NCBI GenBank assembly: GCA_037143175.1
Contig: JBAWZF010000003.1
Span: 1 to 64,000 of the forward strand
Direction of reading: 5' to 3'
DNA from: a bacterium
GTDB lineage: Bacteria; Verrucomicrobiota; Kiritimatiellia; CAIKKV01; CAITUY01
Length of the DNA stretch: 64,000 bases
The position numbers were made by a program, and so were the translations under genes. This document shows, piece after piece, positions 1 to 64,000 of the stretch. The notes below the pieces were generated by a model, which was not told where the DNA came from, did no database searches, and saw nothing but the letters and a program-made list of their open reading frames with translations. Position 1 is the stretch's first letter, and every line of letters starts with the position of its first letter.

Positions 1-418
1 CCACCGGCGTGGTATTCTCCGCCCGCCCCCAGGCGTCGTGGCCCGCCCGGTCAGACTTCACAAACCGCACGGGCTTGAGCCAGGGGTGGCCCTCTGGTCG
101 TAACCCGAATTGTTCAGCGATCTCACGCTCAAACAGATGAACCTGTGGACAAGCAGGAGTGAGCGACGGAAAGGTTTCCCCCTCCACCCGCATCCGGGCG
201 ACCCGGAAATTTCCATCATCCCGGCAGGCCAGCACGGCCATGAGCTCCACCCCTTGCCCATCTTCAGGCAAACGCCCGAAGAAAGCCGCCACATGCGCAC
301 CATCGGCCACGGCATCAATCAGGGAACTCCTGAATACCGCCCCCTCCAGCCAGGGGATCTCGCTCCGGGCATGTCTCTCTCCGTTATGAACCGGCAACCA
401 CTTCAAAATGGATGTCAT
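1..418 (-). CDS. Hyf/Hyc-type large subunit, N-terminal NuoC-like part (partial)
   Basis: The first 139 codons of a gene running off the left edge. The ATG at 418 overlaps the stop of the preceding hyfF-like gene as ATGA, which fixes the start by translational coupling. The visible protein is a NuoC-type domain (30-kDa complex I subunit). Residues 96-105, FEREIAEQFG, followed by GHPWLKPVRF, match the family signature (x-ER-E-x-D/E-x-FG ... GHP). In HycE/HyfG this domain precedes the NuoD-like [NiFe] catalytic domain, so the rest should lie outside the window. The Ni-binding CxxC pairs cannot be seen, so whether the enzyme is a true hydrogenase or a related Ehr-type complex without nickel is open. 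Confidence 0.85.
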   Translation of the reverse strand, partial: MTSILKWLPVHNGERHARSEIPWLEGAVFRSSLIDAVADGAHVAAFFGRLPEDGQGVELMAVLACRDDGNFRVARMRVEGETFPSLTPACPQVHLFEREIAEQFGLRPEGHPWLKPVRFVKSDRAGHDAWGRAENTTPV

Positions 419-1851
419 GGATGTCCTCCCTCCAAGTACGCCGCAGCCTGTTGCAGAAGGGTATCAAGTGAATGCGGAATCCACACTCCCAACGCTAATG
501 CGAACACAAATAAGATAATGATCGGAATCACCAATTGCGGGCGGTCGCGATAGGGCGTCGCCATCGCCTTGGCCGAGGGAGCCCCTTGAACCACCCGCAG
601 CACCGTCGCCCCCATCCCGATAAACACAATCGCCAGCAGCGCCAGGAAAAGACCGGCCACCCAGTATTTACCGGCGTGAATCGTCCCGATCAGAATGGTG
701 AATTCACTGATAAACGGACCGCCTGGCGGCGACCCGGTGACCATGAGAAATCCCGCCAGAAAGAGCGGACCGGAAATCGGCAACCGCTGCATGGCCCCAC
801 GCACGTCGTCCGTGCTTTTGCTCTCGTAAGCTCGATGGATATTACCCGCCGACAGAAACATGACACCTTTGGTCAGGCCGTTGGTGATCATATGCAGCAG
901 AGCGCCATAGGTGGCCACCCCGCCGATCCCGATCCCAAGAACAAGAATGCCCATGTGCTCGACACTGGAATACGCCAGCATCCGTTTAAAATCGCGCTGC
1001 CGGATCACAAACACCGCCGCCACTGCCATGGAGAGGAGTCCAATAAAGATGAGGATCTCCCGGGCAAACGCCGCTTCAGGGGCATTACTGCATATCTGAT
1101 AGAACCGGAGAATCGCAAGAAACGCACAACTCGTCACCCCGCCAGCCAGCAGGGCGCCAACCAACCCCGGCGCCTCCCCATAGGCATCCGGTTTCCAGGT
1201 GTGCATCGGCGCCAATCCCATTTTGGTTCCATACCCCACCAACAACAGAACGAACGCCGCATGCAGCCAGGGCGCCGAAAGCCGGGGTGCCAAATGAACC
1301 AGATCCTCCAACAACAACGTCGGCTCCAAGCCCTCATGAATCGACGAGTACGCCAAAAAGAAGGTGCCCAGCAGGGCCAGAGCAATACCCACTGAGCCAA
1401 TCAATAGATATTTCCACGTTGCCTCGAGCGAACGGGGACTGTGATTGAAGAAAAGTAATGGCGCCGTCGCCAGGGTGGTTGCCTCAATGGCCACCCACAT
1501 CAGTCCGAGATGATGAGCCATAATTACCAGCGTCATCATCCCCAACATGGCCAGCAGACAGGCGCAAAATACCCGGTTGGAACGTTCCTGCCGCAATGCC
1601 AGATAGGCGGGCGCATACAGCGAACAGAGAAAAAAGACCGTGCTGACAAATCCCAGCACCAGCGTACTGATGGGATCGAGGACCACCCAGCCCTTCAATG
1701 CCGACACGGGCTGCCCCGTCACCGCAAAGCCGGTCAGCAGAAGATGCGTCAACCCCCCCATCGGCACCAGCCAGGGGCGCCACCGGTTGGAGGGAGTGGC
1801 CGCCGCCACACAAGCAAATACCAACGGAACTAGAAATAGAAACCAGGCCAT
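415..1851 (-). CDS. HyfF-like proton-pumping antiporter-type membrane subunit
   Basis: A 478-residue polytopic membrane protein of the NuoL/M/N-MrpD family, closest in length and position to hydrogenase-4 component F. The conserved Glu of the proton channel is in WVAIEATTLATAPLLF (about residue 123). The conserved Lys region is GYGTKMGLAPMHTW, and the later motif is FKRMLAYSSVEHMG. It should translocate H+ or Na+ in the membrane arm of the complex, driven by redox chemistry in the hydrophilic arm. It sits 2 nt after hyfE and overlaps hyfG by 4 nt, in the usual hyf order E-F-G. The protein is compact and has none of the long C-terminal extension seen in the two HyfB-type neighbours. Confidence 0.85.
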   Translation of the reverse strand: MAWFLFLVPLVFACVAAATPSNRWRPWLVPMGGLTHLLLTGFAVTGQPVSALKGWVVLDPISTLVLGFVSTVFFLCSLYAPAYLALRQERSNRVFCACLLAMLGMMTLVIMAHHLGLMWVAIEATTLATAPLLFFNHSPRSLEATWKYLLIGSVGIALALLGTFFLAYSSIHEGLEPTLLLEDLVHLAPRLSAPWLHAAFVLLLVGYGTKMGLAPMHTWKPDAYGEAPGLVGALLAGGVTSCAFLAILRFYQICSNAPEAAFAREILIFIGLLSMAVAAVFVIRQRDFKRMLAYSSVEHMGILVLGIGIGGVATYGALLHMITNGLTKGVMFLSAGNIHRAYESKSTDDVRGAMQRLPISGPLFLAGFLMVTGSPPGGPFISEFTILIGTIHAGKYWVAGLFLALLAIVFIGMGATVLRVVQGAPSAKAMATPYRDRPQLVIPIIILFVFALALGVWIPHSLDTLLQQAAAYLEGGHP

Positions 1852-1853
1852 TT

Positions 1854-2495
1854 TTACTCCTTTAACTCAGACAGCATCTGGGTACTCACGGAGGAGAATT
1901 CCCTGCTGATTTTATGAATGATGATGCCCATGACAAAAATGGCGACAAACAAGTCGAGCAGCACACCCAGTTCCACCAGGAACGGGATCGCTTCCATCAG
2001 GAGCATACCGAAAATAAAGACCCCGTTCTCCAGGATCAGATACCCCACGACCTGCGTAATGGCCTTCGTGCGCGTGGTCAGCATCAGAAACCCGGTCAGC
2101 ACCGTGGAGAGCGCTGCCGGAACAATCAGAGAGCCCACATCGCCGTGGGCTATGGGCAGGGTTCGGGCGAACAATACCGCCAACCCCGTCCCTACCGCCC
2201 CCAGGAAGAGGGAAGCGATGAACCCGACGATCGGCTCCACCTCGCGCCGGATCACCACATCCCGGATCGCATCAAAAAGCATGCGGGGAATCACCACGCC
2301 TTTGAGGAGGATGGTCACCAGTGCCATCATCGCCACCCATAACACCAGGGAACCATGCGCGAGAGCGATCAACACACCCAGAAGCATGCCTTGCACCGCG
2401 ACGGCTTGGATGACCGTGCGCATCCGGCTCGCCCCCAGCGCCACAAAGTTGAGCAATAGCACCAGCACCAAAATAGGATCTATAAATTTATTCAT
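1854..2495 (-). CDS. HyfE-like (NuoK-type) membrane subunit
   Basis: A 213-residue, very hydrophobic protein matching hydrogenase-4 component E (E. coli HyfE is of similar length). It begins MNKFIDPILVLVLLLNFVALG and has about six or seven membrane segments. A NuoK-like core lies in the C-terminal half (GYLILENGVFIFGMLLMEAIPFLVELGVLLDLFVAIFVMGIII), containing membrane-embedded Glu residues of the kind used for proton transfer in NuoK. It lies 3 nt after hyfC and 2 nt before hyfF, so translation is probably coupled. Its role is structural and proton-conducting within the membrane arm. Confidence 0.82.
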   Translation of the reverse strand: MNKFIDPILVLVLLLNFVALGASRMRTVIQAVAVQGMLLGVLIALAHGSLVLWVAMMALVTILLKGVVIPRMLFDAIRDVVIRREVEPIVGFIASLFLGAVGTGLAVLFARTLPIAHGDVGSLIVPAALSTVLTGFLMLTTRTKAITQVVGYLILENGVFIFGMLLMEAIPFLVELGVLLDLFVAIFVMGIIIHKISREFSSVSTQMLSELKE

Positions 2496-2498
2496 CTT

Positions 2499-3407
2499 CT
2501 ACCTCAATAATAAGATCACACCAAAAACCGACAACAGGCAGGCCGCCACGAGAAACGTGGGCACAAATACCATGCGGAAACGTGCCATCACGGATTCCAC
2601 TACCCCAATGACCACCGCCAGAATCAATATGCCCACCACAAACAAACCCCAGTCGGCCCAGACATTAGCAGCCTCAAACGGGGCCACAACACGCAACAGA
2701 ACCGCGCCCATCACAAACAGTTTCATCGCGGCACCATACTGGATCATTCCCAGAGCCGGCCCACTATGATCCAACACCATCACCTCGTGAATCATCGTAA
2801 GTTCCAGATGCGTATTCGGATCATCAAAAGGAATGCGCGAATTCTCCACCAGCAGCACAATAAATAGACTGGCCGCCACCAGAACCAGTGACGGGGCCGC
2901 CACGCCAGCGCCCAGCGGGAACGTCCCATCCAGCATGGTCGTCAATGAAAGGGAGGCCGACAACTTGGCCAACACCAGAAAGCAGAAGAAGAGGGCCGGT
3001 TCGGCCAGACATGAGAAGGTGACCTCCCGCGCCGCACCCATTCCCTCAAAAGCCGACCCCGTATCCAGCGCAGCCGATGCTGTGAAAAACCGGCCCAACG
3101 CAAAGAGGTAGGCGAACAGAATCATATCGCCGGCAAAGGATACCGGCGCGCTATGGCCCCCAAACGGAATCAACATCCCTGCCAGCAACACCGTGGCCAA
3201 CCCCACCACAGGACCTGCCCGGAATACCCAGGTGGTGGTAGTGCTGAATACCGAGCCCTTTTTGAATAACCGGATCAAATCATAATAGGGCTGCAGGAAG
3301 GGGGGCCCATTCCGTCCGCCGAATAATGCCTTGGTTTTACCAATGACACCCAACAACAGGGGCGGCAACACCAACAGTAAGAAAATGTGCACTAAAATTT
3401 GACTCAT
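2499..3407 (-). CDS. HyfC-like (NuoH-type) membrane subunit
   Basis: A 302-residue NuoH/HycD/HyfC homologue that anchors the hydrophilic redox arm to the membrane. The signature loop GRNGPPFLQPYYDLIRLFKKGSV is near residues 28-50, and the charged FDDPNTHLELTMIHEVMVLDHSG segment is near 200-222. An ATG at 3461 would add 18 residues reading as LSPSPLRGEGWGEG. That stretch is encoded by a dispersed REP-like repeat, so I reject it and place the start at MSQILVHIF (3407). The repeat seems to supply the GAGGG Shine-Dalgarno just ahead of this ATG. Spacing to hyfE is 3 nt. Confidence 0.85.
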   Translation of the reverse strand: MSQILVHIFLLLVLPPLLLGVIGKTKALFGGRNGPPFLQPYYDLIRLFKKGSVFSTTTTWVFRAGPVVGLATVLLAGMLIPFGGHSAPVSFAGDMILFAYLFALGRFFTASAALDTGSAFEGMGAAREVTFSCLAEPALFFCFLVLAKLSASLSLTTMLDGTFPLGAGVAAPSLVLVAASLFIVLLVENSRIPFDDPNTHLELTMIHEVMVLDHSGPALGMIQYGAAMKLFVMGAVLLRVVAPFEAANVWADWGLFVVGILILAVVIGVVESVMARFRMVFVPTFLVAACLLSVFGVILLLR

Positions 3408-3413
3408 AAATAC

Positions 3414-3455
3414 ACCCTCACCCCAACCCTCTCCCCTCAAGGGAGAGGGAGATAG
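3414..3455. repeat. REP-like CTCTCCC hairpin, copy 1
   Basis: A short repeat between the two hyf genes. A perfect 9-bp stem, CCCTCTCCC (3427-3435) with GGGAGAGGG (3441-3449), encloses the loop CTCAA, and a CTCACCCCAA tail lies to its left. The same element recurs at 11643 and, as an inverted pair, at 40617. It lies inside an operon and is read through in frame by an upstream ATG, which would give a spurious extension of hyfC. It may act as an mRNA-stabilising or attenuating hairpin. Confidence 0.8.
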
Positions 3456-3461
3456 TTTCAC

Positions 3462-5408
3462 TTATCTCCACAGCAGTAACACGATCAGAAAAATCACGAT
3501 ATACGCCAAATAGGCATGGATATTCCCTGCCTGAAAGAAATGGAACCGCGACGAAATCCTGACCCCGATCTGGTAGGCAGGTCTCAACACCTCATCCAAC
3601 ACCACATCCATCACATGACTGCGAAAATGCATTCGTCCCGGAAATACCGGTTGTTTTTCTGAAACAAGCACTTCTGGCCGCAGTACCCATACAAAAAAGC
3701 TGCCGAGCATCTGCGCAAACGAGGAAGCCGTGTACTGCATGTTCGGGGTCGGTGCCGCATACCCGCAATCCCACGTTCCCGCCGCCGTCACCCGGCTCCG
3801 GTGAAGACGCCTCACAAGCCCCAGACCGATCAGGAACATCAATCCAATCAGGGTAAACGCCACCATACTGATCCAGCCCAGCGGGGCCAGCGTTCTCAAG
3901 GCCGGCAGCTCTGCGTTCAGGCCGGGTACCCACGCCGCAATCCCCAGCTCCAATACCAGGCTCACCGCCCAGGGAAACAGTCCTATACAAAAGCAACAGA
4001 CAGCCAACACCAGCATCGACCCGGTCATGACTCTCCCGGATTCATGCGCATGACGGGCGGAATCAGACCGGGCCACCCCGAGGAAAATTGCCCCGAACGC
4101 CTTCACAAAACAGGCTACGGCCAAAGCCCCGATCAACGCCAGCATGGCAGCGGCAAAGGCGGCCACCCCCCATGACGGTTCGGCCCCTATTCCCAACGTC
4201 CTGAACAAGCCCAGATAAATCAGCAATTCGCTTACAAATCCATTCAGGGGTGGCAAGCCGCAAATAGCGACCGCGCCCACGGCAAAAAGCAGGGCCGTAA
4301 AGGGCATCACGGCCGCCAGTCCCCCCAGTCGGTCAATCACCCGGGTATGGGTGGAATGAATCACCGAACCCGCGCTCAGGAATAGCAGGGCCTTAAATAA
4401 TCCATGATTCCAAACATGCAACAAGGCCCCAGCCAACCCCAGCACGATCCACGCCGTCACGTGCAGAGACCTGCCCGCCAGCGCCAGCCCGAGGCCCATC
4501 ACAATGATACCGATATTTTCAATACTGTGATAAGCCAGAAGCCGTTTGAGATCATGCTGGCCCAGCGCGAACACAACTCCCAACACGCCGGACACTGTCC
4601 CCAGCACCAGGAGCGTGCCGCCCCACCAAGCCGGAGGATCGGGCAGCCACGAGACCATGCGAACCAGCCCGTAAATGCCGATTTTAATCAGCACCCCCGA
4701 CATCATGGCCGAGACATGGCTCGGGGCCATGGCATGAGCGCTCGGCAACCAGATATGAAACGGCATCAGTCCGGCTTTGAACCCAAACGCCACCACCATT
4801 AACATAAAGAGCACCGTTGCCATCGTGGGAGTCACCGCCCCGGCGGGTAATGCCCCCAATGCAAACGATCCGGTCGCGACATACCAGATCGCAAACAGCG
4901 CAAAAAGACAGAGGGTGGAAAAATGGGTGATCACGAGATACAGCATCCCTGCATCCCGCACCTCCTGATCATGATCCTCTGTGCTGACCAGAAAGAACGC
5001 ACTCAGCGCCATGACTTCCCAGGCAAACAAAAACAGCAGGGAATTCGCTGCTACCGCCACCCCGGCCAGCCCCGCTGTGACCAGCCCGTAAAATACCCGC
5101 AACTTCCGCCCATTGCCGGAATGCTCCGCCTGCGCCCAATACTCCAGCCCATAAATTGACCCGAGCGCCGAAACCAGAAAAATGGGAATCAGGAAAATGA
5201 CTGCAATCGCATCAAGCCGCATGACCGGAAAGAGTTGCGCTGGTGACCATAGCGCGACTAAAGCGCCCGTAATGCCAAGGGCCGACCCCAGTACTGCCAG
5301 CCTCATCGCCAGCCACTGGCCCGCCGCCGGATCACGACGCAGAAATAGACCCGGGACACCGCTGAAGGCATGACACGCTATCCCTAATATGACCAACCAT
5401 TCACTCAT
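3462..5408 (-). CDS. HyfB-type antiporter-like membrane subunit, second copy (HyfD position)
   Basis: A 648-residue polytopic protein of the NuoL/M-MrpD family with the long C-terminal extension typical of HyfB/HycC. Channel motifs are present: FAWEVMALSAFFLV (Glu near residue 130), GFGFKAGLMPFHIWLPSAHAMAPSHVSAMMSG (Lys and His), LKRLLAYHSIENIG, and WNHGLFKALLFLSAGSV. It overlaps the preceding HyfB-like gene by 8 nt. The C-terminal part (TWDCGYAAPTPNMQYTASSFAQML) parallels the same segment of its neighbour (TWNCGYMAPAASMQYTGQSFSEMM), so the two look like diverged tandem paralogues. In E. coli hyf this position corresponds roughly to the shorter HyfD. Confidence 0.85.
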   Translation of the reverse strand: MSEWLVILGIACHAFSGVPGLFLRRDPAAGQWLAMRLAVLGSALGITGALVALWSPAQLFPVMRLDAIAVIFLIPIFLVSALGSIYGLEYWAQAEHSGNGRKLRVFYGLVTAGLAGVAVAANSLLFLFAWEVMALSAFFLVSTEDHDQEVRDAGMLYLVITHFSTLCLFALFAIWYVATGSFALGALPAGAVTPTMATVLFMLMVVAFGFKAGLMPFHIWLPSAHAMAPSHVSAMMSGVLIKIGIYGLVRMVSWLPDPPAWWGGTLLVLGTVSGVLGVVFALGQHDLKRLLAYHSIENIGIIVMGLGLALAGRSLHVTAWIVLGLAGALLHVWNHGLFKALLFLSAGSVIHSTHTRVIDRLGGLAAVMPFTALLFAVGAVAICGLPPLNGFVSELLIYLGLFRTLGIGAEPSWGVAAFAAAMLALIGALAVACFVKAFGAIFLGVARSDSARHAHESGRVMTGSMLVLAVCCFCIGLFPWAVSLVLELGIAAWVPGLNAELPALRTLAPLGWISMVAFTLIGLMFLIGLGLVRRLHRSRVTAAGTWDCGYAAPTPNMQYTASSFAQMLGSFFVWVLRPEVLVSEKQPVFPGRMHFRSHVMDVVLDEVLRPAYQIGVRISSRFHFFQAGNIHAYLAYIVIFLIVLLLWR

Positions 5409-7401
5409 AATTTAACCATGACCGAATAACCTGCCAGGCAAAAGCCAGCAGGAGCACAACAACGAAATACATCATGTAAACCTGGATCTTCCCCTGCTGC
5501 AACCAACGCAGTCTGGCAAAACGACCTGCGAGCCAGTTGAATAAAGGCTGATACAACACCCGGCTCAGGGTGTCCGGGTAACTTGTGGTCATTTTACCCG
5601 CAACAGGAAATACCTCTCTGGGGGCCACCACATGAGTTTTGGGGCGAAACGATTTTAAAAATAAACGCGACACCATCATTTCTGAAAATGATTGACCGGT
5701 ATATTGCATACTCGCCGCCGGTGCCATATAGCCGCAGTTCCAGGTCGTATCCGCCGCCACCCCACCGCGCCGTCGTGCAAAGACAAAAAATAACGCCACC
5801 AACCCAATCAATCCCCAGATCACCAAATTCACGTCACCCAAAACCGTAAGCGCAGAAGAGGCACTTAAGGCGGCCTCAAACGGTCCCACCGATAAGCCAA
5901 AGACCTCCCCAATCACGCCCTCAAAGGCCTTTACAAGAACGCCGGGGATAAGCGCCGCCAGAATGCAGAGTCCGGCGAGAACGGCCAGGGGGGCCGTCAT
6001 CCAGCGCGATGACTCATGGGCGTGACTCGCTTCGTCACTACGAGGTTCCCCCAGCAGGACGATGCCCACAAGCCTTACGAAGCATAACAACGCCATGGCA
6101 CCCACCAACGCCAATAACCCAACTCCCAGCAGCATGATCACACTACCCCCACCCGAAAACTCCATGCCCCCGTGAAGCAGCGCCAGATAGATCAGCCACT
6201 CGCTGACAAACCCGTTCAATGGCGGAAGGGCGGCAATCGCCACCGCACCTATCACCATGGCCGTACCCGTCCGGGGCATGCGCTTCATCAAGCCGCCCAG
6301 CCGCTCCATATCCCTTCCTCCAGCCCCATGCATCACAGAGCCGGCTCCGAGAAACATCAGGCTTTTCATCAGGGAATGATTCCAAATATGTAGAAAAGCA
6401 CCCGCCAAGCCCAACGCCGCCACCACGGGGTGCTGGCTGGTCAGCCCCCACAATCCAATGCCCAACGCCAGCAAAATGAGGCCCATATTTTCGATGCTGG
6501 AATAGGCCAAAGCCCGCTTCAGGTCGCGCTGAAACAACGCAAACGATATTCCTAAAACGGCGCCGACAAACCCGATGGTCACAAACATGGGACCCCACCA
6601 GACCGCCGGGGTGCCCAGAAACATCATGACCCGGAACAACCCATAAAGCCCCAGCTTGATCATCACCCCGGACATCAGTGCCGAAACATGACTTGGCGCC
6701 GCCGGGTGTGCCTCCGGCAACCAGATATGCAGGGGAACCATGCCCGCCTTGATCCCAAAGCCAACCAGCGCAAGTAACAGAATCACCCGTCCGGCCATGG
6801 CACCCGGCACAACAAAGGTGTCAAAGTCGAGCGACCCCGAGGCGCGGCCCAAATACAAAAACATCGCCAGTAAGAAAGCCGCCCCAACATGCGACGCCAC
6901 CAGATAGATCCATCCGGCAACCCGGACATCCTTTTTTTCGTGCTCAAAGGTCACTAGGAAAAATGCCGACACCGACATCACTTCCCAGGCCATCATAAAG
7001 AGAACCGCCTGGCGCGCCAACACCACCAAAGCCATCGCGGCCACAAACAGATTGAAGAAAAACCATGATGCGCCAAGCATCTTGCGATCCCGATACGCCA
7101 GCAGATAGTTGCCCCCATACACAGCCGCCAACGCAGAGAGCCCGAAAATAGGGATCAGGAAGAAGGCAGATAAGGCGTCCAGCTGGATATAAAACTCACC
7201 CCCCGGCACCGCCCACGGCATACGGAACGACTCGACTCCACCCCCCAGCAATCCCTGAAAAGCAGGCCCCAATCCCAGTAGACACCCCACTACGACCGAC
7301 CCCACGCCCAACCCGGTTGCCCAACGGGGCGAGCGGCTAAAGATCAACGAAAGCCATCCGCCACACAGCATGATTGCCAAGGCTATCAGCATGATATTCA
7401 T
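5401..7401 (-). CDS. HyfB-type antiporter-like membrane subunit, first copy
   Basis: A 666-residue NuoL/MrpD-family protein close in length to E. coli HyfB. Conserved channel segments are MAWEVMSVSAFFLV, GFGIKAGMVPLHIWLPEAHPAAPSHVSALMSG, LKRALAYSSIENMG and WNHSLMKSLMFLGAGSVMH. After about residue 480 comes the HyfB-specific C-terminal extension, with further membrane segments and TWNCGYMAPAASMQYTGQSF. The start overlaps the stop of the HTH-EIIA gene by 4 nt, and the end overlaps the next HyfB-like gene by 8 nt. The tight overlaps place the regulator and the membrane subunits in one transcript. It is predicted to move H+ or Na+ during hydrogenase or Ehr turnover. Confidence 0.87.
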   Translation of the reverse strand: MNIMLIALAIMLCGGWLSLIFSRSPRWATGLGVGSVVVGCLLGLGPAFQGLLGGGVESFRMPWAVPGGEFYIQLDALSAFFLIPIFGLSALAAVYGGNYLLAYRDRKMLGASWFFFNLFVAAMALVVLARQAVLFMMAWEVMSVSAFFLVTFEHEKKDVRVAGWIYLVASHVGAAFLLAMFLYLGRASGSLDFDTFVVPGAMAGRVILLLALVGFGIKAGMVPLHIWLPEAHPAAPSHVSALMSGVMIKLGLYGLFRVMMFLGTPAVWWGPMFVTIGFVGAVLGISFALFQRDLKRALAYSSIENMGLILLALGIGLWGLTSQHPVVAALGLAGAFLHIWNHSLMKSLMFLGAGSVMHGAGGRDMERLGGLMKRMPRTGTAMVIGAVAIAALPPLNGFVSEWLIYLALLHGGMEFSGGGSVIMLLGVGLLALVGAMALLCFVRLVGIVLLGEPRSDEASHAHESSRWMTAPLAVLAGLCILAALIPGVLVKAFEGVIGEVFGLSVGPFEAALSASSALTVLGDVNLVIWGLIGLVALFFVFARRRGGVAADTTWNCGYMAPAASMQYTGQSFSEMMVSRLFLKSFRPKTHVVAPREVFPVAGKMTTSYPDTLSRVLYQPLFNWLAGRFARLRWLQQGKIQVYMMYFVVVLLLAFAWQVIRSWLNYE

Positions 7402-8063
7402 TTTTTAAGAGCCCGCAACGTGGCAAGAATCTCTTCACGGGGCGCCTGCCGATTCAAAACAACCTTAACCGCCGGATCCAGTAACGCCGAAGCCAACCGT
7501 GAAAGCAGATAGAGGTGAACCCGGACCGTCGGAGTGACCAAGGTGAACAGGGTGTGGACCGGTTGATCATCAATCGCACCAAACTCCACCGGCTTTTCGA
7601 GAAAACAGAGACAAATCGCAGGGTGATTGACCGAAAGAACAATCGGATTACGAACATGGGGAATAGCCACGCCATCGCCAATCCCCGTTGATGCCATGGC
7701 CTCGCGCGCCATGAGCACCCGGAGCAGGAAGTCCCGATCCATATCAGAAGGTAACTTCATCACCTCCACTGCGGACCGCAATACGGACTCCTTGTCATTC
7801 CCCGCCACGCGGTAAAAGATCCCCCCCGCCTCGATCGAATCAGCAAGATCCGGCATCAGTTCGATGGAGGTATCGGGCTCCTGAAAGATTTCCGCGGAAA
7901 CATTTATTTTCTGCGCATTGGCCCATTCCAGGAGCTCAGCCCGGTTGAACCGGTACTGATCGTTGACCTTGTACGCCGGAAGTTGCCCCTGTTGAATCCA
8001 CCGATAGATGGATTTCTCAGAAACATTCAGAATTCTCGCCACATCATGAACACCTAGTTGCAT
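7398..8063 (-). CDS. HTH-PTS EIIA fusion regulator of the hyf-like operon
   Basis: A 221-residue protein. Residues 1-55 form a MerR/excisionase-type helix-turn-helix (VHDVARILNVSEKSIYRWIQQGQLPAYKVNDQYRFNRAELLEWA). Residues about 75-221 form a fructose/mannitol/Ntr-type PTS EIIA domain with GIGDGVAIPHVRNP, whose His is the expected phosphorylation site. It is the first gene of the operon and overlaps hyfB by 4 nt. The family suggests a DNA-binding protein whose activity depends on PTS phosphorylation, here probably sensing energy or carbon state to control the complex; that role is inferred. No EI, HPr or sugar-specific EIIB/C gene is in the window. Confidence 0.85.
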   Translation of the reverse strand: MQLGVHDVARILNVSEKSIYRWIQQGQLPAYKVNDQYRFNRAELLEWANAQKINVSAEIFQEPDTSIELMPDLADSIEAGGIFYRVAGNDKESVLRSAVEVMKLPSDMDRDFLLRVLMAREAMASTGIGDGVAIPHVRNPIVLSVNHPAICLCFLEKPVEFGAIDDQPVHTLFTLVTPTVRVHLYLLSRLASALLDPAVKVVLNRQAPREEILATLRALKK

Positions 8064-8147
8064 GGTTTCACCAAAAGTATTGATTAGACATTTGAGGACA
8101 TTAAATACGCCCGTGTCACTTAAAAGTCAATTGGGTGATATGGAAAA

Positions 8148-8260
8148 GTCAACGAGGAGGTGGGGGATGTTCGGCCATTACTTGCGGAGGAATAGCTGCG
8201 AGACATCTGCCACAGGGGGGTGTGGCATCATCAATGACACGCACCACCTCGCTCGTTGAC
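8148..8260. other. 113-nt three-way-junction structured element
   Basis: The ends pair as a 16-bp stem: 8148-8163 (GTCAACGAG then GAGGTGG) with 8244-8260 (CCACCTC then CTCGTTGAC), leaving one bulged G at 8251. Inside are two hairpins. One spans 8166-8207, pairing GATGT with ACATC, TCG with CGA, and GCCATT with AATAGC around an 11-nt loop. The other spans 8209-8226 (GCCACA, six G, TGTGGC). About 72 of 113 nt are paired. It is 84 nt upstream of the HTH-EIIA start, so it could be the 5' leader of the hyf-like operon (minus strand). It could equally be a small inverted-repeat mobile element. I match it to no known riboswitch or ribozyme. Confidence 0.6.
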
Positions 8261-8293
8261 GAGGCAGATCATTGCAAAATGCATTTTTTCATC

Positions 8294-8312
8294 AATCAGG
8301 GAGTCCCTGATT
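8294..8312. promoter_or_regulatory. Perfect 19-nt palindrome AATCAGGGA-N-TCCCTGATT, copy 1
   Basis: AATCAGGGAGTCCCTGATT has perfect 9-bp arms around a central G. It lies in the divergent region between the hyf-like operon and tetR. A single-base variant of the same palindrome is at 30131-30149. It could be an operator for a dimeric regulator or a dispersed repeat. An AAAATGCATTTT palindrome sits just to its left at 8276-8287. Confidence 0.6.
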
Positions 8313-8384
8313 GTTACATCAGGGTTTTCCACATGAATCGATCACCTCACATTTGGAATATTTTTCACTCCGATCGAGAAATCG

Positions 8385-8426
8385 TTGACATTCTCATATA
8401 AATTTATTAATGAGTGAGTGCTTACT
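8385..8426 (+). promoter_or_regulatory. tetR promoter region and TetR-type operator
   Basis: TTGACA at 8385-8390 is a perfect -35 hexamer, followed by AT-rich sequence with no clean -10. At 8413-8426 AGTGAG, TG, CTTACT forms a near-palindrome (one mismatch), 24 nt upstream of the tetR ATG. GTAAGCACTCACT-like palindromes are common TetR-family operators, so autoregulation of the tetR-RND operon is likely. The -10 assignment is weak. Confidence 0.5.
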
Positions 8427-8449
8427 TTTTAAAGAACTAGAGTTTTGCC

Positions 8450-9055
8450 ATGTCCAGACCAGTATCCATACAACCTGATGCGATTCTTGAGGCGGCCCGT
8501 AAGGTCTTTATGACCCACGGGTACAAAGCCAGTACCGCACTTATTGCCAAGGCGGCGGACGTGTCAGAAGGATCTCTGTTCAAACACTACAAGAGTAAAT
8601 GCAATCTATTCCTTGCCGCCATGAATGTGGACGGGAATGTCCCCTCATGGAGTGATTGCCTACTAACGTCCGCCGGAAAAGGCGATATCCGGGCCACGCT
8701 TGAAACAGCGGGAACGCAGCTTCTCAAACACCTTCGCCTGATTTTGCCCCGCATCATGATGATCACTTCAAGTGGTGTTACTATTCCCAAGCATCATTCT
8801 CCGGATGAACTCCCTCCGCCTATTCAAAAAATGGAGGTGCTGTGTAGATACTTTAACTTGGAAATCAAAGCCGGCCGCATGGAAATGGAATCCCCGGAAA
8901 TTCAGGCTCAGGCTTTTCTGGGAGCCCTTTCTCACTACGCCTGGTGCGAGACGCTGTTTGGCTACACGCCAGCCGCCCCTGATGACTATATCCGTAACGT
9001 TGTAGACATTCTAGTAAAGGCCACTCATACCAAAAAATCGGGTCGAAAATTATGA
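8450..9055 (+). CDS. TetR-family transcriptional regulator of the RND efflux operon
   Basis: A 201-residue regulator. Residues 8-57 are a typical TetR N-terminal HTH (IQPDAILEAARKVFMTHGYKASTALIAKAADVSEGSLFKHYKSKCNLFLAAM), and the variable C-terminal ligand-binding half follows. Its stop overlaps the start of the outer-membrane factor gene as ATGA, so it is the first gene of the efflux operon and is presumably its repressor, acting at the operator just upstream. No strong Shine-Dalgarno precedes the ATG. The likely inducers, drugs or toxic metabolites, cannot be read from the sequence. Confidence 0.88.
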   Translation: MSRPVSIQPDAILEAARKVFMTHGYKASTALIAKAADVSEGSLFKHYKSKCNLFLAAMNVDGNVPSWSDCLLTSAGKGDIRATLETAGTQLLKHLRLILPRIMMITSSGVTIPKHHSPDELPPPIQKMEVLCRYFNLEIKAGRMEMESPEIQAQAFLGALSHYAWCETLFGYTPAAPDDYIRNVVDILVKATHTKKSGRKL

Positions 9056-10476
9056 AAATACTTTCCCTTCAATTACTCTCCACCTCCCTGTTGGCTGGTT
9101 TGATCACCGGTTGTGTGCAAGCTCCTCCGCCCCCTTCGGCTACCACGGCCTGGGATGCGCCCAATGATGCCCACCGCAAGGATCTCGTCTGGGAAGCCGT
9201 GCGGGCCGAGACGCCCACCGACCTTTCCAAGCCTCTGTCTCTACCGGATATCGTGGATCTGGCCCTTCATAATAATGCCGCCACCAGTAAGGCCTGGCAG
9301 GAAGCCCGCGCGGCTTCCGAGCAGGTCCGGTTCGCTGAGGGCTACTTCATGCCCAGCGTCACCGCCGGGGCGGGAATGACCCGAACCACCACTGATGCCC
9401 GGCCCGAAAGCTTTAGCCAGAACAATCTGACTTATGGGCCCAGCCTGCAGTTGAGTTATCTTGTTTTCAACTTCGGCGGGGGCCGCAGTGCTGCCGTTGA
9501 ACAGGCGCTCCAAACCGTTTATGCCAGTAATTTTGCCTTTAACCGAACCATTCAGGATACCCTCCTGACCGCTGAGATCGCTTATTATAGAGTGATCAGC
9601 GCCCAGGCGGCGGTGGAAGCGGCCGCCACAAACGCCTCGGACACCAAGGTCATCCTAGAAGCGGCAACCGAACGCCGTAAAGCTGGTGTCGGCGTGGATC
9701 TGGAAGTGCTTCAAGCGCAAACCCTTTACGATCAAACACTTTACGCGCTGGCGAATGCCCAAGGACTGCAAAAGATCAGCTGGGGCCTGCTGGCGCAGGC
9801 CGCAGGGCTGCCGGCTGATACGATGCTCCACATCGCCGCACCCTCCACGACTATCCCCGTATCGCTCTCCAACCAGGAGATGCGGCACTTTATTGATGCC
9901 GCCCTGGAGCGTCGTCCTGATCTTGCCGCCTTGCGGGCTTCACTGGCCGCCCGGGAAGCCGCCATCAAGGTGGCAAATGCCTCCCGTTGGCCCTCCCTGT
10001 ATCTCAATGGCTCAATCGCCCGCGACTACTATGAACCTTATGGCCTGAGCAATCGCGAAACTTTCGCTAATGACTGGTCCTATATTGGCGGCGTGAGCGT
10101 GAAGTGGAATATCTTTGACGGCTTCCAGACCTTGAGCACAAAACGCACTGCCGAAGCGCAAGCCGAAGCCACCCGTGCCCAACTCAAGCAGGCGGAACTG
10201 GGCGCGAGCGCGGAAATCTGGACCCGTTTCCAGAATTATGAAACCGCCCTGCGATTGCAGGACTTCAGCCTCTCCGCCTTAACCAGCGCCACGGCGGCAC
10301 AGCAACTGGCAATCGATAGTTATAAATCAGGCGTCAAAAGCATTCTCGACGTCCTGAGTGCCGAGACCCAACTTGCCCAGGCCCGTAGCCAGCAAATTGT
10401 TGCACGACAGGAAGTTTTCACGGCATTGGCTCATTTGGCGCATGCCACAGGATTAATTGAGAAAGGGATCAAGTAA
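9052..10476 (+). CDS. Outer-membrane efflux lipoprotein (TolC/OprM family)
   Basis: A 474-residue outer-membrane factor with a lipoprotein signal peptide (MKILSLQLLSTSLLAGLITGC, lipobox Cys at 21). Two OEP repeats follow, rich in long heptad-type helices (for example ALQTVYASNFAFNRTIQDTLLTAEIAYYRVISAQAAVEAAA and LKQAELGASAEIWTRFQNYETALRLQDFSLSALTSATAAQQLAIDSYKSGVKSILDVLSAETQLAQARSQ). It is the exit duct of the tripartite pump encoded by this and the next two genes. It overlaps tetR by 4 nt and is followed 2 nt later by the adaptor gene. Confidence 0.9.
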   Translation: MKILSLQLLSTSLLAGLITGCVQAPPPPSATTAWDAPNDAHRKDLVWEAVRAETPTDLSKPLSLPDIVDLALHNNAATSKAWQEARAASEQVRFAEGYFMPSVTAGAGMTRTTTDARPESFSQNNLTYGPSLQLSYLVFNFGGGRSAAVEQALQTVYASNFAFNRTIQDTLLTAEIAYYRVISAQAAVEAAATNASDTKVILEAATERRKAGVGVDLEVLQAQTLYDQTLYALANAQGLQKISWGLLAQAAGLPADTMLHIAAPSTTIPVSLSNQEMRHFIDAALERRPDLAALRASLAAREAAIKVANASRWPSLYLNGSIARDYYEPYGLSNRETFANDWSYIGGVSVKWNIFDGFQTLSTKRTAEAQAEATRAQLKQAELGASAEIWTRFQNYETALRLQDFSLSALTSATAAQQLAIDSYKSGVKSILDVLSAETQLAQARSQQIVARQEVFTALAHLAHATGLIEKGIK

Positions 10477-10478
10477 AC

Positions 10479-11624
10479 ATGAAGAACACCATCCGTTTGA
10501 CCACCACTGCCATCACTCTCACCGCCCTCGTGCTTGCCACCAGCTCCTGCGGCAAAAAGGCGGCCGCCCCGTTTACTCCGCCACCGGTCATGGTCATGAT
10601 GACCCCGGCGATCCAAGTGGATACCCCCATTATCATCGCCACCTACGGAAATACCCAGGACAAGGAGAGCGTGGATATCATTCCTCAAGTCTCAGGACAA
10701 CTCATCAGCGTGTTGTTTGAGGAAGGTGCCGTTGTCACCAATGGTCAACCGCTCTTCCAGATTGATCCGAGGGACTATCAGACGCGAGTGCAACAGGCTG
10801 AAGGCATGATCGCCGCCGATAAGGCATCGCTGGAACTTGCTCGAACCACTGTCGCACGTAACCAGCCACTTCAGGAAAAACAACTGATCTCACGGGAACT
10901 GTTTGACGCCATCAGCAACAAGGTCACCTCCCTGGAGGCACAGCTCACCATCGATCAGGCGGCGCTTGAACAAGCCCGGCTTAACCTCTCTCGCTGTACC
11001 CTCGTTTCCCCGATCGACGGCCTTTGCTCCAAGCGTTACGTGGATGCCGGGAATCTGGTGGCGGCGGGAGCTTCACGCCTGACCAACGTCCGGAACAACA
11101 GCCCGCTTCGTCTGGAATGCACCATTTCCGAGCAATATCTCCCCCAGATCCGAAAAGCTTTGGCGGCAGGCCCCATCGCCGTCGAACTCACTCCCCGTGG
11201 CGACACCAACAGTTACCAGGGCACCCTCTCGTTCATGGATAATGCCGTGGATCCCCTGACCGGCACCATCCTGCTCCGGGGTGAGGTACCGAACCCGAAT
11301 AGAACGCTGTGGGCCAAACAGTTTGTCGACATCCGCATCATCGCAACCGTCATCCCGAATGCCATCCTGGTCCCGGAAAGCGCCGTTCAGTTTGGCAAAA
11401 ATGGCCCCTACCTCTATGTCGCCAATTCGAACAGTGTTTCCGAACTACGCCCGGTAAAGACCGGTGTGCGGCACAACAACCTGCTTCAGATTTCTGAAGG
11501 CGTCCAGGCGGGCGAATCCATCATCACGGCAGGACTCATGATGATGCGGCCCGGCGCCACCGTCATGGATGCCTCTAAATTACCGGCGGCAGCGACACCG
11601 CCTGCGAAAACAGAAAAGAAATAA
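10479..11624 (+). CDS. RND efflux periplasmic adaptor (membrane fusion lipoprotein)
   Basis: A 381-residue HlyD/AcrA-type adaptor. The N-terminus is a signal with a probable lipidation Cys at 24 (LVLATSSC). It continues with a barrel-sandwich half motif (VDIIPQVSGQLISVLFEEGAVVTNGQPLFQIDPRDYQTRVQQAEG), an alpha-hairpin, the second sandwich half (LVSPIDGLCSKRYVDAGNLVAAG) and a C-terminal membrane-proximal domain. It bridges the inner-membrane pump and the outer-membrane factor. It starts 2 nt after the OMF gene. The 78-nt gap to the pump gene holds a REP-like hairpin. Confidence 0.9.
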   Translation: MKNTIRLTTTAITLTALVLATSSCGKKAAAPFTPPPVMVMMTPAIQVDTPIIIATYGNTQDKESVDIIPQVSGQLISVLFEEGAVVTNGQPLFQIDPRDYQTRVQQAEGMIAADKASLELARTTVARNQPLQEKQLISRELFDAISNKVTSLEAQLTIDQAALEQARLNLSRCTLVSPIDGLCSKRYVDAGNLVAAGASRLTNVRNNSPLRLECTISEQYLPQIRKALAAGPIAVELTPRGDTNSYQGTLSFMDNAVDPLTGTILLRGEVPNPNRTLWAKQFVDIRIIATVIPNAILVPESAVQFGKNGPYLYVANSNSVSELRPVKTGVRHNNLLQISEGVQAGESIITAGLMMMRPGATVMDASKLPAAATPPAKTEKK

Positions 11625-11642
11625 ACCCATATACTGCCAAGA

Positions 11643-11682
11643 TACCCCTCACCTTAATCCTCTCCCGCAAGGGGAGAGGAAA
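11643..11682. repeat. REP-like CTCTCCC hairpin, copy 2
   Basis: An 8-bp stem, CCTCTCCC (11659-11666) with GGGAGAGG (11672-11679), has loop GCAAG and is preceded by CCCTCACCTTAAT. It belongs to the same family as the elements at 3414 and 40617, and again lies inside an operon, between the adaptor and pump genes. Confidence 0.8.
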
Positions 11683-11702
11683 CAGAATAGAGAGAGACTA
11701 TT

Positions 11703-14700
11703 ATGAGCTTTTCAGAAATCTTTATCCGCCGTCCTGTCATGACGATTCTACTCACTACCCTGATGGTGGTGGGCGGTGTATGGGCCTATCTTCAACTACC
11801 TGTCAACAGTCTTCCTACCGTGGATTATCCCGTGATTCAGGTTACTGTTGCCTATCCGGGCGCCAGCCCTGCGACCATGGCGTCCACGGTGGCCACTCCT
11901 CTTGAAAACGAATTCACCCAGATCAGCGGCCTGGATTCCATGTATTCTGACAACAAACAGGGGCTCACGACCATCACCCTGTCATTCAGTTTGAATCGTA
12001 ATGTGGACTTATTGGCCCCGGATGTTCAGGCGGCCATTACCCGGGCCACTCGCAACCTCCCCACCGATCTGCCCAGCCCGCCCACCTATCAGAAGTTCAA
12101 CCCTTCCGATGCCCCCATCTATTATCTGCTCCTCTACTCGGATATTATGCCCCATGGCGAACTGTACGACTATGTCAACCACGTGGTCGCCCGGAAATTA
12201 AGCATGATTGACGGGGTCTCCAAGGTAGAGGCCTTCGGCGCCAAAAATGCCGTTCGCATTCAATTCGACCCTGACAAACTGGCCGCGTATAAAATCGGAG
12301 TCGATGAACTGGCGCTGGCACTTAAGGCCGGTACAGCCAATGTTCCGGGCGGCAGCCTGAATGGCGCCCAGCGCACCTTTGTGATTGAGCCGCAGGGTCA
12401 ATTACGCACCGCCCGCGAATATGGTGAAATCATCATTACCACCCGCAACAATGCCCCTATCCGTGTTAAGGACGTGGCGCATTGCGTCGACAGCCTGGCC
12501 AACGATCTGGTGAATATTCGCTATGCCAGCGGCTCGGAACCCATCCACAGTCAATGCGTGGTGATGCGCCTCTCGCGTGTCAGTGGTGCCAATACCGTTG
12601 CCGTGGCAAACCGGGTGACTCTGGCGCTGGATGAAGCCCGCCGCGAACTTCCCTCCACCATTACCATGGTGACCATGTATAACGGTTCGGAACCCATCAA
12701 GGAATCCCTGCTTGATGTCCAGCTCACCGTGGGGATTTCCCTCCTCATGGTGGTCCTGGTTATCTTTTTCTTTTTGGGCCGCATCCGTGAAACGGTGATT
12801 CCCAGCATTGTTCTTCCGATTTCTCTGCTGGGCACCTTCCTCCTGATGCTGCCCTCCAACTTCAGCCTTGATATCCTGTCTCTGATGGGCATCATTCTGG
12901 CCGTCGGCTTTCTGGTGGATGACGCCATCGTGGTTCTGGAGAACACCGTGCGCCATCTGGAGGAAGGCAAGAAACCCATCCCTGCCGCCTTGCAAAGCAT
13001 GAAGGAAATTTCTTTCACCGTCATTTCCACCAGTGCCGCCCTGATCATCGTCTTTATGCCTCTGGTATTTATGGGGGGCGCCGTCGGCCGGAACCTTCGC
13101 GAATTCGCGCTGACGGTTATTTTTGCCATCATCGTCTCAACGATCCTGGCATTGACGCTCTCTCCCATGATGTGTGCCCGCATTCTGCATCATGAAAAGG
13201 CACCCAATGCAGTGCAACGCAGCATCACCGCCTTCATCCAGGGCATGATCCGGCAATACGGCATAGCCCTTCATTTCCAACTTCGACACAAGTGGCTGGC
13301 ACTGGTCGCCTGGGTCCTCTGCATTATCGGTGCCGGAATACTTTACTTCACCCTTCCGGGCGACTTTCTGCCGCCGGGCGACAGCAGTTTCATCTTCGGC
13401 GCTATGCTGATGCCCCAAGGGTCTTCCTCGGAACAGATGCAAGCCTATCAAACCAAGGTCATGGGCGTGTTACGCCAGGACCCTGCGGTAACCCGTATCG
13501 GCAGCGTCACCGGTATATTTCCGGGTGCTGACCAAAGCATGGGCTTTGTATTCATCCGCCTCAAGTCGCCACGCGAACGCGCTCCCATTGCTCAGATTTC
13601 CCAAAGCCTGATGATGAAGGCGATGATGATTCCGGATGGCCTCTGCGCCATGAAGGCGATGCCGGTTCTCAAAATCAGTTCCGGCGTCGACTCCACCGCC
13701 CAGGGCAGCGATTACGGTTTTCTCCTGAAGGGATTAGATCGGGATACGGTCTATAAAACGGCATTTCAGTTGGAGCAGGAAATCCGCAAAATCCCCTTCC
13801 TGGTCCCCTTCGCAACCCAGAACAGCGTCAAACTCAATATGCCCCGTTTGAATATCACCATTGACCGGACCCGAGCCTCGGCGCTGGGAATAACAGCCAC
13901 TTCCATTGAACAGGCCCTGGCGATTTCTTTTGCTGGCGGCTATGCGACCCAGTTCACTACCGACCAGGATCAATATCAGGTCATCCCTGAAATTCAGAAA
14001 TCCAATCAACGACTTCCTACCGATCTGGCGCTACTCTATCTGCGCTCTTCGTATGGTCCGCTGGTTCCCATGCAATCGATTATCAAGTGGTCAGAGGACG
14101 CGGGTCCTCAAAATGTTCCTCATGCCCAACAGCATGAAGCGGCCACCATTTCCTTCAGCCCCTTTCCGGGAATACCGCTGGGTATTGTTACGGCCGCCAT
14201 TGAAGCCAAGGCTGCCGCCGTCCTTCCCCCCACCGTACAAGGAGCCTTCATCGGGGATGCCGTGGAATTCAAAAAGTCGATCGCCAGTCTCGGCATCCTG
14301 CTGTTGATTGCCATCTTTTTGAAATACATCGTGCTGGGAATGCTTTACGAAAGCTACATTCATCCTTTCACCATTCTCACCACCCTGCCGGTGGCGCTGT
14401 TCGGTGGCTTTCTGACGCTGTTCATATTTGGCAGCACCCTTTCACTGTATGCCTACATCGGGGTGTTCGTCTTGCTCGGACTCATCACAAAGAACGGCAT
14501 TCTGATGATTGATTTCGCGTTGCAGAGAAGAGCGGAAGGGATGAACAGTTATGACGCCATTCACAATGCCTGCGTGGTCCGTTTCCGCCCGATCCTGATG
14601 ACCGGCTTGTGCGCTATCCTGGGCGCGATGCCGATTGCCATGGGATTCGGAACGGATGCCTCCAGCCGGAAACCGCTGGGCCTGGTGATCGTCGGGGGGA

Positions 14701-14804
14701 TGATCTTTGCCCAGGTGATCACCCTTTTTGTGACGCCGGGCATCTATCTCTATATGGAGAAGATTCAGGCCAAGTTCTTCAAGCCGCGGACGGATCTGGA
14801 GTAG
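11703..14804 (+). CDS. RND multidrug efflux pump, inner-membrane component (MdtB/MdtC-like)
   Basis: A 1033-residue HAE1-family RND transporter of full length. It starts IFIRRPVMTILLTTLMVVGG and has SLPTVDYPVIQVTVAYPGASP, a pattern typical of the MdtB/MdtC/MuxB branch. The proton-relay Asp pair is in GIILAVGFLVDDAIVVLENTVRHLEEG (TM4), and the second-repeat TM10 region includes LLGLITKNGILMIDFALQRR. It exports compounds from the periplasm or inner leaflet, driven by proton influx. MdtB and MdtC normally work as a heteromer; only one pump gene is present, so this one is probably a homotrimer. Its stop codon abuts a long inverted repeat. Confidence 0.92.
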   Translation: MSFSEIFIRRPVMTILLTTLMVVGGVWAYLQLPVNSLPTVDYPVIQVTVAYPGASPATMASTVATPLENEFTQISGLDSMYSDNKQGLTTITLSFSLNRNVDLLAPDVQAAITRATRNLPTDLPSPPTYQKFNPSDAPIYYLLLYSDIMPHGELYDYVNHVVARKLSMIDGVSKVEAFGAKNAVRIQFDPDKLAAYKIGVDELALALKAGTANVPGGSLNGAQRTFVIEPQGQLRTAREYGEIIITTRNNAPIRVKDVAHCVDSLANDLVNIRYASGSEPIHSQCVVMRLSRVSGANTVAVANRVTLALDEARRELPSTITMVTMYNGSEPIKESLLDVQLTVGISLLMVVLVIFFFLGRIRETVIPSIVLPISLLGTFLLMLPSNFSLDILSLMGIILAVGFLVDDAIVVLENTVRHLEEGKKPIPAALQSMKEISFTVISTSAALIIVFMPLVFMGGAVGRNLREFALTVIFAIIVSTILALTLSPMMCARILHHEKAPNAVQRSITAFIQGMIRQYGIALHFQLRHKWLALVAWVLCIIGAGILYFTLPGDFLPPGDSSFIFGAMLMPQGSSSEQMQAYQTKVMGVLRQDPAVTRIGSVTGIFPGADQSMGFVFIRLKSPRERAPIAQISQSLMMKAMMIPDGLCAMKAMPVLKISSGVDSTAQGSDYGFLLKGLDRDTVYKTAFQLEQEIRKIPFLVPFATQNSVKLNMPRLNITIDRTRASALGITATSIEQALAISFAGGYATQFTTDQDQYQVIPEIQKSNQRLPTDLALLYLRSSYGPLVPMQSIIKWSEDAGPQNVPHAQQHEAATISFSPFPGIPLGIVTAAIEAKAAAVLPPTVQGAFIGDAVEFKKSIASLGILLLIAIFLKYIVLGMLYESYIHPFTILTTLPVALFGGFLTLFIFGSTLSLYAYIGVFVLLGLITKNGILMIDFALQRRAEGMNSYDAIHNACVVRFRPILMTGLCAILGAMPIAMGFGTDASSRKPLGLVIVGGMIFAQVITLFVTPGIYLYMEKIQAKFFKPRTDLE

Positions 14805-14861
14805 TAGGGCTGCCGCTTGCGGCACGCCAGAAATTCGGCACGCCGCAAGCGGCGGCCCTAC
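14804..14861. repeat. GTAGGGC-ended inverted repeat, copy 1 (bidirectional terminator position)
   Basis: Arms 14804-14828 and 14837-14861 (25 nt each, nearly perfect complements starting GTAGGGC and ending GGCCCTAC) flank the 8-nt spacer AGAAATTC. The element begins at the last base of the RND stop codon and ends 2 nt before the rmlC stop, so it fills the gap between convergent genes. A second copy with a longer spacer is at 32503-32582. Confidence 0.85.
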
Positions 14862-14862
14862 A

Positions 14863-15423
14863 TCACCTATATGCAGGCAGTGCTGCCCGAGTCATGTCGG
14901 TTAATGGCGTCAGCCCTGCATCTCGCTGAGAAAGAATGGGAGCGGACACCGGCCAGGGAATATTCAGGCTGGGATCCGACCAGAGAATACCGTTTTCATC
15001 TTTCGGTGAATAATAGGCACTGCATTTATACACAAAGTCCGCTTCATCACTCATGACGCAAAACCCATGCGCAAAACCGGCCGGAATGAAAAACTGATGG
15101 TGATTCGCCGCTGACAAAACCGCACCCACCCACTTGCCAAAAGTGGGCGAACCGCGCCGAACGTCCACGGCCACATCAAAGATTTCACCACTCACCGCCC
15201 AAACCAACTTGTCCTGGGGATTAGGCAATTGGTAATGGAGTCCGCGCAATGTTCCTTTGGTGGAGTGCGACCAGTTGTCCTGCACAAATGACACCGTAAT
15301 GCCAGCTGCACGGTATTTCTCGGCATGAAACGTTTCTTGGAAAAAACCACGCGAATCTCCAAATACATCCGGAATGACCAACTTGACCTCAGGGATCGCC
15401 TGGGGGATTACCTGCAGTGCCAT
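14863..15423 (-). CDS. rmlC: dTDP-4-dehydrorhamnose 3,5-epimerase
   Basis: A 186-residue cupin-fold epimerase of the dTDP-L-rhamnose pathway. Characteristic segments are FGDSRGFFQETFHAEKY, the catalytic His region GTLRGLHYQLPNPQDKLVWAVSGEIFDVAVDVRRGSPTFGKW, IPAGFAHGFCVMSDEADFVYKCSAYYSPKDENGILWSDPSLNI, and Tyr in the YK/YY cluster. It converts dTDP-4-keto-6-deoxyglucose to the 4-keto-rhamnose epimer. It lies 2 nt after rmlA and forms an operon with it. rmlB and rmlD are not in the window. Confidence 0.93.
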   Translation of the reverse strand: MALQVIPQAIPEVKLVIPDVFGDSRGFFQETFHAEKYRAAGITVSFVQDNWSHSTKGTLRGLHYQLPNPQDKLVWAVSGEIFDVAVDVRRGSPTFGKWVGAVLSAANHHQFFIPAGFAHGFCVMSDEADFVYKCSAYYSPKDENGILWSDPSLNIPWPVSAPILSQRDAGLTPLTDMTRAALPAYR

Positions 15424-15425
15424 AA

Positions 15426-16295
15426 TTACTCTTCCTCCGCCATGCGAATCAGATACTGTCCATATTCATTCTTCACCATTTCCCGGCCCAATGCCTTGAG
15501 TTGCTCCCGGGAGATATACCCCATCGCAAAAGCAATCTCCTCGATACAGGCCATCTTGAACCCCTGTCGTATCTGGACCGTCTGGACAAAGCTGGCCGCC
15601 TGATACATCGAGTCATGGGTACCGGTGTCGAGCCAGGCAAAACCCCGCCCCAGGGAATGTACCCGTAATGTCCCCGCCTTTAAATAGGCCAGATTCAGAT
15701 CGGTGATCTCCAATTCACCGCGGGGTGATGGCTTCAGCTTGGCCGCAATATCAAGCACTCCGTTGTCATAGAAGTAAAGACCGGGAATCGCGTATTTCGA
15801 TTTTGGATGCTCGGGCTTCTCTTCCAGGGAGAGCGCTTTGCCATGTTCATCAAACTCAATCACGCCATAGCGCTCCGGGTCAGCCACGGGATAGGCGAAA
15901 ATCAGAGCGCCTGCCTTCAACTGGCTGGCCTCTTTCAACACAGCCGAAAAATTATGTCCGTAGAAGATGTTATCGCCAAGGATCAGCGACACCGAATCAC
16001 GCCCCACAAAGTCGCGACCAATAATAAAGGCCTGAGCAAGCCCTTCCGGCTTGGGCTGTTCGGCGTAACTGAGCTTAACACCCACTTGCGAGCCATCCCC
16101 TAATAAGTGGCGGAACAGGGGGAGATCGTGCGGCGTACTGATGATGAGAATATCCCGGATCCCCGCCAACATCAGAACGGAGAGGGGATAATAGATCATG
16201 GGCTTGTCGTAAATCGGCAGCAATTGCTTACTCACCGCCTTCGTCAGCGGAAACAGTCGCGTCCCCGAGCCACCCGCCAGAATTATTCCCTTCAT
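15426..16295 (-). CDS. rmlA: Glucose-1-phosphate thymidylyltransferase
   Basis: A 289-residue nucleotidyltransferase with the RmlA signature [45 protein letters not shown] at the N-terminus. It also has [17 protein letters not shown], the catalytic Asp in [13 protein letters not shown], and [34 protein letters not shown]. It makes dTDP-glucose, the first step of dTDP-sugar (rhamnose) synthesis for cell-surface polysaccharide. A strong AAGGAGG site precedes the ATG. It is followed directly by rmlC. Confidence 0.95.
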
Positions 16296-16316
16296 AATCT
16301 TCCCTCCTTGTTTTAC

Positions 16317-16952
16317 CTATTGCTGATTTTTCAGGATCTCGATGGCGTTGTCAAGGTAGCGGATGACTTCGGGCGGCATTCCCTTGACCCTTGCCGACTG
16401 GGTCCGGAGATTCCTGAATTTCCCCAGATAGGCAGCGATGGTTCCGGTGGGCTTCCCATCCTTCTGCCTGTAGGCGGCTACTTGACCTTGCCGCAGTTCT
16501 CCGGTTTGGGCTTTCTGCATCAGCTCTTCCAGCCCCTTCCGGTCCCCGGCGGCAAGATTCGTGCGCTTAAGTTGATCCTCCATCCAAATCATATCGCCAA
16601 TATCGCTCAGATCCGGGATGAACCCCTTGGGTTTATCCTCAAGCCACTCGGGATGCGAACACTTGACCCAGTCATAGGCTTGCAAGTAACGGTAGAGCGT
16701 TGCCCGGCTGAGACTGAGTCGTTCCCGGGCGTATTCTTCCATGTCCGCATGCTTGAGTTCCGCATAAAGCTTCTTATCCCGTACCTGAACCAGAAGTTCG
16801 CCGATACGGAGAAAGGCAATTTGGGCGCTCTTGAGTTTTCCCTTCAGCAACCAGGTCACCTGCAACGCTTCCTGAACCGGCGTGGTCTCCGTTGCCGGCT
16901 TGGTTTTTGCCTTAATTGCCTTGGTCTTGCCCACCACTTTTTTACCAGTCAT
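16317..16952 (-). CDS. Uncharacterised protein with central helix-turn-helix
   Basis: A 211-residue protein I do not recognise. The N-terminal 25 residues are Lys/Ala/Thr-rich and basic (TGKKVVGKTKAIKAKTKP). Residues about 70-95 contain YARERLSLSRATLYRYLQAYDWV, which looks like a DNA-binding helix-turn-helix. The middle is acidic and aromatic, and the C-terminus is helical. A GGAGG site lies 8 nt before the ATG. It lies just downstream of the OLD nuclease gene and the HsdR remnant, on the same strand, so it may be part of that accessory locus. Function unknown; a regulatory or DNA-binding role is only a guess. Confidence 0.65.
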   Translation of the reverse strand: MTGKKVVGKTKAIKAKTKPATETTPVQEALQVTWLLKGKLKSAQIAFLRIGELLVQVRDKKLYAELKHADMEEYARERLSLSRATLYRYLQAYDWVKCSHPEWLEDKPKGFIPDLSDIGDMIWMEDQLKRTNLAAGDRKGLEELMQKAQTGELRQGQVAAYRQKDGKPTGTIAAYLGKFRNLRTQSARVKGMPPEVIRYLDNAIEILKNQQ

Positions 16953-17021
16953 TTACGCCTCCACTTTCAAATAATAGCCTGAATTGAATCCTGATTATGC
17001 CCGGAAAATCCCCCTGCATCC

Positions 17022-17120
17022 CTACTCAACTCCTCGTAAGTCATCCCGAAAGCCGTCCGTCCCGGTCATGTGACGCATGATCAGGGTTTCGAGTCCTTTT
17101 TCGGTGGTGTCGGTCTTCAT
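17022..17120 (-). pseudogene. Remnant of type I restriction subunit HsdR (N-terminal 32 codons)
   Basis: An ATG at 17120 overlaps the OLD stop as ATGA and opens a 32-residue frame reading TTEKGLETLIMRHMTGTDGF near its start, then ending at TAG (17022-17024). That opening closely resembles the N-terminus of many HsdR subunits (x-TSEKGLE-x-LIVRxMTG). Homology stops after about 24 residues. This suggests an operon in which OLD was once followed, with translational coupling, by a type I restriction gene that has since been deleted. The assignment rests on a short match. Confidence 0.6.
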
Positions 17121-18880
17121 GGATTTATTAACCGCCGAAGGGCATCTAACTTCTCCCGCACTTCACCGTTCAGGTCGTTGGCCTCACAGAGCGACACCAG
17201 TTCATGCAGGCTCCCCTTCCTTGCCAGCATGCGTGTGCCGGTTTCCTTGGCCAGCCGACGATAGAACTCTTCGGCGAACAGGCTCAATTTTTTATTCTGT
17301 GTCTGCGCACGCCAGAGAGTTTTCCGGGTGGAGGCGTCCACCTTCTGATAGTTCGAGAAGTCGACGTCGCTACCATCAAACACCTGCTCAAGGATCAGTT
17401 CGTCCAAAAGTCGCTGCCGTGTTGAGGCAAACAGATCCTCCCCGGGCATGGTTTTGTTCGCCCAAGCCAGCAGAAGTTCCGGCGTAATGAAGTAGTTTTC
17501 CGGCTCATAGCGTTTCCACATGCGACTCTCAAGGGCGGCTTGGATACCTTCGCGGTGTTGCAGGCCATCGTTGTCACGGATTACCAACCCGCGCAAGTCC
17601 GGGATCATGCTGCGAAGTGCGTGGTAATGCTCGGCGGCATTCATGCCATAACCCCCTTCTACACGTTCCAGTTCTTCGTCCGAATTGCGTTCAGCGCCAG
17701 GGAAGTTATCTTGCAGGTAATACACATTCAGCCGGGCGCCATCGTCAAGCGCGGCCTTAACCGGATGTTCCAACTTTTCGGCAAAGGCGCGCAGCATGTC
17801 CACATCGGTACTCCCCTCGACGTAGAAAACATGGTTCGTCTCCCGTGCCTTGACATAGTGCTCGGCTCCAAAATGTTTCAATGCGTTCGTGATGTTCGTT
17901 TTCTTTGCCAGATTCTCCGCCTGACCACCCAGGATGAGCGTCAGGTTCGTCTCCAATGCCTCGCGCAATACCACCTCTGAATGGGTCACCATCACCACCT
18001 GGCAGCCATTCCGATGCGCGATGTCGCGCAGCAGCACATAGACCTGTTGTTGACGCAGGATTTCCAGATGCGCGTCCGGTTCATCCACTAGCAGCACACT
18101 GCGCTTGTGCGAATAGAGATGGGCAAAGATCAGTAGCATTTGCTGGAAGCCGCGCCCGGATAATGACAAGTCCAGTACGCCCCCGGTTCCACCCTGTTCA
18201 TACCCCAGTTCCACCGCCCCGATTTCATTCTCCCGCGGTACCGTTAATCGCACCCGGAAGAGCCGTCGCATAAGTTCCGTGATTTCCAGCCAGTCCTTCG
18301 GCTCCGTCTGTTGCACCATCAGGCACAAATTTCGGACAACTTCCGCTGTGCGCCCCAAGCCGAGGTTGTAGTTGATCCGGTTCGGCTGGATCACGGCCTC
18401 ATCGGCCGAAGTGCCCGACATCGGGTAGAGCAGCGAGACATCCAGCTTTGCCCCCGCCTCGATGGCGCCTTCATTGGCCAGCGTCTCGGAGGTCGGCTGG
18501 CAATACACAATCTCATCGCTGGCATGGTGTTTGAATGTCATCGTCACCGGCACAGGCTGCCCGCTCACATCCACCGCCACCGTGATACGCAGGTCGCTCC
18601 CTGATTTCAGGTCATGCCAGAAATGTTTCGTCTTTGGCACCGGCACCGAGAGGATGCCGAGCCGGTTCAGCGCCTTCCCTATCCTCTTTTCCGCCTTCGA
18701 GTTCTCCGACTCCATCCGCCAGGTCCGCAAGCCGATGGACCAGAGGGCGATGGCTTGTAAGGCGCTCGTCTTTCCGCAATTGTTCGGGCCAATGAGCACG
18801 GCAGGATGATCCAGTTCGATACGCTGGATATTCCCGTAGCGCTTAAAGTTCTCGATCTCGACGTAGTGCAACAGCTTCAT
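17117..18880 (-). CDS. OLD-family ATP-dependent nuclease (ABC ATPase plus TOPRIM)
   Basis: A 587-residue protein. The N-terminal ABC-type ATPase domain has Walker A GPNNCGKTS (about residues 32-40), signature-like LSLSGRGFQQML, Walker B SVLLVDEPDAHLEI and the His switch VMVTHSEVV. From about residue 355 a TOPRIM domain follows, with VFYVEGSTDVDML (metal-binding Glu) and LRGLVIRDNDG (acidic DND). OLD proteins cleave or nick DNA and act in phage defence, alone or with partners (as in Gabija). No UvrD-like partner is adjacent; the downstream coupled frame is an HsdR remnant instead. This suggests a decayed defence locus, although this gene itself looks intact. Confidence 0.85.
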   Translation of the reverse strand: MKLLHYVEIENFKRYGNIQRIELDHPAVLIGPNNCGKTSALQAIALWSIGLRTWRMESENSKAEKRIGKALNRLGILSVPVPKTKHFWHDLKSGSDLRITVAVDVSGQPVPVTMTFKHHASDEIVYCQPTSETLANEGAIEAGAKLDVSLLYPMSGTSADEAVIQPNRINYNLGLGRTAEVVRNLCLMVQQTEPKDWLEITELMRRLFRVRLTVPRENEIGAVELGYEQGGTGGVLDLSLSGRGFQQMLLIFAHLYSHKRSVLLVDEPDAHLEILRQQQVYVLLRDIAHRNGCQVVMVTHSEVVLREALETNLTLILGGQAENLAKKTNITNALKHFGAEHYVKARETNHVFYVEGSTDVDMLRAFAEKLEHPVKAALDDGARLNVYYLQDNFPGAERNSDEELERVEGGYGMNAAEHYHALRSMIPDLRGLVIRDNDGLQHREGIQAALESRMWKRYEPENYFITPELLLAWANKTMPGEDLFASTRQRLLDELILEQVFDGSDVDFSNYQKVDASTRKTLWRAQTQNKKLSLFAEEFYRRLAKETGTRMLARKGSLHELVSLCEANDLNGEVREKLDALRRLINP

Positions 18881-18916
18881 GGATTGATCTTTCTCAGACT
18901 TTCACACGAACGTTTT

Positions 18917-18984
18917 CCGCTCAAATAAGAACCTGCTTGTCATGAACGACTTATAGCAGAAGACCACCAGCCGCTCAAATAAGA
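18917..18984. promoter_or_regulatory. 14-bp direct repeat pair upstream of the OLD locus
   Basis: CCGCTCAAATAAGA occurs twice (18917-18930 and 18971-18984), 54 bp apart start to start, about 40-100 bp upstream of the OLD ATG. The exact duplication in the presumed promoter suggests a regulator-binding site or a small duplication. No clear promoter hexamers could be assigned. Confidence 0.45.
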
Positions 18985-19001
18985 TTCTGGGAGTCCGCCC
19001 T

Positions 19002-19017
19002 GTCTGACTTATCAGAC
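19002..19017. other. Small perfect hairpin
   Basis: GTCTGA, loop CTTA, TCAGAC. It lies in the 290-nt gap between the ABC permease end (19171) and the OLD start (18880), and may assist termination of the ABC operon. It has no T tract. Confidence 0.35.
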
Positions 19018-19068
19018 TGCCTCTTCGCCATGCGCGCGGAGTCGCTACTATTTAATGGCCGGAGTAAT

Positions 19069-19093
19069 AAAAGTCTCATGATGAGACTTTTTC
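19069..19093. terminator. Probable intrinsic terminator of the ABC transporter operon
   Basis: AAAAGTCTC, loop ATGAT, GAGACTTTT is a perfect 9-bp stem with A-run and T-run ends, so it could work in either orientation. It sits about 80 nt after the permease stop (minus strand), before the OLD locus. Confidence 0.6.
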
Positions 19094-19170
19094 ACAACTC
19101 ACTGATTTCACGCATGTTACAAAAAGCCTCGTTTGACGCGAAGAGCATTTTGTCGGGCAGGAGACTCATG

Positions 19171-20865
19171 TTACCCCGCCTTGAACATCTGCCCGAAGCG
19201 CTTGCCCATCAGGGCCGCAGCTACCAGAAGTCCGGCACCAAGCAGGGCCATGGCCCATACCCCAAGGGCGGCCGCCACATTCAGCCCGTTCTCCAGACTT
19301 TCAAGCAGGGCATAAATCGCCTTGGTAATCGGGTAGAAGTTTTCAGACTGCGCCAGAATCAGACTGTCGGACACCTCCAGCATGGAGAAGGAGAAACAGA
19401 GAATGGCGCCAGCCAGCAAATTTGCTGAAATCAAGGGGAGCGTGATACGCCAGACCACTCTGAACGGGGTCGCCCCGAGATTGGCCGCCGCCTCCTCATA
19501 GGTGGAACTGACCTGCTCCAGCCCGGCATGCGCCGCCCGGACCATGTAGGGCAGCCTGCGGATCGCATAACTCACCGACAACAGAATCATGGGATTCATG
19601 CGCGGATCCAACAGGGTGTTCGGGAACGAACCGGAAAAACAGCCCATATACCCGAACGCAATCACCAACCCCGGCACCGCCAGTGGCAACATCGCCAGGG
19701 CATCCAACCAGTCACTGCCCCATATCTTCTTACGCACACACAACCAGGCAATGCCGAACCCGAGCAACAGATCCAGCACCGTCGCAATCAGGGAAAAGGA
19801 AAGACTGTTGACCAAGGCCGTCCGCGTTAGCTCCGAATTAAGCGCCTGCCCAAAGAATTCGAGCGTGAATCCTTCCGGAAGTACCGTCAGGAACCAGCGA
19901 TGACTCACCGACAACAACACGACACTGATTTGCGGCAGTACGGCTGCAAACAACACGCCCCCCACCAGCAAATAGAGCAGCAGGGACCCTCTGAAGGATA
20001 AGGGAACTTCACGCCGGGCCTGGCTTAATCGTCCCAATGTGGCCACTGAGCGATGTCGGGACAACAGGCGTTTGCTAATCCAGAATCCGAGAGCGGAAAT
20101 GACCAGGACGAAGGTGACCATCGCATACCCTGAAGGGTTGGTTCCGATTTCGGCCACACTGTCATAAATCGCCACCGGCAGCACTCGCCGCAGTCCAAAT
20201 ACCAGAGGCGTTCCAAGCTCCGTGAAGGACCAGATGAACACCAGCGTCATTCCGGCAAACAGCCCCGGCATCGCCAGGGGCATCGTGACACGCCGGAATA
20301 CCCGCATCGGGGATGCGCCCAGATTCAGGGCCGACTCTTCCAATGATGGGTCAATGTTGGCCAGGGCGGCAACGAGATTGAGAAAGAGAATCGGAAAGAG
20401 ATGCAACGTCTCCAGAAGGACAATCCCGAATAGCGGGAAATGCCCCAGCCAGTCTACCGGTCCATCCACAATCCCGAGATTCATCAGCAACGTGCTCAGT
20501 GCCCCGGCACGTGAAAAAATAATCTTCATTCCCACGGCACTCACAAACGGCGGAAGAATCATGGGGAGCAATAGCAGCCCCGACCACAGGGCCTTTCCGG
20601 GAAAGGAACGCCTCGCAAATACCCAGGCCATCGGCAGGGCAACCCCGACACAACAAAGGGTCACACAGGTGGCTATGAGAAAACTCATCAGCCCCGCCTG
20701 AAGCTGAACGGAATTGGTGAACAGCCCGGCCACATAAATCAGCGTGAAGCCCCGGTCATCCCAAAACGAGCGCCCGAACACATGCGCCATCGGCCAAACC
20801 AGAAAGATTCCCAGTGCGGCCACAATGAGCGTGACAGAAATTGGTGTGCCTAATCGAATTTTCAT
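19171..20865 (-). CDS. Fused two-domain ABC transporter permease (FbpB/ThiP type)
   Basis: A 564-residue permease with two tandem BPD_transp_1 domains and about twelve membrane segments. Each half carries an EAA loop: ESALNLGASPMRVFRRVTMPLAMPG in the first and EAAANLGATPFRVVWRITLPLISAN in the second. Such fused permeases serve iron(III), thiamine or 2-aminoethylphosphonate importers. The start is MKIRLGTPIS at 20865, which overlaps the ATPase stop as ATGA; an upstream in-frame start would add 14 residues and is less likely. No periplasmic binding protein gene is adjacent, so the substrate cannot be named. Confidence 0.88.
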   Translation of the reverse strand: MKIRLGTPISVTLIVAALGIFLVWPMAHVFGRSFWDDRGFTLIYVAGLFTNSVQLQAGLMSFLIATCVTLCCVGVALPMAWVFARRSFPGKALWSGLLLLPMILPPFVSAVGMKIIFSRAGALSTLLMNLGIVDGPVDWLGHFPLFGIVLLETLHLFPILFLNLVAALANIDPSLEESALNLGASPMRVFRRVTMPLAMPGLFAGMTLVFIWSFTELGTPLVFGLRRVLPVAIYDSVAEIGTNPSGYAMVTFVLVISALGFWISKRLLSRHRSVATLGRLSQARREVPLSFRGSLLLYLLVGGVLFAAVLPQISVVLLSVSHRWFLTVLPEGFTLEFFGQALNSELTRTALVNSLSFSLIATVLDLLLGFGIAWLCVRKKIWGSDWLDALAMLPLAVPGLVIAFGYMGCFSGSFPNTLLDPRMNPMILLSVSYAIRRLPYMVRAAHAGLEQVSSTYEEAAANLGATPFRVVWRITLPLISANLLAGAILCFSFSMLEVSDSLILAQSENFYPITKAIYALLESLENGLNVAAALGVWAMALLGAGLLVAAALMGKRFGQMFKAG

Positions 20866-21932
20866 GGGGCTAGCAAAACGACATTTTCCGGCGTCACCGC
20901 CCACCAACGGGTGTCACCTTTCTTAAACCCAAGACAGCGCTGAGTTAACACCGTCGCTTTCAATGGTACCCCGGCCGCCTCCAAGGACACCGTCACCGTG
21001 GCACCATTCACTCTCACGCCCGTGATCTCGGCTTGGAACGCATTCACGCTGGCATCCGGTCCTTCCACACACTGGATATTTTCAGGACGTACCATACAGC
21101 ACCAGGAGCCGGAGGCAACCGGAGGCGCCTTATCCTCACTCTGCCAGGCCCATTGCCCCAGTTTGGTTTTCACCTGCGCCCCATTCACCACGCCATCGAT
21201 GAAGTTCGCTTCTCCCAGGAAATCCGCACAAAAAACGTTGGGGGGACGGGCATAAAGTTCGAGCGGCGTTCCGATCGCACTCACCTTCCCTGAATGGATT
21301 ACCGCCATACGATCCGCCAGCGCCAGCGCATCTGCCTGATCATGGGTGACATAAATAAAAGTTATATCCGTGTCGCGCCTGAGGGTTTCAATTTCATGCC
21401 GCATTTCAACCCGCAACTTGGCATCAAGATTTGAGAGGGGTTCATCCAGGAGAATGACCGCCGGATTGAGCACCAGGGCACGCGCCAGAACCACCCGCTG
21501 CTGCTGTCCGCCGGAGAGCTGCCCCGGCATCCGCTCCCCCAATCCCGCCAGTCCGACCCGCTTCAATACATCTTCAGTGCGGCTCCTGATTTCCAGCTTC
21601 GCCACACGGCGCTCCACCAAGCCGAAAGCCACATTATCATGAACGTTTAAATGAGGCCAAAGCGCATAGTTCTGGAATACCATCGGGGCCCCTCGCTCGT
21701 GGGCCGGGAGCTCTGCAACATCCCTTCCATTAAAGAACACTTTCCCGGTATCGGGGGTCTCCAGCCCGGCTAAAATCCGGAGGAGGGTTGTTTTGCCGCA
21801 GCCCGAGGGACCCAGCAGAAAAAACATCTCACCGGCGGGAATGGACATTGAAATATCATCCAGCGCCGTCACCGTACCGAACCGTTTGACAACGTGGCTT
21901 ACCTCAATGGCGGGGGAACTGGCTTCATTCAT
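20862..21932 (-). CDS. ABC transporter ATP-binding protein (FbpC/PotA type)
   Basis: A 356-residue ATPase. It has Walker A GPSGCGKTT, signature LSGGQQQRV, Walker B VILLDEPLSNLDAKLRVEMR and switch His YVTHDQADALAL, followed by a C-terminal TOBE-type domain (about residues 235-356). It energises the fused permease encoded directly downstream with a 4-nt overlap. Its own start overlaps the end of the phosphatase gene by 8 nt, so all five genes from lemA to the permease are probably cotranscribed. The family fits Fe3+, polyamine, sulfate or phosphonate import. Confidence 0.9.
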   Translation of the reverse strand: MNEASSPAIEVSHVVKRFGTVTALDDISMSIPAGEMFFLLGPSGCGKTTLLRILAGLETPDTGKVFFNGRDVAELPAHERGAPMVFQNYALWPHLNVHDNVAFGLVERRVAKLEIRSRTEDVLKRVGLAGLGERMPGQLSGGQQQRVVLARALVLNPAVILLDEPLSNLDAKLRVEMRHEIETLRRDTDITFIYVTHDQADALALADRMAVIHSGKVSAIGTPLELYARPPNVFCADFLGEANFIDGVVNGAQVKTKLGQWAWQSEDKAPPVASGSWCCMVRPENIQCVEGPDASVNAFQAEITGVRVNGATVTVSLEAAGVPLKATVLTQRCLGFKKGDTRWWAVTPENVVLLAP

Positions 21933-22365
21933 TTTTGATCTGCTCCAACAAGTTTCGTACGCGCGACTCCAAGGCGAAAAGGGCTACCTCAGGATCAAGA
22001 TCCTGAATATCCGCCACCTGCCAATACTGGATCCGATTAACCCACTCCGGAAAGCATTGCTCAATCATGGGGCGATGCTCCCATTCATCAATGGCAATCA
22101 CGAGCGAAGCCTCCGCAAAATCCGACTCCTGAATCTGGATGGGAAGTCGAATCGCATCGCCGGGGTTGATCTTACGGGCCCGCAGCCCCTTCAATGCATG
22201 AGGGGAAATGCTACCCATGTCCCCTGAAATCCGCTCCGTGCTCAATCCTCGCGACACCGCTCGGGTTTTGACGTCGTACGCAGGTGCCAGAGCATTGAAA
22301 AGCATTTCGGCAAACCGGCTCCGATAAAAGTTTCCGGTACAAACGAATAATACGATGTCAGTCAT
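21925..22365 (-). CDS. Low-molecular-weight protein tyrosine phosphatase-like protein
   Basis: A 146-residue protein with the LMW-PTP/arsenate-reductase P-loop at the N-terminus: VLFVCTGNFYRSRFAEMLF, containing C-x5-R (CTGNFYR). A late Asp in DIQDLDPEVALF may be the general acid. It is somewhat divergent from the canonical CxGNxCRS, with Phe-Tyr replacing the second Cys region, so phosphatase rather than arsenate reductase activity is likelier. It lies between the TPM gene (6 nt gap) and the ABC ATPase (8 nt overlap). Its substrate is unknown. Confidence 0.8.
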   Translation of the reverse strand: MTDIVLFVCTGNFYRSRFAEMLFNALAPAYDVKTRAVSRGLSTERISGDMGSISPHALKGLRARKINPGDAIRLPIQIQESDFAEASLVIAIDEWEHRPMIEQCFPEWVNRIQYWQVADIQDLDPEVALFALESRVRNLLEQIKNE

Positions 22366-22371
22366 GTCGAC

Positions 22372-23040
22372 TCATTTCAATATCACCGGTTCATCAGGCA
22401 ATTCGTTCGTTGAAACTCCAAGGGAGGGATATTCTTTAACGAGAATTTCGCTTACAGACTGGATGCCCTCCAAAATGCCCTTTTCAAAACCTCCGGCGGC
22501 AAAGCAGTGTTCCATGTGACGACAGATCGGTTCCCAGCCCTCTGAGCCCACCTTTTTGTCAACTCCGCGGTCCGCCACAATTTCAACATGCCGGTCGGCA
22601 AGTAACAGGTAAATCAGGACGCCATTGTTCTCGGAGGTATCCCATACATGTAACTTTGAAAAAACTTCCAGCGCCCGCTCCAGCCCGCGCCCCACTTCGA
22701 TGCGCAAGGTCCGATCATTCTTGGCGACCAACAATATGGCTCCGTCATTGACTCCCTGTCGTCCGATCTTCCACGCGTCCGCAACACGAATACCAAATTG
22801 CTCTATGGTTTCTTCGCCTGTGGAGGGAATAATCAATACGACCACCTGTGAGCCTTTGGTGGATTCGAACTGTTGGAGAACCCCCTCCAATTGTTGACAT
22901 TGGCCAGCGTTCAAGGTCCCCGTCAAATCCGTGACACGGCTTTTTAAGACAGGCACCGGTACCGGTGCAGCCATAACCGTGGCCCCCACAACCAGCAGGG
23001 CTAAAAGCGTAACAACATGCTGCCGAAACAGGTGATTCAC
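22372..23040 (-). CDS. TPM-domain (YgcG-like) secreted or membrane-anchored protein
   Basis: A 222-residue protein with an N-terminal signal or anchor (FRQHVVTLLALLVVGATVMAAPVPVPV) and a TPM_phosphatase domain. Conserved features are VTDLTGTLNAGQCQQLEGVLQQFESTKGSQVVVLIIPSTGEETIEQFGIRVADAWKIG and DGAILLVAKNDRTLRIEVGRGLE. It begins at a GTG (23040) that overlaps the lemA stop as GTGA. LemA and TPM proteins are frequently encoded together; they are linked to envelope maintenance, but a biochemical role is not settled. The C-terminus lacks a long glycine-rich tail. Confidence 0.85.
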   Translation of the reverse strand: MNHLFRQHVVTLLALLVVGATVMAAPVPVPVLKSRVTDLTGTLNAGQCQQLEGVLQQFESTKGSQVVVLIIPSTGEETIEQFGIRVADAWKIGRQGVNDGAILLVAKNDRTLRIEVGRGLERALEVFSKLHVWDTSENNGVLIYLLLADRHVEIVADRGVDKKVGSEGWEPICRHMEHCFAAGGFEKGILEGIQSVSEILVKEYPSLGVSTNELPDEPVILK

Positions 23041-23627
23041 TTGAAGTCAACCGAGGGAGGCTTGGCCAGATCTTTTTCGTTTTCGACAGTAAATGTCGGC
23101 TTAACCGTGTAGCCAAACAGTTTGGCGGTGAGATTTGAAGGGAAGGATCGCACCGTGACGTTGTAGTTTTTGACGGCTTCAATATAACGGTTACGGGCCA
23201 CAGCAATCCGGTTTTCAGTCCCTTCCAACTGCGCCTGCAGATCGCGAAAGACGCCATCCGCCTTGAGTTGCGGGTAATTTTCGGCCACAGCCAACAATCG
23301 ACCCAGACTGCTTGAAAGCTCTCGTTGAGCGGCCACAAATTTGGCAAATGCCTCCTCGTTGTTAATCAACTCCGGAGTGGCTTGGATCGCCCCCACTTTC
23401 GCCCGGGCATCCGCGACCTTGGTGAGGATTTCCTTTTCATGGGCGGCATAGCCTTTGACCACGTTAACCAGATTGGGCACGAGATCGGCGCGACGCTGGT
23501 ATTGGTTGAGCACTTCCGCCCAGTCAGCCTTGATCTGTTCATCCGAAGATTGGATGCGATTGTATCCACAACCGCTCAGGCCTAAACACAACGCCGCCAG
23601 CATGACCCATATGATCCCTGTTTTCAT
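23037..23627 (-). CDS. LemA family lipoprotein
   Basis: A 196-residue LemA protein. The lipoprotein-type signal MKTGIIWVMLAALCLGLSGCGYN has its Cys at about 20. The LemA helical core follows: VLNQYQRRADLVPNLVNVVKGYAAHEKEILTKVADARAKVG, and the C-terminal YNVTVRSFPSNLTAKLFGYTVKPTF. I place the start at 23627, where AAAGGA precedes the ATG, rather than at the ATG seven codons upstream. It is the first gene of the lemA-TPM-phosphatase-ABC run. Confidence 0.88.
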   Translation of the reverse strand: MKTGIIWVMLAALCLGLSGCGYNRIQSSDEQIKADWAEVLNQYQRRADLVPNLVNVVKGYAAHEKEILTKVADARAKVGAIQATPELINNEEAFAKFVAAQRELSSSLGRLLAVAENYPQLKADGVFRDLQAQLEGTENRIAVARNRYIEAVKNYNVTVRSFPSNLTAKLFGYTVKPTFTVENEKDLAKPPSVDFK

Positions 23628-23696
23628 CGAATATCCTTTCACTGCCAAATTCGTTCTCCATGGTTTACGTTATATGCTGATGCAAACAAAGCAGAA

Positions 23697-24050
23697 TCAT
23701 TTCATGGACTGGGGAGCAACCCATTTGCCGGTCGCAGCCCCCTTGTACATGGCTTCCATGACGGCGGGTTGTTAGGCGGCTTCGCGAACAGAAACCACCC
23801 GGGAACTCGTGTTACCACTGATCGCATCGAGCCAACTCCCAAAGCCCGCAGGCAGAGCGGCAGGAAGTTGATCATACGGCTGATCATCCTTATTGACCAC
23901 TGCCGCCCCCAGGTCGGCGGCCCGCTTCTGCGAACGGGCGGGATTCGGATCCCAGACCTTGGTCACCTTGAGGTCGGAGCGATTCAAGATCGCCTTTACA
24001 AAACCAGGGGTATGAATGTGCGCACAACCAACGATTCCGATATTTTTCAC
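23697..24050 (-). pseudogene. Gfo/Idh/MocA oxidoreductase remnant, middle deleted and one nonsense codon
   Basis: A GTG start at 24050 (good GAAGGAG site) opens with the Rossmann N-terminus VKNIGIVGCAHIHTPGFVKAIL and WDPNPARSQKRAADLGAAVV. After about 65 residues the frame jumps to what looks like the family's C-terminal end: RVVSVREAA, then TAA (23772-23774), then in the same frame QPAVMEAMYKGAATGKWVAP before TGA at 23697. An intact family member has about 330-390 residues, so roughly 250 internal residues are missing and a stop has appeared in the tail. The gene is non-functional. Confidence 0.75.
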
Positions 24051-24073
24051 GTTTTCTCCTTCATCTAATTTGA

Positions 24074-24403
24074 TTAGTAATCCAACCCGAGCGAAGCTAA
24101 AAGTGCCTCGTCAAGCAATTGCATCTTTCTCGAGGAAAGCGCGCCAACATATTGAGACAAACGCGCTTTTGGGAGGCTGACCAACTCGTCACAGTGAATA
24201 CTGCTTTCGTGCTTCAGTCCTTCATCAATGCCAACAACGACCTGTGTGGAGAGTCCGTCGTGGGCAGAGTAGACGGGAGCGCAAATGACTGTGGAAAATT
24301 TGGAATCAACAAGTACTTGCCGGCTAACCAGGACAAAAACCCTGGAGTGCTTGGGGTCCTGCGAACCTGGATGAAGAACCCTGAAGAGTTCTCCACGCCT
24401 CAC
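24074..24403 (-). CDS. MazF/PemK-type mRNA interferase toxin
   Basis: A 109-residue protein with the PemK/MazF beta-barrel pattern: [46 protein letters not shown], then [54 protein letters not shown]. Family members cleave RNA in a ribosome-independent manner. It begins at a GTG overlapping the antitoxin stop (GTGA), the standard antitoxin-first order. It is divergent at the N-terminus ([10 protein letters not shown] where GDIVWVD is common). Confidence 0.8.
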
Positions 24404-24630
24404 AGCGCCACCTGAAAGTCCAGAACATCTTCTGCCTCACGATTGAGAGAACTGGCCTTACGATTAATGATTTCAAGATCCCGACTATCCTTCTCCTTGC
24501 GAGCAAGTTGCGTCAGGTAGTTTTTTGCAGCGCATTCCAGAAAATCCGACCGGCTCTTGAATTCGCCCAAGTTACGATCAATGGCCACTAGGATGCCGCC
24601 TGATAGTGTGATGGATGTCTTGACTTTCAT
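24400..24630 (-). CDS. Ribbon-helix-helix antitoxin partner of the MazF-like toxin
   Basis: A 76-residue protein. Residues 1-45 resemble a ribbon-helix-helix DNA-binding domain ([39 protein letters not shown]). The C-terminal tail is charged ([29 protein letters not shown]), as expected for a toxin-neutralising extension. It overlaps the toxin gene by 4 nt and is first in the pair, so it should repress the operon and neutralise MazF. Confidence 0.78.
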
Positions 24631-24744
24631 ACCACAATAATATTCTAATTCATTTTCCCGTCAATAAAATACCAGTAGAAATTCCGGGAAAACGCATCTA
24701 AAACTTAAGCAAACCAGGAATTTTTGACATAATTCACATAATGT

Positions 24745-25143
24745 TCAGAATGGTGAGAGAAACAGTTGAGTCTCTTCATGAGGAAATACTTGCAGAATCT
24801 CAGCTTCAGCACAGATCTCCGCCTCAATCCCTGAAGAGGCAAACAGTAGGTCGAGCATCAGGCCGGAAGGCTGTTCCCCTGGTAACGCCAGACGTGCGGT
24901 GGCCAAGCGATGCGTCGCATCCTGTTCAACTGTCGCAAGAACACGAAACCCTGCCGTATGCAAGCTGTGAATGAGTGCTTCAGCTGCGCGATCATCTGAA
25001 ACGGAAACAGCCAGATCCAAATCACGCGTAAACCGCGGTTCCGTCCGGACGGAAACGGCTAATCCACCCACCAAGGCCCATGCTTCATGCTGGTGATTGA
25101 ACAATGCGGCAATTTGCTGTAACAGAGATTCCAGATGATTCAT
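24745..25143 (-). CDS. Nucleotidyltransferase-like protein (AbiEii-related), C-terminally short
   Basis: A 132-residue protein with the nucleotidyltransferase core WALVGGLAVSVRTEPRFTRDLDLAVSVSD, carrying the G-G and D-x-D pattern of minimal nucleotidyltransferases and AbiEii toxins. The frame ends soon after EAEILQVFPHEETQ, where relatives usually continue with a helical C-terminal part, so it may be truncated. The ATG at 25143 overlaps the upstream small gene (ATGA), supporting this start over one 24 codons upstream. It is probably the second gene of a two-gene module, possibly toxin-antitoxin-like. Confidence 0.65.
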   Translation of the reverse strand: MNHLESLLQQIAALFNHQHEAWALVGGLAVSVRTEPRFTRDLDLAVSVSDDRAAEALIHSLHTAGFRVLATVEQDATHRLATARLALPGEQPSGLMLDLLFASSGIEAEICAEAEILQVFPHEETQLFLSPF

Positions 25144-25355
25144 TGCCCCCACTCTCGAATTCGAACCTTGCCAGCAGTATCTCCGGGGATCGGATCCTCC
25201 GTACGGTGCAACCACGCGGACAACAGCTGATCAATCTGTGTTTCATTCGCAACAGGATTGCGTCGTCGCAGGTTCTGGCGCATCAACTCAATGCCCACAT
25301 CCATCAAAACCGCCGTGGTAGCGGCATTCTTAAGGTATGTATCAACATTAATCAC
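25140..25355 (-). CDS. Small helical partner protein of the nucleotidyltransferase
   Basis: A 71-residue, GTG-started protein (INVDTYLKNAATTAVLMDVGIELMRQNLRRRNPVANETQIDQLLSAWLHRTEDPIPGD). It is mostly helical, with an Arg-rich centre, and overlaps the nucleotidyltransferase start by 4 nt. Small proteins of this type (ELxRxxLRRxxP...AxVDxxLxxWL) commonly precede AbiEii-like nucleotidyltransferases, so it is likely the cognate partner or antitoxin. No enzymatic motif is visible. Confidence 0.6.
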   Translation of the reverse strand: MINVDTYLKNAATTAVLMDVGIELMRQNLRRRNPVANETQIDQLLSAWLHRTEDPIPGDTAGKVRIREWGQ

Positions 25356-25490
25356 AACAGAAATTTAGCACATCACCCCATGTTGCTCAACCCGAATGTA
25401 CCTGATAAAAGACCACAATACCCTGTCCCATTTACCATCGCATGAAGCCGCTCCTTGTGTTTCCACCTCTCTTCTGGCACCTTCTCACCC

Positions 25491-27194
25491 ATGAAAAGTG
25501 ATCTTACTATTTCCCCTCTGCACTCTGCCGGGCACTGGCTGGCATGGGGCGCCTTTGCAGCCATAGTGTCGGCCTACATTTTATGTCAGGTGCGCGGTTT
25601 CTCTCCCGGCTTTGCCGAAACGGATCCGGACGCCTATCTCTTTCTGGCCAAGCGCATGGCCCAGGGACAGCCTCTATTCGTCAACACCACCGACCCGTTT
25701 CAATATCAGCATCATATGTGGGTGGAGGCCGCCCCGGGACAGGTCACCAGTAAGTATCCACCCGGCTATTCGGCGCTCATGGCCATTGCTTACCGGCTTG
25801 CCGGTGACCGGGGCATGTTTATGGTGAGTCCCATCATGGGAGGGCTGGCCCTGATCGGGGCCGGACTTCTATTCCGCCTGTGGCTCAAGCCGTTCAGTGC
25901 GGTCATGGCCTTATTAACCCTGGTGCTGCTACCGGAATATTCATTTTATTGTGCCTATCTGCTGTCTCACGCGACCAGTATTTGTCTGACCACTTGGGGA
26001 ATGTATTTCCTGTGGCGATGGATGGCACAACCGAAACTCAGCTGGGGATTGGCCGCCGGGGCGGCTCTTGGGGCCACTGTGTCCGTGCGGCCCACCGATG
26101 CATTGTTCGTTCTGCCAATGGTCGTAGTGGCCGCCGCCGGACTTTGGAAAGGGTACCGCGCAGGCCGGATACCCTGGCTCGGAGTCACGGCAATGATGAG
26201 CGCCTGGGGGGTATTCGTCGGGCTGCTGGCCTTTTACAATTACACTCAGTTCGGCGGACTGACAGTGACAGGCTACGCCCTCTCCGGCGAGCAGGGAGGC
26301 TTTTCCCTGGACTATTTTATAAATCACTTCGGGCGTCTCACCGTATTGTTACCCCGTAATTTTCTGCCGGTCTTCTTCCCTCTCAGTTTGGTAGGCCTGT
26401 TGTTGTGGGGTCCACCCGTGGATCGCGCTGTGAGGTTGCTTTGGTTCTTTTCCATATTCATCACCTACACCAGTTACTACTGGGTGACTGAAAATTGGGC
26501 ATGGCTGCGTTTCCTTATGAGCACGTTGCCGGTGTGCATCGGTTCTGCCTACGCGATGGTCGATCAGTTTCCAGCTTCACGAGCGGTACGCACAGGAACC
26601 ATCCTGGTATTGGTAAGTCTGTTCAGCTCCCTGAACTTCGCGGGCTTGCAGCATCAAGTGCAAGGGAAACCCATCGGACAGAATCCCCAGGCGCTGGCAC
26701 AAGCGGCAGAGCAGCTGGCAATCCATATTCCCTCAAATGCGGTCATCTTCTCACAAGCACCCATGTGCTATTCCATGGGACAGCGCGCGGCCTACACCCT
26801 CTATGAACTGGAGGCCTTCAATCAAAAGCAGGGCTTAGACCGTTTCAAGACAACCAATGCTCAAAGAGCGGAGACAGAGCCCAGACGTCAGCCTGAACGC
26901 ACACAGCGAATGCGAACATTCTATGAAAAGACCCCGGACACAGAACTGCAAAACAGCAAGCGCAAGATTGTTGATACCAACCTGAAGGCGGGCCGGGCCC
27001 TCGTTTTCTTCATTCCTGTCCGCCAATACGAGACAGAGAAACAGTTACTGGGCGAGAACTACCAGTGGCAAACTTTGGCAGAATGGGATGTTGATTGGGA
27101 ATGGTCCGGGCACCAACAGACCCTGAAATGGGGGATTTACTTGATCGAATTTAAAGTAACGCTACACACTTTTGACATTCCCGCTATCTTTTGA
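25491..27194 (+). CDS. GT-C type membrane glycosyltransferase-like protein
   Basis: A 567-residue polytopic membrane protein of the ArnT/PMT (GT-C) type. It has an N-terminal TM, a first periplasmic loop containing an acidic motif (FAETDPDAYLFLAKRMAQGQPLF) and KYPPGYSALMAIAYRLAGDRG, then about ten membrane segments and a soluble C-terminal part from about residue 420. GT-C enzymes transfer sugars from lipid-phosphate donors, using the acidic residue in the first loop. I chose the ATG at 25491 (MKSDLTISPLHSAGHW) because the more upstream TTG has no ribosome site. Substrate unknown. The C-terminal domain is charged and not recognised. Confidence 0.7.
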   Translation: MKSDLTISPLHSAGHWLAWGAFAAIVSAYILCQVRGFSPGFAETDPDAYLFLAKRMAQGQPLFVNTTDPFQYQHHMWVEAAPGQVTSKYPPGYSALMAIAYRLAGDRGMFMVSPIMGGLALIGAGLLFRLWLKPFSAVMALLTLVLLPEYSFYCAYLLSHATSICLTTWGMYFLWRWMAQPKLSWGLAAGAALGATVSVRPTDALFVLPMVVVAAAGLWKGYRAGRIPWLGVTAMMSAWGVFVGLLAFYNYTQFGGLTVTGYALSGEQGGFSLDYFINHFGRLTVLLPRNFLPVFFPLSLVGLLLWGPPVDRAVRLLWFFSIFITYTSYYWVTENWAWLRFLMSTLPVCIGSAYAMVDQFPASRAVRTGTILVLVSLFSSLNFAGLQHQVQGKPIGQNPQALAQAAEQLAIHIPSNAVIFSQAPMCYSMGQRAAYTLYELEAFNQKQGLDRFKTTNAQRAETEPRRQPERTQRMRTFYEKTPDTELQNSKRKIVDTNLKAGRALVFFIPVRQYETEKQLLGENYQWQTLAEWDVDWEWSGHQQTLKWGIYLIEFKVTLHTFDIPAIF

Positions 27195-27198
27195 TAGC
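27183..27198. other. Hairpin spanning the glycosyltransferase stop, ahead of lysA
   Basis: GCTATC, TTTT, GATAGC is a perfect 6-bp stem at the end of the GT-C gene. A TTGACA at 27172-27177 lies just upstream, so this may be part of a lysA promoter region; no convincing -10 was found. Confidence 0.35.
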
Positions 27199-27232
27199 TA
27201 TGCACGCTCCAAAACGAAAGACAAAGGAAGCT

Positions 27233-28477
27233 ATGCAGGCATTTACATATCAATCCGGGAAGTTGTTCGCCGAGGGGGTATCCGTTGAGGAGCTGGCGCG
27301 TCGCTATGGCACCCCGCTTTATGTCTACAGCCAAACGCATCTCAAAGAACGCTATCAGGCCATTGCCTCAGCCATGGCTGAAGTCAAGCCGCTGATCTGC
27401 TATTCCGTCAAGGCCAACAGCAATGCCGCCATCATCAAGACCCTCGCCGAAGAAGGCGCCGGGTTTGATATCGTTTCCGGCGGGGAGCTATTCCGCGTCC
27501 TGCGGGCGGGCGCCAAGGCCAACACCATTGTTTTTGCCGGGGTTGGCAAAACCCGCGAGGAAATTGAATACGCCCTGACTGAGCAGATCGCCTTTTTCAC
27601 CTGCGAGTCTGAACCTGAAGCCCTCCGCATCTCCGAATGCGCCAAACGGCTCGGCGTCACGGGCCGAATCGCCTTCCGCGTCAACCCGGATGTGGACCCC
27701 AAAACCCACAAGTACATCAGCACCGGCAAGAAGGAAAATAAGTTCGGCCTCGATTTCGAGCGCACGATGCAGGCCTATGCAATGGCCGCCACCTTGCCCA
27801 ACATTGAAATCGCCGGCCTGCATATGCATATCGGCTCGCAACTTCTGGATGCCGCCCCGTTCGGCGAAGCACTGGCCAAGGTGGCCGACTTCTGCCGTCA
27901 GCTCAAAGTCAAATATCCGACGTTCAAACATCTGGATATCGGGGGCGGGCTGGGGATCAATTACAAACCTGATCAACAGGCATTGGATCCCCGGATCTTC
28001 GCCTCCATCATGTTACCCACCCTGAAGGAGCTGGGCCTGCAAGTGGTCATGGAGCCCGGCCGCAGTATCGTCGGTAATGCCGGCATTCTGGTGTCACGCG
28101 TTCAATATGTGAAGAAAAGCCACTTCAAGACCTTTATCGTCGTGGATGCCGGCATGAATGATCTGATCCGGCCCTCACTCTATCAGGCCTATCACGAAAT
28201 CATCCCTGTTAATGCTACTGACAAAACGGTGATGGGCGATCTCGTGGGCCCCATCTGCGAGTCTGGTGACTTTCTGGCGCAGGACCGGGAACTGCCGGAT
28301 GTAAAAGAACGTGATCTGGTGGTCGCCTTGAGTGCCGGGGCCTATGGCTTCTCCATGTCCTCGAATTATAACAGCCGCCCGCGTGCTGCCGAAATCATGG
28401 TGGACGGAAACAAGGCCACTCAAATCCGTCAACGCGAGACCTGGGAAGATCTGGTTCGCGGGGAAGCTCTGAAGTAA
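27233..28477 (+). CDS. lysA: Diaminopimelate decarboxylase
   Basis: A 414-residue PLP enzyme catalysing the last step of lysine synthesis (meso-DAP to lysine). The PLP Lys is in CYSVKANSNAAIIKTLAEEGAGFDIVSGGELFRVL. GLHMHIGSQ and HLDIGGGLGINY are present, EPGRSIVGNAGIL binds phosphate, and CESGDFLAQDR contributes the active-site Cys. I place the start at 27233 (MQAFTYQSGK), which has AAAGGAAG 2-9 nt upstream, instead of an ATG 14 codons earlier. dapA follows 64 nt downstream. Confidence 0.95.
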   Translation: MQAFTYQSGKLFAEGVSVEELARRYGTPLYVYSQTHLKERYQAIASAMAEVKPLICYSVKANSNAAIIKTLAEEGAGFDIVSGGELFRVLRAGAKANTIVFAGVGKTREEIEYALTEQIAFFTCESEPEALRISECAKRLGVTGRIAFRVNPDVDPKTHKYISTGKKENKFGLDFERTMQAYAMAATLPNIEIAGLHMHIGSQLLDAAPFGEALAKVADFCRQLKVKYPTFKHLDIGGGLGINYKPDQQALDPRIFASIMLPTLKELGLQVVMEPGRSIVGNAGILVSRVQYVKKSHFKTFIVVDAGMNDLIRPSLYQAYHEIIPVNATDKTVMGDLVGPICESGDFLAQDRELPDVKERDLVVALSAGAYGFSMSSNYNSRPRAAEIMVDGNKATQIRQRETWEDLVRGEALK

Positions 28478-28541
28478 TATTTTATTGGCGATTCGCACAG
28501 GGATGATCTATCGTCCTTGTATCACGCAAATGGAGACCGTC

Positions 28542-29408
28542 ATGTTTACAGGTGCTTATACAGCTATTGTCACGCCGTTCAATAAGGACGGGAGTGTGGA
28601 TTATGGAAAACTGCAGAATCTGATTGCCATGCAAATCGCCAGCGGCATCGATGGCATCGTTCCTGTTGGTACCACCGGGGAATCCCCCACCGTTGACGTT
28701 GAGGAGCATGAGAAGATTATTGAAGTCACCCTTGCCGCCTGCCGCGGAAAAATCAAAGTCATTGCCGGCACTGGCGCCAATTCTACTGCCGAGGCGCTTG
28801 AGCTGACCCGCCATGCGCTGAACGTCGGTGCTGATGGCACACTTCAGGTGACGCCCTATTACAACAAGCCAAACCAGGAGGGCTTGTATCGTCACTTTTC
28901 TGCTGTGGCGGATCTGGGTCTCCCTGTGGTGCTCTATAACGTCCCCGGCCGGTCAGCCCGGGAAATTGAAGTGGCCACCATTGCCCGTCTTGCCAAGCAC
29001 CCGAAAATTGTTTGCGTGAAGGAAGCCGGCGGTAGCGTAGATCGTGTCAGCCAGATTCTCAGCGCCTGTAACATTACGGTGTTGTCCGGCGACGACTCCC
29101 TGACACTCCCGATGATGATCTTAGGCGCCAAGGGAGTGATCAGCGTGGCTTCCAACATTGCCCCAAAACCTGTTGCCGATCTGGTACATGCCGCCGCGGC
29201 TGGCCGTTGGGATGAGGCCCGCGCCTTGCATATGAAATACTACCGGCTCTTCACCGATCTGTTTGTTGATACCAATCCCATCCCGATCAAGGCCGCCATG
29301 GCCATGGCCGGTATGATTGAAGAGACTTATCGCCTGCCCCTCTGCGAGACCAGCGAAGCCAATAAGAAAAAATTGGCCGAATGCCTGAAACTGGTGGGGC
29401 TGGCGTAA
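28542..29408 (+). CDS. dapA: 4-hydroxy-tetrahydrodipicolinate synthase
   Basis: A 288-residue aldolase condensing pyruvate with aspartate semialdehyde in the diaminopimelate/lysine pathway. It has MFTGAYTAIVTPFNKDG, VPVGTTGESPTV (Thr-Thr proton relay), TPYYNKPNQEGLYRHF (catalytic Tyr), and the Schiff-base Lys in IVCVKEAGGSVDRV. The start at 28542 is preceded by GGAG at the right distance; an upstream in-frame start would add 19 unrelated residues. It is clustered with lysA, while dapB is 21 kb away. Confidence 0.95.
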   Translation: MFTGAYTAIVTPFNKDGSVDYGKLQNLIAMQIASGIDGIVPVGTTGESPTVDVEEHEKIIEVTLAACRGKIKVIAGTGANSTAEALELTRHALNVGADGTLQVTPYYNKPNQEGLYRHFSAVADLGLPVVLYNVPGRSAREIEVATIARLAKHPKIVCVKEAGGSVDRVSQILSACNITVLSGDDSLTLPMMILGAKGVISVASNIAPKPVADLVHAAAAGRWDEARALHMKYYRLFTDLFVDTNPIPIKAAMAMAGMIEETYRLPLCETSEANKKKLAECLKLVGLA

Positions 29409-29414
29409 GGAAAA

Positions 29415-29458
29415 CGTTATTTGTTAATTGTTATCAGAAATTCTCCAATAACCAATAA
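29415..29458. repeat. Heptamer-unit array with inverted partner, after dapA
   Basis: Three 7-nt units (CGTTATT, TGTTAAT, TGTTATC) at 29415-29435 are followed by an inverted set whose reverse complement reads GTTGCTA, GTTATTG, GTTATTG. It can fold into an imperfect hairpin and lies between the convergent dapA and pfpI genes, so it may serve as a terminator. It is related to the arrays at 37185 and 63623. Confidence 0.6.
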
Positions 29459-29476
29459 CTAGCAACCGGCTGATTT

Positions 29477-30076
29477 TCATTTCAGCGCCTCTACAACAGC
29501 CGCCCCAAATCCACTTGCGGATTGCGGGCCATCGGCCGTTATGAGTGAACCATCACACACCACCGGTTGATTCTGGAGCAACGCACCGGCTTTACCAAGG
29601 GCCGGCTTGATGGATGCAAAGCCGGTTACTTTTTTCCCCTTCAAAACCCCTGCATTCGCCAGTGTTTCGGGCGCAATACAAATGGCCCCAAGCACTTTCT
29701 TGTAAAAGACGGCGTCCTGTGCCAACCGATGGGCAATCGGGTTGTTGAAATATTCTTGCGCCCCGGAACCACCAATAAAGACAACGGCATCAAAATTTGT
29801 TACAGCCACGTCACCGACAAGACGATTTACATCGACTACTTTTCCCAACATCCCTCTCGCCTTACCCTCATGTGAACTGGCGACAACTACTTCAGCCCCC
29901 GCTTCTGTTAGCGCCGAATACGGGGTGAAAAATTCTTCATCACGGAAATCACGGTAGGCAATGATCATCACAACCTTTTTCCCTGCCAGTATCTTCACGT
30001 CAGGCTCCTTTCCGAAACCTCCCCCTGCCACCATAAGCACCGACACACCCATCAACCCCAACTGCCAGAGTTTCAT
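29477..30076 (-). CDS. DJ-1/PfpI family protein with signal peptide
   Basis: A 199-residue protein with an N-terminal export signal (MKLWQLGLMGVSVLMVAGGGFG) and a DJ-1/PfpI glutamine amidotransferase-like fold. KKVVMIIAYRDFRDEEFFTPYSALTEAGAEVVVAS carries the conserved Glu, and LGAICIAPETLANAGVLKGKKVTGF has the nucleophile-elbow Cys. Relatives include deglycase or protease-like and redox-sensing proteins; the activity here is unknown, and the export signal is unusual for the family. It is followed on the minus strand by the dapA-side repeat and is not tightly linked to neighbours. Confidence 0.82.
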   Translation of the reverse strand: MKLWQLGLMGVSVLMVAGGGFGKEPDVKILAGKKVVMIIAYRDFRDEEFFTPYSALTEAGAEVVVASSHEGKARGMLGKVVDVNRLVGDVAVTNFDAVVFIGGSGAQEYFNNPIAHRLAQDAVFYKKVLGAICIAPETLANAGVLKGKKVTGFASIKPALGKAGALLQNQPVVCDGSLITADGPQSASGFGAAVVEALK

Positions 30077-30114
30077 TGAGCGTCCTCCTAATACTACTAT
30101 CAGTAACTTATTAA

Positions 30115-30149
30115 AATCAGGGATTTTGACAATCAGGGAATCCCTGATT
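30115..30149. promoter_or_regulatory. Palindrome AATCAGGGA-N-TCCCTGATT, copy 2, plus an extra half site
   Basis: A perfect 9-bp-arm palindrome, AATCAGGGAATCCCTGATT, lies at 30131-30149, with another AATCAGGGA at 30115-30123. It overlaps the last codons of rlmN (ESGIP, stop) and lies upstream of the pfpI start at 30076 only on the far side. The same palindrome, differing only at the central base, is at 8294-8312. Confidence 0.55.
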
Positions 30150-31209
30150 CATTCGAATAACCATTAACCCCAATGCTCCCCGCGAGCATCCCACAAGCAG
30201 CATGAATATCCTGTCCTCCGCTATACCGGCGAGCTACCGGCATTTTGAGATGCAATCGCAGAGCGTCCCGAAAGCCAGCCAGTTCATGCGGAGAAGGCGG
30301 AAGGAATCGGCCGGTGGCGTCATTCACATCGATCAAATCGAGTGTAAGTGGCAAACCCCGGGTAAACTCGGCCAACTGTATCGCGTCTTCCGGCCGGGTA
30401 TTGAAGCCCGCAATCATCGTCCAGGCCAGCGTGACCCTGAGTCCTGTGGCAAGATGATATTCACGAACGGCCACTATCAGCTCAGGCAGCGGATAGAGCA
30501 CCTCGACGGGCATCAGTTCGCGCCGCCGTCCGGGATCCGCACTGGTCAGCGACACCACCAAACGGAATGGCAACCGGTCAGCCGTGAAACGTCGGATCCC
30601 CGGCACGACCCCGGCGGTGGAAATGCTGATCGCCTTCCCCGAAATCGCCATGCCACAGGGCTCCGAGAGGATCCGGGCCGCCCGGATGACGGCCTCGTAA
30701 TTGAGGAGTGGCTCGCCCATCCCCATAAACACCACTCCACGAACCGGATGTTCGGAATCGGCCTGAATACGGATTACCTGATCAACAATTTCCCAGGCAG
30801 CCAGATTTCGCTTAAACCCCTGTTGACCCGTCGCACAAAATGAGCAGCCCATGGCACAACCTGCCTGGGAACTCACGCAGACGATATATTTTGGGTCATC
30901 GGGGCGATGGAGGATCGGAATGCGAACCGCTTCAAATGACTCGGGACCATCTCCCTCAAACAGGTATTTCGAGAACCCATCCTGAGGCGAGACCACCTTA
31001 CTGCGCGTAATCAAGCGGGGCAATCTCACCTCTGCCCTGACCCGGTCCAGTAGTTTGGGCGAAACCGCATGGAGTCGTTCCGGGATTTCGTCACGTCGCA
31101 CCGCCGCCGCCTGGAGCTGCCGCGCCAAATGAAGCGACACCCCCCATGGCGCCAATGCAGCGTGCAACTCCACAGCCGTCAGATCTTTAAGGAGAATCGG
31201 CATGGTCAT
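30133..31209 (-). CDS. rlmN: Radical SAM 23S rRNA/tRNA adenine C2-methyltransferase (RlmN family)
   Basis: A 358-residue radical SAM enzyme. The [4Fe-4S] motif C-x3-C-x2-C is in CAMGCSFCATGQQGFKRNLAAWEIVDQV, and GVVFMGMGEPLLNYEAVIRAARIL follows. A C-terminal methyl-accepting Cys is in SGGQDIHAACGMLAGSIG. RlmN methylates A2503 of 23S rRNA and A37 of some tRNAs. The N-terminal helical domain is short, and the sequence diverges from E. coli RlmN, so an RlmN-like paralogue cannot be excluded. It is the last gene of a minus-strand set with HAD and nitroreductase genes. Confidence 0.85.
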   Translation of the reverse strand: MTMPILLKDLTAVELHAALAPWGVSLHLARQLQAAAVRRDEIPERLHAVSPKLLDRVRAEVRLPRLITRSKVVSPQDGFSKYLFEGDGPESFEAVRIPILHRPDDPKYIVCVSSQAGCAMGCSFCATGQQGFKRNLAAWEIVDQVIRIQADSEHPVRGVVFMGMGEPLLNYEAVIRAARILSEPCGMAISGKAISISTAGVVPGIRRFTADRLPFRLVVSLTSADPGRRRELMPVEVLYPLPELIVAVREYHLATGLRVTLAWTMIAGFNTRPEDAIQLAEFTRGLPLTLDLIDVNDATGRFLPPSPHELAGFRDALRLHLKMPVARRYSGGQDIHAACGMLAGSIGVNGYSNESGIP

Positions 31210-31219
31210 GTCGGCGAGA

Positions 31220-31771
31220 CTAGCGCCAAGTCACAATCTCAGCAAGAGAAAGGCGCGGGGAAGGCCGTTGCGGGAGGGCAGCAGGCCAGCCCACGGTGAT
31301 CAGGGCTTGGGGCATAATGTCCGAGGGCCAGCCTACAATCCGGCGCACCTCTTTGGGACGGATCCAGCCGATCCAGCAGGTGCCCAGCCCCAGTTCGGTC
31401 GCCTGCAAAATGGCATGTTCGCCCGCTATCCCCAGATCAAGCAGGGGGTACTCCACTTTCGAGAGTAGCGGCGCCATCCGATGCGTGATCAGGGACTTCT
31501 TCATGCCCAATACCAGAATGACTGGCGCGTTTGCCGCCCACGTCATTCCCAAGCCAGGGAGAGTCCCTTCGTCCAACAATTGGGTACGGAGCGCCGGCTC
31601 CGTGGCTACGGTAAACCGCCACGGCTGCCGATTGCAGGCGGAAGGTGCTACCCGCGCCGCCTCAAGAATCTGCTCCACTGCCGCATGGGGCACCGGGTCA
31701 GGCCGGTAGGCCCGGCAACTGAACCGGCTGGCAACAATCTCTGCAAAGGTCTTCACACTTTTAACGCTCAA
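31220..31771 (-). CDS. Nitroreductase family protein
   Basis: A 183-residue FMN-binding nitroreductase-fold protein. It has SRFSCRAYRPDPVPHAAVEQILEAARVAPSACNRQPWRFTVAT at the N-terminus (FMN phosphate contacts R, S, N-Q-P-W). LDLGIAGEHAILQATELGLGTCWIGWI is in the middle, and a short IVTVGWPA-type end closes it. It reduces nitro-aromatics, quinones or flavins with NAD(P)H; the natural substrate is unknown. It overlaps the HAD gene by 4 nt and precedes rlmN by 10 nt. Confidence 0.87.
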   Translation of the reverse strand: MSVKSVKTFAEIVASRFSCRAYRPDPVPHAAVEQILEAARVAPSACNRQPWRFTVATEPALRTQLLDEGTLPGLGMTWAANAPVILVLGMKKSLITHRMAPLLSKVEYPLLDLGIAGEHAILQATELGLGTCWIGWIRPKEVRRIVGWPSDIMPQALITVGWPAALPQRPSPRLSLAEIVTWR

Positions 31772-32406
31772 CTGATATCCGCTAACGCAACCTCACTAAT
31801 GGAGGAACGAACGAGATCCGCCTGGGCCAGCAGACTCGCAGGGAAGGTAGAAGCCACTGCCACACAGCGCATCCCGGCTGCTTTTGCAGCGGTAATCCCG
31901 TTGACCGCATCTTCAACTACCGTGCATTTCGCCGGAATCACCCCAAGCCGCTTGGCCGCCATCAGAAAGATTGCGGGGTCGGGTTTCCGCTTCTCGACAT
32001 CTTCCGCCGTCACAATGGCCTGCCAGGTATCGGGCGGCAGTCCAATCTTGTTCAGGTTGGCCTCGATCTTGATGCGATCAGCACTAGAGGCAACCGCACA
32101 GGGAATCCCAGCCGCCCGGCATTTTCGAATCAGCTCAACCGCGCCCGGAAACGCTTCCAGTTGCTTGGGCACCATGGCCAGATAGATCTCATAGGTGCGT
32201 TCCTTAGCCACCTCAATGTCCATTGTCACACCGTATTTTTCCGCCACGCCCCCAAGATATCGATTTTCACCCGTCCCAACAAACGGATGGAAGTCCTCAG
32301 GTTGTACCGTCACACCCTTTTCCCGGAACATCTCCATCGCCGCCGCACAAATCAGTGGCTCGGAGTCAGTCAGTACCCCGTCCATATCGAATATTACTGC
32401 TCTCAT
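31768..32406 (-). CDS. HAD hydrolase, beta-phosphoglucomutase/phosphatase type
   Basis: A 212-residue HAD-superfamily subclass IA protein starting MRAVIFDMDGVLTDSEP (DxDxV/T nucleophile motif). Further motifs are AVASSADRIKIEANL (motif II Ser region), KRKPDPAIFLMAAKRLG (motif III Lys) and CTVVEDAVNGITAAKAAGMRCVAV (motif IV ED). It resembles beta-phosphoglucomutase and sugar-phosphate phosphatases. I set the start at 32406, directly at the conserved motif; an upstream ATG adds 25 unrelated residues. It overlaps the nitroreductase gene. Confidence 0.87.
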   Translation of the reverse strand: MRAVIFDMDGVLTDSEPLICAAAMEMFREKGVTVQPEDFHPFVGTGENRYLGGVAEKYGVTMDIEVAKERTYEIYLAMVPKQLEAFPGAVELIRKCRAAGIPCAVASSADRIKIEANLNKIGLPPDTWQAIVTAEDVEKRKPDPAIFLMAAKRLGVIPAKCTVVEDAVNGITAAKAAGMRCVAVASTFPASLLAQADLVRSSISEVALADIS

Positions 32407-32502
32407 GAAACAAAAATTCCTTTCAGCTCTTATACGCCAATACCTTTGCAAATCCAATCCCATCCTTATTTCATCCAGCAATTCGCATTATGGATTATGT
32501 TC

Positions 32503-32582
32503 GTAGGGCCGCCGCTTGTCGGCTGGCCGAAAGACTGTATAAACGCAAATATTAACGGCCAGCCGGCAAGCGGCGGCCCTAC
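32503..32582. repeat. GTAGGGC-ended inverted repeat, copy 2
   Basis: Arms of 26 nt at 32503-32528 and 32557-32582 match at 25 of 26 positions as inverted repeats. They start GTAGGGCCGCCGCTTG and end CGGCCCTAC, around a 28-nt AT-rich centre. The outer parts match the element at 14804, but the centre differs. It looks like a miniature inverted-repeat element or a REP-type palindrome. It occupies the 250-nt gap between the HAD gene and the SGNH remnant. Confidence 0.85.
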
Positions 32583-32657
32583 AATGAAGACCCTGCTACT
32601 GGAGGCGTTGTCATAATTACAATTGCTGTCTTTCATCTTGAAGAGAATGCGGATTTT

Positions 32658-32913
32658 ATGACAGATTCAGGCCTCATGAAACAGCAGCCGGCCAATTCCG
32701 CCGTAGTCCCAAAATCAAAATTGGAAAACGACTTTTATGACTGGTGGTCGCGTCATGCGGATGTCCTCAGGGTGAAGGATGCCGTCGATCCGGAGATTGT
32801 GTTGATTGGGGATTCTATTACCCATTTATGGGGGGGGTGAGCCCCTGGCCAACCCGAATGAGACTGGTTATCAAATCTGGGCCGACACCTTGCGTCCTAT
32901 GCTGACAACCTGA
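32658..32913 (+). pseudogene. SGNH/GDSL hydrolase remnant, middle deleted, frameshift at an 8-G run
   Basis: The frame from 32658 encodes SKLENDFYDWWSRHADVLRVKDAVDPEIVLIGDSITHLWGG, a typical start of PAF-acetylhydrolase-like SGNH esterases (GDSIT nucleophile block). It stops at TGA (32838) just after a run of eight G (32830-32837). In the +1 frame it resumes EPLANPNETGYQIWADTLRPMLTT and ends at 32913, matching the family's C-terminal end. Roughly 120-150 central residues, with the Asn/Gly blocks and His, are missing. It has the same end-retaining form as the oxidoreductase remnant at 23697. Confidence 0.7.
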
Positions 32914-32920
32914 TGAATAA

Positions 32921-33520
32921 TCACCCTGCCAGATGACGACCGGCCGCTTGAGCCTGACGTATCGCCTTCTCCGATGGAGGCGACTTTTCCTGTTGCGCAG
33001 CGAGACCAGCAAAAATGGTCTTGATAGGTTTGGCGCCCATGGTCTCTACCGTTAATTTCAGGGCTCGCGGGGCGCCTGTGAAAAAATGGCCCATTATGGC
33101 GGGCATCGCCGTCGCTGTAATCAGAACGGCGGCTTTGTCTTTTTTCTTGCTCCTCATCACGGGACTGGGCTGACCCCAGGGCCAGTAAGCGAAGCCAATC
33201 AGTCTCTCCATAAACTTACGGGTAACTGCCGTCACATTATAGAAGTTTACGGGAGAGCCAATGATAAGTCCGTCACATTTCTCCCATTCTTTCAAAATGG
33301 CTTCCATATCATCATCATGAATACATTTTCCCCGTTCCGGCCCGGGCTCCTGCATACAATGTCGGCAGTTCGTGCAAAACTCAATCTGCGCATCTGTCAG
33401 GTAAATCTTTTTCGTCACAGCACCTGAGGCTTCAGCACTCAACAGGGCTTCTGTCACCAACCGATCAATAATTCCGTTTTTCCGGTAGCTTCCAACGATC
33501 CCAAGTATTGTTTTGGCCAT
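32921..33520 (-). CDS. NADPH-dependent FMN reductase / flavodoxin-like iron-sulfur flavoprotein
   Basis: A 199-residue flavodoxin-fold protein of the NADPH-dependent FMN reductase family. ILGIVGSYRKNGIIDRLVTEALLSAEASGA is the phosphate-binding loop. IEFCTNCRHCMQEPGPERGKCIHDDDM is a Cys cluster typical of iron-sulfur flavoproteins. GLIIGSPVNFYNVTAVTRKFMERL is the flavin site. The start at 33520 has an excellent AAAGGAGGG site; the longer frame upstream is rejected. Likely an electron-transfer or quinone/flavin reductase in anaerobic metabolism. Confidence 0.87.
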   Translation of the reverse strand: MAKTILGIVGSYRKNGIIDRLVTEALLSAEASGAVTKKIYLTDAQIEFCTNCRHCMQEPGPERGKCIHDDDMEAILKEWEKCDGLIIGSPVNFYNVTAVTRKFMERLIGFAYWPWGQPSPVMRSKKKDKAAVLITATAMPAIMGHFFTGAPRALKLTVETMGAKPIKTIFAGLAAQQEKSPPSEKAIRQAQAAGRHLAG

Positions 33521-33537
33521 CACACCCTCCTTTGTTT

Positions 33538-34038
33538 TCAGTGATCTTCTATCTTTGAAAGAAATGAGGGAGAAACCAGCCACATAAGACGGCCGTTTCC
33601 CTCTTTGATCTGCCCCTCGAATTCAATACAACAGATCCCGGATTTCTTGAGGGCCATCCCCTCCGCCTCCACCTGCAAAGTGAGTAAAGATCCAAGCATG
33701 GCCAGATCTGGCATATGGCCAACGAGCATGATTGAATCGTCGGTACAGGTCTTCAGCCACCGCAAGATTCTCGCCGGATCCGCCCCTGCCCTCAAGTGTT
33801 CCAACGTTGAGACCTGCACATGCGGTTCAAGAATCTCACTGGCAATTTCAGCCGTCTCCCGTGCCCGGACGAGCGGACTCGTCCATATCTGCTGCAGCTT
33901 ACACACCTTACGCAATCTGCGGAGGACGGTCGCGGTACATTCCCGCCCCTCCTTTGTAAGCATCCGCTCCTCATCAGTACACACGCCCTGTTCACCGACG
34001 CTGACAGCACTTCCATGCCGCAAAAGATAGATTTTCAT
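33538..34038 (-). CDS. sixA: SixA-type phosphohistidine phosphatase
   Basis: A 166-residue histidine phosphatase of the SixA branch. It has IYLLRHGSAV (catalytic RHG), RMLTKEGRECTATVLRRLRKV, TSPLVRARETAEIASEIL, and the second His in IMLVGHMPDLAMLGSLL. SixA removes phosphate from protein histidines such as ArcB or NPr. Here it overlaps the CHAD-domain gene by 4 nt and is divergent from the pst/ppk block, so it is more likely part of phosphate or polyphosphate metabolism. Confidence 0.85.
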   Translation of the reverse strand: MKIYLLRHGSAVSVGEQGVCTDEERMLTKEGRECTATVLRRLRKVCKLQQIWTSPLVRARETAEIASEILEPHVQVSTLEHLRAGADPARILRWLKTCTDDSIMLVGHMPDLAMLGSLLTLQVEAEGMALKKSGICCIEFEGQIKEGNGRLMWLVSPSFLSKIEDH

Positions 34039-34913
34039 ATTCCCGTCCCTTCTTGCTTTGCTGCCTGCAATTCCGCCAGAACGCGCTGCCTGAAATGCGA
34101 AGCCATAAGCTTCCTCCAGGCCTTAGTAAACTTAGTTCGCGCTTCGTGTTTCCGGCGGGTCACCATCTTGCAAAGATCTTCGGGCGGCCTTTCCATGTCA
34201 TTCAATATCCGTAACTGGACTTCCGCATCATGCCGTTCACCAAGCGCAGTGGATACGTGCTTTAGATGGTGGGTCAGTTTGTGAACAGACCTGCCTAACA
34301 TGGGCTCAGCGAATTCCGATAGGTATCTGAGGCGCCGGCAACGGCGACGCAGGGTATGGACCTTCTCCCCCTTTGCGTCAACAAGTGACACTCCGGCCCG
34401 ACAAAGGCGCTCATACGCCCGATGCAACTTTCCCGCCAGAAAAGGGCGGGCAGACCGATCGCAGCGTAGCCGCTGACAACATTTTCGAGTTACCCTGAAA
34501 GGCGCCCCCTTCAAGACCTGATCAAGGGTCTGGACTTGTTCTAGACAGGCTGTCTCCGCCTCCTTCACACATTGATGCAATTCCGCGGGAAGTGGCGCTT
34601 TTCTCCGCCCCACGGTTCGCGCCAACCAACCATGCCAAACCTGGGCGTCCCGGATCGGGCTCAATTGATGGCTCAACCATTGAAACCGCCGCCGGAGCCG
34701 CTTCACCACCGTATGCGGCATCAGATCGCCAAAGACGCGTAAAGCGACACGGAAACGCCGGATCGCCACCCGCAGGTCATGGACGGCTTTAACACTGTGT
34801 ATCCGGGCAGCGCGCTCAGCATTAGCCTCCATCAATAGTAATTGCGCATTCAGGATTCGTCGGGCCGTGGCCTCGACAGAATCTGAGCGGCTTTTATTCA
34901 CGTTGGTCTGCAT
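34035..34913 (-). CDS. CHAD-domain protein (polyphosphate-binding helical domain)
   Basis: A 292-residue CHAD-domain protein made of helices with regularly placed His, Arg and Lys (IHSVKAVHDLRVAIRRFRVALRVFGDLMP, RRFQWLSHQLSPIRDAQVWHGWL, KVHTLRRRCRRLRYLSEFAEPMLG, LGERHDAEVQLRIL). CHAD domains bind polyphosphate, which suits the nearby ppk. The start is set at 34913 (MQTNVNKSRSDS), which has AAGGGAAA upstream, rather than an ATG 12 codons before. It is cotranscribed with sixA, divergent from the porin-pst operon, and shares its control region. Confidence 0.9.
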   Translation of the reverse strand: MQTNVNKSRSDSVEATARRILNAQLLLMEANAERAARIHSVKAVHDLRVAIRRFRVALRVFGDLMPHTVVKRLRRRFQWLSHQLSPIRDAQVWHGWLARTVGRRKAPLPAELHQCVKEAETACLEQVQTLDQVLKGAPFRVTRKCCQRLRCDRSARPFLAGKLHRAYERLCRAGVSLVDAKGEKVHTLRRRCRRLRYLSEFAEPMLGRSVHKLTHHLKHVSTALGERHDAEVQLRILNDMERPPEDLCKMVTRRKHEARTKFTKAWRKLMASHFRQRVLAELQAAKQEGTGI

Positions 34914-35017
34914 GGTGTTTCCCTTGAATTGCATAACCACTACCGGCAAGTTACAACCGTAGTTTTTTCAGGTGTCTCTGTCAATCGTGGGCGGGCCAGT
35001 TTTTACCCCCAAAAGCC

Positions 35018-35071
35018 CTAACCATTTTCTAACCTGCCGCTCATCTTCTTCTTACACGGGTTTTGTTTAAT
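35018..35071 (+). promoter_or_regulatory. Pho-box-like direct repeats and promoter of the porin-pst operon
   Basis: CTAACC at 35018, CTAACC at 35029 and CTCATC at 35040 are spaced exactly 11 bp apart, the period of PhoB-family half sites (E. coli uses CTGTCAT with the same spacing). The third repeat falls where a -35 element would be relative to a TATAAT-like TTTAAT at 35066-35071. The region lies between CHAD-sixA and the porin gene. This fits activation by a PhoB homologue under phosphate limitation; phoBR is not in the window. Confidence 0.5.
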
Positions 35072-35114
35072 GGCCGCCATGAACAGACAACTAACAATAA
35101 GGAGAAACAAGGAT

Positions 35115-36296
35115 ATGAAGAAAGTGATGGCGGGATTAGTTTTGATGGCAGGTGTGAGCGGGACGTGCCTGGCGGCGGAAAGCAATGCGCCCGCGGCGAC
35201 TCCGGCTCCAGCCTCGAAAACCTGGGCGGACTCTATCACCCTCAAGGGCGACTTCCGGTACCGGTACGAGACGATCAACGACGATGCCAAGAAAAATGCG
35301 GACAAGGAAACCTATACACGTCAACGCGACCGGGTTCGCGCCAGGCTCGCGGCTGAAGCCAAGGTAAACGATAAAACCAAGGCGGTGATCGGCCTTTCAA
35401 CTGGGGGGAATGACCCCATTTCAGGCAACCAGACCCTCGGTGACGGCGGACAGAAAAAGGATATGAAGCTGGATATGGCTTATATTGACTATAGCTTCCT
35501 GGGTGATGCGACCACGACTGAGGCGCACGCTTACGCTGGCAAAATGAAGAATCCCTTCATCACCATGAATGACGACCTGATCTGGGATGGCGACCTGTCT
35601 CCCGAAGGATTGGCGTTCAAAGGCCAGACCGGTAATGACGTGGTTACGGCCTACGGTAACGCCGGGTATATCTGGATTCAGGAACGCGATAGCAAGGATG
35701 CGGCTCAACTGTTGGCCGGTCAGGGCGCATTGAAATTCCAGTTCATTCCCGAAGTGGCCCTGACGGTGGGTGCCAGCTACTACGGCTTCCAGAACATGCA
35801 GGGATATGACGTGATTGACTGGGAAGGCAAGAACAACAGCTATGGTAACAGCACCAAAAAAGGAACGGTCAGCGGAACGACCACCAACAAGGCATGGGCG
35901 ACGGAATTCACCCCTGTGGTGTACTTCGCCTCACTTGATATGTGGGTCGCCGGCGTCCCGGTCTCGATCTTCGCCCAGGAGCTCTCCAACACCGATGCCG
36001 ACACCCTCGATCAAGGCCATCTGTATGGTGTTTCAGTGGGTAAGGCCAAGCGGATTGGCACTTTTGAAGCTGGCTACAGCTATACCGAACTTGAAAAGGA
36101 TGCCACGCTGGGAATGTGGACGGATTCCGATCGTTGGGGCGGCGGTACCGACGGCAAGGGCCACAAGGTCTATGCCAAGTACCAGGTCATGAAGAACCTC
36201 CAGTTGGGTGCGGCTTATTTCAAGGATGATAAAGGAATCGCCAAAGGCGGAACGGATTATGACCGCATGCAGTTGGATCTGGTGGCGGCGTTTTGA
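35115..36296 (+). CDS. Outer-membrane porin ahead of the phosphate transport operon
   Basis: A 393-residue protein with a signal peptide (MKKVMAGLVLMAGVSGTCLAA) and a beta-barrel pattern (alternating strands such as LKGDFRYRYETIN, MKLDMAYIDYSFLG, KVYAKYQVMKNLQLGAAYFKD). It ends in Phe (LDLVAAF), as outer-membrane proteins do. It resembles the putative-porin (Porin_5/OprP-like) group. Position before pstS and behind Pho-box-like repeats suggests a phosphate-selective or phosphate-starvation porin. The start is at 35115, with AAGGAGAAACAAGGAT upstream. Confidence 0.8.
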   Translation: MKKVMAGLVLMAGVSGTCLAAESNAPAATPAPASKTWADSITLKGDFRYRYETINDDAKKNADKETYTRQRDRVRARLAAEAKVNDKTKAVIGLSTGGNDPISGNQTLGDGGQKKDMKLDMAYIDYSFLGDATTTEAHAYAGKMKNPFITMNDDLIWDGDLSPEGLAFKGQTGNDVVTAYGNAGYIWIQERDSKDAAQLLAGQGALKFQFIPEVALTVGASYYGFQNMQGYDVIDWEGKNNSYGNSTKKGTVSGTTTNKAWATEFTPVVYFASLDMWVAGVPVSIFAQELSNTDADTLDQGHLYGVSVGKAKRIGTFEAGYSYTELEKDATLGMWTDSDRWGGGTDGKGHKVYAKYQVMKNLQLGAAYFKDDKGIAKGGTDYDRMQLDLVAAF

Positions 36297-36299
36297 GGT

Positions 36300-36327
36300 G
36301 TAAGACGTGAGACGTAAGATGTGAGAC
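36300..36327. repeat. Heptamer-unit array before pstS
   Basis: Four tandem 7-nt units: GTAAGAC, GTGAGAC, GTAAGAT, GTGAGAC. It occupies most of the 46-nt gap between the porin stop and the pstS ATG. It belongs to a set of 7-nt-unit arrays in this window (46362, 37185, 63623, 29415). Confidence 0.7.
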
Positions 36328-36342
36328 GCGAAGGAAAAATAC

Positions 36343-37167
36343 ATGAAAAAGATTAATAAAGTGATGACGATGATGGCGGTGGTGGGAATGGGTCTCGGGG
36401 CGGCGATGGCCGGAGACGCTAATTCGATTGTGGTGGACGGCTCAACTACAGTTGGACCGGTGGCAAAGGCGTTTGCCGAGTACTACATGGGCAAACATCA
36501 GGGGGTGAACATTACAGTGAGCGAATCCGGTAGCGGGAATGGGGCCAAGAGCCTGATTAACGCAGCCTGTGACGTTGCCACGATGTCACGCCCCATGAAA
36601 AACTCGGAGAAAAAGGCCGCACAGGAAGCCGGCGTGCTCGCGATTGAGAATGTCGTGGCGCTGGACGGTCTGGCGGTCATCGTACATCCCTCGAACTCTC
36701 GCGGCAATCTCACCATTGAGCAAATCAGGGATATCTACACGGGAAAGATCACCAACTGGAAAGAGCTTGGCGGAAAGGATCAGAAGATCGTGGTCATCAG
36801 CCGTGACACCAACAGCGGCACCTACGAAAGCTTCAACACCCTGGTGCTGATGGATGCCAAACTGATGGGGGGAGCGGAATATGTTGGCAGCGGTGGCGCC
36901 ATTCGCCAGCGCGTTCTGAGCACCGAAGCAGCCATCGGCTATGTCGGGCTTGCCTTCACGGAGGGGGTTAAGACGTTGCAGGTCAACGGCATCACCCCTA
37001 CACCCGAAACGGTGATCGCAAAAACGTATCCGATTGCCCGCCCGCTGTACATGTACACGAACGGTCGGCCGAAAGAGGGAACAGCCCTGTATGACTTCGT
37101 GAACCTGTGCAAGACCGAAGAAGGCAGGCGGATCATCGAAGATACCGGTTATGTTCCGGTGAAGTAG
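36343..37167 (+). CDS. pstS: Phosphate-binding periplasmic protein
   Basis: A 274-residue binding protein with a signal peptide (MKKINKVMTMMAVVGMGLGAAMA) and PstS-type phosphate-contact blocks: VVDGSTTVGPVAKAFAEYYMG, VSESGSGNGAKSLINAACDVATMSRPMKN and VISRDTNSGTYESFNTLVL. It captures phosphate for the PstCAB transporter. It ends with the usual mature C-terminus (LCKTEEGRRIIEDTGYVPVK). Ribosome site AAGGAAA. The heptamer array upstream and an inverted-repeat array downstream separate it from the porin and pstC. Confidence 0.93.
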   Translation: MKKINKVMTMMAVVGMGLGAAMAGDANSIVVDGSTTVGPVAKAFAEYYMGKHQGVNITVSESGSGNGAKSLINAACDVATMSRPMKNSEKKAAQEAGVLAIENVVALDGLAVIVHPSNSRGNLTIEQIRDIYTGKITNWKELGGKDQKIVVISRDTNSGTYESFNTLVLMDAKLMGGAEYVGSGGAIRQRVLSTEAAIGYVGLAFTEGVKTLQVNGITPTPETVIAKTYPIARPLYMYTNGRPKEGTALYDFVNLCKTEEGRRIIEDTGYVPVK

Positions 37168-37184
37168 TTTCTCCGGAAGGCGAA

Positions 37185-37256
37185 GGTTATTGGTTATTCG
37201 TTACGAGTTATTGGGACTTACCCTATAGCAAATACCGAATAACCAATAGCCATTTG
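37185..37256. repeat. Heptamer-unit array with inverted partner, between pstS and pstC
   Basis: GGTTATT, GGTTATT, CGTTACG, AGTTATT at 37185-37212 is followed by an inverted segment (CGAATAACCAATAG, 37237-37250) complementary to the first two units. It can form a hairpin in the pst mRNA just after pstS, where partial termination or processing would raise PstS over PstCAB; that role is inferred. Confidence 0.6.
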
Positions 37257-37264
37257 AAAGCATT

Positions 37265-38437
37265 ATGGTTAAGAGTTCGATCCAATCTGAAACAGCTGCC
37301 ACCGGGCGTGAGGGCTCATCTCTGTTGTTGAGCCATCGCGCCCGGCGGCAGCAACGTTTGATGGGGTTTCTGGGATCGGGCTTCCTATTGGCCATTACCT
37401 CTCTTTCAACGTTTGCGGTATTGTTTATTTTCTATTTTATTGCACGAGATGCCCTGCCTTTTTTCCAATTGCAGGGCTTTAAACAGTTTTTCACCAGCAC
37501 CCACTGGTATCCCTCGGCGGCGGCCCCGGAATTCGGGTCTCTAGCCATTTTTATTGGAAGCGGTCTGGTGACGCTCGGGGCGGCGCTAGTGGCCGTCCCT
37601 CTTGGCATCACGGCCGCAGTATGCCTGAGTGATGTTCTTCCATTTTCAGTAAGGCAAGTGGTCAAGCCGGTGATTGAGATTCTGGCGGCCATTCCCTCGG
37701 TCGCCTACGGGTTTTTCGCTCTGGTTGTTTTTGCGCCCCTCCTGCAGGAGCGCGGTGGGCATATTCTCCAGGTAGCGGGCTGGATCATCGGCACACCGTT
37801 GTCTGTGCTTATTATCGTTGTGATCAGCGACCTGTTAACGGATCGACTGGCAACGAACCTCCGGTTCTGGTTGCGATGGGCGTTAATAGCCAGTTTGGGC
37901 GTGGCTACCTTCTGGGGCCTCTGGAAACTCAGCGTGTTACTGGGTGGAATCACAGTCAGCAGCGGCACCAACGCGCTGAATGTTTCGATCATCTTGGGCA
38001 TCATGGCCTTGCCTACCGTGGTGAGCGTCGCCGAAGATGCCATTCAGGCCACTGGCCGCGAGCTGCGGGAAGGAAGCTATGCGCTCGGAGCCACGCGATC
38101 TGAAACCATATTCAGAATCATTCTTCCGGCGGCGGGCAGCGGCATCATGGCGGCTGTCCTTCTGGGCGTGATGCGGGCCGTAGGCGAAACCATGGTGGTG
38201 TGGATGGCCTCGGGTAATGCCGCCCAGATTCCACAACCCTGGTACAACATGCTCCAACCGGTCCGCACCCTTACGGCCACCATCGCAGGAGATATGGGCG
38301 AGGCTGACCAGGCCACCGGTTCCTCCCGTTTCCATGTGCTTTTCGCCATGGCGCTCTGCCTTCTGGTGTTTTCGTTTATCTGTAATCTGGTCAGCGAATG
38401 GGGTGTACGACGCACCCGCCGGAAAGTGGGGAAATAA
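37265..38437 (+). CDS. pstC: Phosphate ABC transporter permease PstC
   Basis: A 390-residue permease with a long N-terminus (about 35 residues before the first TM) and six to eight membrane segments. SVAYGFFALVVFAPLLQE is the PstC-type block. The EAA loop is in ATGRELREGSYALGATRSETIFRIILPAAGSGIMAAVLLGVMRAVGETMVVWMASGNA. With PstA it forms the phosphate channel in the inner membrane. It is slightly longer than E. coli PstC (319). It lies 3 nt before pstA. Confidence 0.93.
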   Translation: MVKSSIQSETAATGREGSSLLLSHRARRQQRLMGFLGSGFLLAITSLSTFAVLFIFYFIARDALPFFQLQGFKQFFTSTHWYPSAAAPEFGSLAIFIGSGLVTLGAALVAVPLGITAAVCLSDVLPFSVRQVVKPVIEILAAIPSVAYGFFALVVFAPLLQERGGHILQVAGWIIGTPLSVLIIVVISDLLTDRLATNLRFWLRWALIASLGVATFWGLWKLSVLLGGITVSSGTNALNVSIILGIMALPTVVSVAEDAIQATGRELREGSYALGATRSETIFRIILPAAGSGIMAAVLLGVMRAVGETMVVWMASGNAAQIPQPWYNMLQPVRTLTATIAGDMGEADQATGSSRFHVLFAMALCLLVFSFICNLVSEWGVRRTRRKVGK

Positions 38438-38440
38438 GCC

Positions 38441-39787
38441 ATGCACCTGGAAACCCGAAAAATGCTGGACCGTTCCTTCACCGCCTCGGGGGTGCTGGCG
38501 ATTGTGTTGATGACCTCCGCACTACTCATTTTGCTGGCCCCTATGTTTGTCCGTGGCGTGGGTGCCATTTTCTTTACCGGCACAGTGGAACACCGCCGGC
38601 TGATGATGGAAAAGTTTGAGCGGGGAAACCGGCCGGAAATCGAAGCGGAAATCGCCTCCGCACGAACCGCGCGGGAACCGGTCTTCCAAATGATGTCAGA
38701 GTTTGAAAAACAACTGGAAACCATGCCATCCGCCGAACGGCGAAAAGTCATGCCATCCTTCAAGGAACTTAAGAAAGCACTCCATGCCCTTTTGGGGCCG
38801 GCCCCCGGCACTCAGCGTCCGATGCTCATGCGGGATCAATTCGGGCAGACCCGCTGGGACCGGGCCCAGGTCAAACTGGCCCGTGTAATGTTCCGCGAAG
38901 AATGGGACTACAGTCATCCTGAACGGGGAAGCGTGAAGGTCATGCAGCCACGGGTCGATGATTTTGCCGGTACCTCTCTGGCGGCCCTCTTCCCGTATCT
39001 CGAGAAGAATCTCGACCGTATGCTGCTACCCCGCAAGACGGTGTATTGGCAATTTCTGACAGATGAATCCTTTGACTCGCATTTCTTTGGAGGCATCTGG
39101 CCCGAGTTGTTGGGCACATTATATCTGACGGTTGGCGCGATGCTCTTTGCCATCCCCATGGGTTTGATTGCGGCTATCTATTTGACCGAATACGCTCCGG
39201 AGAACGCCTTCGTAAGTTTTCTGCGGACCTGCATCAGCACTCTGGCGGGAGTACCAAGTATCGTTTTCGGTCTGTTTGGCCTCGCCTTCTTCATTAACAC
39301 GTTGGGTGTGTCGCATTCTAAAAGTGTCCTGGTGGGATCCATGACCTTGGCGCTGATGATTCTCCCGACCGTGATTCGTGCCTCGGAGGAGGCCATATTG
39401 TCTGTGCCCCGAACCTACAAGGAAGCCGCCCTGAGTCTGGGCGCCGGACGCTGGCACACGGTCATGACGATTATTCTCCCTGCCGCATTACCGGGGATTC
39501 TTACTGGCATTGTGATCAGCATGGGCCGCGCGGCCGGGGAAACGGCCCCGATTATTTTTACGGCGGCAGTCAGCGTTGGCAAACCCCTTGCCCTGTGGCA
39601 GGTGTTCAGCCATCCGACACCCGCACTTTCCTGGAACATTTATAACCTGGCAACTGAACATGAGGCTATGGATGAGATCCGACATGTCCAGTACGGGCTT
39701 GTACTGGTGCTTGTCACGCTGGTGCTCTTGTTAAACTTGGCGGCCATTTTGATGCGGGCCCGGGTTGCTAAGCGGCTGAGAGGATGA
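38441..39787 (+). CDS. pstA: Phosphate ABC transporter permease PstA with a long inserted loop
   Basis: A 448-residue PstA, against about 300 in E. coli. After TM1 ([30 protein letters not shown]) comes an insert of about 160 charged, helical residues (about 47-205, rich in E, K, R). The canonical permease core then follows ([43 protein letters not shown], and the EAA loop [45 protein letters not shown]). The insert probably lies in the periplasm and may contact PstS or the envelope. Related PstA proteins with such extensions exist, but their role is not established here. Confidence 0.9.
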
Positions 39788-39800
39788 GAGGAGTTCCAAA

Positions 39801-40610
39801 ATGAAACACTTTGAAAATGCAATGGATAAGGAACGGCTGGAAAAAGTACCAGATGGAGTCGCCCATGTTCAGGCCTCTGACTTTTCTGTTTATTACCGGA
39901 CCAATCAGGCAGTCAAAAATGTCCACTTGTCTTTCGGTAGCGGGATTGTTACCGCCATCATCGGCCCCAGCGGCTGCGGCAAAAGCACCTTGCTGCGGGC
40001 AGTGAACCGGATGAATGACCTCGTCCCGGGTTGCCGGACGGACGGTGAATTACTTTTTGACGGCCAAAACATTTATTCACCAAGTATTGACGTGGTCACC
40101 CTGCGTCGGCGGATCGGCATGGTCTTCCAGAAGCCGAATCCCTTTCCGAAATCGATTTTTGACAACGTGGCCTATGGCCCGCGTCTCCACCGGCAGGTTA
40201 ACCAGAATGAATTGGCCGAGATTGTCGAACGCAGTTTGACCGGGGCGGCGTTATGGGATGAGGTCAAGGATCGCCTGCAACAGAATGCGCTGGGGTTATC
40301 CGGGGGCCAACAGCAGCGCCTCTGTATCGCACGGGCTCTGGCCGTGGATCCTGAAGTCCTGTTGATGGATGAACCCACCTCGGCACTGGATCCACGGGCC
40401 ACTTTGAAAATCGAGGACTTGATAGATGATCTGCGCGGGAAATATACCATTATCATTGTGACCCACAACATGCAGCAGGCGGCGCGGGTATCAGACTTGA
40501 CCGCCTTTATGTATGAAGGATCATTGATTGAGTATGGGCAAACGACGGCCATGTTTACCAAGCCCAGAGAAAAACAGACGGAAGATTATATTACAGGCCG
40601 ATTCGGGTGA
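39801..40610 (+). CDS. pstB: Phosphate ABC transporter ATP-binding protein
   Basis: A 269-residue PstB. Walker A is [38 protein letters not shown], a typical PstB run. [22 protein letters not shown] follows. The signature is [45 protein letters not shown], with switch [13 protein letters not shown]. It powers phosphate import and participates in Pho signalling with PhoU. It starts 13 nt after pstA, behind GAGGAG. A REP-like repeat pair separates it from phoU. Confidence 0.95.
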
Positions 40611-40616
40611 GAAGAA

Positions 40617-40711
40617 ACCCATCACCTTGATCCTCTCCCTCAAGGGGAGAGGAAACAGACAAATAACTCCCTCTCCCTTGAGGGGAGAGTGTTGGGGTGA
40701 GGGTGATGTTA
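40617..40711. repeat. REP-like inverted pair (BIME-like), between pstB and phoU
   Basis: Two copies of the CTCTCCC element face each other. One is CCTCTCCC (40632-40639) with GGGAGAGG (40645-40652); the other is CTCTCCC (40671-40677) with GGGAGAG (40683-40689). Their flanks CATCACC and GGTGATG close the outer palindrome. The right copy is the reverse complement of the type seen at 3414. A spurious ATG at 40697 inside it could extend phoU by 12 codons. Confidence 0.8.
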
Positions 40712-40732
40712 TTGGTTGATGAAAGAGGTATT

Positions 40733-41398
40733 ATGAGAATTCATTTTCAACGTGAGATTGACAAACTGAAGCTGCAGATTCTTGAGATGTGCGCCAATGT
40801 TGAGGACTCGGTCTCGGATGCTGTTCGCGCGGTAGAGACCCGCAATGCCGCCCTGGCGAGGTCCGTTATAGATCACGAAACCCAGACCAACACCCGGGAA
40901 GTCAACGTTGAGGAAGAGTGCCTTAAAATTCTGGCCTTACATCAACCCGTGGCCGCTGATCTCCGGTATCTGATTGCCGTCTTGAAAATTAATCATGACC
41001 TTGAGCGAATTGGTGATCTTGCGGCCCACATTGCCCAAGGCGCGCTACTCTTATGCGATATGCCGCCCATTGTCATTCCGCTGCAACTGGGCGAAATGGC
41101 CGCCAAGTCGCAGCAGATGTTAAAAAAAGTACTGGATGCCTTTGTTAACGTCGATGTCGCGGCAGCGCGTGGAATACGTTTGGCGGATGCGGAACTGGAT
41201 GCCTTGAACCGGGCGATGGCCGCCCGCCTCAAGGCGGAGATTACCCGCAGGCCTGATCACCTGGAACCCTTGCTCAAACTCATGCATATCGCCCGCCATC
41301 TGGAGCGGATCGGTGATCATGCAACAAATATTGCCGAAGATTTAATCTACTTGATCGAGGGGAAAATTGTGCGTCATACCGTTGAGCCACAATCCTAA
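40733..41398 (+). CDS. phoU: Phosphate transport regulator PhoU
   Basis: A 221-residue protein with two three-helix PhoU repeats. One begins [34 protein letters not shown] and the other spans [34 protein letters not shown]. The metal-binding E/DxxxD patterns are in [17 protein letters not shown] and [25 protein letters not shown]. PhoU couples Pst transport state to the PhoR sensor and limits uptake. The start is at 40733 (GAAAGAGG site); the start inside the repeat is rejected. It belongs to the pst operon. Confidence 0.93.
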
Positions 41399-41474
41399 GG
41401 TTGATATGCCCCCCTCTTTTTGGTCTTATCCACTTGGGCCGCCATCATGGCTCCCCGACGGAAAGGACATTATC

Positions 41475-42614
41475 ATGGCCAAAAAAACACGTGCTCGTTG
41501 CATTGGAATCCTGACCTCTGGCGGGGACTGCCCGGGATTAAACGCAGCCATTCGCGGCGTCGCCAAGGCCGCACTCCACCATGACATGAAGGTCATCGGG
41601 ATTCTTGATGGATTCCGGGGCCTGGTTGAAAACCGTACCATTCCGATTGAGGATCTCCAAGTAAGTGGAATCCTGACGCTTGGCGGAACCTTTCTGGGCT
41701 CCAGCCGCGACAAGCCCCATAAGATGAAGATGGGCAACAAGATTATGGACATGACCGATGTCGCCATCGCCAATGCCCGCCGGTTGCAATTAGACTGTCT
41801 CGTTTGCCTTGGCGGCGGTGGAACCCAGAAGAATGCCCTGCATCTCCACAAATCGGGCGGCATCAATGTACTGACGCTGCCCAAGACCATCGACAATGAT
41901 GTCGCCCTGACCGATATTTCGTTCGGATATGATACCGCACTCGGCATCGCGACCGAAGCCATTGACCGGCTTCATACCACCGCCACCAGCCATCATCGCG
42001 TCATTGTCTGCGAAATCATGGGGCATGCGGCGGGATGGCTGGCCCTCGGGGCCGGAATTGCCGGCGGCGCGGATGTCATCATGATTCCGGAGATTCCGTA
42101 TGACCTCAATGTTATCGCAGAACATCTCCGTAACCGCCGTCACCAGGGTAAACGATTCTCAATTGTTGCCATTGCGGAGGGGGCCATTTCTAAAGATGAA
42201 GCCAAGGCGTTGGCAAAAGGGCTGAAGTCGGGGAAAAAGAAACCGGACCCGTTCGCCCCGAGTATTGACACCAATGGCATCCACCTGGTTCAAGAGCCGA
42301 TGTCGAGTCGGGTGGCGCGGCATATCCAGCAGTTAACCGGCCTCGAGGCGCGGGTAACCTCACTGGGACATGTCCAGCGCGGAGGAACGCCTTCTGCAGC
42401 TGACCGACTCCTCTGCACACGATTGGGCACCAAGGCGGGAGAGTTGCTGTTGGCAGGGACTTATAACGTGATGGTGGCCGTACGAGGCGAAGAGTGTATT
42501 CCGGTCCCGTTGGAAAAAGTCGCCGGCATCGTCAAATATGTACCGACCAACCACCCATGGGTGAAGACGGCCCGACTGGTGGGAACCTGCATGGGGGATG
42601 TGCCGGGGGTATGA
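41475..42614 (+). CDS. 6-phosphofructokinase family enzyme (GGGGT variant)
   Basis: A 379-residue PFK. N-terminal [28 protein letters not shown] is followed by [60 protein letters not shown], then [15 protein letters not shown] and [21 protein letters not shown]. The donor-site motif GGDG(S/T) reads [14 protein letters not shown], with Gly replacing the Asp that in E. coli PfkA (D103) helps position Mg-nucleotide. ATP or pyrophosphate as donor cannot be decided from the sequence alone. Start at 41475 with GAAAGGA upstream. The stop overlaps ppk as ATGA. Confidence 0.85.
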
Positions 42615-44725
42615 GCGCTCCAAAACCTAAACCCCGAAGAAGCCGTAACAAACCCGCACCCGGATCGCGTTTTCTGGATCGCGATTTAAACTGGTTGGAG
42701 TTCAACCGGCGCGTGTTGAGCGAGGCCCTGGATGAGCGGACCCCGCTGCTGGAACGGGTCAACTTCCTCGCGATCTTTACGTCCAACCTGGATGAATTCG
42801 TGATGAAGCGGGTCTACGGGTTACGCGAGCAAATCTGGACTGGCGCTAAAAATTTAGATTCAACTGGCGAAAAGACTTCCGAAGGCCTCCTGCACGCCAT
42901 CCATGTCACCATTCAGGAAATGCTGAACCAGCAAGCTGAAGGATATCACCGCACCATCAAGCCCGCTCTGGCAGCGCAGGGAATTCACCTTCTCGGGTGG
43001 GATAAACTGACGGATGAGGAAAAGCGCGTCGCCACTGTCATTTTCGATAAAACCGTGTTCTCCGTTCTGACCCCTCTCTCAGTGGATGTAGGGCACCCCT
43101 TCCCCTTCATCTCCAATCTCTCGCTCTCCCTTGCTATCACCTTGAACGACCCCTCCACCGGGGCAAGCTCTTTCGCCCGGGTGAAGATCCCTGATACCCT
43201 GCCGCAATGGATCCGGATCGAAACGGCGGGATTCAAGGGGGCGTATCGGTTTGTGTCGCTAGTGGATTTAATTTCCCATCATCTTGATCGCCTGTTCCCC
43301 GACATGAAGATAAGCGGCGTCATGCCGTTCCGGGTGACCCGGAATGCGGAGGTGGATGCCGATCTTGATGATGTCGAGGATCTGCTTCAGGCGGTCGAGG
43401 AGCAAGTCCGCCAGCGTCGCATGGAATGCGTTGTTCGGCTGGAATGTCCGCAGGGGGCCGACCCCATCAACCGACTGATCCTCATGGAAGCCCTTGAACT
43501 CGGGGCGGAGGATGTTTACGAGATGCCCGCCCTGGTGGAATACCGTAGCCTGCGGGACATTGCCGCATTGCCGTTCCCTGATTTCCGGTTCAAGCCCTGG
43601 ACCCCGCTGGTTCCGCGCCGACTCCAAGGTGAGGATTCGCGGATCTTTGATGTGATCTGGGCGGGAGATCTCCTGGTGCATCATCCTTATGAATCGTTTG
43701 ATGACACCGTCTTGCGCCTGATTAAGGATGCCGTCGCCGATCCCGATGTGCTGGCAATCAAAATGACTCTGTATCGAACCGGCAAGGACAGCCCGTTTGT
43801 GCCGTTACTCATCCGGGCGGCGGAGTCAGGCAAGCAAGTGGCCTGCCTGGTTGAATTGAAGGCCCGTTTTGATGAACACGAGAATATTGTCCTCGCCCAG
43901 AAAATGGAACGTGCCGGTGTGCATGTCGTATATGGGGTAGAAGGCCTGAAAACCCACACCAAAACCACTCTGGTGGTCCGTCGCGAGAGCGGCGAGTCAC
44001 GTTGCTATGCCCATATCGGAACGGGTAATTATCATCGGCAAACCGCGCGACTCTATGTGGACACCAGTCTCCTAACCTGCCGGCCGGACTTGACGGCCGA
44101 TATTGCTGATCTTTTCAACTACCTGACCGGCCGGAACCGTAAGGGTGACTACCGCAAGCTCCTGATCGCTCCAGCCAATATGAAGCGTCGATTCCTATCG
44201 ATGATTGAGCGGGAGGTCGAGCATCACCAGGCCGGACGCCCTGCGCATATTCTTGCCAAGATGAATCAGTTGGAAGACCGGGATATTTGCATTGCCCTGT
44301 ATGCGGCTGGCCAGGCGGGGGTCACGGTGGATCTTATCGTGCGGGGATTCTGCACCTTGAAACCCGGGGTGCCGGGCCTCAGCGAAAATATCCGGGTAAT
44401 CTCCGTCATCGGCCGATTCCTTGAACACTCGAGAATTTACCATTTCCGGAATGGCGCAGAGCAGGAGGTTGATGGCGAGTATTATATTGGTTCCGCCGAC
44501 TGGATGCACCGTAATCTGGAAAGTCGGGTGGAGGCGATTACCCCTATTGAGGATAGGGCACTAAAAACGGAACTTCATTGGATCCTGCAAACACACCTGT
44601 CCGACCAACGCAGCGCCTGGGACATGCAACCTGACGGAACTTACGTCCAGCGCAAGCCGGTGAACGCTGATAGTCCTGGATCCCATGAAACGCTCATGCA
44701 ACATACTTTTCATCAGCAAGTCTGA
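42611..44725 (+). CDS. ppk: Polyphosphate kinase 1
   Basis: A 704-residue PPK1. N domain: [50 protein letters not shown]. The catalytic His is in [22 protein letters not shown] second conserved His is in [12 protein letters not shown], and [21 protein letters not shown] is near the end. It makes polyphosphate from the gamma-phosphate of ATP and can run in reverse. It starts at 42611, overlapping the PFK stop, so the two are translationally coupled. With the CHAD gene and pst it makes this a phosphate storage locus. Confidence 0.95.
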
Positions 44726-44743
44726 CAAGGAGGAGTGACAGTT

Positions 44744-45361
44744 ATGAAATCATTTACACGACACAATCTGCTTAAAGCCCTCCGGCTCGTTATTCCGGGA
44801 TTATTCCTGGCGAACGTCGTGCAGGGACAACAAAAGGAGACCAACACCATGAGTAGCATCTATGAATTCAATATGAAGCAGATCGACGGAACCGTAACTT
44901 CCCTTTCGGAATATAAAGGTAAGGTTTTGCTGATCGTCAATGTTGCCAGTCGGTGTGGGTTCACCCCTCAGTATTCCGGCTTACAAAAACTTTACGAAAC
45001 CTATAAGGATCGCGGATTGGTCGTTTTAGGTTTCCCCTCCAATGATTTTCTCTTCCAGGAGCCCGGCAGTAATCAGGAGATTGCCCAGTTTTGCTCTTCG
45101 AAATTTCACGTGACGTTTCCCATGTTTGAAAAAATTGTGGTCACAGGCGGGGATATCCACCCTCTCTATAAATACTTGACCGACAAATCGACAAACCCGG
45201 AATTTAGCGGCAAGATCGCCTGGAACTTCAACAAGTTCCTGATCGGACGCGACGGCCATATCCTCAACCGCTTTGGCAGCCGGACGACTCCCGAAGACAA
45301 GAACATCATTGCGGCCATCGAGAAGGCACTGTTGCTTCCGGTTACGCCGGGAACGAAATAA
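44744..45361 (+). CDS. Glutathione peroxidase-like thiol peroxidase, exported
   Basis: A 205-residue GPx-family protein with an N-terminal signal-like stretch (FTRHNLLKALRLVIPGLFLANVVQG). The catalytic Cys is in LLIVNVASRCGFTPQYSGLQKLYETY; Gln and Trp partners are in GFPSNDFLFQEPGSNQEIAQFC and IAWNFNKFLIGRDG. It reduces hydroperoxides, probably with thioredoxin. The start is the ATG at 44744 with AGGAGG upstream. It follows ppk by 18 nt and is likely cotranscribed. Confidence 0.9.
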   Translation: MKSFTRHNLLKALRLVIPGLFLANVVQGQQKETNTMSSIYEFNMKQIDGTVTSLSEYKGKVLLIVNVASRCGFTPQYSGLQKLYETYKDRGLVVLGFPSNDFLFQEPGSNQEIAQFCSSKFHVTFPMFEKIVVTGGDIHPLYKYLTDKSTNPEFSGKIAWNFNKFLIGRDGHILNRFGSRTTPEDKNIIAAIEKALLLPVTPGTK

Positions 45362-45393
45362 ACAAGATTAACTGCTACGTAAGCAGGGATCCT

Positions 45394-46350
45394 ATGGCAG
45401 AACTTGAAAAAATCCGGATCGGTGTCAGTGCCTGCCTGCTTGGTCAACCGGTCAGGTATGACGGCCAGCATAAGCATGACCATTTCATCACGGATACGCT
45501 GGGTCAGTATTTTGAGTTCGTCGGAGTTTGCCCTGAAGTCGAATGCGGGCTGACCGTTCCACGTGAGTCGATGCGGCTGGTCGGCAATCCTGCCAATCCA
45601 CGACTCATGACAACCCGTACCGAAATCGACCACACCGAACGCATGTTGAAATGGGCCGCGCGCCGGGTCACCGAACTGGAGCAGGAGGGTCTCTACGGCT
45701 ACATTTTCAAATCCCGTTCACCCAGTAGCGGCATGGAGAACGTCAAGGTCTATACTGACAAAGGGATGGTGGGCGGCAAGTCAGCTGGCCTGTTTGCCAA
45801 GGCTTTCATGGACCATTTTCCCACATTACCTTGCGAGGATGAGGGCCGGCTGAATGACCCGGATCTGCGCGAGAACTTCATTGAACGTGTTTTTACACTC
45901 TGGCGTTTCAGAAAGGCCGTCAGTACCGCCCCTACCCTGGCGGCACTCATGACGTTCCACGCCCGGAACAAGCTGCTCATTCAAGCTCATCACGAATCCC
46001 TCATGCGGGAAATGGGGCGCGAGCTAGCGACGCTCAAACCTGCGCAAGCGCGTGCTCACAGCCCCATCTATGAAGCCAAATTAATGCGCGCTCTGAAAAT
46101 TCTGGCCACTGTCCCGAAGCATACCAACATCCTCCAACACATGGCCGGATACTTAAGAGGGAAGGCTGACGACGCAGACCGGAAGGAATTGGCCGACATT
46201 ATCACCCAATACCACAAAGGCCTGCTCCCGTTGATTGTTCCTGTTACCATGCTGCGCCATTACGTCTTTAAGCACGGCATCGAGTATTTGAAGGAACAAT
46301 ATTATCTTGATCCTCACCCGCTGGAGCTCAAACTTCGGAATCATGCATGA
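45394..46350 (+). CDS. DUF523-DUF1722 fusion (TudS-like, YbgA-like)
   Basis: A 318-residue protein. Residues 1-150 are DUF523: RIGVSACLLGQPVRYDGQHKHD and FVGVCPEVECGLTVPRESMRL, with Cys in SAC, VC and EC as in the iron-sulfur thiouracil desulfurase TudS. Residues about 190-310 are DUF1722 (LMTFHARNKLLIQAHHESLMREMGRELATL, HPLELKLRNHA). The reaction for the fusion is not established; sulfur removal from a thiolated nucleobase is the family-based guess. It follows the peroxidase by 32 nt. Confidence 0.85.
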   Translation: MAELEKIRIGVSACLLGQPVRYDGQHKHDHFITDTLGQYFEFVGVCPEVECGLTVPRESMRLVGNPANPRLMTTRTEIDHTERMLKWAARRVTELEQEGLYGYIFKSRSPSSGMENVKVYTDKGMVGGKSAGLFAKAFMDHFPTLPCEDEGRLNDPDLRENFIERVFTLWRFRKAVSTAPTLAALMTFHARNKLLIQAHHESLMREMGRELATLKPAQARAHSPIYEAKLMRALKILATVPKHTNILQHMAGYLRGKADDADRKELADIITQYHKGLLPLIVPVTMLRHYVFKHGIEYLKEQYYLDPHPLELKLRNHA

Positions 46351-46361
46351 GGAACATTTTT

Positions 46362-46403
46362 AGTTACGAGTTACGAGTTGAAAGTTACGAGTTGAAAGTT
46401 GAA
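46362..46403. repeat. Heptamer-unit array of six units
   Basis: Six tandem 7-nt units with no interruption: AGTTACG, AGTTACG, AGTTGAA, AGTTACG, AGTTGAA, AGTTGAA. It fills the gap between the DUF523 gene and the esterase, ending 5 nt before the esterase ATG, where a Shine-Dalgarno would be expected. Confidence 0.8.
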
Positions 46404-46408
46404 AACCA

Positions 46409-47464
46409 ATGAACCTGAAACCTGACCCAGTATTACGTGACCTGTTTCATTTCCGGAATGGTACCCCAGTCACTTCACCTGCGAGCTGGCTCAAACGCCG
46501 TAGCGAGATGCAAGATCTGATCGTAGGGATTGAATACGGCGGACTCCCACCTAAACCGGACTGCTGTTATGCAGAGGAGCTTCACACGACCACAATTCAA
46601 AATCCTGAAGGTAGTCGTTTTATCTCCTGGCGGATCATCATTGGACTGGATCGCAAGTTCAGCTTCCTCATGACCACACTCATACCGCCGGGAAATGGCC
46701 CCTTCCCCGTCGTCCTTACCGGCGACACCTGCTGGCGCTATGCCACCGATGAAGTCGCACGGGAAGTCCTGAGCCGGGGCGCGATTCTGGCCCAATTCAA
46801 CCGCGTTGAACTTGCTCCAGACATCAACAACTCCGAGCGCGTTTCGGGTCTCTACCGGGTTTATCCTGAAGGAACCTACGGGGCCCTTGCCGCCTGGGCC
46901 TGGGGCTATCACCGCTGCATTGACGCCCTGGTCAAAATGAGTCTTGTCAGGGCAGACCAGATCGCTGTCACCGGGCATTCGCGCGGCGGGAAAACGGTTT
47001 TACTGGCAGGGGCCACCGACGAACGCATTGCCCTCACGGCGGCCAACAATTCGGGGGCGGGCGGAGCAGGCTCCTACAAAATCCAAGGCCCCCAATCCGA
47101 AACCCTGGCCGACTGTCTGCGCGGCTTTCCCTATTGGTATGGTCCGACCTTAAAAGAGTATCTGGGGCGGGAATCCGAACTCCCGTTTGACCAGCATTAT
47201 CTCAAGGCCTTGATTGCCCCGCGCGCGCTCTTGACAACTGAAGCGCTAGGGGATCTCTGGGCAAATCCGACCGGAACCTGGCAAACCTATCTGGCCGCGA
47301 GGGAAGTCTACCGCTTCCTCAAGGCTGAGGAGAAAATTGGCATCGCTTACCGGGAAGGCGGCCATGCCCATGACCTGGCAGACTGGAGCGTTTTTCTTGA
47401 TTTTATGGATTGGCAATTCAAGGGACAGCGCCCCTCATATCCCTTTGATAGAAACCCTTTCTGA
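46409..47464 (+). CDS. Alpha/beta hydrolase, glucuronoyl-esterase-like (CE15 type)
   Basis: A 351-residue esterase with the nucleophile elbow [40 protein letters not shown]15 enzymes usually have GCSRxGK, so Cys is replaced by His. The late His block is [24 protein letters not shown]. No signal peptide is evident, which is unusual for a plant-cell-wall glucuronoyl esterase. It may act on an intracellular or surface sugar ester. No good ribosome site is seen, because a heptamer array lies directly upstream. It overlaps the next gene by 1 nt (TGATG). Confidence 0.8.
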
Positions 47465-49653
47465 TGCACACGAATCGCCTGATCGACGAAACGAGCCCCT
47501 ATCTTCTCCAGCACGCCCACAACCCGGTTCAATGGTATCCCTGGGGTGAGGTTGCTTTCGCGAAAGCGCGGAGTGAAGGAAAACCCGTTTTTTTGTCAGT
47601 AGGCTATTCAACCTGCCACTGGTGCCACGTCATGGCACATGAGTCTTTCGAGAACGAGGCGGTCGCGGCCATCCTCAATGATCATTTCATCTCCATCAAG
47701 GTAGACCGCGAAGAGCGGCCTGATGTGGATCGTGTTTATATGACTTACGTGCAAGCCACGACCGGCGGAGGCGGCTGGCCCATGAGTGTGTGGCTCACCC
47801 CCGACTTGAAGCCCTTTATTGGCGGAACGTATTATCCACCCGAAGATCGCTGGGGCCGGCCAGGCTTCAAATCCCTGCTGCTGCAAATCGCCAAGGCCTG
47901 GCGGGAACAAAAGGTTAAAATTATCACCTCTGCCGATGATGTAACCCGGCAGTTACAACAATTGGCCGCTTTCCATGCCGATGAAGGCAGCGCGCCCGCG
48001 GTTGCACTTCTTGAACAAGGCTACCAGCAACTCAAGATCACCTATGAACCTCATAATGGCGGCTTTGGCAATGCCCCTAAATTCCCCCGTCCTGTCGCCC
48101 TTAATTTCATGCTGCGCTACCACGCCCGCACCCTGCGACAGGGCGCAGGGCAGACGGGCACACAGGACGCACTCGAGATGTGCCTGTTCACGCTCCGCAA
48201 AATGGCGGAGGGCGGAATCCACGACCATCTCGGCGGCGGTTTCCACCGCTATTCCGTTGACACCCAATGGCACGTTCCCCACTTCGAGAAAATGCTTTAT
48301 GATCAGGCACAGCTCGTGTGCTCGTATCTGGACGCTTTTCAGATCACCCATGACGTGTTTTACGCAGAAGTGGCTCGGGATATTCTGGATTACGTCTTGC
48401 GCGACCTGACTGGCAAGGAGGGTGGATTTTTAAGCGCCGAGGATGCGGACAGTCCTGTCCCGGGCAATCCAGCAGAACACGCCGAGGGCGCGTTTTATGT
48501 CTGGTCGCACCAGGAAATCGTCACTGTACTGGGTCATGAGTATGCGGAGATTTTCAATTTTTACTATGGCGTTAATCCTGATGGGAACGTTGAGAGCGAT
48601 CCCCAGAACGAGTTTCACAACAAGAACATCCTCATCGTTCGTCATACTCCGGAGGAGGCCGGCAAGAAATTCGGAAAGTCGCCAGATACCATCCGCGCTG
48701 CACTTGCGACCGCCCGCCAGAAACTTCTGGGGATCCGGGTCGTGCGCCCGCGGCCGCATCTGGACGACAAAACGTTAACGGCCTGGAACGGATTGATGAT
48801 CTCAGCTTTTGCCCGCGCCTCGCAATGTCTGGACGAACCCCGTTACCTGGCTGCCGCACTTCGGGCGGCCACGTTTATTGACTCACATCTTTCACACCCC
48901 GGGAGCGGCAAGCTCATGCGCTGTTACCGGGCGGGAGCTGCATCGGTTTATGGTTTTGCAGATGACTATGCTTTTTTCATTCAGGGCTTGATCGATCTTT
49001 ATGAGGCTTCATTTGATGTAAACTGGCTGAAGCGGGCCATTGAATTACAATGCAAGCAGGATGAATTATTCTGGGATAGCTCAGCTGGCGGCTATTTCAG
49101 CACCGACGCCAGCGACCCGAGCATCTTGTTACGGATGAAGGAGGACTATGACAGCGCCGAACCATCATCCAATTCGGTTTCCGCACTGAATCTGTTGCGT
49201 CTCGCCCAGATGACTGACAGCCAAGTGTATCGTGCCCGTGCCGGGCGACTGTTCTCCACATTCTGTAATCGGCTACAACATACCCCGTCGGCCATGCCAC
49301 AGTTGCTTGTGGCGCTCGACTTTCAGCTCACCACTCCCAGGCAGATCATTATCGCCGGGCTCCCGGAAGCAACCGACACCCGGACGCTCCTGCGGGAAGT
49401 TCATTCACGCTTCATTCCCAACAAGGTCCTGCTGCTGGCAGAGGGCGAAACCGGGCAGGCATTTCTGGCACAATACTTACCTTTTTTGAAAAATGTCTGC
49501 ATGGTTGACGGTAAAGCCACCGCCTATATCTGCGAAAATTACTCCTGTCAGTTGCCTATAACTGACAGAAGAATTCTAAATGCAATACTAACACCACCAA
49601 CATCTTATGACATGAATCATGCTGACAGAATTGACGAAGAGGACAAGCTTTAG
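47464..49653 (+). CDS. DUF255 thioredoxin-domain protein (YyaL/SPATA20 family)
   Basis: A 729-residue protein. Residues 1-160 are a thioredoxin-fold DUF255 domain with [23 protein letters not shown], the motif [15 protein letters not shown], and [15 protein letters not shown]. Then a long alpha/alpha-toroid, glycoside-hydrolase-like region follows ([59 protein letters not shown]). Function in bacteria is poorly known. It may be involved in thiol chemistry or sugar handling. The C-terminal tail contains CENYSCQLP. It starts 1 nt inside the esterase stop. Confidence 0.9.
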
Positions 49654-49684
49654 TACTATTAATGATATTGTTAATGAGGTTCAT

Positions 49685-49942
49685 ATGAGTACTTTAACTG
49701 CTGCTGATCTTAAACGTAGAGGTGTCTCGGCCTTTCCGTCTGTTTTGCGTCAGGATGGCGAGGCCATTATCACCGTTCACGGCAAAAGCCGCTATGTAGT
49801 GATGACCGTCGAAAAATATGACGCCCTACGCGAATTGGAGCTTTCAGGAGCCGTACGTGAAGCGCGTGCCGACTATCATGCCGGGCGTATTGCTGACACC
49901 ACGATCAAGGGGCACATTCAACGGATTCAGGATGAACTATAA
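49685..49942 (+). CDS. Phd/YefM-type antitoxin
   Basis: An 85-residue protein with the Phd/YefM DNA-binding fold (MSTLTAADLKRRGVSAFPSVLRQDGEAIITVHGKSRYVVMTVEKYDALRELE) and a charged C-terminal tail for toxin binding. It starts at 49685 behind GAGG; an upstream ATG adds 22 codons and is unlikely. The last 11 nt overlap the start of the toxin gene. It should repress its own operon and neutralise the RelE-like partner. Confidence 0.85.
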   Translation: MSTLTAADLKRRGVSAFPSVLRQDGEAIITVHGKSRYVVMTVEKYDALRELELSGAVREARADYHAGRIADTTIKGHIQRIQDEL

Positions 49943-50207
49943 TCTTGTTTTCACGCATAGTTATACCCGACGTGCCGCAAAGTTTATCCGCAAGCATCCC
50001 GCACTGCTAAAACAGTACGAGAAAACTCTGGAGTTAATGGAACTTGACCCGTTCCATCCTTCCCTTCGCCTCCACAAACTCAAGGGCCCGCTCGAAGATC
50101 TCCACTCCGTTTCGATCAACATTTCCTATCGTATTACAATCGAATTCCTTGTCGAGGGGAAGACCATCATCCCTGTAAACATAGGGACACATGACGAAGT
50201 ATACTGA
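49932..50207 (+). CDS. RelE/YafQ-type ribonuclease toxin
   Basis: A 91-residue toxin of the RelE/YafQ/ParE fold (LVFTHSYTRRAAKFIRKHPALLKQYEKTLELMELDPFHPSLRLHKLKGPLEDLHSVSINISYRITIEFLVEGKTIIPVNIGTHDEVY). The pattern HKLKGxLxxxxSVxIxxxYRI and the final GxHDEVY match mRNA-cleaving members. The start at 49932 lies within the antitoxin's last codons. It lies between the DUF255 gene and dapB. Confidence 0.87.
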   Translation: MNYNLVFTHSYTRRAAKFIRKHPALLKQYEKTLELMELDPFHPSLRLHKLKGPLEDLHSVSINISYRITIEFLVEGKTIIPVNIGTHDEVY

Positions 50208-50282
50208 TTGGATTTCCTGTTTCGTTGACGACACCGCCGATACGTCCTATTCTCACCCTCATCTAATTCGGAGAGTACTATT

Positions 50283-51086
50283 ATGATTAAAGTAGCGATT
50301 GTCGGTGCAGCGGGACGGATGGGGCAGGCTTTGGCGCGGTGTTCAAAATTGATGCCACAGCTTCAACTGGTGGCGGCCGTTGAATCGGCGTCCTGTCCAT
50401 TGTGCGGTAAGGATATCGGCCTGATCGCCGGAGTTGGCGAAAGTGGTTTGCTTATTTCCAGCGATATCGCCGCCGCAGTCAAAGCTGCTGATGTTCTCAT
50501 TGATTTCAGCTTCCACGAAAATGTCCCCGTGACCCTCAAGTATGCGGTCGAATACAAGAAAGCCGTAGTCATTGGCACAACGGGACTGAATCCCGACGAA
50601 CGCGCCGTCGTAGATCAGGCGACCAAGGTCATTCCCATCGTCTCAGCCCCCAACATGAGCCTCGGCGTTAATCTCCTGTTCGCCCTGGTAGAACAGGCGG
50701 GCAAGGCGCTAGGCTTGGACTACGACGTTGAGATTACCGAGGCCCATCACCGTTTCAAAAAAGATGCGCCCAGCGGAACGGCACTGCGGCTCGGAGAGAA
50801 GGTTGCCCATGGCCGGAATCAGAATTTCAGGGATGTCGCCATCTATGGTCGCGAGGGGCTGGGTTCGGAACGGCCTAAGGGTCAGATTGGAATCCATGCC
50901 CTGCGGGCGGCAGATATCATCGGGGATCATACCGTCCTCTTTGCCACAGAAGGGGAACGCATTGAGATCAGTCATCGCGCCACCAGCCGGGACGCTTTCG
51001 CCAAAGGCGCACTCCACGCCGGAAGTTGGCTCGTCACTCAGAAACCCGGCCTCTACGACATGCAGGACGTGTTAGGCTTGCGCTGA
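50283..51086 (+). CDS. dapB: 4-hydroxy-tetrahydrodipicolinate reductase
   Basis: A 267-residue NAD(P)H-dependent reductase of the lysine/DAP pathway, directly after DapA in the route. It has IKVAIVGAAGRMGQALARC (dinucleotide fold), VIGTTGLNPDERAVVDQA, SAPNMSLGVNLLFALVEQAGK, and the catalytic EITEAHHRFKKDAPSGTALRLGE (His-His and Lys). GGAGAGT precedes the ATG. The C-terminus LYDMQDVLGLR is complete. It lies away from dapA and lysA, after a toxin-antitoxin pair. Confidence 0.95.
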   Translation: MIKVAIVGAAGRMGQALARCSKLMPQLQLVAAVESASCPLCGKDIGLIAGVGESGLLISSDIAAAVKAADVLIDFSFHENVPVTLKYAVEYKKAVVIGTTGLNPDERAVVDQATKVIPIVSAPNMSLGVNLLFALVEQAGKALGLDYDVEITEAHHRFKKDAPSGTALRLGEKVAHGRNQNFRDVAIYGREGLGSERPKGQIGIHALRAADIIGDHTVLFATEGERIEISHRATSRDAFAKGALHAGSWLVTQKPGLYDMQDVLGLR

Positions 51087-51090
51087 AATC

Positions 51091-51170
51091 AGTTGTCAAG
51101 TTGTTGGGTTGTTAAGTTGCTGGGGATAAATTCCACTCAACAACTCAACAACCGGACAACTCAACAACTT
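51091..51170. repeat. Octamer-unit array with inverted partner, after dapB
   Basis: AGTTGTCA, AGTTGTTG, GGTTGTTA, AGTTGCTG (51091-51122) are four 8-nt units. An inverted stretch of CAACAACT/CAACAACC units follows at 51135-51170, complementary to the first set. It can form a long imperfect hairpin between dapB and folK. This 8-nt period contrasts with the 7-nt arrays elsewhere. Confidence 0.7.
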
Positions 51171-51187
51171 TACCACGGAGTGCTCTT

Positions 51188-51694
51188 ATGGAAATCGGAT
51201 TAAGCTTGGGATCCAATCTGGATCATCGACTTGAAAATTTGCGGGAGGCAACCAATCGTATTGACGTGCTCCCTGGCGTCCAGGTTCTTGCCAAGGCGCC
51301 GATTTATGAAACGGCACCGGAGGACGTGAAGCCGGAATACAAGACCCTGCAATACCTCAACACCGTCGTCATCATCGAGACTGACATGGATCTTTCAGCG
51401 TTCTCAGAGGCCATTCATAAAATCGAGACCGACATGGGGCGGGTTCGCACGGAAGATCGGAACGCGCCACGGGTGATTGATATTGATGTACTTTATGCAG
51501 GCAACATCACGCGAGCGGATGGCATCCTTGATCTCCCCCACCCCCGCTGGGCCCAGCGCCGGTTTGTGGTCCAGCCCCTGGCGGATGTAAGACCCTTTCT
51601 CAAGCTGCCAGGCGAATCCCGCCAGGTTTCCGAAATTCTCAAGAGTCTCCCCCCAACATGCATCACCCTATTCCGAGCCGAACACCAGTGGTAG
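51188..51694 (+). CDS. folK: 2-amino-4-hydroxy-6-hydroxymethyldihydropteridine pyrophosphokinase
   Basis: A 168-residue HPPK of folate synthesis. It has MEIGLSLGSNLDHRLENLREA, PIYETAPEDVKPEYKTLQYLNTVVIIET, IETDMGRVRTEDRNAPRVIDIDVLYAG (metal and substrate residues DxD), and LPHPRWAQRRFVVQPLADV. It transfers pyrophosphate from ATP to the pterin. It is preceded by the octamer-array hairpin and ACGGAGTG before the ATG. No other folate genes are near. Confidence 0.95.
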   Translation: MEIGLSLGSNLDHRLENLREATNRIDVLPGVQVLAKAPIYETAPEDVKPEYKTLQYLNTVVIIETDMDLSAFSEAIHKIETDMGRVRTEDRNAPRVIDIDVLYAGNITRADGILDLPHPRWAQRRFVVQPLADVRPFLKLPGESRQVSEILKSLPPTCITLFRAEHQW

Positions 51695-51793
51695 TTACTG
51701 GCCCTCCCGCTCTGGCCGTGCTTCCGGCTGTTCTGATTCCGGCACAACCAACGGCTCGGACGAACCTCGCCCTTCTCCAAGTGGTTCCTGCGT

Positions 51794-52894
51794 TTACCCC
51801 AACAAGAAACGGCGGCGGGCGGTTCCGTGTTCGATGGGTTTGGTGAGGATGGTATTGCGGCCCACCTTCTGGCCGGCACGGTGGACGTGTTCGTCGATAC
51901 TGCGGCCGGAGCCGGACATCTTCCGGAGCCGGGGATGCCGGGTCCGCAAATAAGTTGTGAGTTGAACATCATCCCGCTTCATCAGCGCATACGTCGCGGG
52001 ACTATCCTTCTCGAGATTATGATCCTGTGTCTTCAGCTTCTCTGAGAAACCACTCAATAGACCAAGTGCAAAATCAACCTTGCTGCCCGGTGTCCCGGCG
52101 CGCCCCTTCCTGAAAACCCGCCACTGGTCCTTGATGGTCCTTTTGAGAAAATCATACACATAGCCGGCCATCTTGACATTCTCCGTGGTGCCGCTGATCT
52201 CGAGGATCCGGCCCATGCGTTCTTTGTCGACTACATAGGCGCATATCCACACAGCCTCAACGAAATAGTAGTCCTGTAGTAACCGACTCAAGGCATATTC
52301 GTCGGCCGACTGCCGTAATTGCGGTTCGCCGAGACACAGACTGCAGTATGCCCGGCCTGTCGGACTGGAGAGCAGGTCAATGTTGTAGCGGGCAATCGTC
52401 TCATGGACTTTCGTCATGGCCAATTCGGCCTCGTGCCGGTTCGCGCTTTCCGACAAAGCCAGCAGTTTCTTCACGCGCAGCAGGATCCGGTCGTTATCAT
52501 CAAGCCCACTTGTATTGATTGTTTCGTAGAGCGAGGGGAAGTCGCCGGCCGCACGTGGATCCGCATTCAGCAGGCGACAGGCCTCCTGGAACCGTACGCC
52601 ATGCGGCTGGTCGGTTCCTCCGAGAACCTCATCCGTCAACTGGTGGGCCAACTCGTGGAGCAGCACTTCGCGAACAGTCATCCAGCGATGGTTCAGGACT
52701 AATTTGCGGCTGAAAGCGATGAGGCGTCGTTCGCGATGCCATTCGGCCCAGCGCTTCTCGAAGTCGCGTAGCTCGAAGGCGGGGAGTGTCAGTCGGCTCC
52801 TGAGCGTGGGTGACAGAAAACCCACGGCATTCTTCCACTCACAGATCAGTCCATGAAGAATGCGCCGTTCCAGTTCCTGGTGAATGTCAAACAT
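51794..52894 (-). CDS. SprT-like zinc metallopeptidase domain plus DUF2786
   Basis: A 366-residue protein. The N-terminal part carries the zinc motif HELAHQ in WMTVREVLLHELAHQLTDEVLGGTDQPHGVRFQEACRLLN, a SprT-like arrangement with a later His. The middle and C-terminal parts (KVKKLLALSESANRHEAELAMTKVHETIARYNIDLL and following) match DUF2786. SprT-type proteases can act in DNA-protein crosslink repair; the role here is not known. The tail (GRNTILTKPIEHGTARRRFLLG) is basic. It starts 9 nt after murA, so the two may be cotranscribed. Confidence 0.75.
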   Translation of the reverse strand: MFDIHQELERRILHGLICEWKNAVGFLSPTLRSRLTLPAFELRDFEKRWAEWHRERRLIAFSRKLVLNHRWMTVREVLLHELAHQLTDEVLGGTDQPHGVRFQEACRLLNADPRAAGDFPSLYETINTSGLDDNDRILLRVKKLLALSESANRHEAELAMTKVHETIARYNIDLLSSPTGRAYCSLCLGEPQLRQSADEYALSRLLQDYYFVEAVWICAYVVDKERMGRILEISGTTENVKMAGYVYDFLKRTIKDQWRVFRKGRAGTPGSKVDFALGLLSGFSEKLKTQDHNLEKDSPATYALMKRDDVQLTTYLRTRHPRLRKMSGSGRSIDEHVHRAGQKVGRNTILTKPIEHGTARRRFLLG

Positions 52895-52903
52895 GGTCTC
52901 GTT

Positions 52904-54178
52904 TCAGTTTTCCCGCACGATGTCGGCCCCGAGAACGCGAAGGCGTTCTTCCACGCGCTCATAACCGCGATCAATGGTCTGGGCGTTATGGATGACGCTC
53001 TCCCCTTTGGCACAGAGGGCGGCGATCAGAAGCGCCATACCGGCACGGATATCAGGACTGGCCATGTTGGTGCCATGCAGACGGGAAGGGCCCGTTACCA
53101 GCACCCGGTGCGGATCACACACCACCACGCCCGCGCCCATGCCGATCAGGTAGTCCACAAAATACATCCGGCTTTCGAACATCTTTTCAAAAAACAAGAC
53201 CGTACCCTTCGTCTGCGTTGCCGCCACCAGGGAGACACTCATCAAGTCCGAAGGGAAACTCGGCCAGGGCCCGTCTTCGATCTTCGGAATGGCACCGCCA
53301 AAATCCCGGGTAACCCGTAACGATCTACGGGGCGGCAGCAACACCGTGGTTCCATCCATTTGAATTTTGATTCCCAGCTTCTGGAACGTTTTACCGATAA
53401 TCATCATCGGCTCCGGTTCCACGCCCGTCACACGCAAGTCGCCTCCCGTTGCGGAAGCGGCGGCGACAAAACTACCAATCTCAATGTAGTCGGGTTGAAC
53501 TCTGTGCGTCGCGCCCCCTAGAGTCTCTACCCCCTTGATCACCAGACGATTGGTGCCAATGCCGGAGATCTGGGCGCCCATCTTGTTGAGCAGTATGGCC
53601 AAATCCGTCACATGGGGCTCGCAGGCAGCATTGAAAATGGTCGTCTCCCCGCGGGCCAGAGTTGAAGCCATCAGGACATTTTCCGTGGCCGTTACGCTGG
53701 CTTCGTCGAGGACCATGGTCGCACCCTCGAGTCGTTTCCGGCGGAAAACGAAATTTTGGCCGCCTTCCACTTCAATTCCCAAAGCCTGCAACCCTTGAAA
53801 ATGGGTGTCGAGCCGGCGTCGCCCGATCACATCCCCGCCGGGCGGAGAGAGCGTGACCTTGCCGAGACGGGCCGCCATCGGGCCGGCAAGCAGAATGGAA
53901 GACCGCACCTTGCGACATAAAACAGGATCCAGTTTGCTGCGTCGCAACCCTTTGGCGCAAAGCGTGACCGTGTGGTCCTTAACCCCAATCTCCACGCCCA
54001 AACCCGACAGGAGTTCGAGCATGGTATGCACGTCCTCGATCAGCGGAACGTTTTCCAGAGTCACCGGCTTTTCCGTCAAAACGCAGGCCGCCAGCATCGG
54101 CAGAACGGCATTCTTGTTGCCGCTTGGAACATATGTTCCTGAGAGCCGTTTCCCGCCATGAATGATGAAGCGTGCCAT
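52904..54178 (-). CDS. murA: UDP-N-acetylglucosamine 1-carboxyvinyltransferase, Asp at the Cys115 position
   Basis: A 424-residue MurA starting peptidoglycan synthesis. GKRLSGTYVPSGNKNAVLPMLAA carries the conserved Lys-Asn. The catalytic loop reads LSPPGGDVIGRRRLDTH, where most bacteria have PGGC-x-IGxRPxDxH, so the Cys that fosfomycin alkylates is Asp. Further blocks are ENVLMASTLARGETTIFNAACEPHVTDLAILLNKMGAQISG and the C-terminal ERVEERLRVLGADI. The Asp substitution is known naturally in mycobacteria and chlamydiae and makes the enzyme resistant. It follows a toxin-antitoxin pair by 9 nt. Confidence 0.93.
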   Translation of the reverse strand: MARFIIHGGKRLSGTYVPSGNKNAVLPMLAACVLTEKPVTLENVPLIEDVHTMLELLSGLGVEIGVKDHTVTLCAKGLRRSKLDPVLCRKVRSSILLAGPMAARLGKVTLSPPGGDVIGRRRLDTHFQGLQALGIEVEGGQNFVFRRKRLEGATMVLDEASVTATENVLMASTLARGETTIFNAACEPHVTDLAILLNKMGAQISGIGTNRLVIKGVETLGGATHRVQPDYIEIGSFVAAASATGGDLRVTGVEPEPMMIIGKTFQKLGIKIQMDGTTVLLPPRRSLRVTRDFGGAIPKIEDGPWPSFPSDLMSVSLVAATQTKGTVLFFEKMFESRMYFVDYLIGMGAGVVVCDPHRVLVTGPSRLHGTNMASPDIRAGMALLIAALCAKGESVIHNAQTIDRGYERVEERLRVLGADIVREN

Positions 54179-54187
54179 AGGTGGTGT

Positions 54188-54466
54188 TCAATCTGGATAT
54201 TGCTGCCTGGAGTGTAAGATGTTGATGATCTCAATGGAGGAAACGCAAACGCGATATATCACCAGATAATTTGGGTGTACGACCAGCTCCCGGGTACCCG
54301 AGACGCGACCAAGTCTATAGAGGTAAGGATGAAAAGGTAATTGAGAAACGGCGCACTCGATTGATTCTTGCAAATTTAAGGCTGCAAGCACATTGCGTTC
54401 CTCTATGTAACCAAGGATTTCGGATAAATCTTGGCTTGCCGTTTCAAGCCAGACGACGTGCTGCAT
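54188..54466 (-). CDS. ParE/RelE-type toxin
   Basis: A 92-residue toxin. HVVWLETASQDLSEILGYIEERNVLAALNLQESIECAVSQLPFHPYLYRLGRVSGTRELVVHPNYLVIYRVCVSSIEIINILHSRQQYPD has the ParE pattern: A-x2-DL-x-I-x2-YI near the start, G-x3-GTRELVVHPNYL-V-Y-RV in the middle and I-x2-ILHSRQ-YP at the end. ParE members poison gyrase, RelE members cleave mRNA; the HSRQxYP end is typical of ParE. Its start overlaps the antitoxin gene by 23 nt. murA lies 9 nt downstream on the same strand. Confidence 0.87.
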   Translation of the reverse strand: MQHVVWLETASQDLSEILGYIEERNVLAALNLQESIECAVSQLPFHPYLYRLGRVSGTRELVVHPNYLVIYRVCVSSIEIINILHSRQQYPD

Positions 54467-54656
54467 TATCCTTAATCCTTGTTTCTATTCGGGCGCGAGC
54501 CTTCGCCATTACTTCATCATGGGGTATACGGATTGAATCAGGTTTATCAGCTAACCGCAATGACGTTTGGACTTTTGCACAAAACCACTGCTCATAAGCC
54601 TCAGCTTCGTCAGTCGTGGCGAATTGTGATTCAATAGGTGATAAAGCAACCTTCAT
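54444..54656 (-). CDS. Antitoxin partner of the ParE-type toxin
   Basis: A 70-residue protein (MKVALSPIESQFATTDEAEAYEQWFCAKVQTSLRLADKPDSIRIPHDEVMAKARARIETRIKDNAARRLA) with the form of small RelB/StbD-like antitoxins that pair with ParE-type toxins: an F-T-x2-EAxAYExWF-x-KVQ-x-SL helix and IPHDEVMAKxRxxI. It precedes and overlaps the toxin gene by 23 nt, so the two are coexpressed. Confidence 0.83.
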   Translation of the reverse strand: MKVALSPIESQFATTDEAEAYEQWFCAKVQTSLRLADKPDSIRIPHDEVMAKARARIETRIKDNAARRLA

Positions 54657-54702
54657 GAGCGTATGATAGAGCTAGCATCGGCAAAGAGCAAATAAAACCG
54701 GA

Positions 54703-56691
<1,989 letters not shown>

Positions 56692-56992
56692 AGAACAACT
56701 TCCTTTCAGTTTTATTCAAAAATCTGCAAGAAACCCCTTGCGGAGAATCTTTACCTTCCTTATATTGCGACGGTTAATGGTAGCGATTCACGTTCGGTTG
56801 TCCAGTCTGCAATTCCGCAGGCATCCGGCGAACACCTGTCACGATATTAATTTCGTGGCCGAACTTTGCCGAAGGTTTGGTTTGCGGGGGTACTGCAATT
56901 GAATTATCAGGATAGATCTATTTTTTTCAGCAGAGGATTAGTTTCGCGGCGCGGGTTGCGACGCGAGTCAAAATAAAGAGGAGTAATTGGGT
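56692..56992. other. Divergent intergenic region between tkt and ppdK
   Basis: About 300 nt without a gene. It must hold promoters for both tkt (minus) and ppdK (plus). I see AT-rich stretches near 56740-56790 and 56895-56930 but no convincing consensus hexamers. An AGAGGAG Shine-Dalgarno for ppdK is at 56977-56983. No tRNA, repeat family member or clear palindrome was found. Confidence 0.4.
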
Positions 56993-59713
56993 ATGGCAGC
57001 GACGAGTAAAAAGTATGTGTATAGTTTCGGCCGCGGTAAAACCGAGGGCGGAGCCAGTGATAAAAACCTATTGGGCGGCAAAGGTGCGAACCTTGCGGAA
57101 ATGTGTATTCTCGGTCTTCCCGTTCCTGCGGGCTTTACCGTGTCCACCGAATGTTGTGTTGATTTCTTTGCGAACAAATCCTGTTTCCCCAAGAGCCTGA
57201 CCACCGAGGTGGAAGTGGCCCTGCGCCAGGTGGAGACTGAAATGGGCATGAAGTTCGGTGATGCCAAGGATCCCCTGCTACTGTCCTGCCGTTCAGGTGC
57301 CCGCAAATCCATGCCCGGCATGATGGAAACCGTTTTGAACGTTGGGCTTTGCACCAAGACCATTCCCGGTCTGGTCGCCAAAACCGGTAATGAGCGTTTT
57401 GTGTACGACTCCTATCGCCGCCTGATCATGATGTACTCGGATGTGGTGATGGAGAAGTCTGAAGGCGTTGAACCCGCCGAGGGCAAAGGCATCCGCATGC
57501 AGCTGGAAGGCATCATGCACGAGCTCAAGTCCAAAAAGGGATATAAATCCGACACCGACATGACCACCGAAGACCTGAAGGGGTTGTGCGAGAAGTTCAA
57601 AGAACGCGTCAAAAAGGTGCTGGGCAAGGCGTTCCCGGATGATCCGATGGATCAGATGTGGGGCGGCGTTGGTGCTGTGTTCAAGAGCTGGAACGGCAAA
57701 CGCGCCATCTCTTACCGCCGTATCGAAGGCATTCCAGACGAATGGGGTACCGCCGTCAACGTCCAGGCCATGGTCTTCGGTAACATGGGCGACACGTCCG
57801 CCACCGGAGTGGCATTCACCCGTAATCCCGCCACTGGCGAGAATAAGTTCTACGGCGAATGGCTGATCAACGCCCAAGGCGAAGACGTCGTGGCCGGAAC
57901 CCGTACTCCCAGCCCGCTGAATAACGACACCAAGAATGACCAGAACAAGCACCTGCTCTCCCTTGAAGACCAGATGCCGGCCATCTACAAGCAGCTTTGC
58001 AAGATCCGCGAAACGCTTGAGAAGCATTACAAGGATATGCAGGACATCGAATTCACCATCCAGGAAGGTAAATTGTTCATGCTGCAGTGCCGTAACGGCA
58101 AGCGCACCGGTACCGCCGCACTGAACATGGCCATGGATATGCTCGCGGAAAAACTGATCGACGAGAAAACCGCCGTCCTGCGCCTGGAGCCCCAACAGTT
58201 GGATGAGCTCCTGCACCCTGTGGTAGACCCCAAGGCTGAAGCGGTCCTCAAGGCCCTCTGCAAGGGTCTGCCTGCGGGTCCCGGTGGCGCCTGCGGCCAG
58301 ATCGTGTTCACTTCCACTGATGCAGTGAAGTGGGCAAAGGCGGGCAAGACGGTAATCCTGGTTCGCGAAGAGACCAATCCCGAGGACGTCGAGGGAATGC
58401 GCGCGGCCATGGGCATTCTGACCGCCCGCGGCGGTATGACCAGTCATGCGGCCTTGGTTGCCCGCGGTTGGGGCAAGTGCTGCATCGTCGGCGCAAGCGG
58501 TCTGCATGTGGATGTGCATGCCAAGAAACTCACCGTTGGCACCGTCGTATTGAAAGAGGGCGCAATGGTGACCTTGAATGGCAGCCGTGGCACCGTTTTC
58601 AGCGGCAAGGTGGCGCTGGTCGATAACTCCGAGAATCCCCGCTTCCAGAAGTTCATGCAACTGGTTGACAAGTTCCGCACAATGGGTGTGCGTGCCAACG
58701 TGGAAACCGCCGAGGATGCCCGCAAGGCGCGCGCCTTCGGGGCTGAGGGAATCGGACTGTTCCGTACCGAGCACATGTTCTACGGTAAGGGGTGCGATGA
58801 GCCTCTCTTCCTGCTCCGGAAGATGATCCTGAGCAAGTCTGCCGAAGAGCGCGTGTCGGTCCTGAAGAAGCTCTTCCGCTTTGTGAAGAGCGACATCAAG
58901 GCAACCCTGGCGGCCATGGACGGCCTGCCGGTCACCGTTCGGCTGTTGGACCCGCCCCTGCATGAATTCGTGCCCCAGAGCGCGGCCAAGCAGAAGGAAT
59001 TGGCAGCCAGCCTCGGCATTTCGCCCAAGGAAGTCAAAGCCCGCGGCGATGCGCTTCATGAATCCAACCCGATGATGGGTCACCGTGGTGTGCGGTTAGG
59101 CATCACCTACCCGGAAATCACTGAGATGCAGATCCGGGCCATCTTCGAGGCGGCGGCGGAACTGATCAAGAGCGGGAAGAAGTGCCAGCCCGAGATCATG
59201 ATCCCGGTCACCTGCGACCTCAACGAGCTGAAGCATCAGAAGGCCATCGTCACGGCAGTCTACGAAGATGTGATCGCACGCAAGAAAATCGACTCCATCC
59301 CCTATTTATTCGGGACGATGATCGAGATTCCGCGTGCGGCACTCCTTGCCGACCGCATGGCGCAGGAAGCCGACTTCTTCTCGTTCGGAACCAATGACCT
59401 GACCCAGATGACGTTCGGATTCAGCCGTGATGATATCGGCGGGTTCATGGGCGAATACCTGGAACAGAAGGTCGTTGCAGCTGATCCCTTCCAGACCATT
59501 GATCAGGATGGCGTGGGCCAGTTGATCAAGATGTCGGTAGAAAAGGGCCGTCAGACCAAGAAGAATCTGAAGGTCGGTATCTGCGGTGAGCAGGGTGGCG
59601 ATCCGGAATCAGTTAAGTTCTGCTTCAAAACCGGCTTGAACTATGTGAGCTGCAGTCCGTATCGGGTGCCGATCGCCCGCTTGGCTGCCGCGCACGCGGC
59701 GCTCAGGGGCTAA
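56993..59713 (+). CDS. ppdK: Pyruvate phosphate dikinase
   Basis: A 906-residue PPDK interconverting pyruvate, ATP and Pi with PEP, AMP and PPi. N-terminal nucleotide-binding part: YVYSFGRGKTEGGASDKNLLGGKGANLAEM. The phosphoryl His is in GILTARGGMTSHAALVARGWGKCCIVGASGL. The C-terminal PEP-binding barrel has RTEHMFYG, HRGVRLGITYPEITEMQIRAIFEAA, FGTMIEIPRAALLADRMAQEADFFSFGTNDLTQMTFGFSRDD and GICGEQGGDP. Start at ATG 56993 rather than a TTG two codons upstream. It is typical of anaerobes that use PPi in glycolysis. It ends in a strong terminator. Confidence 0.97.
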   Translation: MAATSKKYVYSFGRGKTEGGASDKNLLGGKGANLAEMCILGLPVPAGFTVSTECCVDFFANKSCFPKSLTTEVEVALRQVETEMGMKFGDAKDPLLLSCRSGARKSMPGMMETVLNVGLCTKTIPGLVAKTGNERFVYDSYRRLIMMYSDVVMEKSEGVEPAEGKGIRMQLEGIMHELKSKKGYKSDTDMTTEDLKGLCEKFKERVKKVLGKAFPDDPMDQMWGGVGAVFKSWNGKRAISYRRIEGIPDEWGTAVNVQAMVFGNMGDTSATGVAFTRNPATGENKFYGEWLINAQGEDVVAGTRTPSPLNNDTKNDQNKHLLSLEDQMPAIYKQLCKIRETLEKHYKDMQDIEFTIQEGKLFMLQCRNGKRTGTAALNMAMDMLAEKLIDEKTAVLRLEPQQLDELLHPVVDPKAEAVLKALCKGLPAGPGGACGQIVFTSTDAVKWAKAGKTVILVREETNPEDVEGMRAAMGILTARGGMTSHAALVARGWGKCCIVGASGLHVDVHAKKLTVGTVVLKEGAMVTLNGSRGTVFSGKVALVDNSENPRFQKFMQLVDKFRTMGVRANVETAEDARKARAFGAEGIGLFRTEHMFYGKGCDEPLFLLRKMILSKSAEERVSVLKKLFRFVKSDIKATLAAMDGLPVTVRLLDPPLHEFVPQSAAKQKELAASLGISPKEVKARGDALHESNPMMGHRGVRLGITYPEITEMQIRAIFEAAAELIKSGKKCQPEIMIPVTCDLNELKHQKAIVTAVYEDVIARKKIDSIPYLFGTMIEIPRAALLADRMAQEADFFSFGTNDLTQMTFGFSRDDIGGFMGEYLEQKVVAADPFQTIDQDGVGQLIKMSVEKGRQTKKNLKVGICGEQGGDPESVKFCFKTGLNYVSCSPYRVPIARLAAAHAALRG

Positions 59714-59742
59714 CCGCCCTTGATATGCATGTCTGAAAAGAC

Positions 59743-59776
59743 AACGCCCCGGAGGAAACTCCGGGGCGTTTTTTTA
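59743..59776 (+). terminator. Rho-independent terminator of ppdK
   Basis: A perfect 12-bp stem, AACGCCCCGGAG with CTCCGGGGCGTT, is closed by a GAAA tetraloop (59755-59758) and followed by a run of T. It is the clearest intrinsic terminator in the window. Confidence 0.93.
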
Positions 59777-59795
59777 TCCCAAAACAACTTGATTA

Positions 59796-60344
59796 TTATT
59801 CCGCTTTAGCTGGTGCGGAACCTTCTCCGGGCTTGTTTTCACCCTTCAGCATTTTACCGCCGGGCCGTCGGCCTTCACTTTTATCCATATAGTTCTTCAT
59901 CATTTCACGCATCTTGAGCCTCTGTTCAGCCGTCAGAATTTTACGGGCTACCAACATCTGCTTAATCTGCACTTTGGCCATATCCGATCGAACTTTCCCG
60001 ATTTCATCGGCTAATTGCAAAACCGCATTTTCATCAATAGGTTCGGCACCCATTAATTCCGCCTGCTTTTTGGCGAGGGCCTGCATCTTCGTGCGCAATG
60101 AGCTTATTTCATTGGTTGCCGCATTAACCACGGCAGCTATTTGACTCTGCTGCTCACTAGTCAGTTCCAACTGCTTCATCACCACCGGGCGCATCCACAT
60201 CAACATATCGCCCCCATCTCGCATTTCGCCCCTGGCTTGCCGCATCGGCGGTGTTGGCCGTGCCCCCTGCCCAACGGGTTCATTCGCGGTTGCGATCATC
60301 GTCATGCCCACTACACACCCCACCACGATTCCAAGATTTTTCAT
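59796..60344 (-). CDS. Spy/CpxP-like periplasmic protein (LTxxQ type)
   Basis: A 182-residue protein with a signal peptide (MKNLGIVVGCVVGMTMIATANE). The helical body contains two LTxEQ motifs (KQLELTSEQQSQIAAVVNAATNEISSLR and ARKILTAEQRLKMREMMKNYM), the pattern of Spy/CpxP chaperones and heavy-metal resistance proteins. The C-terminus is Lys/Gly/Pro-rich. It may be a periplasmic chaperone or metal-stress protein. It is convergent with ppdK, and its promoter must lie in the dnaA upstream region. Confidence 0.8.
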   Translation of the reverse strand: MKNLGIVVGCVVGMTMIATANEPVGQGARPTPPMRQARGEMRDGGDMLMWMRPVVMKQLELTSEQQSQIAAVVNAATNEISSLRTKMQALAKKQAELMGAEPIDENAVLQLADEIGKVRSDMAKVQIKQMLVARKILTAEQRLKMREMMKNYMDKSEGRRPGGKMLKGENKPGEGSAPAKAE

Positions 60345-60908
60345 CCGCCAATCCTTTCGTTTGTTATTTCTTCCCTATCCTTCTTCACAGAACGGAAATA
60401 CTACTCCACTTATTGCATTCTTTATTCGCTTATCATTACTGTTTGACGAAAAGTCTCTAAAAATACGCGATTTTTAAGGTTTTTTTGCGATTCGCAAGTT
60501 GCTTGTTAACTTCTTCGCATCCGTATGCTATTCAAAACAAATAGGTTACACATTACGAGACCGTTTTTCTCCATTTTTAACTGACAGGTTTCAATTTTTT
60601 ACGCGCCAAATTCATTTATTTAGAATTGCGGCCACATCACAACCTGTTGTGGAGTATAGTTAATTTAAGTCAACCTGTCGTAGGTAAAAAATATTTCGCG
60701 CAATATCAATAAAACACCTTGCCTGCCTCGATTATCTCTCCTATTGTCCTGCGTAAGCGGGTACAAGATAAGTCAAGCATCTGCCTGTTAATAACTTGTT
60801 AATAAGTCGTAAAAATCCGCACTTTATTTGGCGATTGTGAAATTTTCATGTGCTTTACGGAAAACGGGCATCACTTCATCCGAGGAGGATGCCAGAGAGG
60901 GAATTGCC
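60345..60908. other. Long AT-rich region upstream of dnaA, candidate replication origin
   Basis: A 564-nt gene-free, AT-rich region between the Spy-like gene and dnaA. It contains a perfect TTGCGA-T-TCGCAA palindrome (60485-60497), an ACAAC-CT-GTTGT palindrome near 60640-60652 and several T-rich runs. Canonical DnaA boxes (TTATCCACA or close variants) were not found by eye. Its position beside dnaA and base composition fit an origin, but nothing decisive is seen. It must also hold the promoters of dnaA and the Spy-like gene. Confidence 0.4.
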
Positions 60909-62273
60909 GTGTCAGGAAATAATGCGTCTGTTATGTGGAGTGAGGCTTGTGATCATCTGAGCAAGCTGCTACATCCCGATATTTATTCGCGTTGGATCGC
61001 TGTAATTGAGCCAGGCAGCCTTGAAGGCCAAACTTTAACATTGCGGGTGGGTAATAATTTCTACCAGACCTGGCTTGAAGAAAATTATCTTCATCTGATT
61101 AAGTCTGCGGTTTCATCCGTGACAGGTGAATCTTATGAGATTGTCTTTCAGGTGGCCAAACGAATGCTGGAACCAGAAGCCCCGGTCACGGCTCCCGCGG
61201 CTGAGCCCGTAGCGGCATCACGTCGACAAAGCGGTGTTCGTCAGCCCGGTGCGCCGGTTTTCAACGCCAATTTCACCTTTGATGCCTTTGTGGTGGGCTC
61301 TTCAAATAATTTTGGTCATGCGGCCGCCCTGGCCGTTGCCCAGTCTCCAGCCCGCGCTTACAATCCGCTCTTCATCTATGGTGGCTCCGGACTCGGCAAG
61401 ACCCATCTGATGCAAGCTATTGGGCATTATGTTTTGAAAAACTCCAACGCGAAAATCGCCTACTTGTCCTCCGAGAGCTTCACCAATGAATACATTGAGG
61501 GGCTTCAAAATAAAACCCTGGTTCAGTTTCGCAAAAAATACCGCAGCATGGATCTCCTGCTGATCGATGATATTCATTTCCTGGCTGGCAAGGAACGTAT
61601 GCAGGAAGAATTTTTTCACACGTTCAATGCTCTTTTTGATGCTCACAAGCAGATTGTTCTGACCAGCGATCGACCCGCCAGTGAAATTCAGGGTCTTGAA
61701 CAGCGCCTGGTGACCAGATTTGAATGGGGTTTGGTGACCGAACTTCAGCCCCCGGATCTTGAAACTCGTATTGCGATTCTTCGCAATAAGCAGGCCCAGT
61801 GTGGATATAAGCATTCTGATGAAATTATTCTGTTCATTGCCAAAACGATACGTTCCAATATCCGGCGGCTTGAAGGTGCCCTCATCCGGGCCACCTCATA
61901 CGCCTCATTAATGAACCGTGCTCTTACAATTCAGGATCTTGAAACACTCCTGCGCGATACCATTGATCAGGAGAAACAGGAAGATCTCACCTTTGAGCAC
62001 ATCATGAAGGCTGTAGCCGATCACTATGACATCCGCCTGGTAGATATGACCAGCAAGCGGCGCCCGGCGGCCATCACAATGCCCCGCCAGATCGCGATGT
62101 ACCTCTGCCGGTCACTTACCCCTTCCTCACTCCCCGAAATAGCTGGAGCGTTTGGCAAAACACACGCTACGATTCTCCATGCTTATCGGGAAGTCGCTCG
62201 TAAAATGGAAACCGATTCTGACCTTCGTCAGAATGTTTCCCACCTCAGCCGGTTGCTGGAGAAGAAGAGTTGA
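60909..62273 (+). CDS. dnaA: Chromosomal replication initiator protein DnaA
   Basis: A 454-residue DnaA of normal length when started at the GTG at 60909, behind GAGGGA. Domain I: VMWSEACDHLSKLLHPDIYSRWIAVIEP. Domain III: PLFIYGGSGLGKTHLMQAIGHYV (Walker A), MDLLLIDDIHFLAGKERMQEEFFHTFNAL (Walker B). Domain IV: RRPAAITMPRQIAMYLCRSLTPSSLPEIAGAFGKTHATILHAYREV. The recognition helix reads FGKTHATILHA instead of the usual FGGRDHTTVLHA, one residue shorter and with Asp changed to Thr. A longer in-frame ATG start exists but would add 27 unsupported residues. Confidence 0.95.
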   Translation: MSGNNASVMWSEACDHLSKLLHPDIYSRWIAVIEPGSLEGQTLTLRVGNNFYQTWLEENYLHLIKSAVSSVTGESYEIVFQVAKRMLEPEAPVTAPAAEPVAASRRQSGVRQPGAPVFNANFTFDAFVVGSSNNFGHAAALAVAQSPARAYNPLFIYGGSGLGKTHLMQAIGHYVLKNSNAKIAYLSSESFTNEYIEGLQNKTLVQFRKKYRSMDLLLIDDIHFLAGKERMQEEFFHTFNALFDAHKQIVLTSDRPASEIQGLEQRLVTRFEWGLVTELQPPDLETRIAILRNKQAQCGYKHSDEIILFIAKTIRSNIRRLEGALIRATSYASLMNRALTIQDLETLLRDTIDQEKQEDLTFEHIMKAVADHYDIRLVDMTSKRRPAAITMPRQIAMYLCRSLTPSSLPEIAGAFGKTHATILHAYREVARKMETDSDLRQNVSHLSRLLEKKS

Positions 62274-62341
62274 CAACTTTGTTCATAACCATAACAAATA
62301 GTGTTGGTAACTGGCTCAAAGCATGTTATCACACGTTGCTC

Positions 62342-62398
62342 ACACCCAATCAAGGGGTGTCATTAACAGGGAGCATCAGCGATTTGGCCCCTGTTTTT
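62342..62398 (+). terminator. Tandem hairpins and probable terminator after dnaA
   Basis: The first hairpin is ACACCC, loop AATCAAG, GGGTGT (62342-62360). Next, AACAGGG (62365-62371) pairs with CCCTGTT (62389-62395), followed by a T run to 62398. The second resembles an intrinsic terminator with a long loop. It lies between dnaA and the dnaN promoter. Confidence 0.55.
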
Positions 62399-62423
62399 GT
62401 GGTGGTTTCAGGTCTTTTTGAGG

Positions 62424-62450
62424 TTGTTGATGTTGTGAACAGGGTATAAT
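62424..62450 (+). promoter_or_regulatory. dnaN promoter candidate
   Basis: A perfect -10 TATAAT lies at 62445-62450, with TTGTTG at 62424-62429 as a weak -35 (15-bp spacing). It lies 73 nt upstream of the dnaN ATG, after the dnaA terminator, so dnaN likely has its own promoter. Confidence 0.55.
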
Positions 62451-62522
62451 ACGGGTGATATTTAATAGTTTATATAAAGAATAATATTCTTCAATTGTTG
62501 ATAGTTTGAACTCGGAGGATAA

Positions 62523-63617
62523 ATGAAACTTGTTATTGCCAAAGATGCCGTCATGTCGGGACTTCAAATGGTTCATGGCGTGGTCAATGTACGTCCCACC
62601 CTACCTGTACTCTCCAATGTGTTGCTGGAAGCCAAGAATGACAAACTCTGGCTTACCACAACGGACATGGATGTGACCATGCGTTGCGCAGTGGATGCCA
62701 AAATTGGAAAAGCAGGGGCGACAACGATCCCCGCCCGACGATTGTTCAGCATTATCCGGGAGCTTCCTGCCGATAATATTGAAATCGAAGTGGATGATAA
62801 AAATGCGGCCTCCATCACCTGTGGCTCGGCATTCTTTAAAATTAACGGCCTTCCGGATGATGAATTTCCCGCCATCCCCCCCAGTGAAGGTGGACATACC
62901 TTTTCGGTGGATCAGAAAGCATTGAAGCAAATGCTGCAGAAGACATTCTATGCCGCCTCAACGGACGAAACGCGTTTCATTTTGAATGGAACATTGATGA
63001 GTTTTAAAGGTAATAAGCTTACCCTCGTCGCTACTGACGGGCGCCGGCTTGCGTTGACCGAAAATGAAATTGAATTTCCGAAAGAATCTGAATGTGAAGC
63101 CATTGTGCCTACCAAGGCCGTGAATGAGCTGATCCGGATTTTGAAGGATGAGGGAATGGTCAAGATATTCATTGGTAAAAATCAGGCCAGTTTTGAATTT
63201 GATGATGTGACCCTGACCACCAAGCTGATCGAGGGAACGTATCCGAATTTTAGACAAGTCATTCCGGGTCAATGTGAACAGCGTATAGCCGTGGATCGCG
63301 AAGTGTTTTTGACCGCGCTCAAACGTGTGGCGTTGTTAACCAGCGATAAATCGAGTTCAATCAAGCTTACCTTCGGTAAAAATAAGCTCAAAATAAGCGC
63401 TTCTTCGCCGGATGTGGGTGAAGCCCATGAATCGGTGGCCATCAAATATAGTGCCCGGGATATCCAGGTTGCCTTCAACCCTGATTACATCATGGAGCCT
63501 CTTCGGAACATTGCTAACGATGAGATCTATGTGGAATTGACGGACGAACTCAGCCCCGGCGTGATCAAATGCGATGTGCCGTTTATTTACGTCTTGATGC
63601 CGATGCGCATTTCGTAA
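62523..63617 (+). CDS. dnaN: DNA polymerase III sliding clamp (beta subunit)
   Basis: A 364-residue beta clamp. Three clamp repeats are recognisable, with MKLVIAKDAVMSGLQMVHGVVNVRPTLPVLSNVLLEAKNDKLWLTTTDMDVTMRC in the first, ETRFILNGTLMSFKGNKLTLVATDGRRLALTE in the second, and the end EIYVELTDELSPGVIKCDVPFIYVLMPMRIS in the third. It tethers replicative polymerase to DNA. A CGGAGGA site precedes the ATG. In many bacteria recF follows; here an intergenic repeat and rpsB follow instead. Confidence 0.96.
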   Translation: MKLVIAKDAVMSGLQMVHGVVNVRPTLPVLSNVLLEAKNDKLWLTTTDMDVTMRCAVDAKIGKAGATTIPARRLFSIIRELPADNIEIEVDDKNAASITCGSAFFKINGLPDDEFPAIPPSEGGHTFSVDQKALKQMLQKTFYAASTDETRFILNGTLMSFKGNKLTLVATDGRRLALTENEIEFPKESECEAIVPTKAVNELIRILKDEGMVKIFIGKNQASFEFDDVTLTTKLIEGTYPNFRQVIPGQCEQRIAVDREVFLTALKRVALLTSDKSSSIKLTFGKNKLKISASSPDVGEAHESVAIKYSARDIQVAFNPDYIMEPLRNIANDEIYVELTDELSPGVIKCDVPFIYVLMPMRIS

Positions 63618-63622
63618 TTCAG

Positions 63623-63688
63623 GGTTATTCGTTAATGGGTATCGGTTATTAGGGGTTCTCGAATAACTTATATCCAATAACGAGTAAC
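63623..63688. repeat. Heptamer-unit array with inverted partner, after dnaN
   Basis: GGTTATT, CGTTAAT, GGGTATC, GGTTATT (63623-63650) are followed by an inverted set whose reverse complement reads GTTACTC, GTTATTG, GATATAA, GTTATTC. It can form an imperfect hairpin just after the dnaN stop. It is the same design as the arrays at 29415 and 37185. Confidence 0.65.
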
Positions 63689-63695
63689 AAATTTC

Positions 63696-63833
63696 TTGTT
63701 TTCCATCCCTGAATCCGTATTATCTCACCCCTTGTAGTCCGGCAAGTGTCCGGACGGAAGCGAGTGTTGTGCCTCTCCGGCACAGCCAAAGCGGATTGCC
63801 TGTCTTAGATGGGCGAAGCATATGGAGGCTAGA
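63696..63833 (+). promoter_or_regulatory. rpsB promoter and structured leader
   Basis: TTGTTT at 63696-63701 and TATTAT at 63718-63723 (16-bp spacing) form a plausible promoter. The roughly 105-nt leader then has three hairpins: GTCCGG with CCGGAC (63737-63755), TGTGCC with GGCACA (63768-63784), and GCCTGTC with GATGGGC including two wobble pairs (63799-63815). A GGAGG at 63824-63828 precedes the ATG. A structured rpsB leader would suit ribosomal-protein autoregulation; this is inferred. Confidence 0.5.
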
Positions 63834-64000
63834 ATGGATACTGTTCAAGAAACGGCGGATCTTACCGTCAAGGACCTGCTGGATGCAGGTTTGCATTTCG
63901 GTCATCAGACCAAGCGTTGGAATCCCAAAATGAAGCCGTTTGTCTTTGACAAGCGCAACGGGATTCACATCATTGATCTTACCAAAACTCTCGAGCAACT
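63834..64000 (+). CDS. rpsB: 30S ribosomal protein S2 (partial, N-terminus)
   Basis: The first 55 codons of S2, running off the right edge: [73 protein letters not shown] is the S2 N-terminal signature, with the Asn-Gly-Ile-His-Ile-Ile-Asp-Leu block after it. An in-frame ATG four codons upstream (63822) overlaps the GGAGG site, so 63834 is the better start. S2 sits on the 30S head-body junction. The usual neighbour tsf would lie beyond the window. Confidence 0.95.

Follow-up and report, generated by a model that had tools for sequence, protein, structure and literature searches.

A 113-nt element on the minus strand of the window (the whole 64,000-nucleotide stretch of DNA that was analysed) belongs to a probable sRNA family that has not been described before and that is restricted, among the genomes searched, to a single bacterial family in the PVC group. 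The sRNA family itself is new; its kind is already known. We consider it likely that positions 8148-8311 (minus strand) hold the complete gene of a multicopy, activator-controlled, trans-acting sRNA with Shine-Dalgarno-pairing loops. Such a gene would consist of an activator operator, a weak -10 box, and a transcript of about 115-120 nt whose 5' end falls on or close to the first base of the closing stem and whose 3' end is a run of T.

The sRNA body (8148-8260, minus strand) is defined by its fold, by covariance-model matches in all nine family genomes, and by compensatory changes. The minus strand folds at -49.3 kcal/mol; dinucleotide-shuffled controls give -28.5 +/- 3.3 kcal/mol, and none of the 200 reaches the same stability (z -6.4), so that the earlier note was right to judge this much pairing unlikely by chance. 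The plus strand folds too, less strikingly (z -4.5). In the centroid structure, the closing stem P1 (16 bp, one base bulged) encloses two hairpins: this is the three-way junction proposed in the earlier note from the letters alone. The note also counted the hairpins correctly; its lengths of 14 and 6 bp were slightly off, the centroid having about 13 pairs and 7 bp. The 5' arm of P1, GTCAACGAGCGAGGTGG, lies at 8244-8260 and its 3' arm, CCACCTCCTCGTTGAC, at 8148-8163 (both minus strand). P2 (8208-8227, minus strand) is the 7-bp hairpin UGCCACA-CCCCCC-UGUGGCA, with its apical loop at 8215-8220. P3 (8166-8207, minus strand) is longer and irregular, with an outer stem GAUG/CAUC, read by eye across copies, an inner stem GCUAUU/AAUGGC, and the tip CU-CCGCA-AG. 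Its loop motif UUCCUCCGCAAG (8181-8192, minus strand) is nearly invariant among copies and contains CCUCC, a candidate anti-Shine-Dalgarno seed. When the other copies are predicted independently, a closing stem that encloses hairpins is found again.

The earlier note suggested a covariance-model search and a genome-wide copy count as checks, and both were informative. Blast finds five copies in the window's own genome (72-100% identity, the paralogues being divergent at 72-84%), and the covariance model adds a sixth (on C28). Across the family, the covariance search recovers 18 copies, 1-6 per genome, in 9/9 genomes, one of which is PVC group bacterium MiH-14oct19-80. Several copies occupy orthologous positions in different species: G000b/G003a/G004a, G000d/G004b, G003b/G005, and G007/G008. 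Outside the family, covariance model R2 has zero matches among the 337 further genomes of the class, and of 388 genomes sampled from the phylum three only have matches, all of them family members; these class- and phylum-scale scans used strict filters, while the order-level scan with model R1 was more permissive. One weak R1 match, in G009 (E 0.04), misfits in flanks and body and is absent with R2. A pattern scan across all genome contigs led to the relatives G003, G006, and G007, already family members; its two matches in Spirochaetaceae and Aquificaceae were set aside, as the sequence around them fails to align with that of the family. On the Spirochaetaceae contig (L017:3691-3726), a hairpin that looks perfect shares the TTCCTCCGCAAG loop and is otherwise unlike the family. 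Rfam gives no relevant match to any family for the window copy and eight other loci, in keeping with the earlier description of an unidentified structured element with no known riboswitch core, and we found no previous description in the open-licence literature. Integron attC sites and retron ncRNAs were considered as candidates and dropped on inspection.

The evolution of the copies is that of a conserved RNA structure, as expected of an sRNA gene. For 12 copies aligned with MAFFT, an alignment not fitted to structure, RNAalifold predicts 22 pairs, of which six have changed on both sides with pairing kept. In the model-fitted alignment of 18 copies, which leans towards structure, 94.8% of cells are paired, and there are 34 double-sided changes versus 10.8 in shuffled controls; sliding the partners by one base leaves no double-sided signal, or almost none. 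Three of the seven P2 pairs show double-sided change in alignment A7 and five in alignment A6, and the inner stem of P3 covaries in the model-fitted alignment. The earlier note had named compensatory changes as the mark of a structured RNA, and they appear on the MAFFT and the fitted alignments alike. The conservation of both apical loops exceeds that of the junctions and of the 3' strands of P2 and P3b: the C-rich loop CCCCCC of P2 is 91% conserved, and the P3 loop reads UUCCUCCGCAAG in most copies. The strand can be read from the mismatches. G-U cells (50) outnumber A-C cells (10), and since a G-U pair tolerated in RNA would read as A-C on the opposite strand, the RNA is assigned to the minus strand; the count is somewhat biased, because the folding model favours G-U. 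It is very improbable that the element acts at the level of DNA only, as protein-binding palindromes or a terminator without any RNA. The palindromes upstream are DNA sites in any case, but such a reading does not account for G-U being tolerated far more than A-C, nor for loops that stay conserved while stems covary. These comparisons indicate that the fold is real and that the element is a functional RNA, predicted to be transcribed from the minus strand.

The flanks of the RNA are organised as those of a gene. An AT-rich -10-like hexamer, AATGAT (8268-8273, minus strand), ends 7 nt before the element, and a promoter-proximal operator dyad, ATCAGGG-ACT-CCCTGAT in the minus-strand reading, lies at 8295-8311. 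A second, upstream dyad (8318-8334) is degenerate in the window copy. The general form ATCAG-N7-CTGAT is present or recognisable upstream of 15/18 copies, often as two in tandem, 22 bp apart. The distance from ATCAGG to the RNA start is 51-53 nt in nearly all dyad-bearing copies, the window's included; in G004d the motif is degenerate. Scores for -10 boxes upstream of the 18 copies exceed those of shuffles (p about 0.0005). The three dyad-less copies, G000e, G000f, and G002, have strong -10 boxes (6.9-7.1) whereas the others are mostly weak, a division that fits activator-dependent and constitutive promoters, respectively. From this geometry, we infer that a dyad-binding regulator would activate rather than repress. 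At the other end, a terminator-like T-run directly follows P1 (8144-8147, minus strand); it has four T only here, and the corresponding position is T-rich in most other copies, with no matching A-run on the 5' side. The runs are weak in G005, G003b, G006, and G007. The scan tool called neither promoter nor terminator at the window copy, because P1 closes a long junction and not a short hairpin. At the level of sequence, then, each RNA appears to have its own promoter, in the form of a -10 signal and an operator at a nearly fixed distance. With a predicted promoter and operator of its own in front, the element is most probably a free-standing RNA and not the leader of an operon.

The earlier note had placed the element in the leader of the hyf-like operon that begins with an HTH-EIIA gene (HTH_17 and PTS_EIIA_2 by Pfam), and this assignment is not supported. 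The operon has its own promoter, TTGACT-N17-TATTTA, which comes after the element and before the start codon of HTH-EIIA and is outside the sRNA gene: the -35 box TTGACT is at 8125-8130 and the -10 box TATTTA at 8102-8107, both on the minus strand with a 17-nt spacer. Five orthologues (L083-L087) keep the same promoter and have no element in front of the gene. A cis-acting leader or attenuator, riboswitch-like in action, would be expected in the 5' UTR of one consistent gene class. The neighbours of the copies are instead unrelated and include phosphofructokinase and CbiQ, an aminotransferase, and, read by eye, an ABC-type ATPase and a PTS enzyme I-like gene. For many copies there is indeed a gene on the same strand within 35-200 nt, a conserved membrane ORF of 44 aa lies behind three copies at +34 to +38, and the start of the next gene in G007 bears TGCGGAGGAA, to which the P3 loop is perfectly complementary. 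However, G000d, G008, and G001 have no nearby same-strand gene downstream, and T-runs stand between the RNA and the downstream sequence. Taken with the unrelated neighbours and the operon promoter that comes after the element, this makes a leader function quite improbable. As a separate observation, a GGACA...TGTCC-type inverted repeat at 8092-8131 (minus strand) overlaps the HTH-EIIA promoter and is conserved in the orthologues; possibly the HTH-EIIA protein autoregulates through it.

The complementary ends of the element had also led the earlier note to offer an inverted-repeat mobile element as an alternative. MITE/REP-type repeats are dispersed short palindromic sequences, and the element is likewise dispersed, short, and palindromic. 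Nevertheless, a non-autonomous element of this type with terminal inverted repeats is scarcely credible here. Target-site duplications of at least 2 bp flank 2/18 copies, with 1.97 expected by chance; the flanks are asymmetric; and positions are orthologous across species, where scattered, non-orthologous insertion sites would mark a MITE. The promoter and operator lie outside the supposed ends, and the operator is co-conserved with them at a nearly fixed distance. Copy number is low, the paralogues have diverged, plasmid and phage collections contain no match, and the copies have evolved by compensatory changes that preserve the loops.

The mechanism that we propose for the sRNA runs from the operator to the loops. 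A regulator would bind the 17-bp ATCAG-N7-CTGAT dyads, which stand in tandem with their centres about 43 and about 65 nt upstream of the RNA, and would thereby induce the RNA and signalling genes jointly. Once made, the RNA would use its C-rich apical loops, CCCCCC and UUCCUCCGCAAG, to pair with ribosome-binding sites rich in G on its target mRNAs, so that translation of these is blocked. The target-pairing step is the weakest part of this mechanism. The loop complement GCGGAGGA occurs before ATG about twice as often as its reversed control, an excess that ordinary Shine-Dalgarno enrichment explains equally well. The perfect complementarity of TGCGGAGGAA to the loop, in the gene directly after the G007 copy, is suggestive; this case was chosen post hoc among 18 copies.

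A loop kept for binding a protein and one kept for pairing would look alike. The main rival to the pairing model is a multicopy sponge, in which CCCCCC and CCUCC would be sites for an RNA-binding protein that the RNA titrates, in the way that CsrB and RsmY act on CsrA. Several copies per genome, a loop motif repeated within each RNA, and a promoter predicted to be under regulator control would suit such a role. On the RNA strand, however, the loops are CCCCCC and UUCCUCCGCAAG and lack the GGA motif of CsrA sites; GGA occurs in loops only on the disfavoured opposite strand. Those opposite-strand GGA loops had prompted a CsrA-sponge reading, which the G-U/A-C count and the T-run led us to reject. 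We regard a protein sponge as unlikely, and prefer the trans-acting sRNA that pairs with Shine-Dalgarno sequences.

Redundant paralogous sRNAs under one signalling regulator are known from the Qrr sRNAs of Vibrio (LuxO/sigma-54) and from RsmY/RsmZ (GacA). The element likewise has redundant paralogues with a common predicted regulator. By inspection, no sigma-54 -24/-12 element of the Qrr type is seen at the element, and in contrast to RsmY/RsmZ, its RNA strand has no GGA (CsrA/RsmA) loops; it has no sequence in common with either group. The closest parallel at the level of mechanism is LhrC of Listeria monocytogenes, which has five copies, LhrC1-5, strictly dependent on LisRK; its promoter requires sequence upstream of -53, and the Shine-Dalgarno sequence is blocked by C-rich motifs that occur redundantly in loops and unpaired stretches (PMC4132741). 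Both RNAs are multicopy, about the same size, controlled by an upstream-acting regulator (here predicted), and equipped with C-rich loop motifs (PMC4132741). They differ in detail: LhrC is a two-hairpin RNA with CUCCC/UCCC motifs, whereas the element presents CCCCCC and UUCCUCCGCAAG loops within a three-way junction closed by the RNA ends, and its operator is the tandem ATCAG-N7-CTGAT dyad. By analogy, we propose that the element works in the same way as LhrC. A C-rich anti-Shine-Dalgarno motif displayed in loops is also a feature of RsaE and further sRNAs with a UCCC motif from low-GC Gram-positives (cited in PMC4132741). These differ from the element in structure and host lineage and are usually not multicopy with an operator in common.

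Very few sRNAs are known from PVC bacteria: a 2022 survey lists eight distinct sRNA families for the group, compared to 345 for Proteobacteria (PMC9029176). The group thus gains an sRNA family for which paralogues, structure, promoter, operator, and regulon can be proposed from sequence. The best-known multicopy sRNAs that combine C-rich loops with control by a regulator come from Listeria and staphylococci, and the type may have evolved a second time in this distantly related group.

The operator also extends beyond the sRNA. A genome has 5-23 matches to the tandem-dyad pattern and 0-2 to its reversed control, and the sites examined precede response-regulator receivers, kinases, and small membrane proteins. 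Judged by these positions, the dyad sites across the family genomes look like one regulon. In its clean form, the dyad reads ATCAGGG-N3-CCCTGAT, at loci such as L093, L096, L099, L104, L105, L069, and L074; the genes behind such sites encode Cys-rich single-domain response regulators, receiver/kinase proteins, and membrane proteins of 75-90 aa.

Two arrangements next to sRNA copies deserve mention. The 44-aa hydrophobic ORF (MIIxGGCxFxxGxFLT...) lies 34-38 nt after the copies at L047 (G004:C44), L049 (G004:C34), and L051 (G000:C28); these three are its only strong matches in the nine genomes, and differences between them fall mostly at third codon positions. The sRNA and the ORF possibly form an sRNA-micropeptide pair. 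In a bolder and rather improbable extension, two apical loops of the family-specific RNA would imitate the 16S rRNA at its anti-Shine-Dalgarno end, within one signalling regulon shared with stand-alone receiver proteins and with some copies coupled to the 44-aa peptide; if true, this would be an RNA-plus-micropeptide signalling module new to science. Elsewhere, directly after copy G000c, a response-regulator ORF is cut to 43 aa (L007:1150-1281, on G000:C3), and farther downstream a full-length relative (L007:2370-2759) adjoins a second sRNA copy. This arrangement looks like a duplicated and decayed unit.
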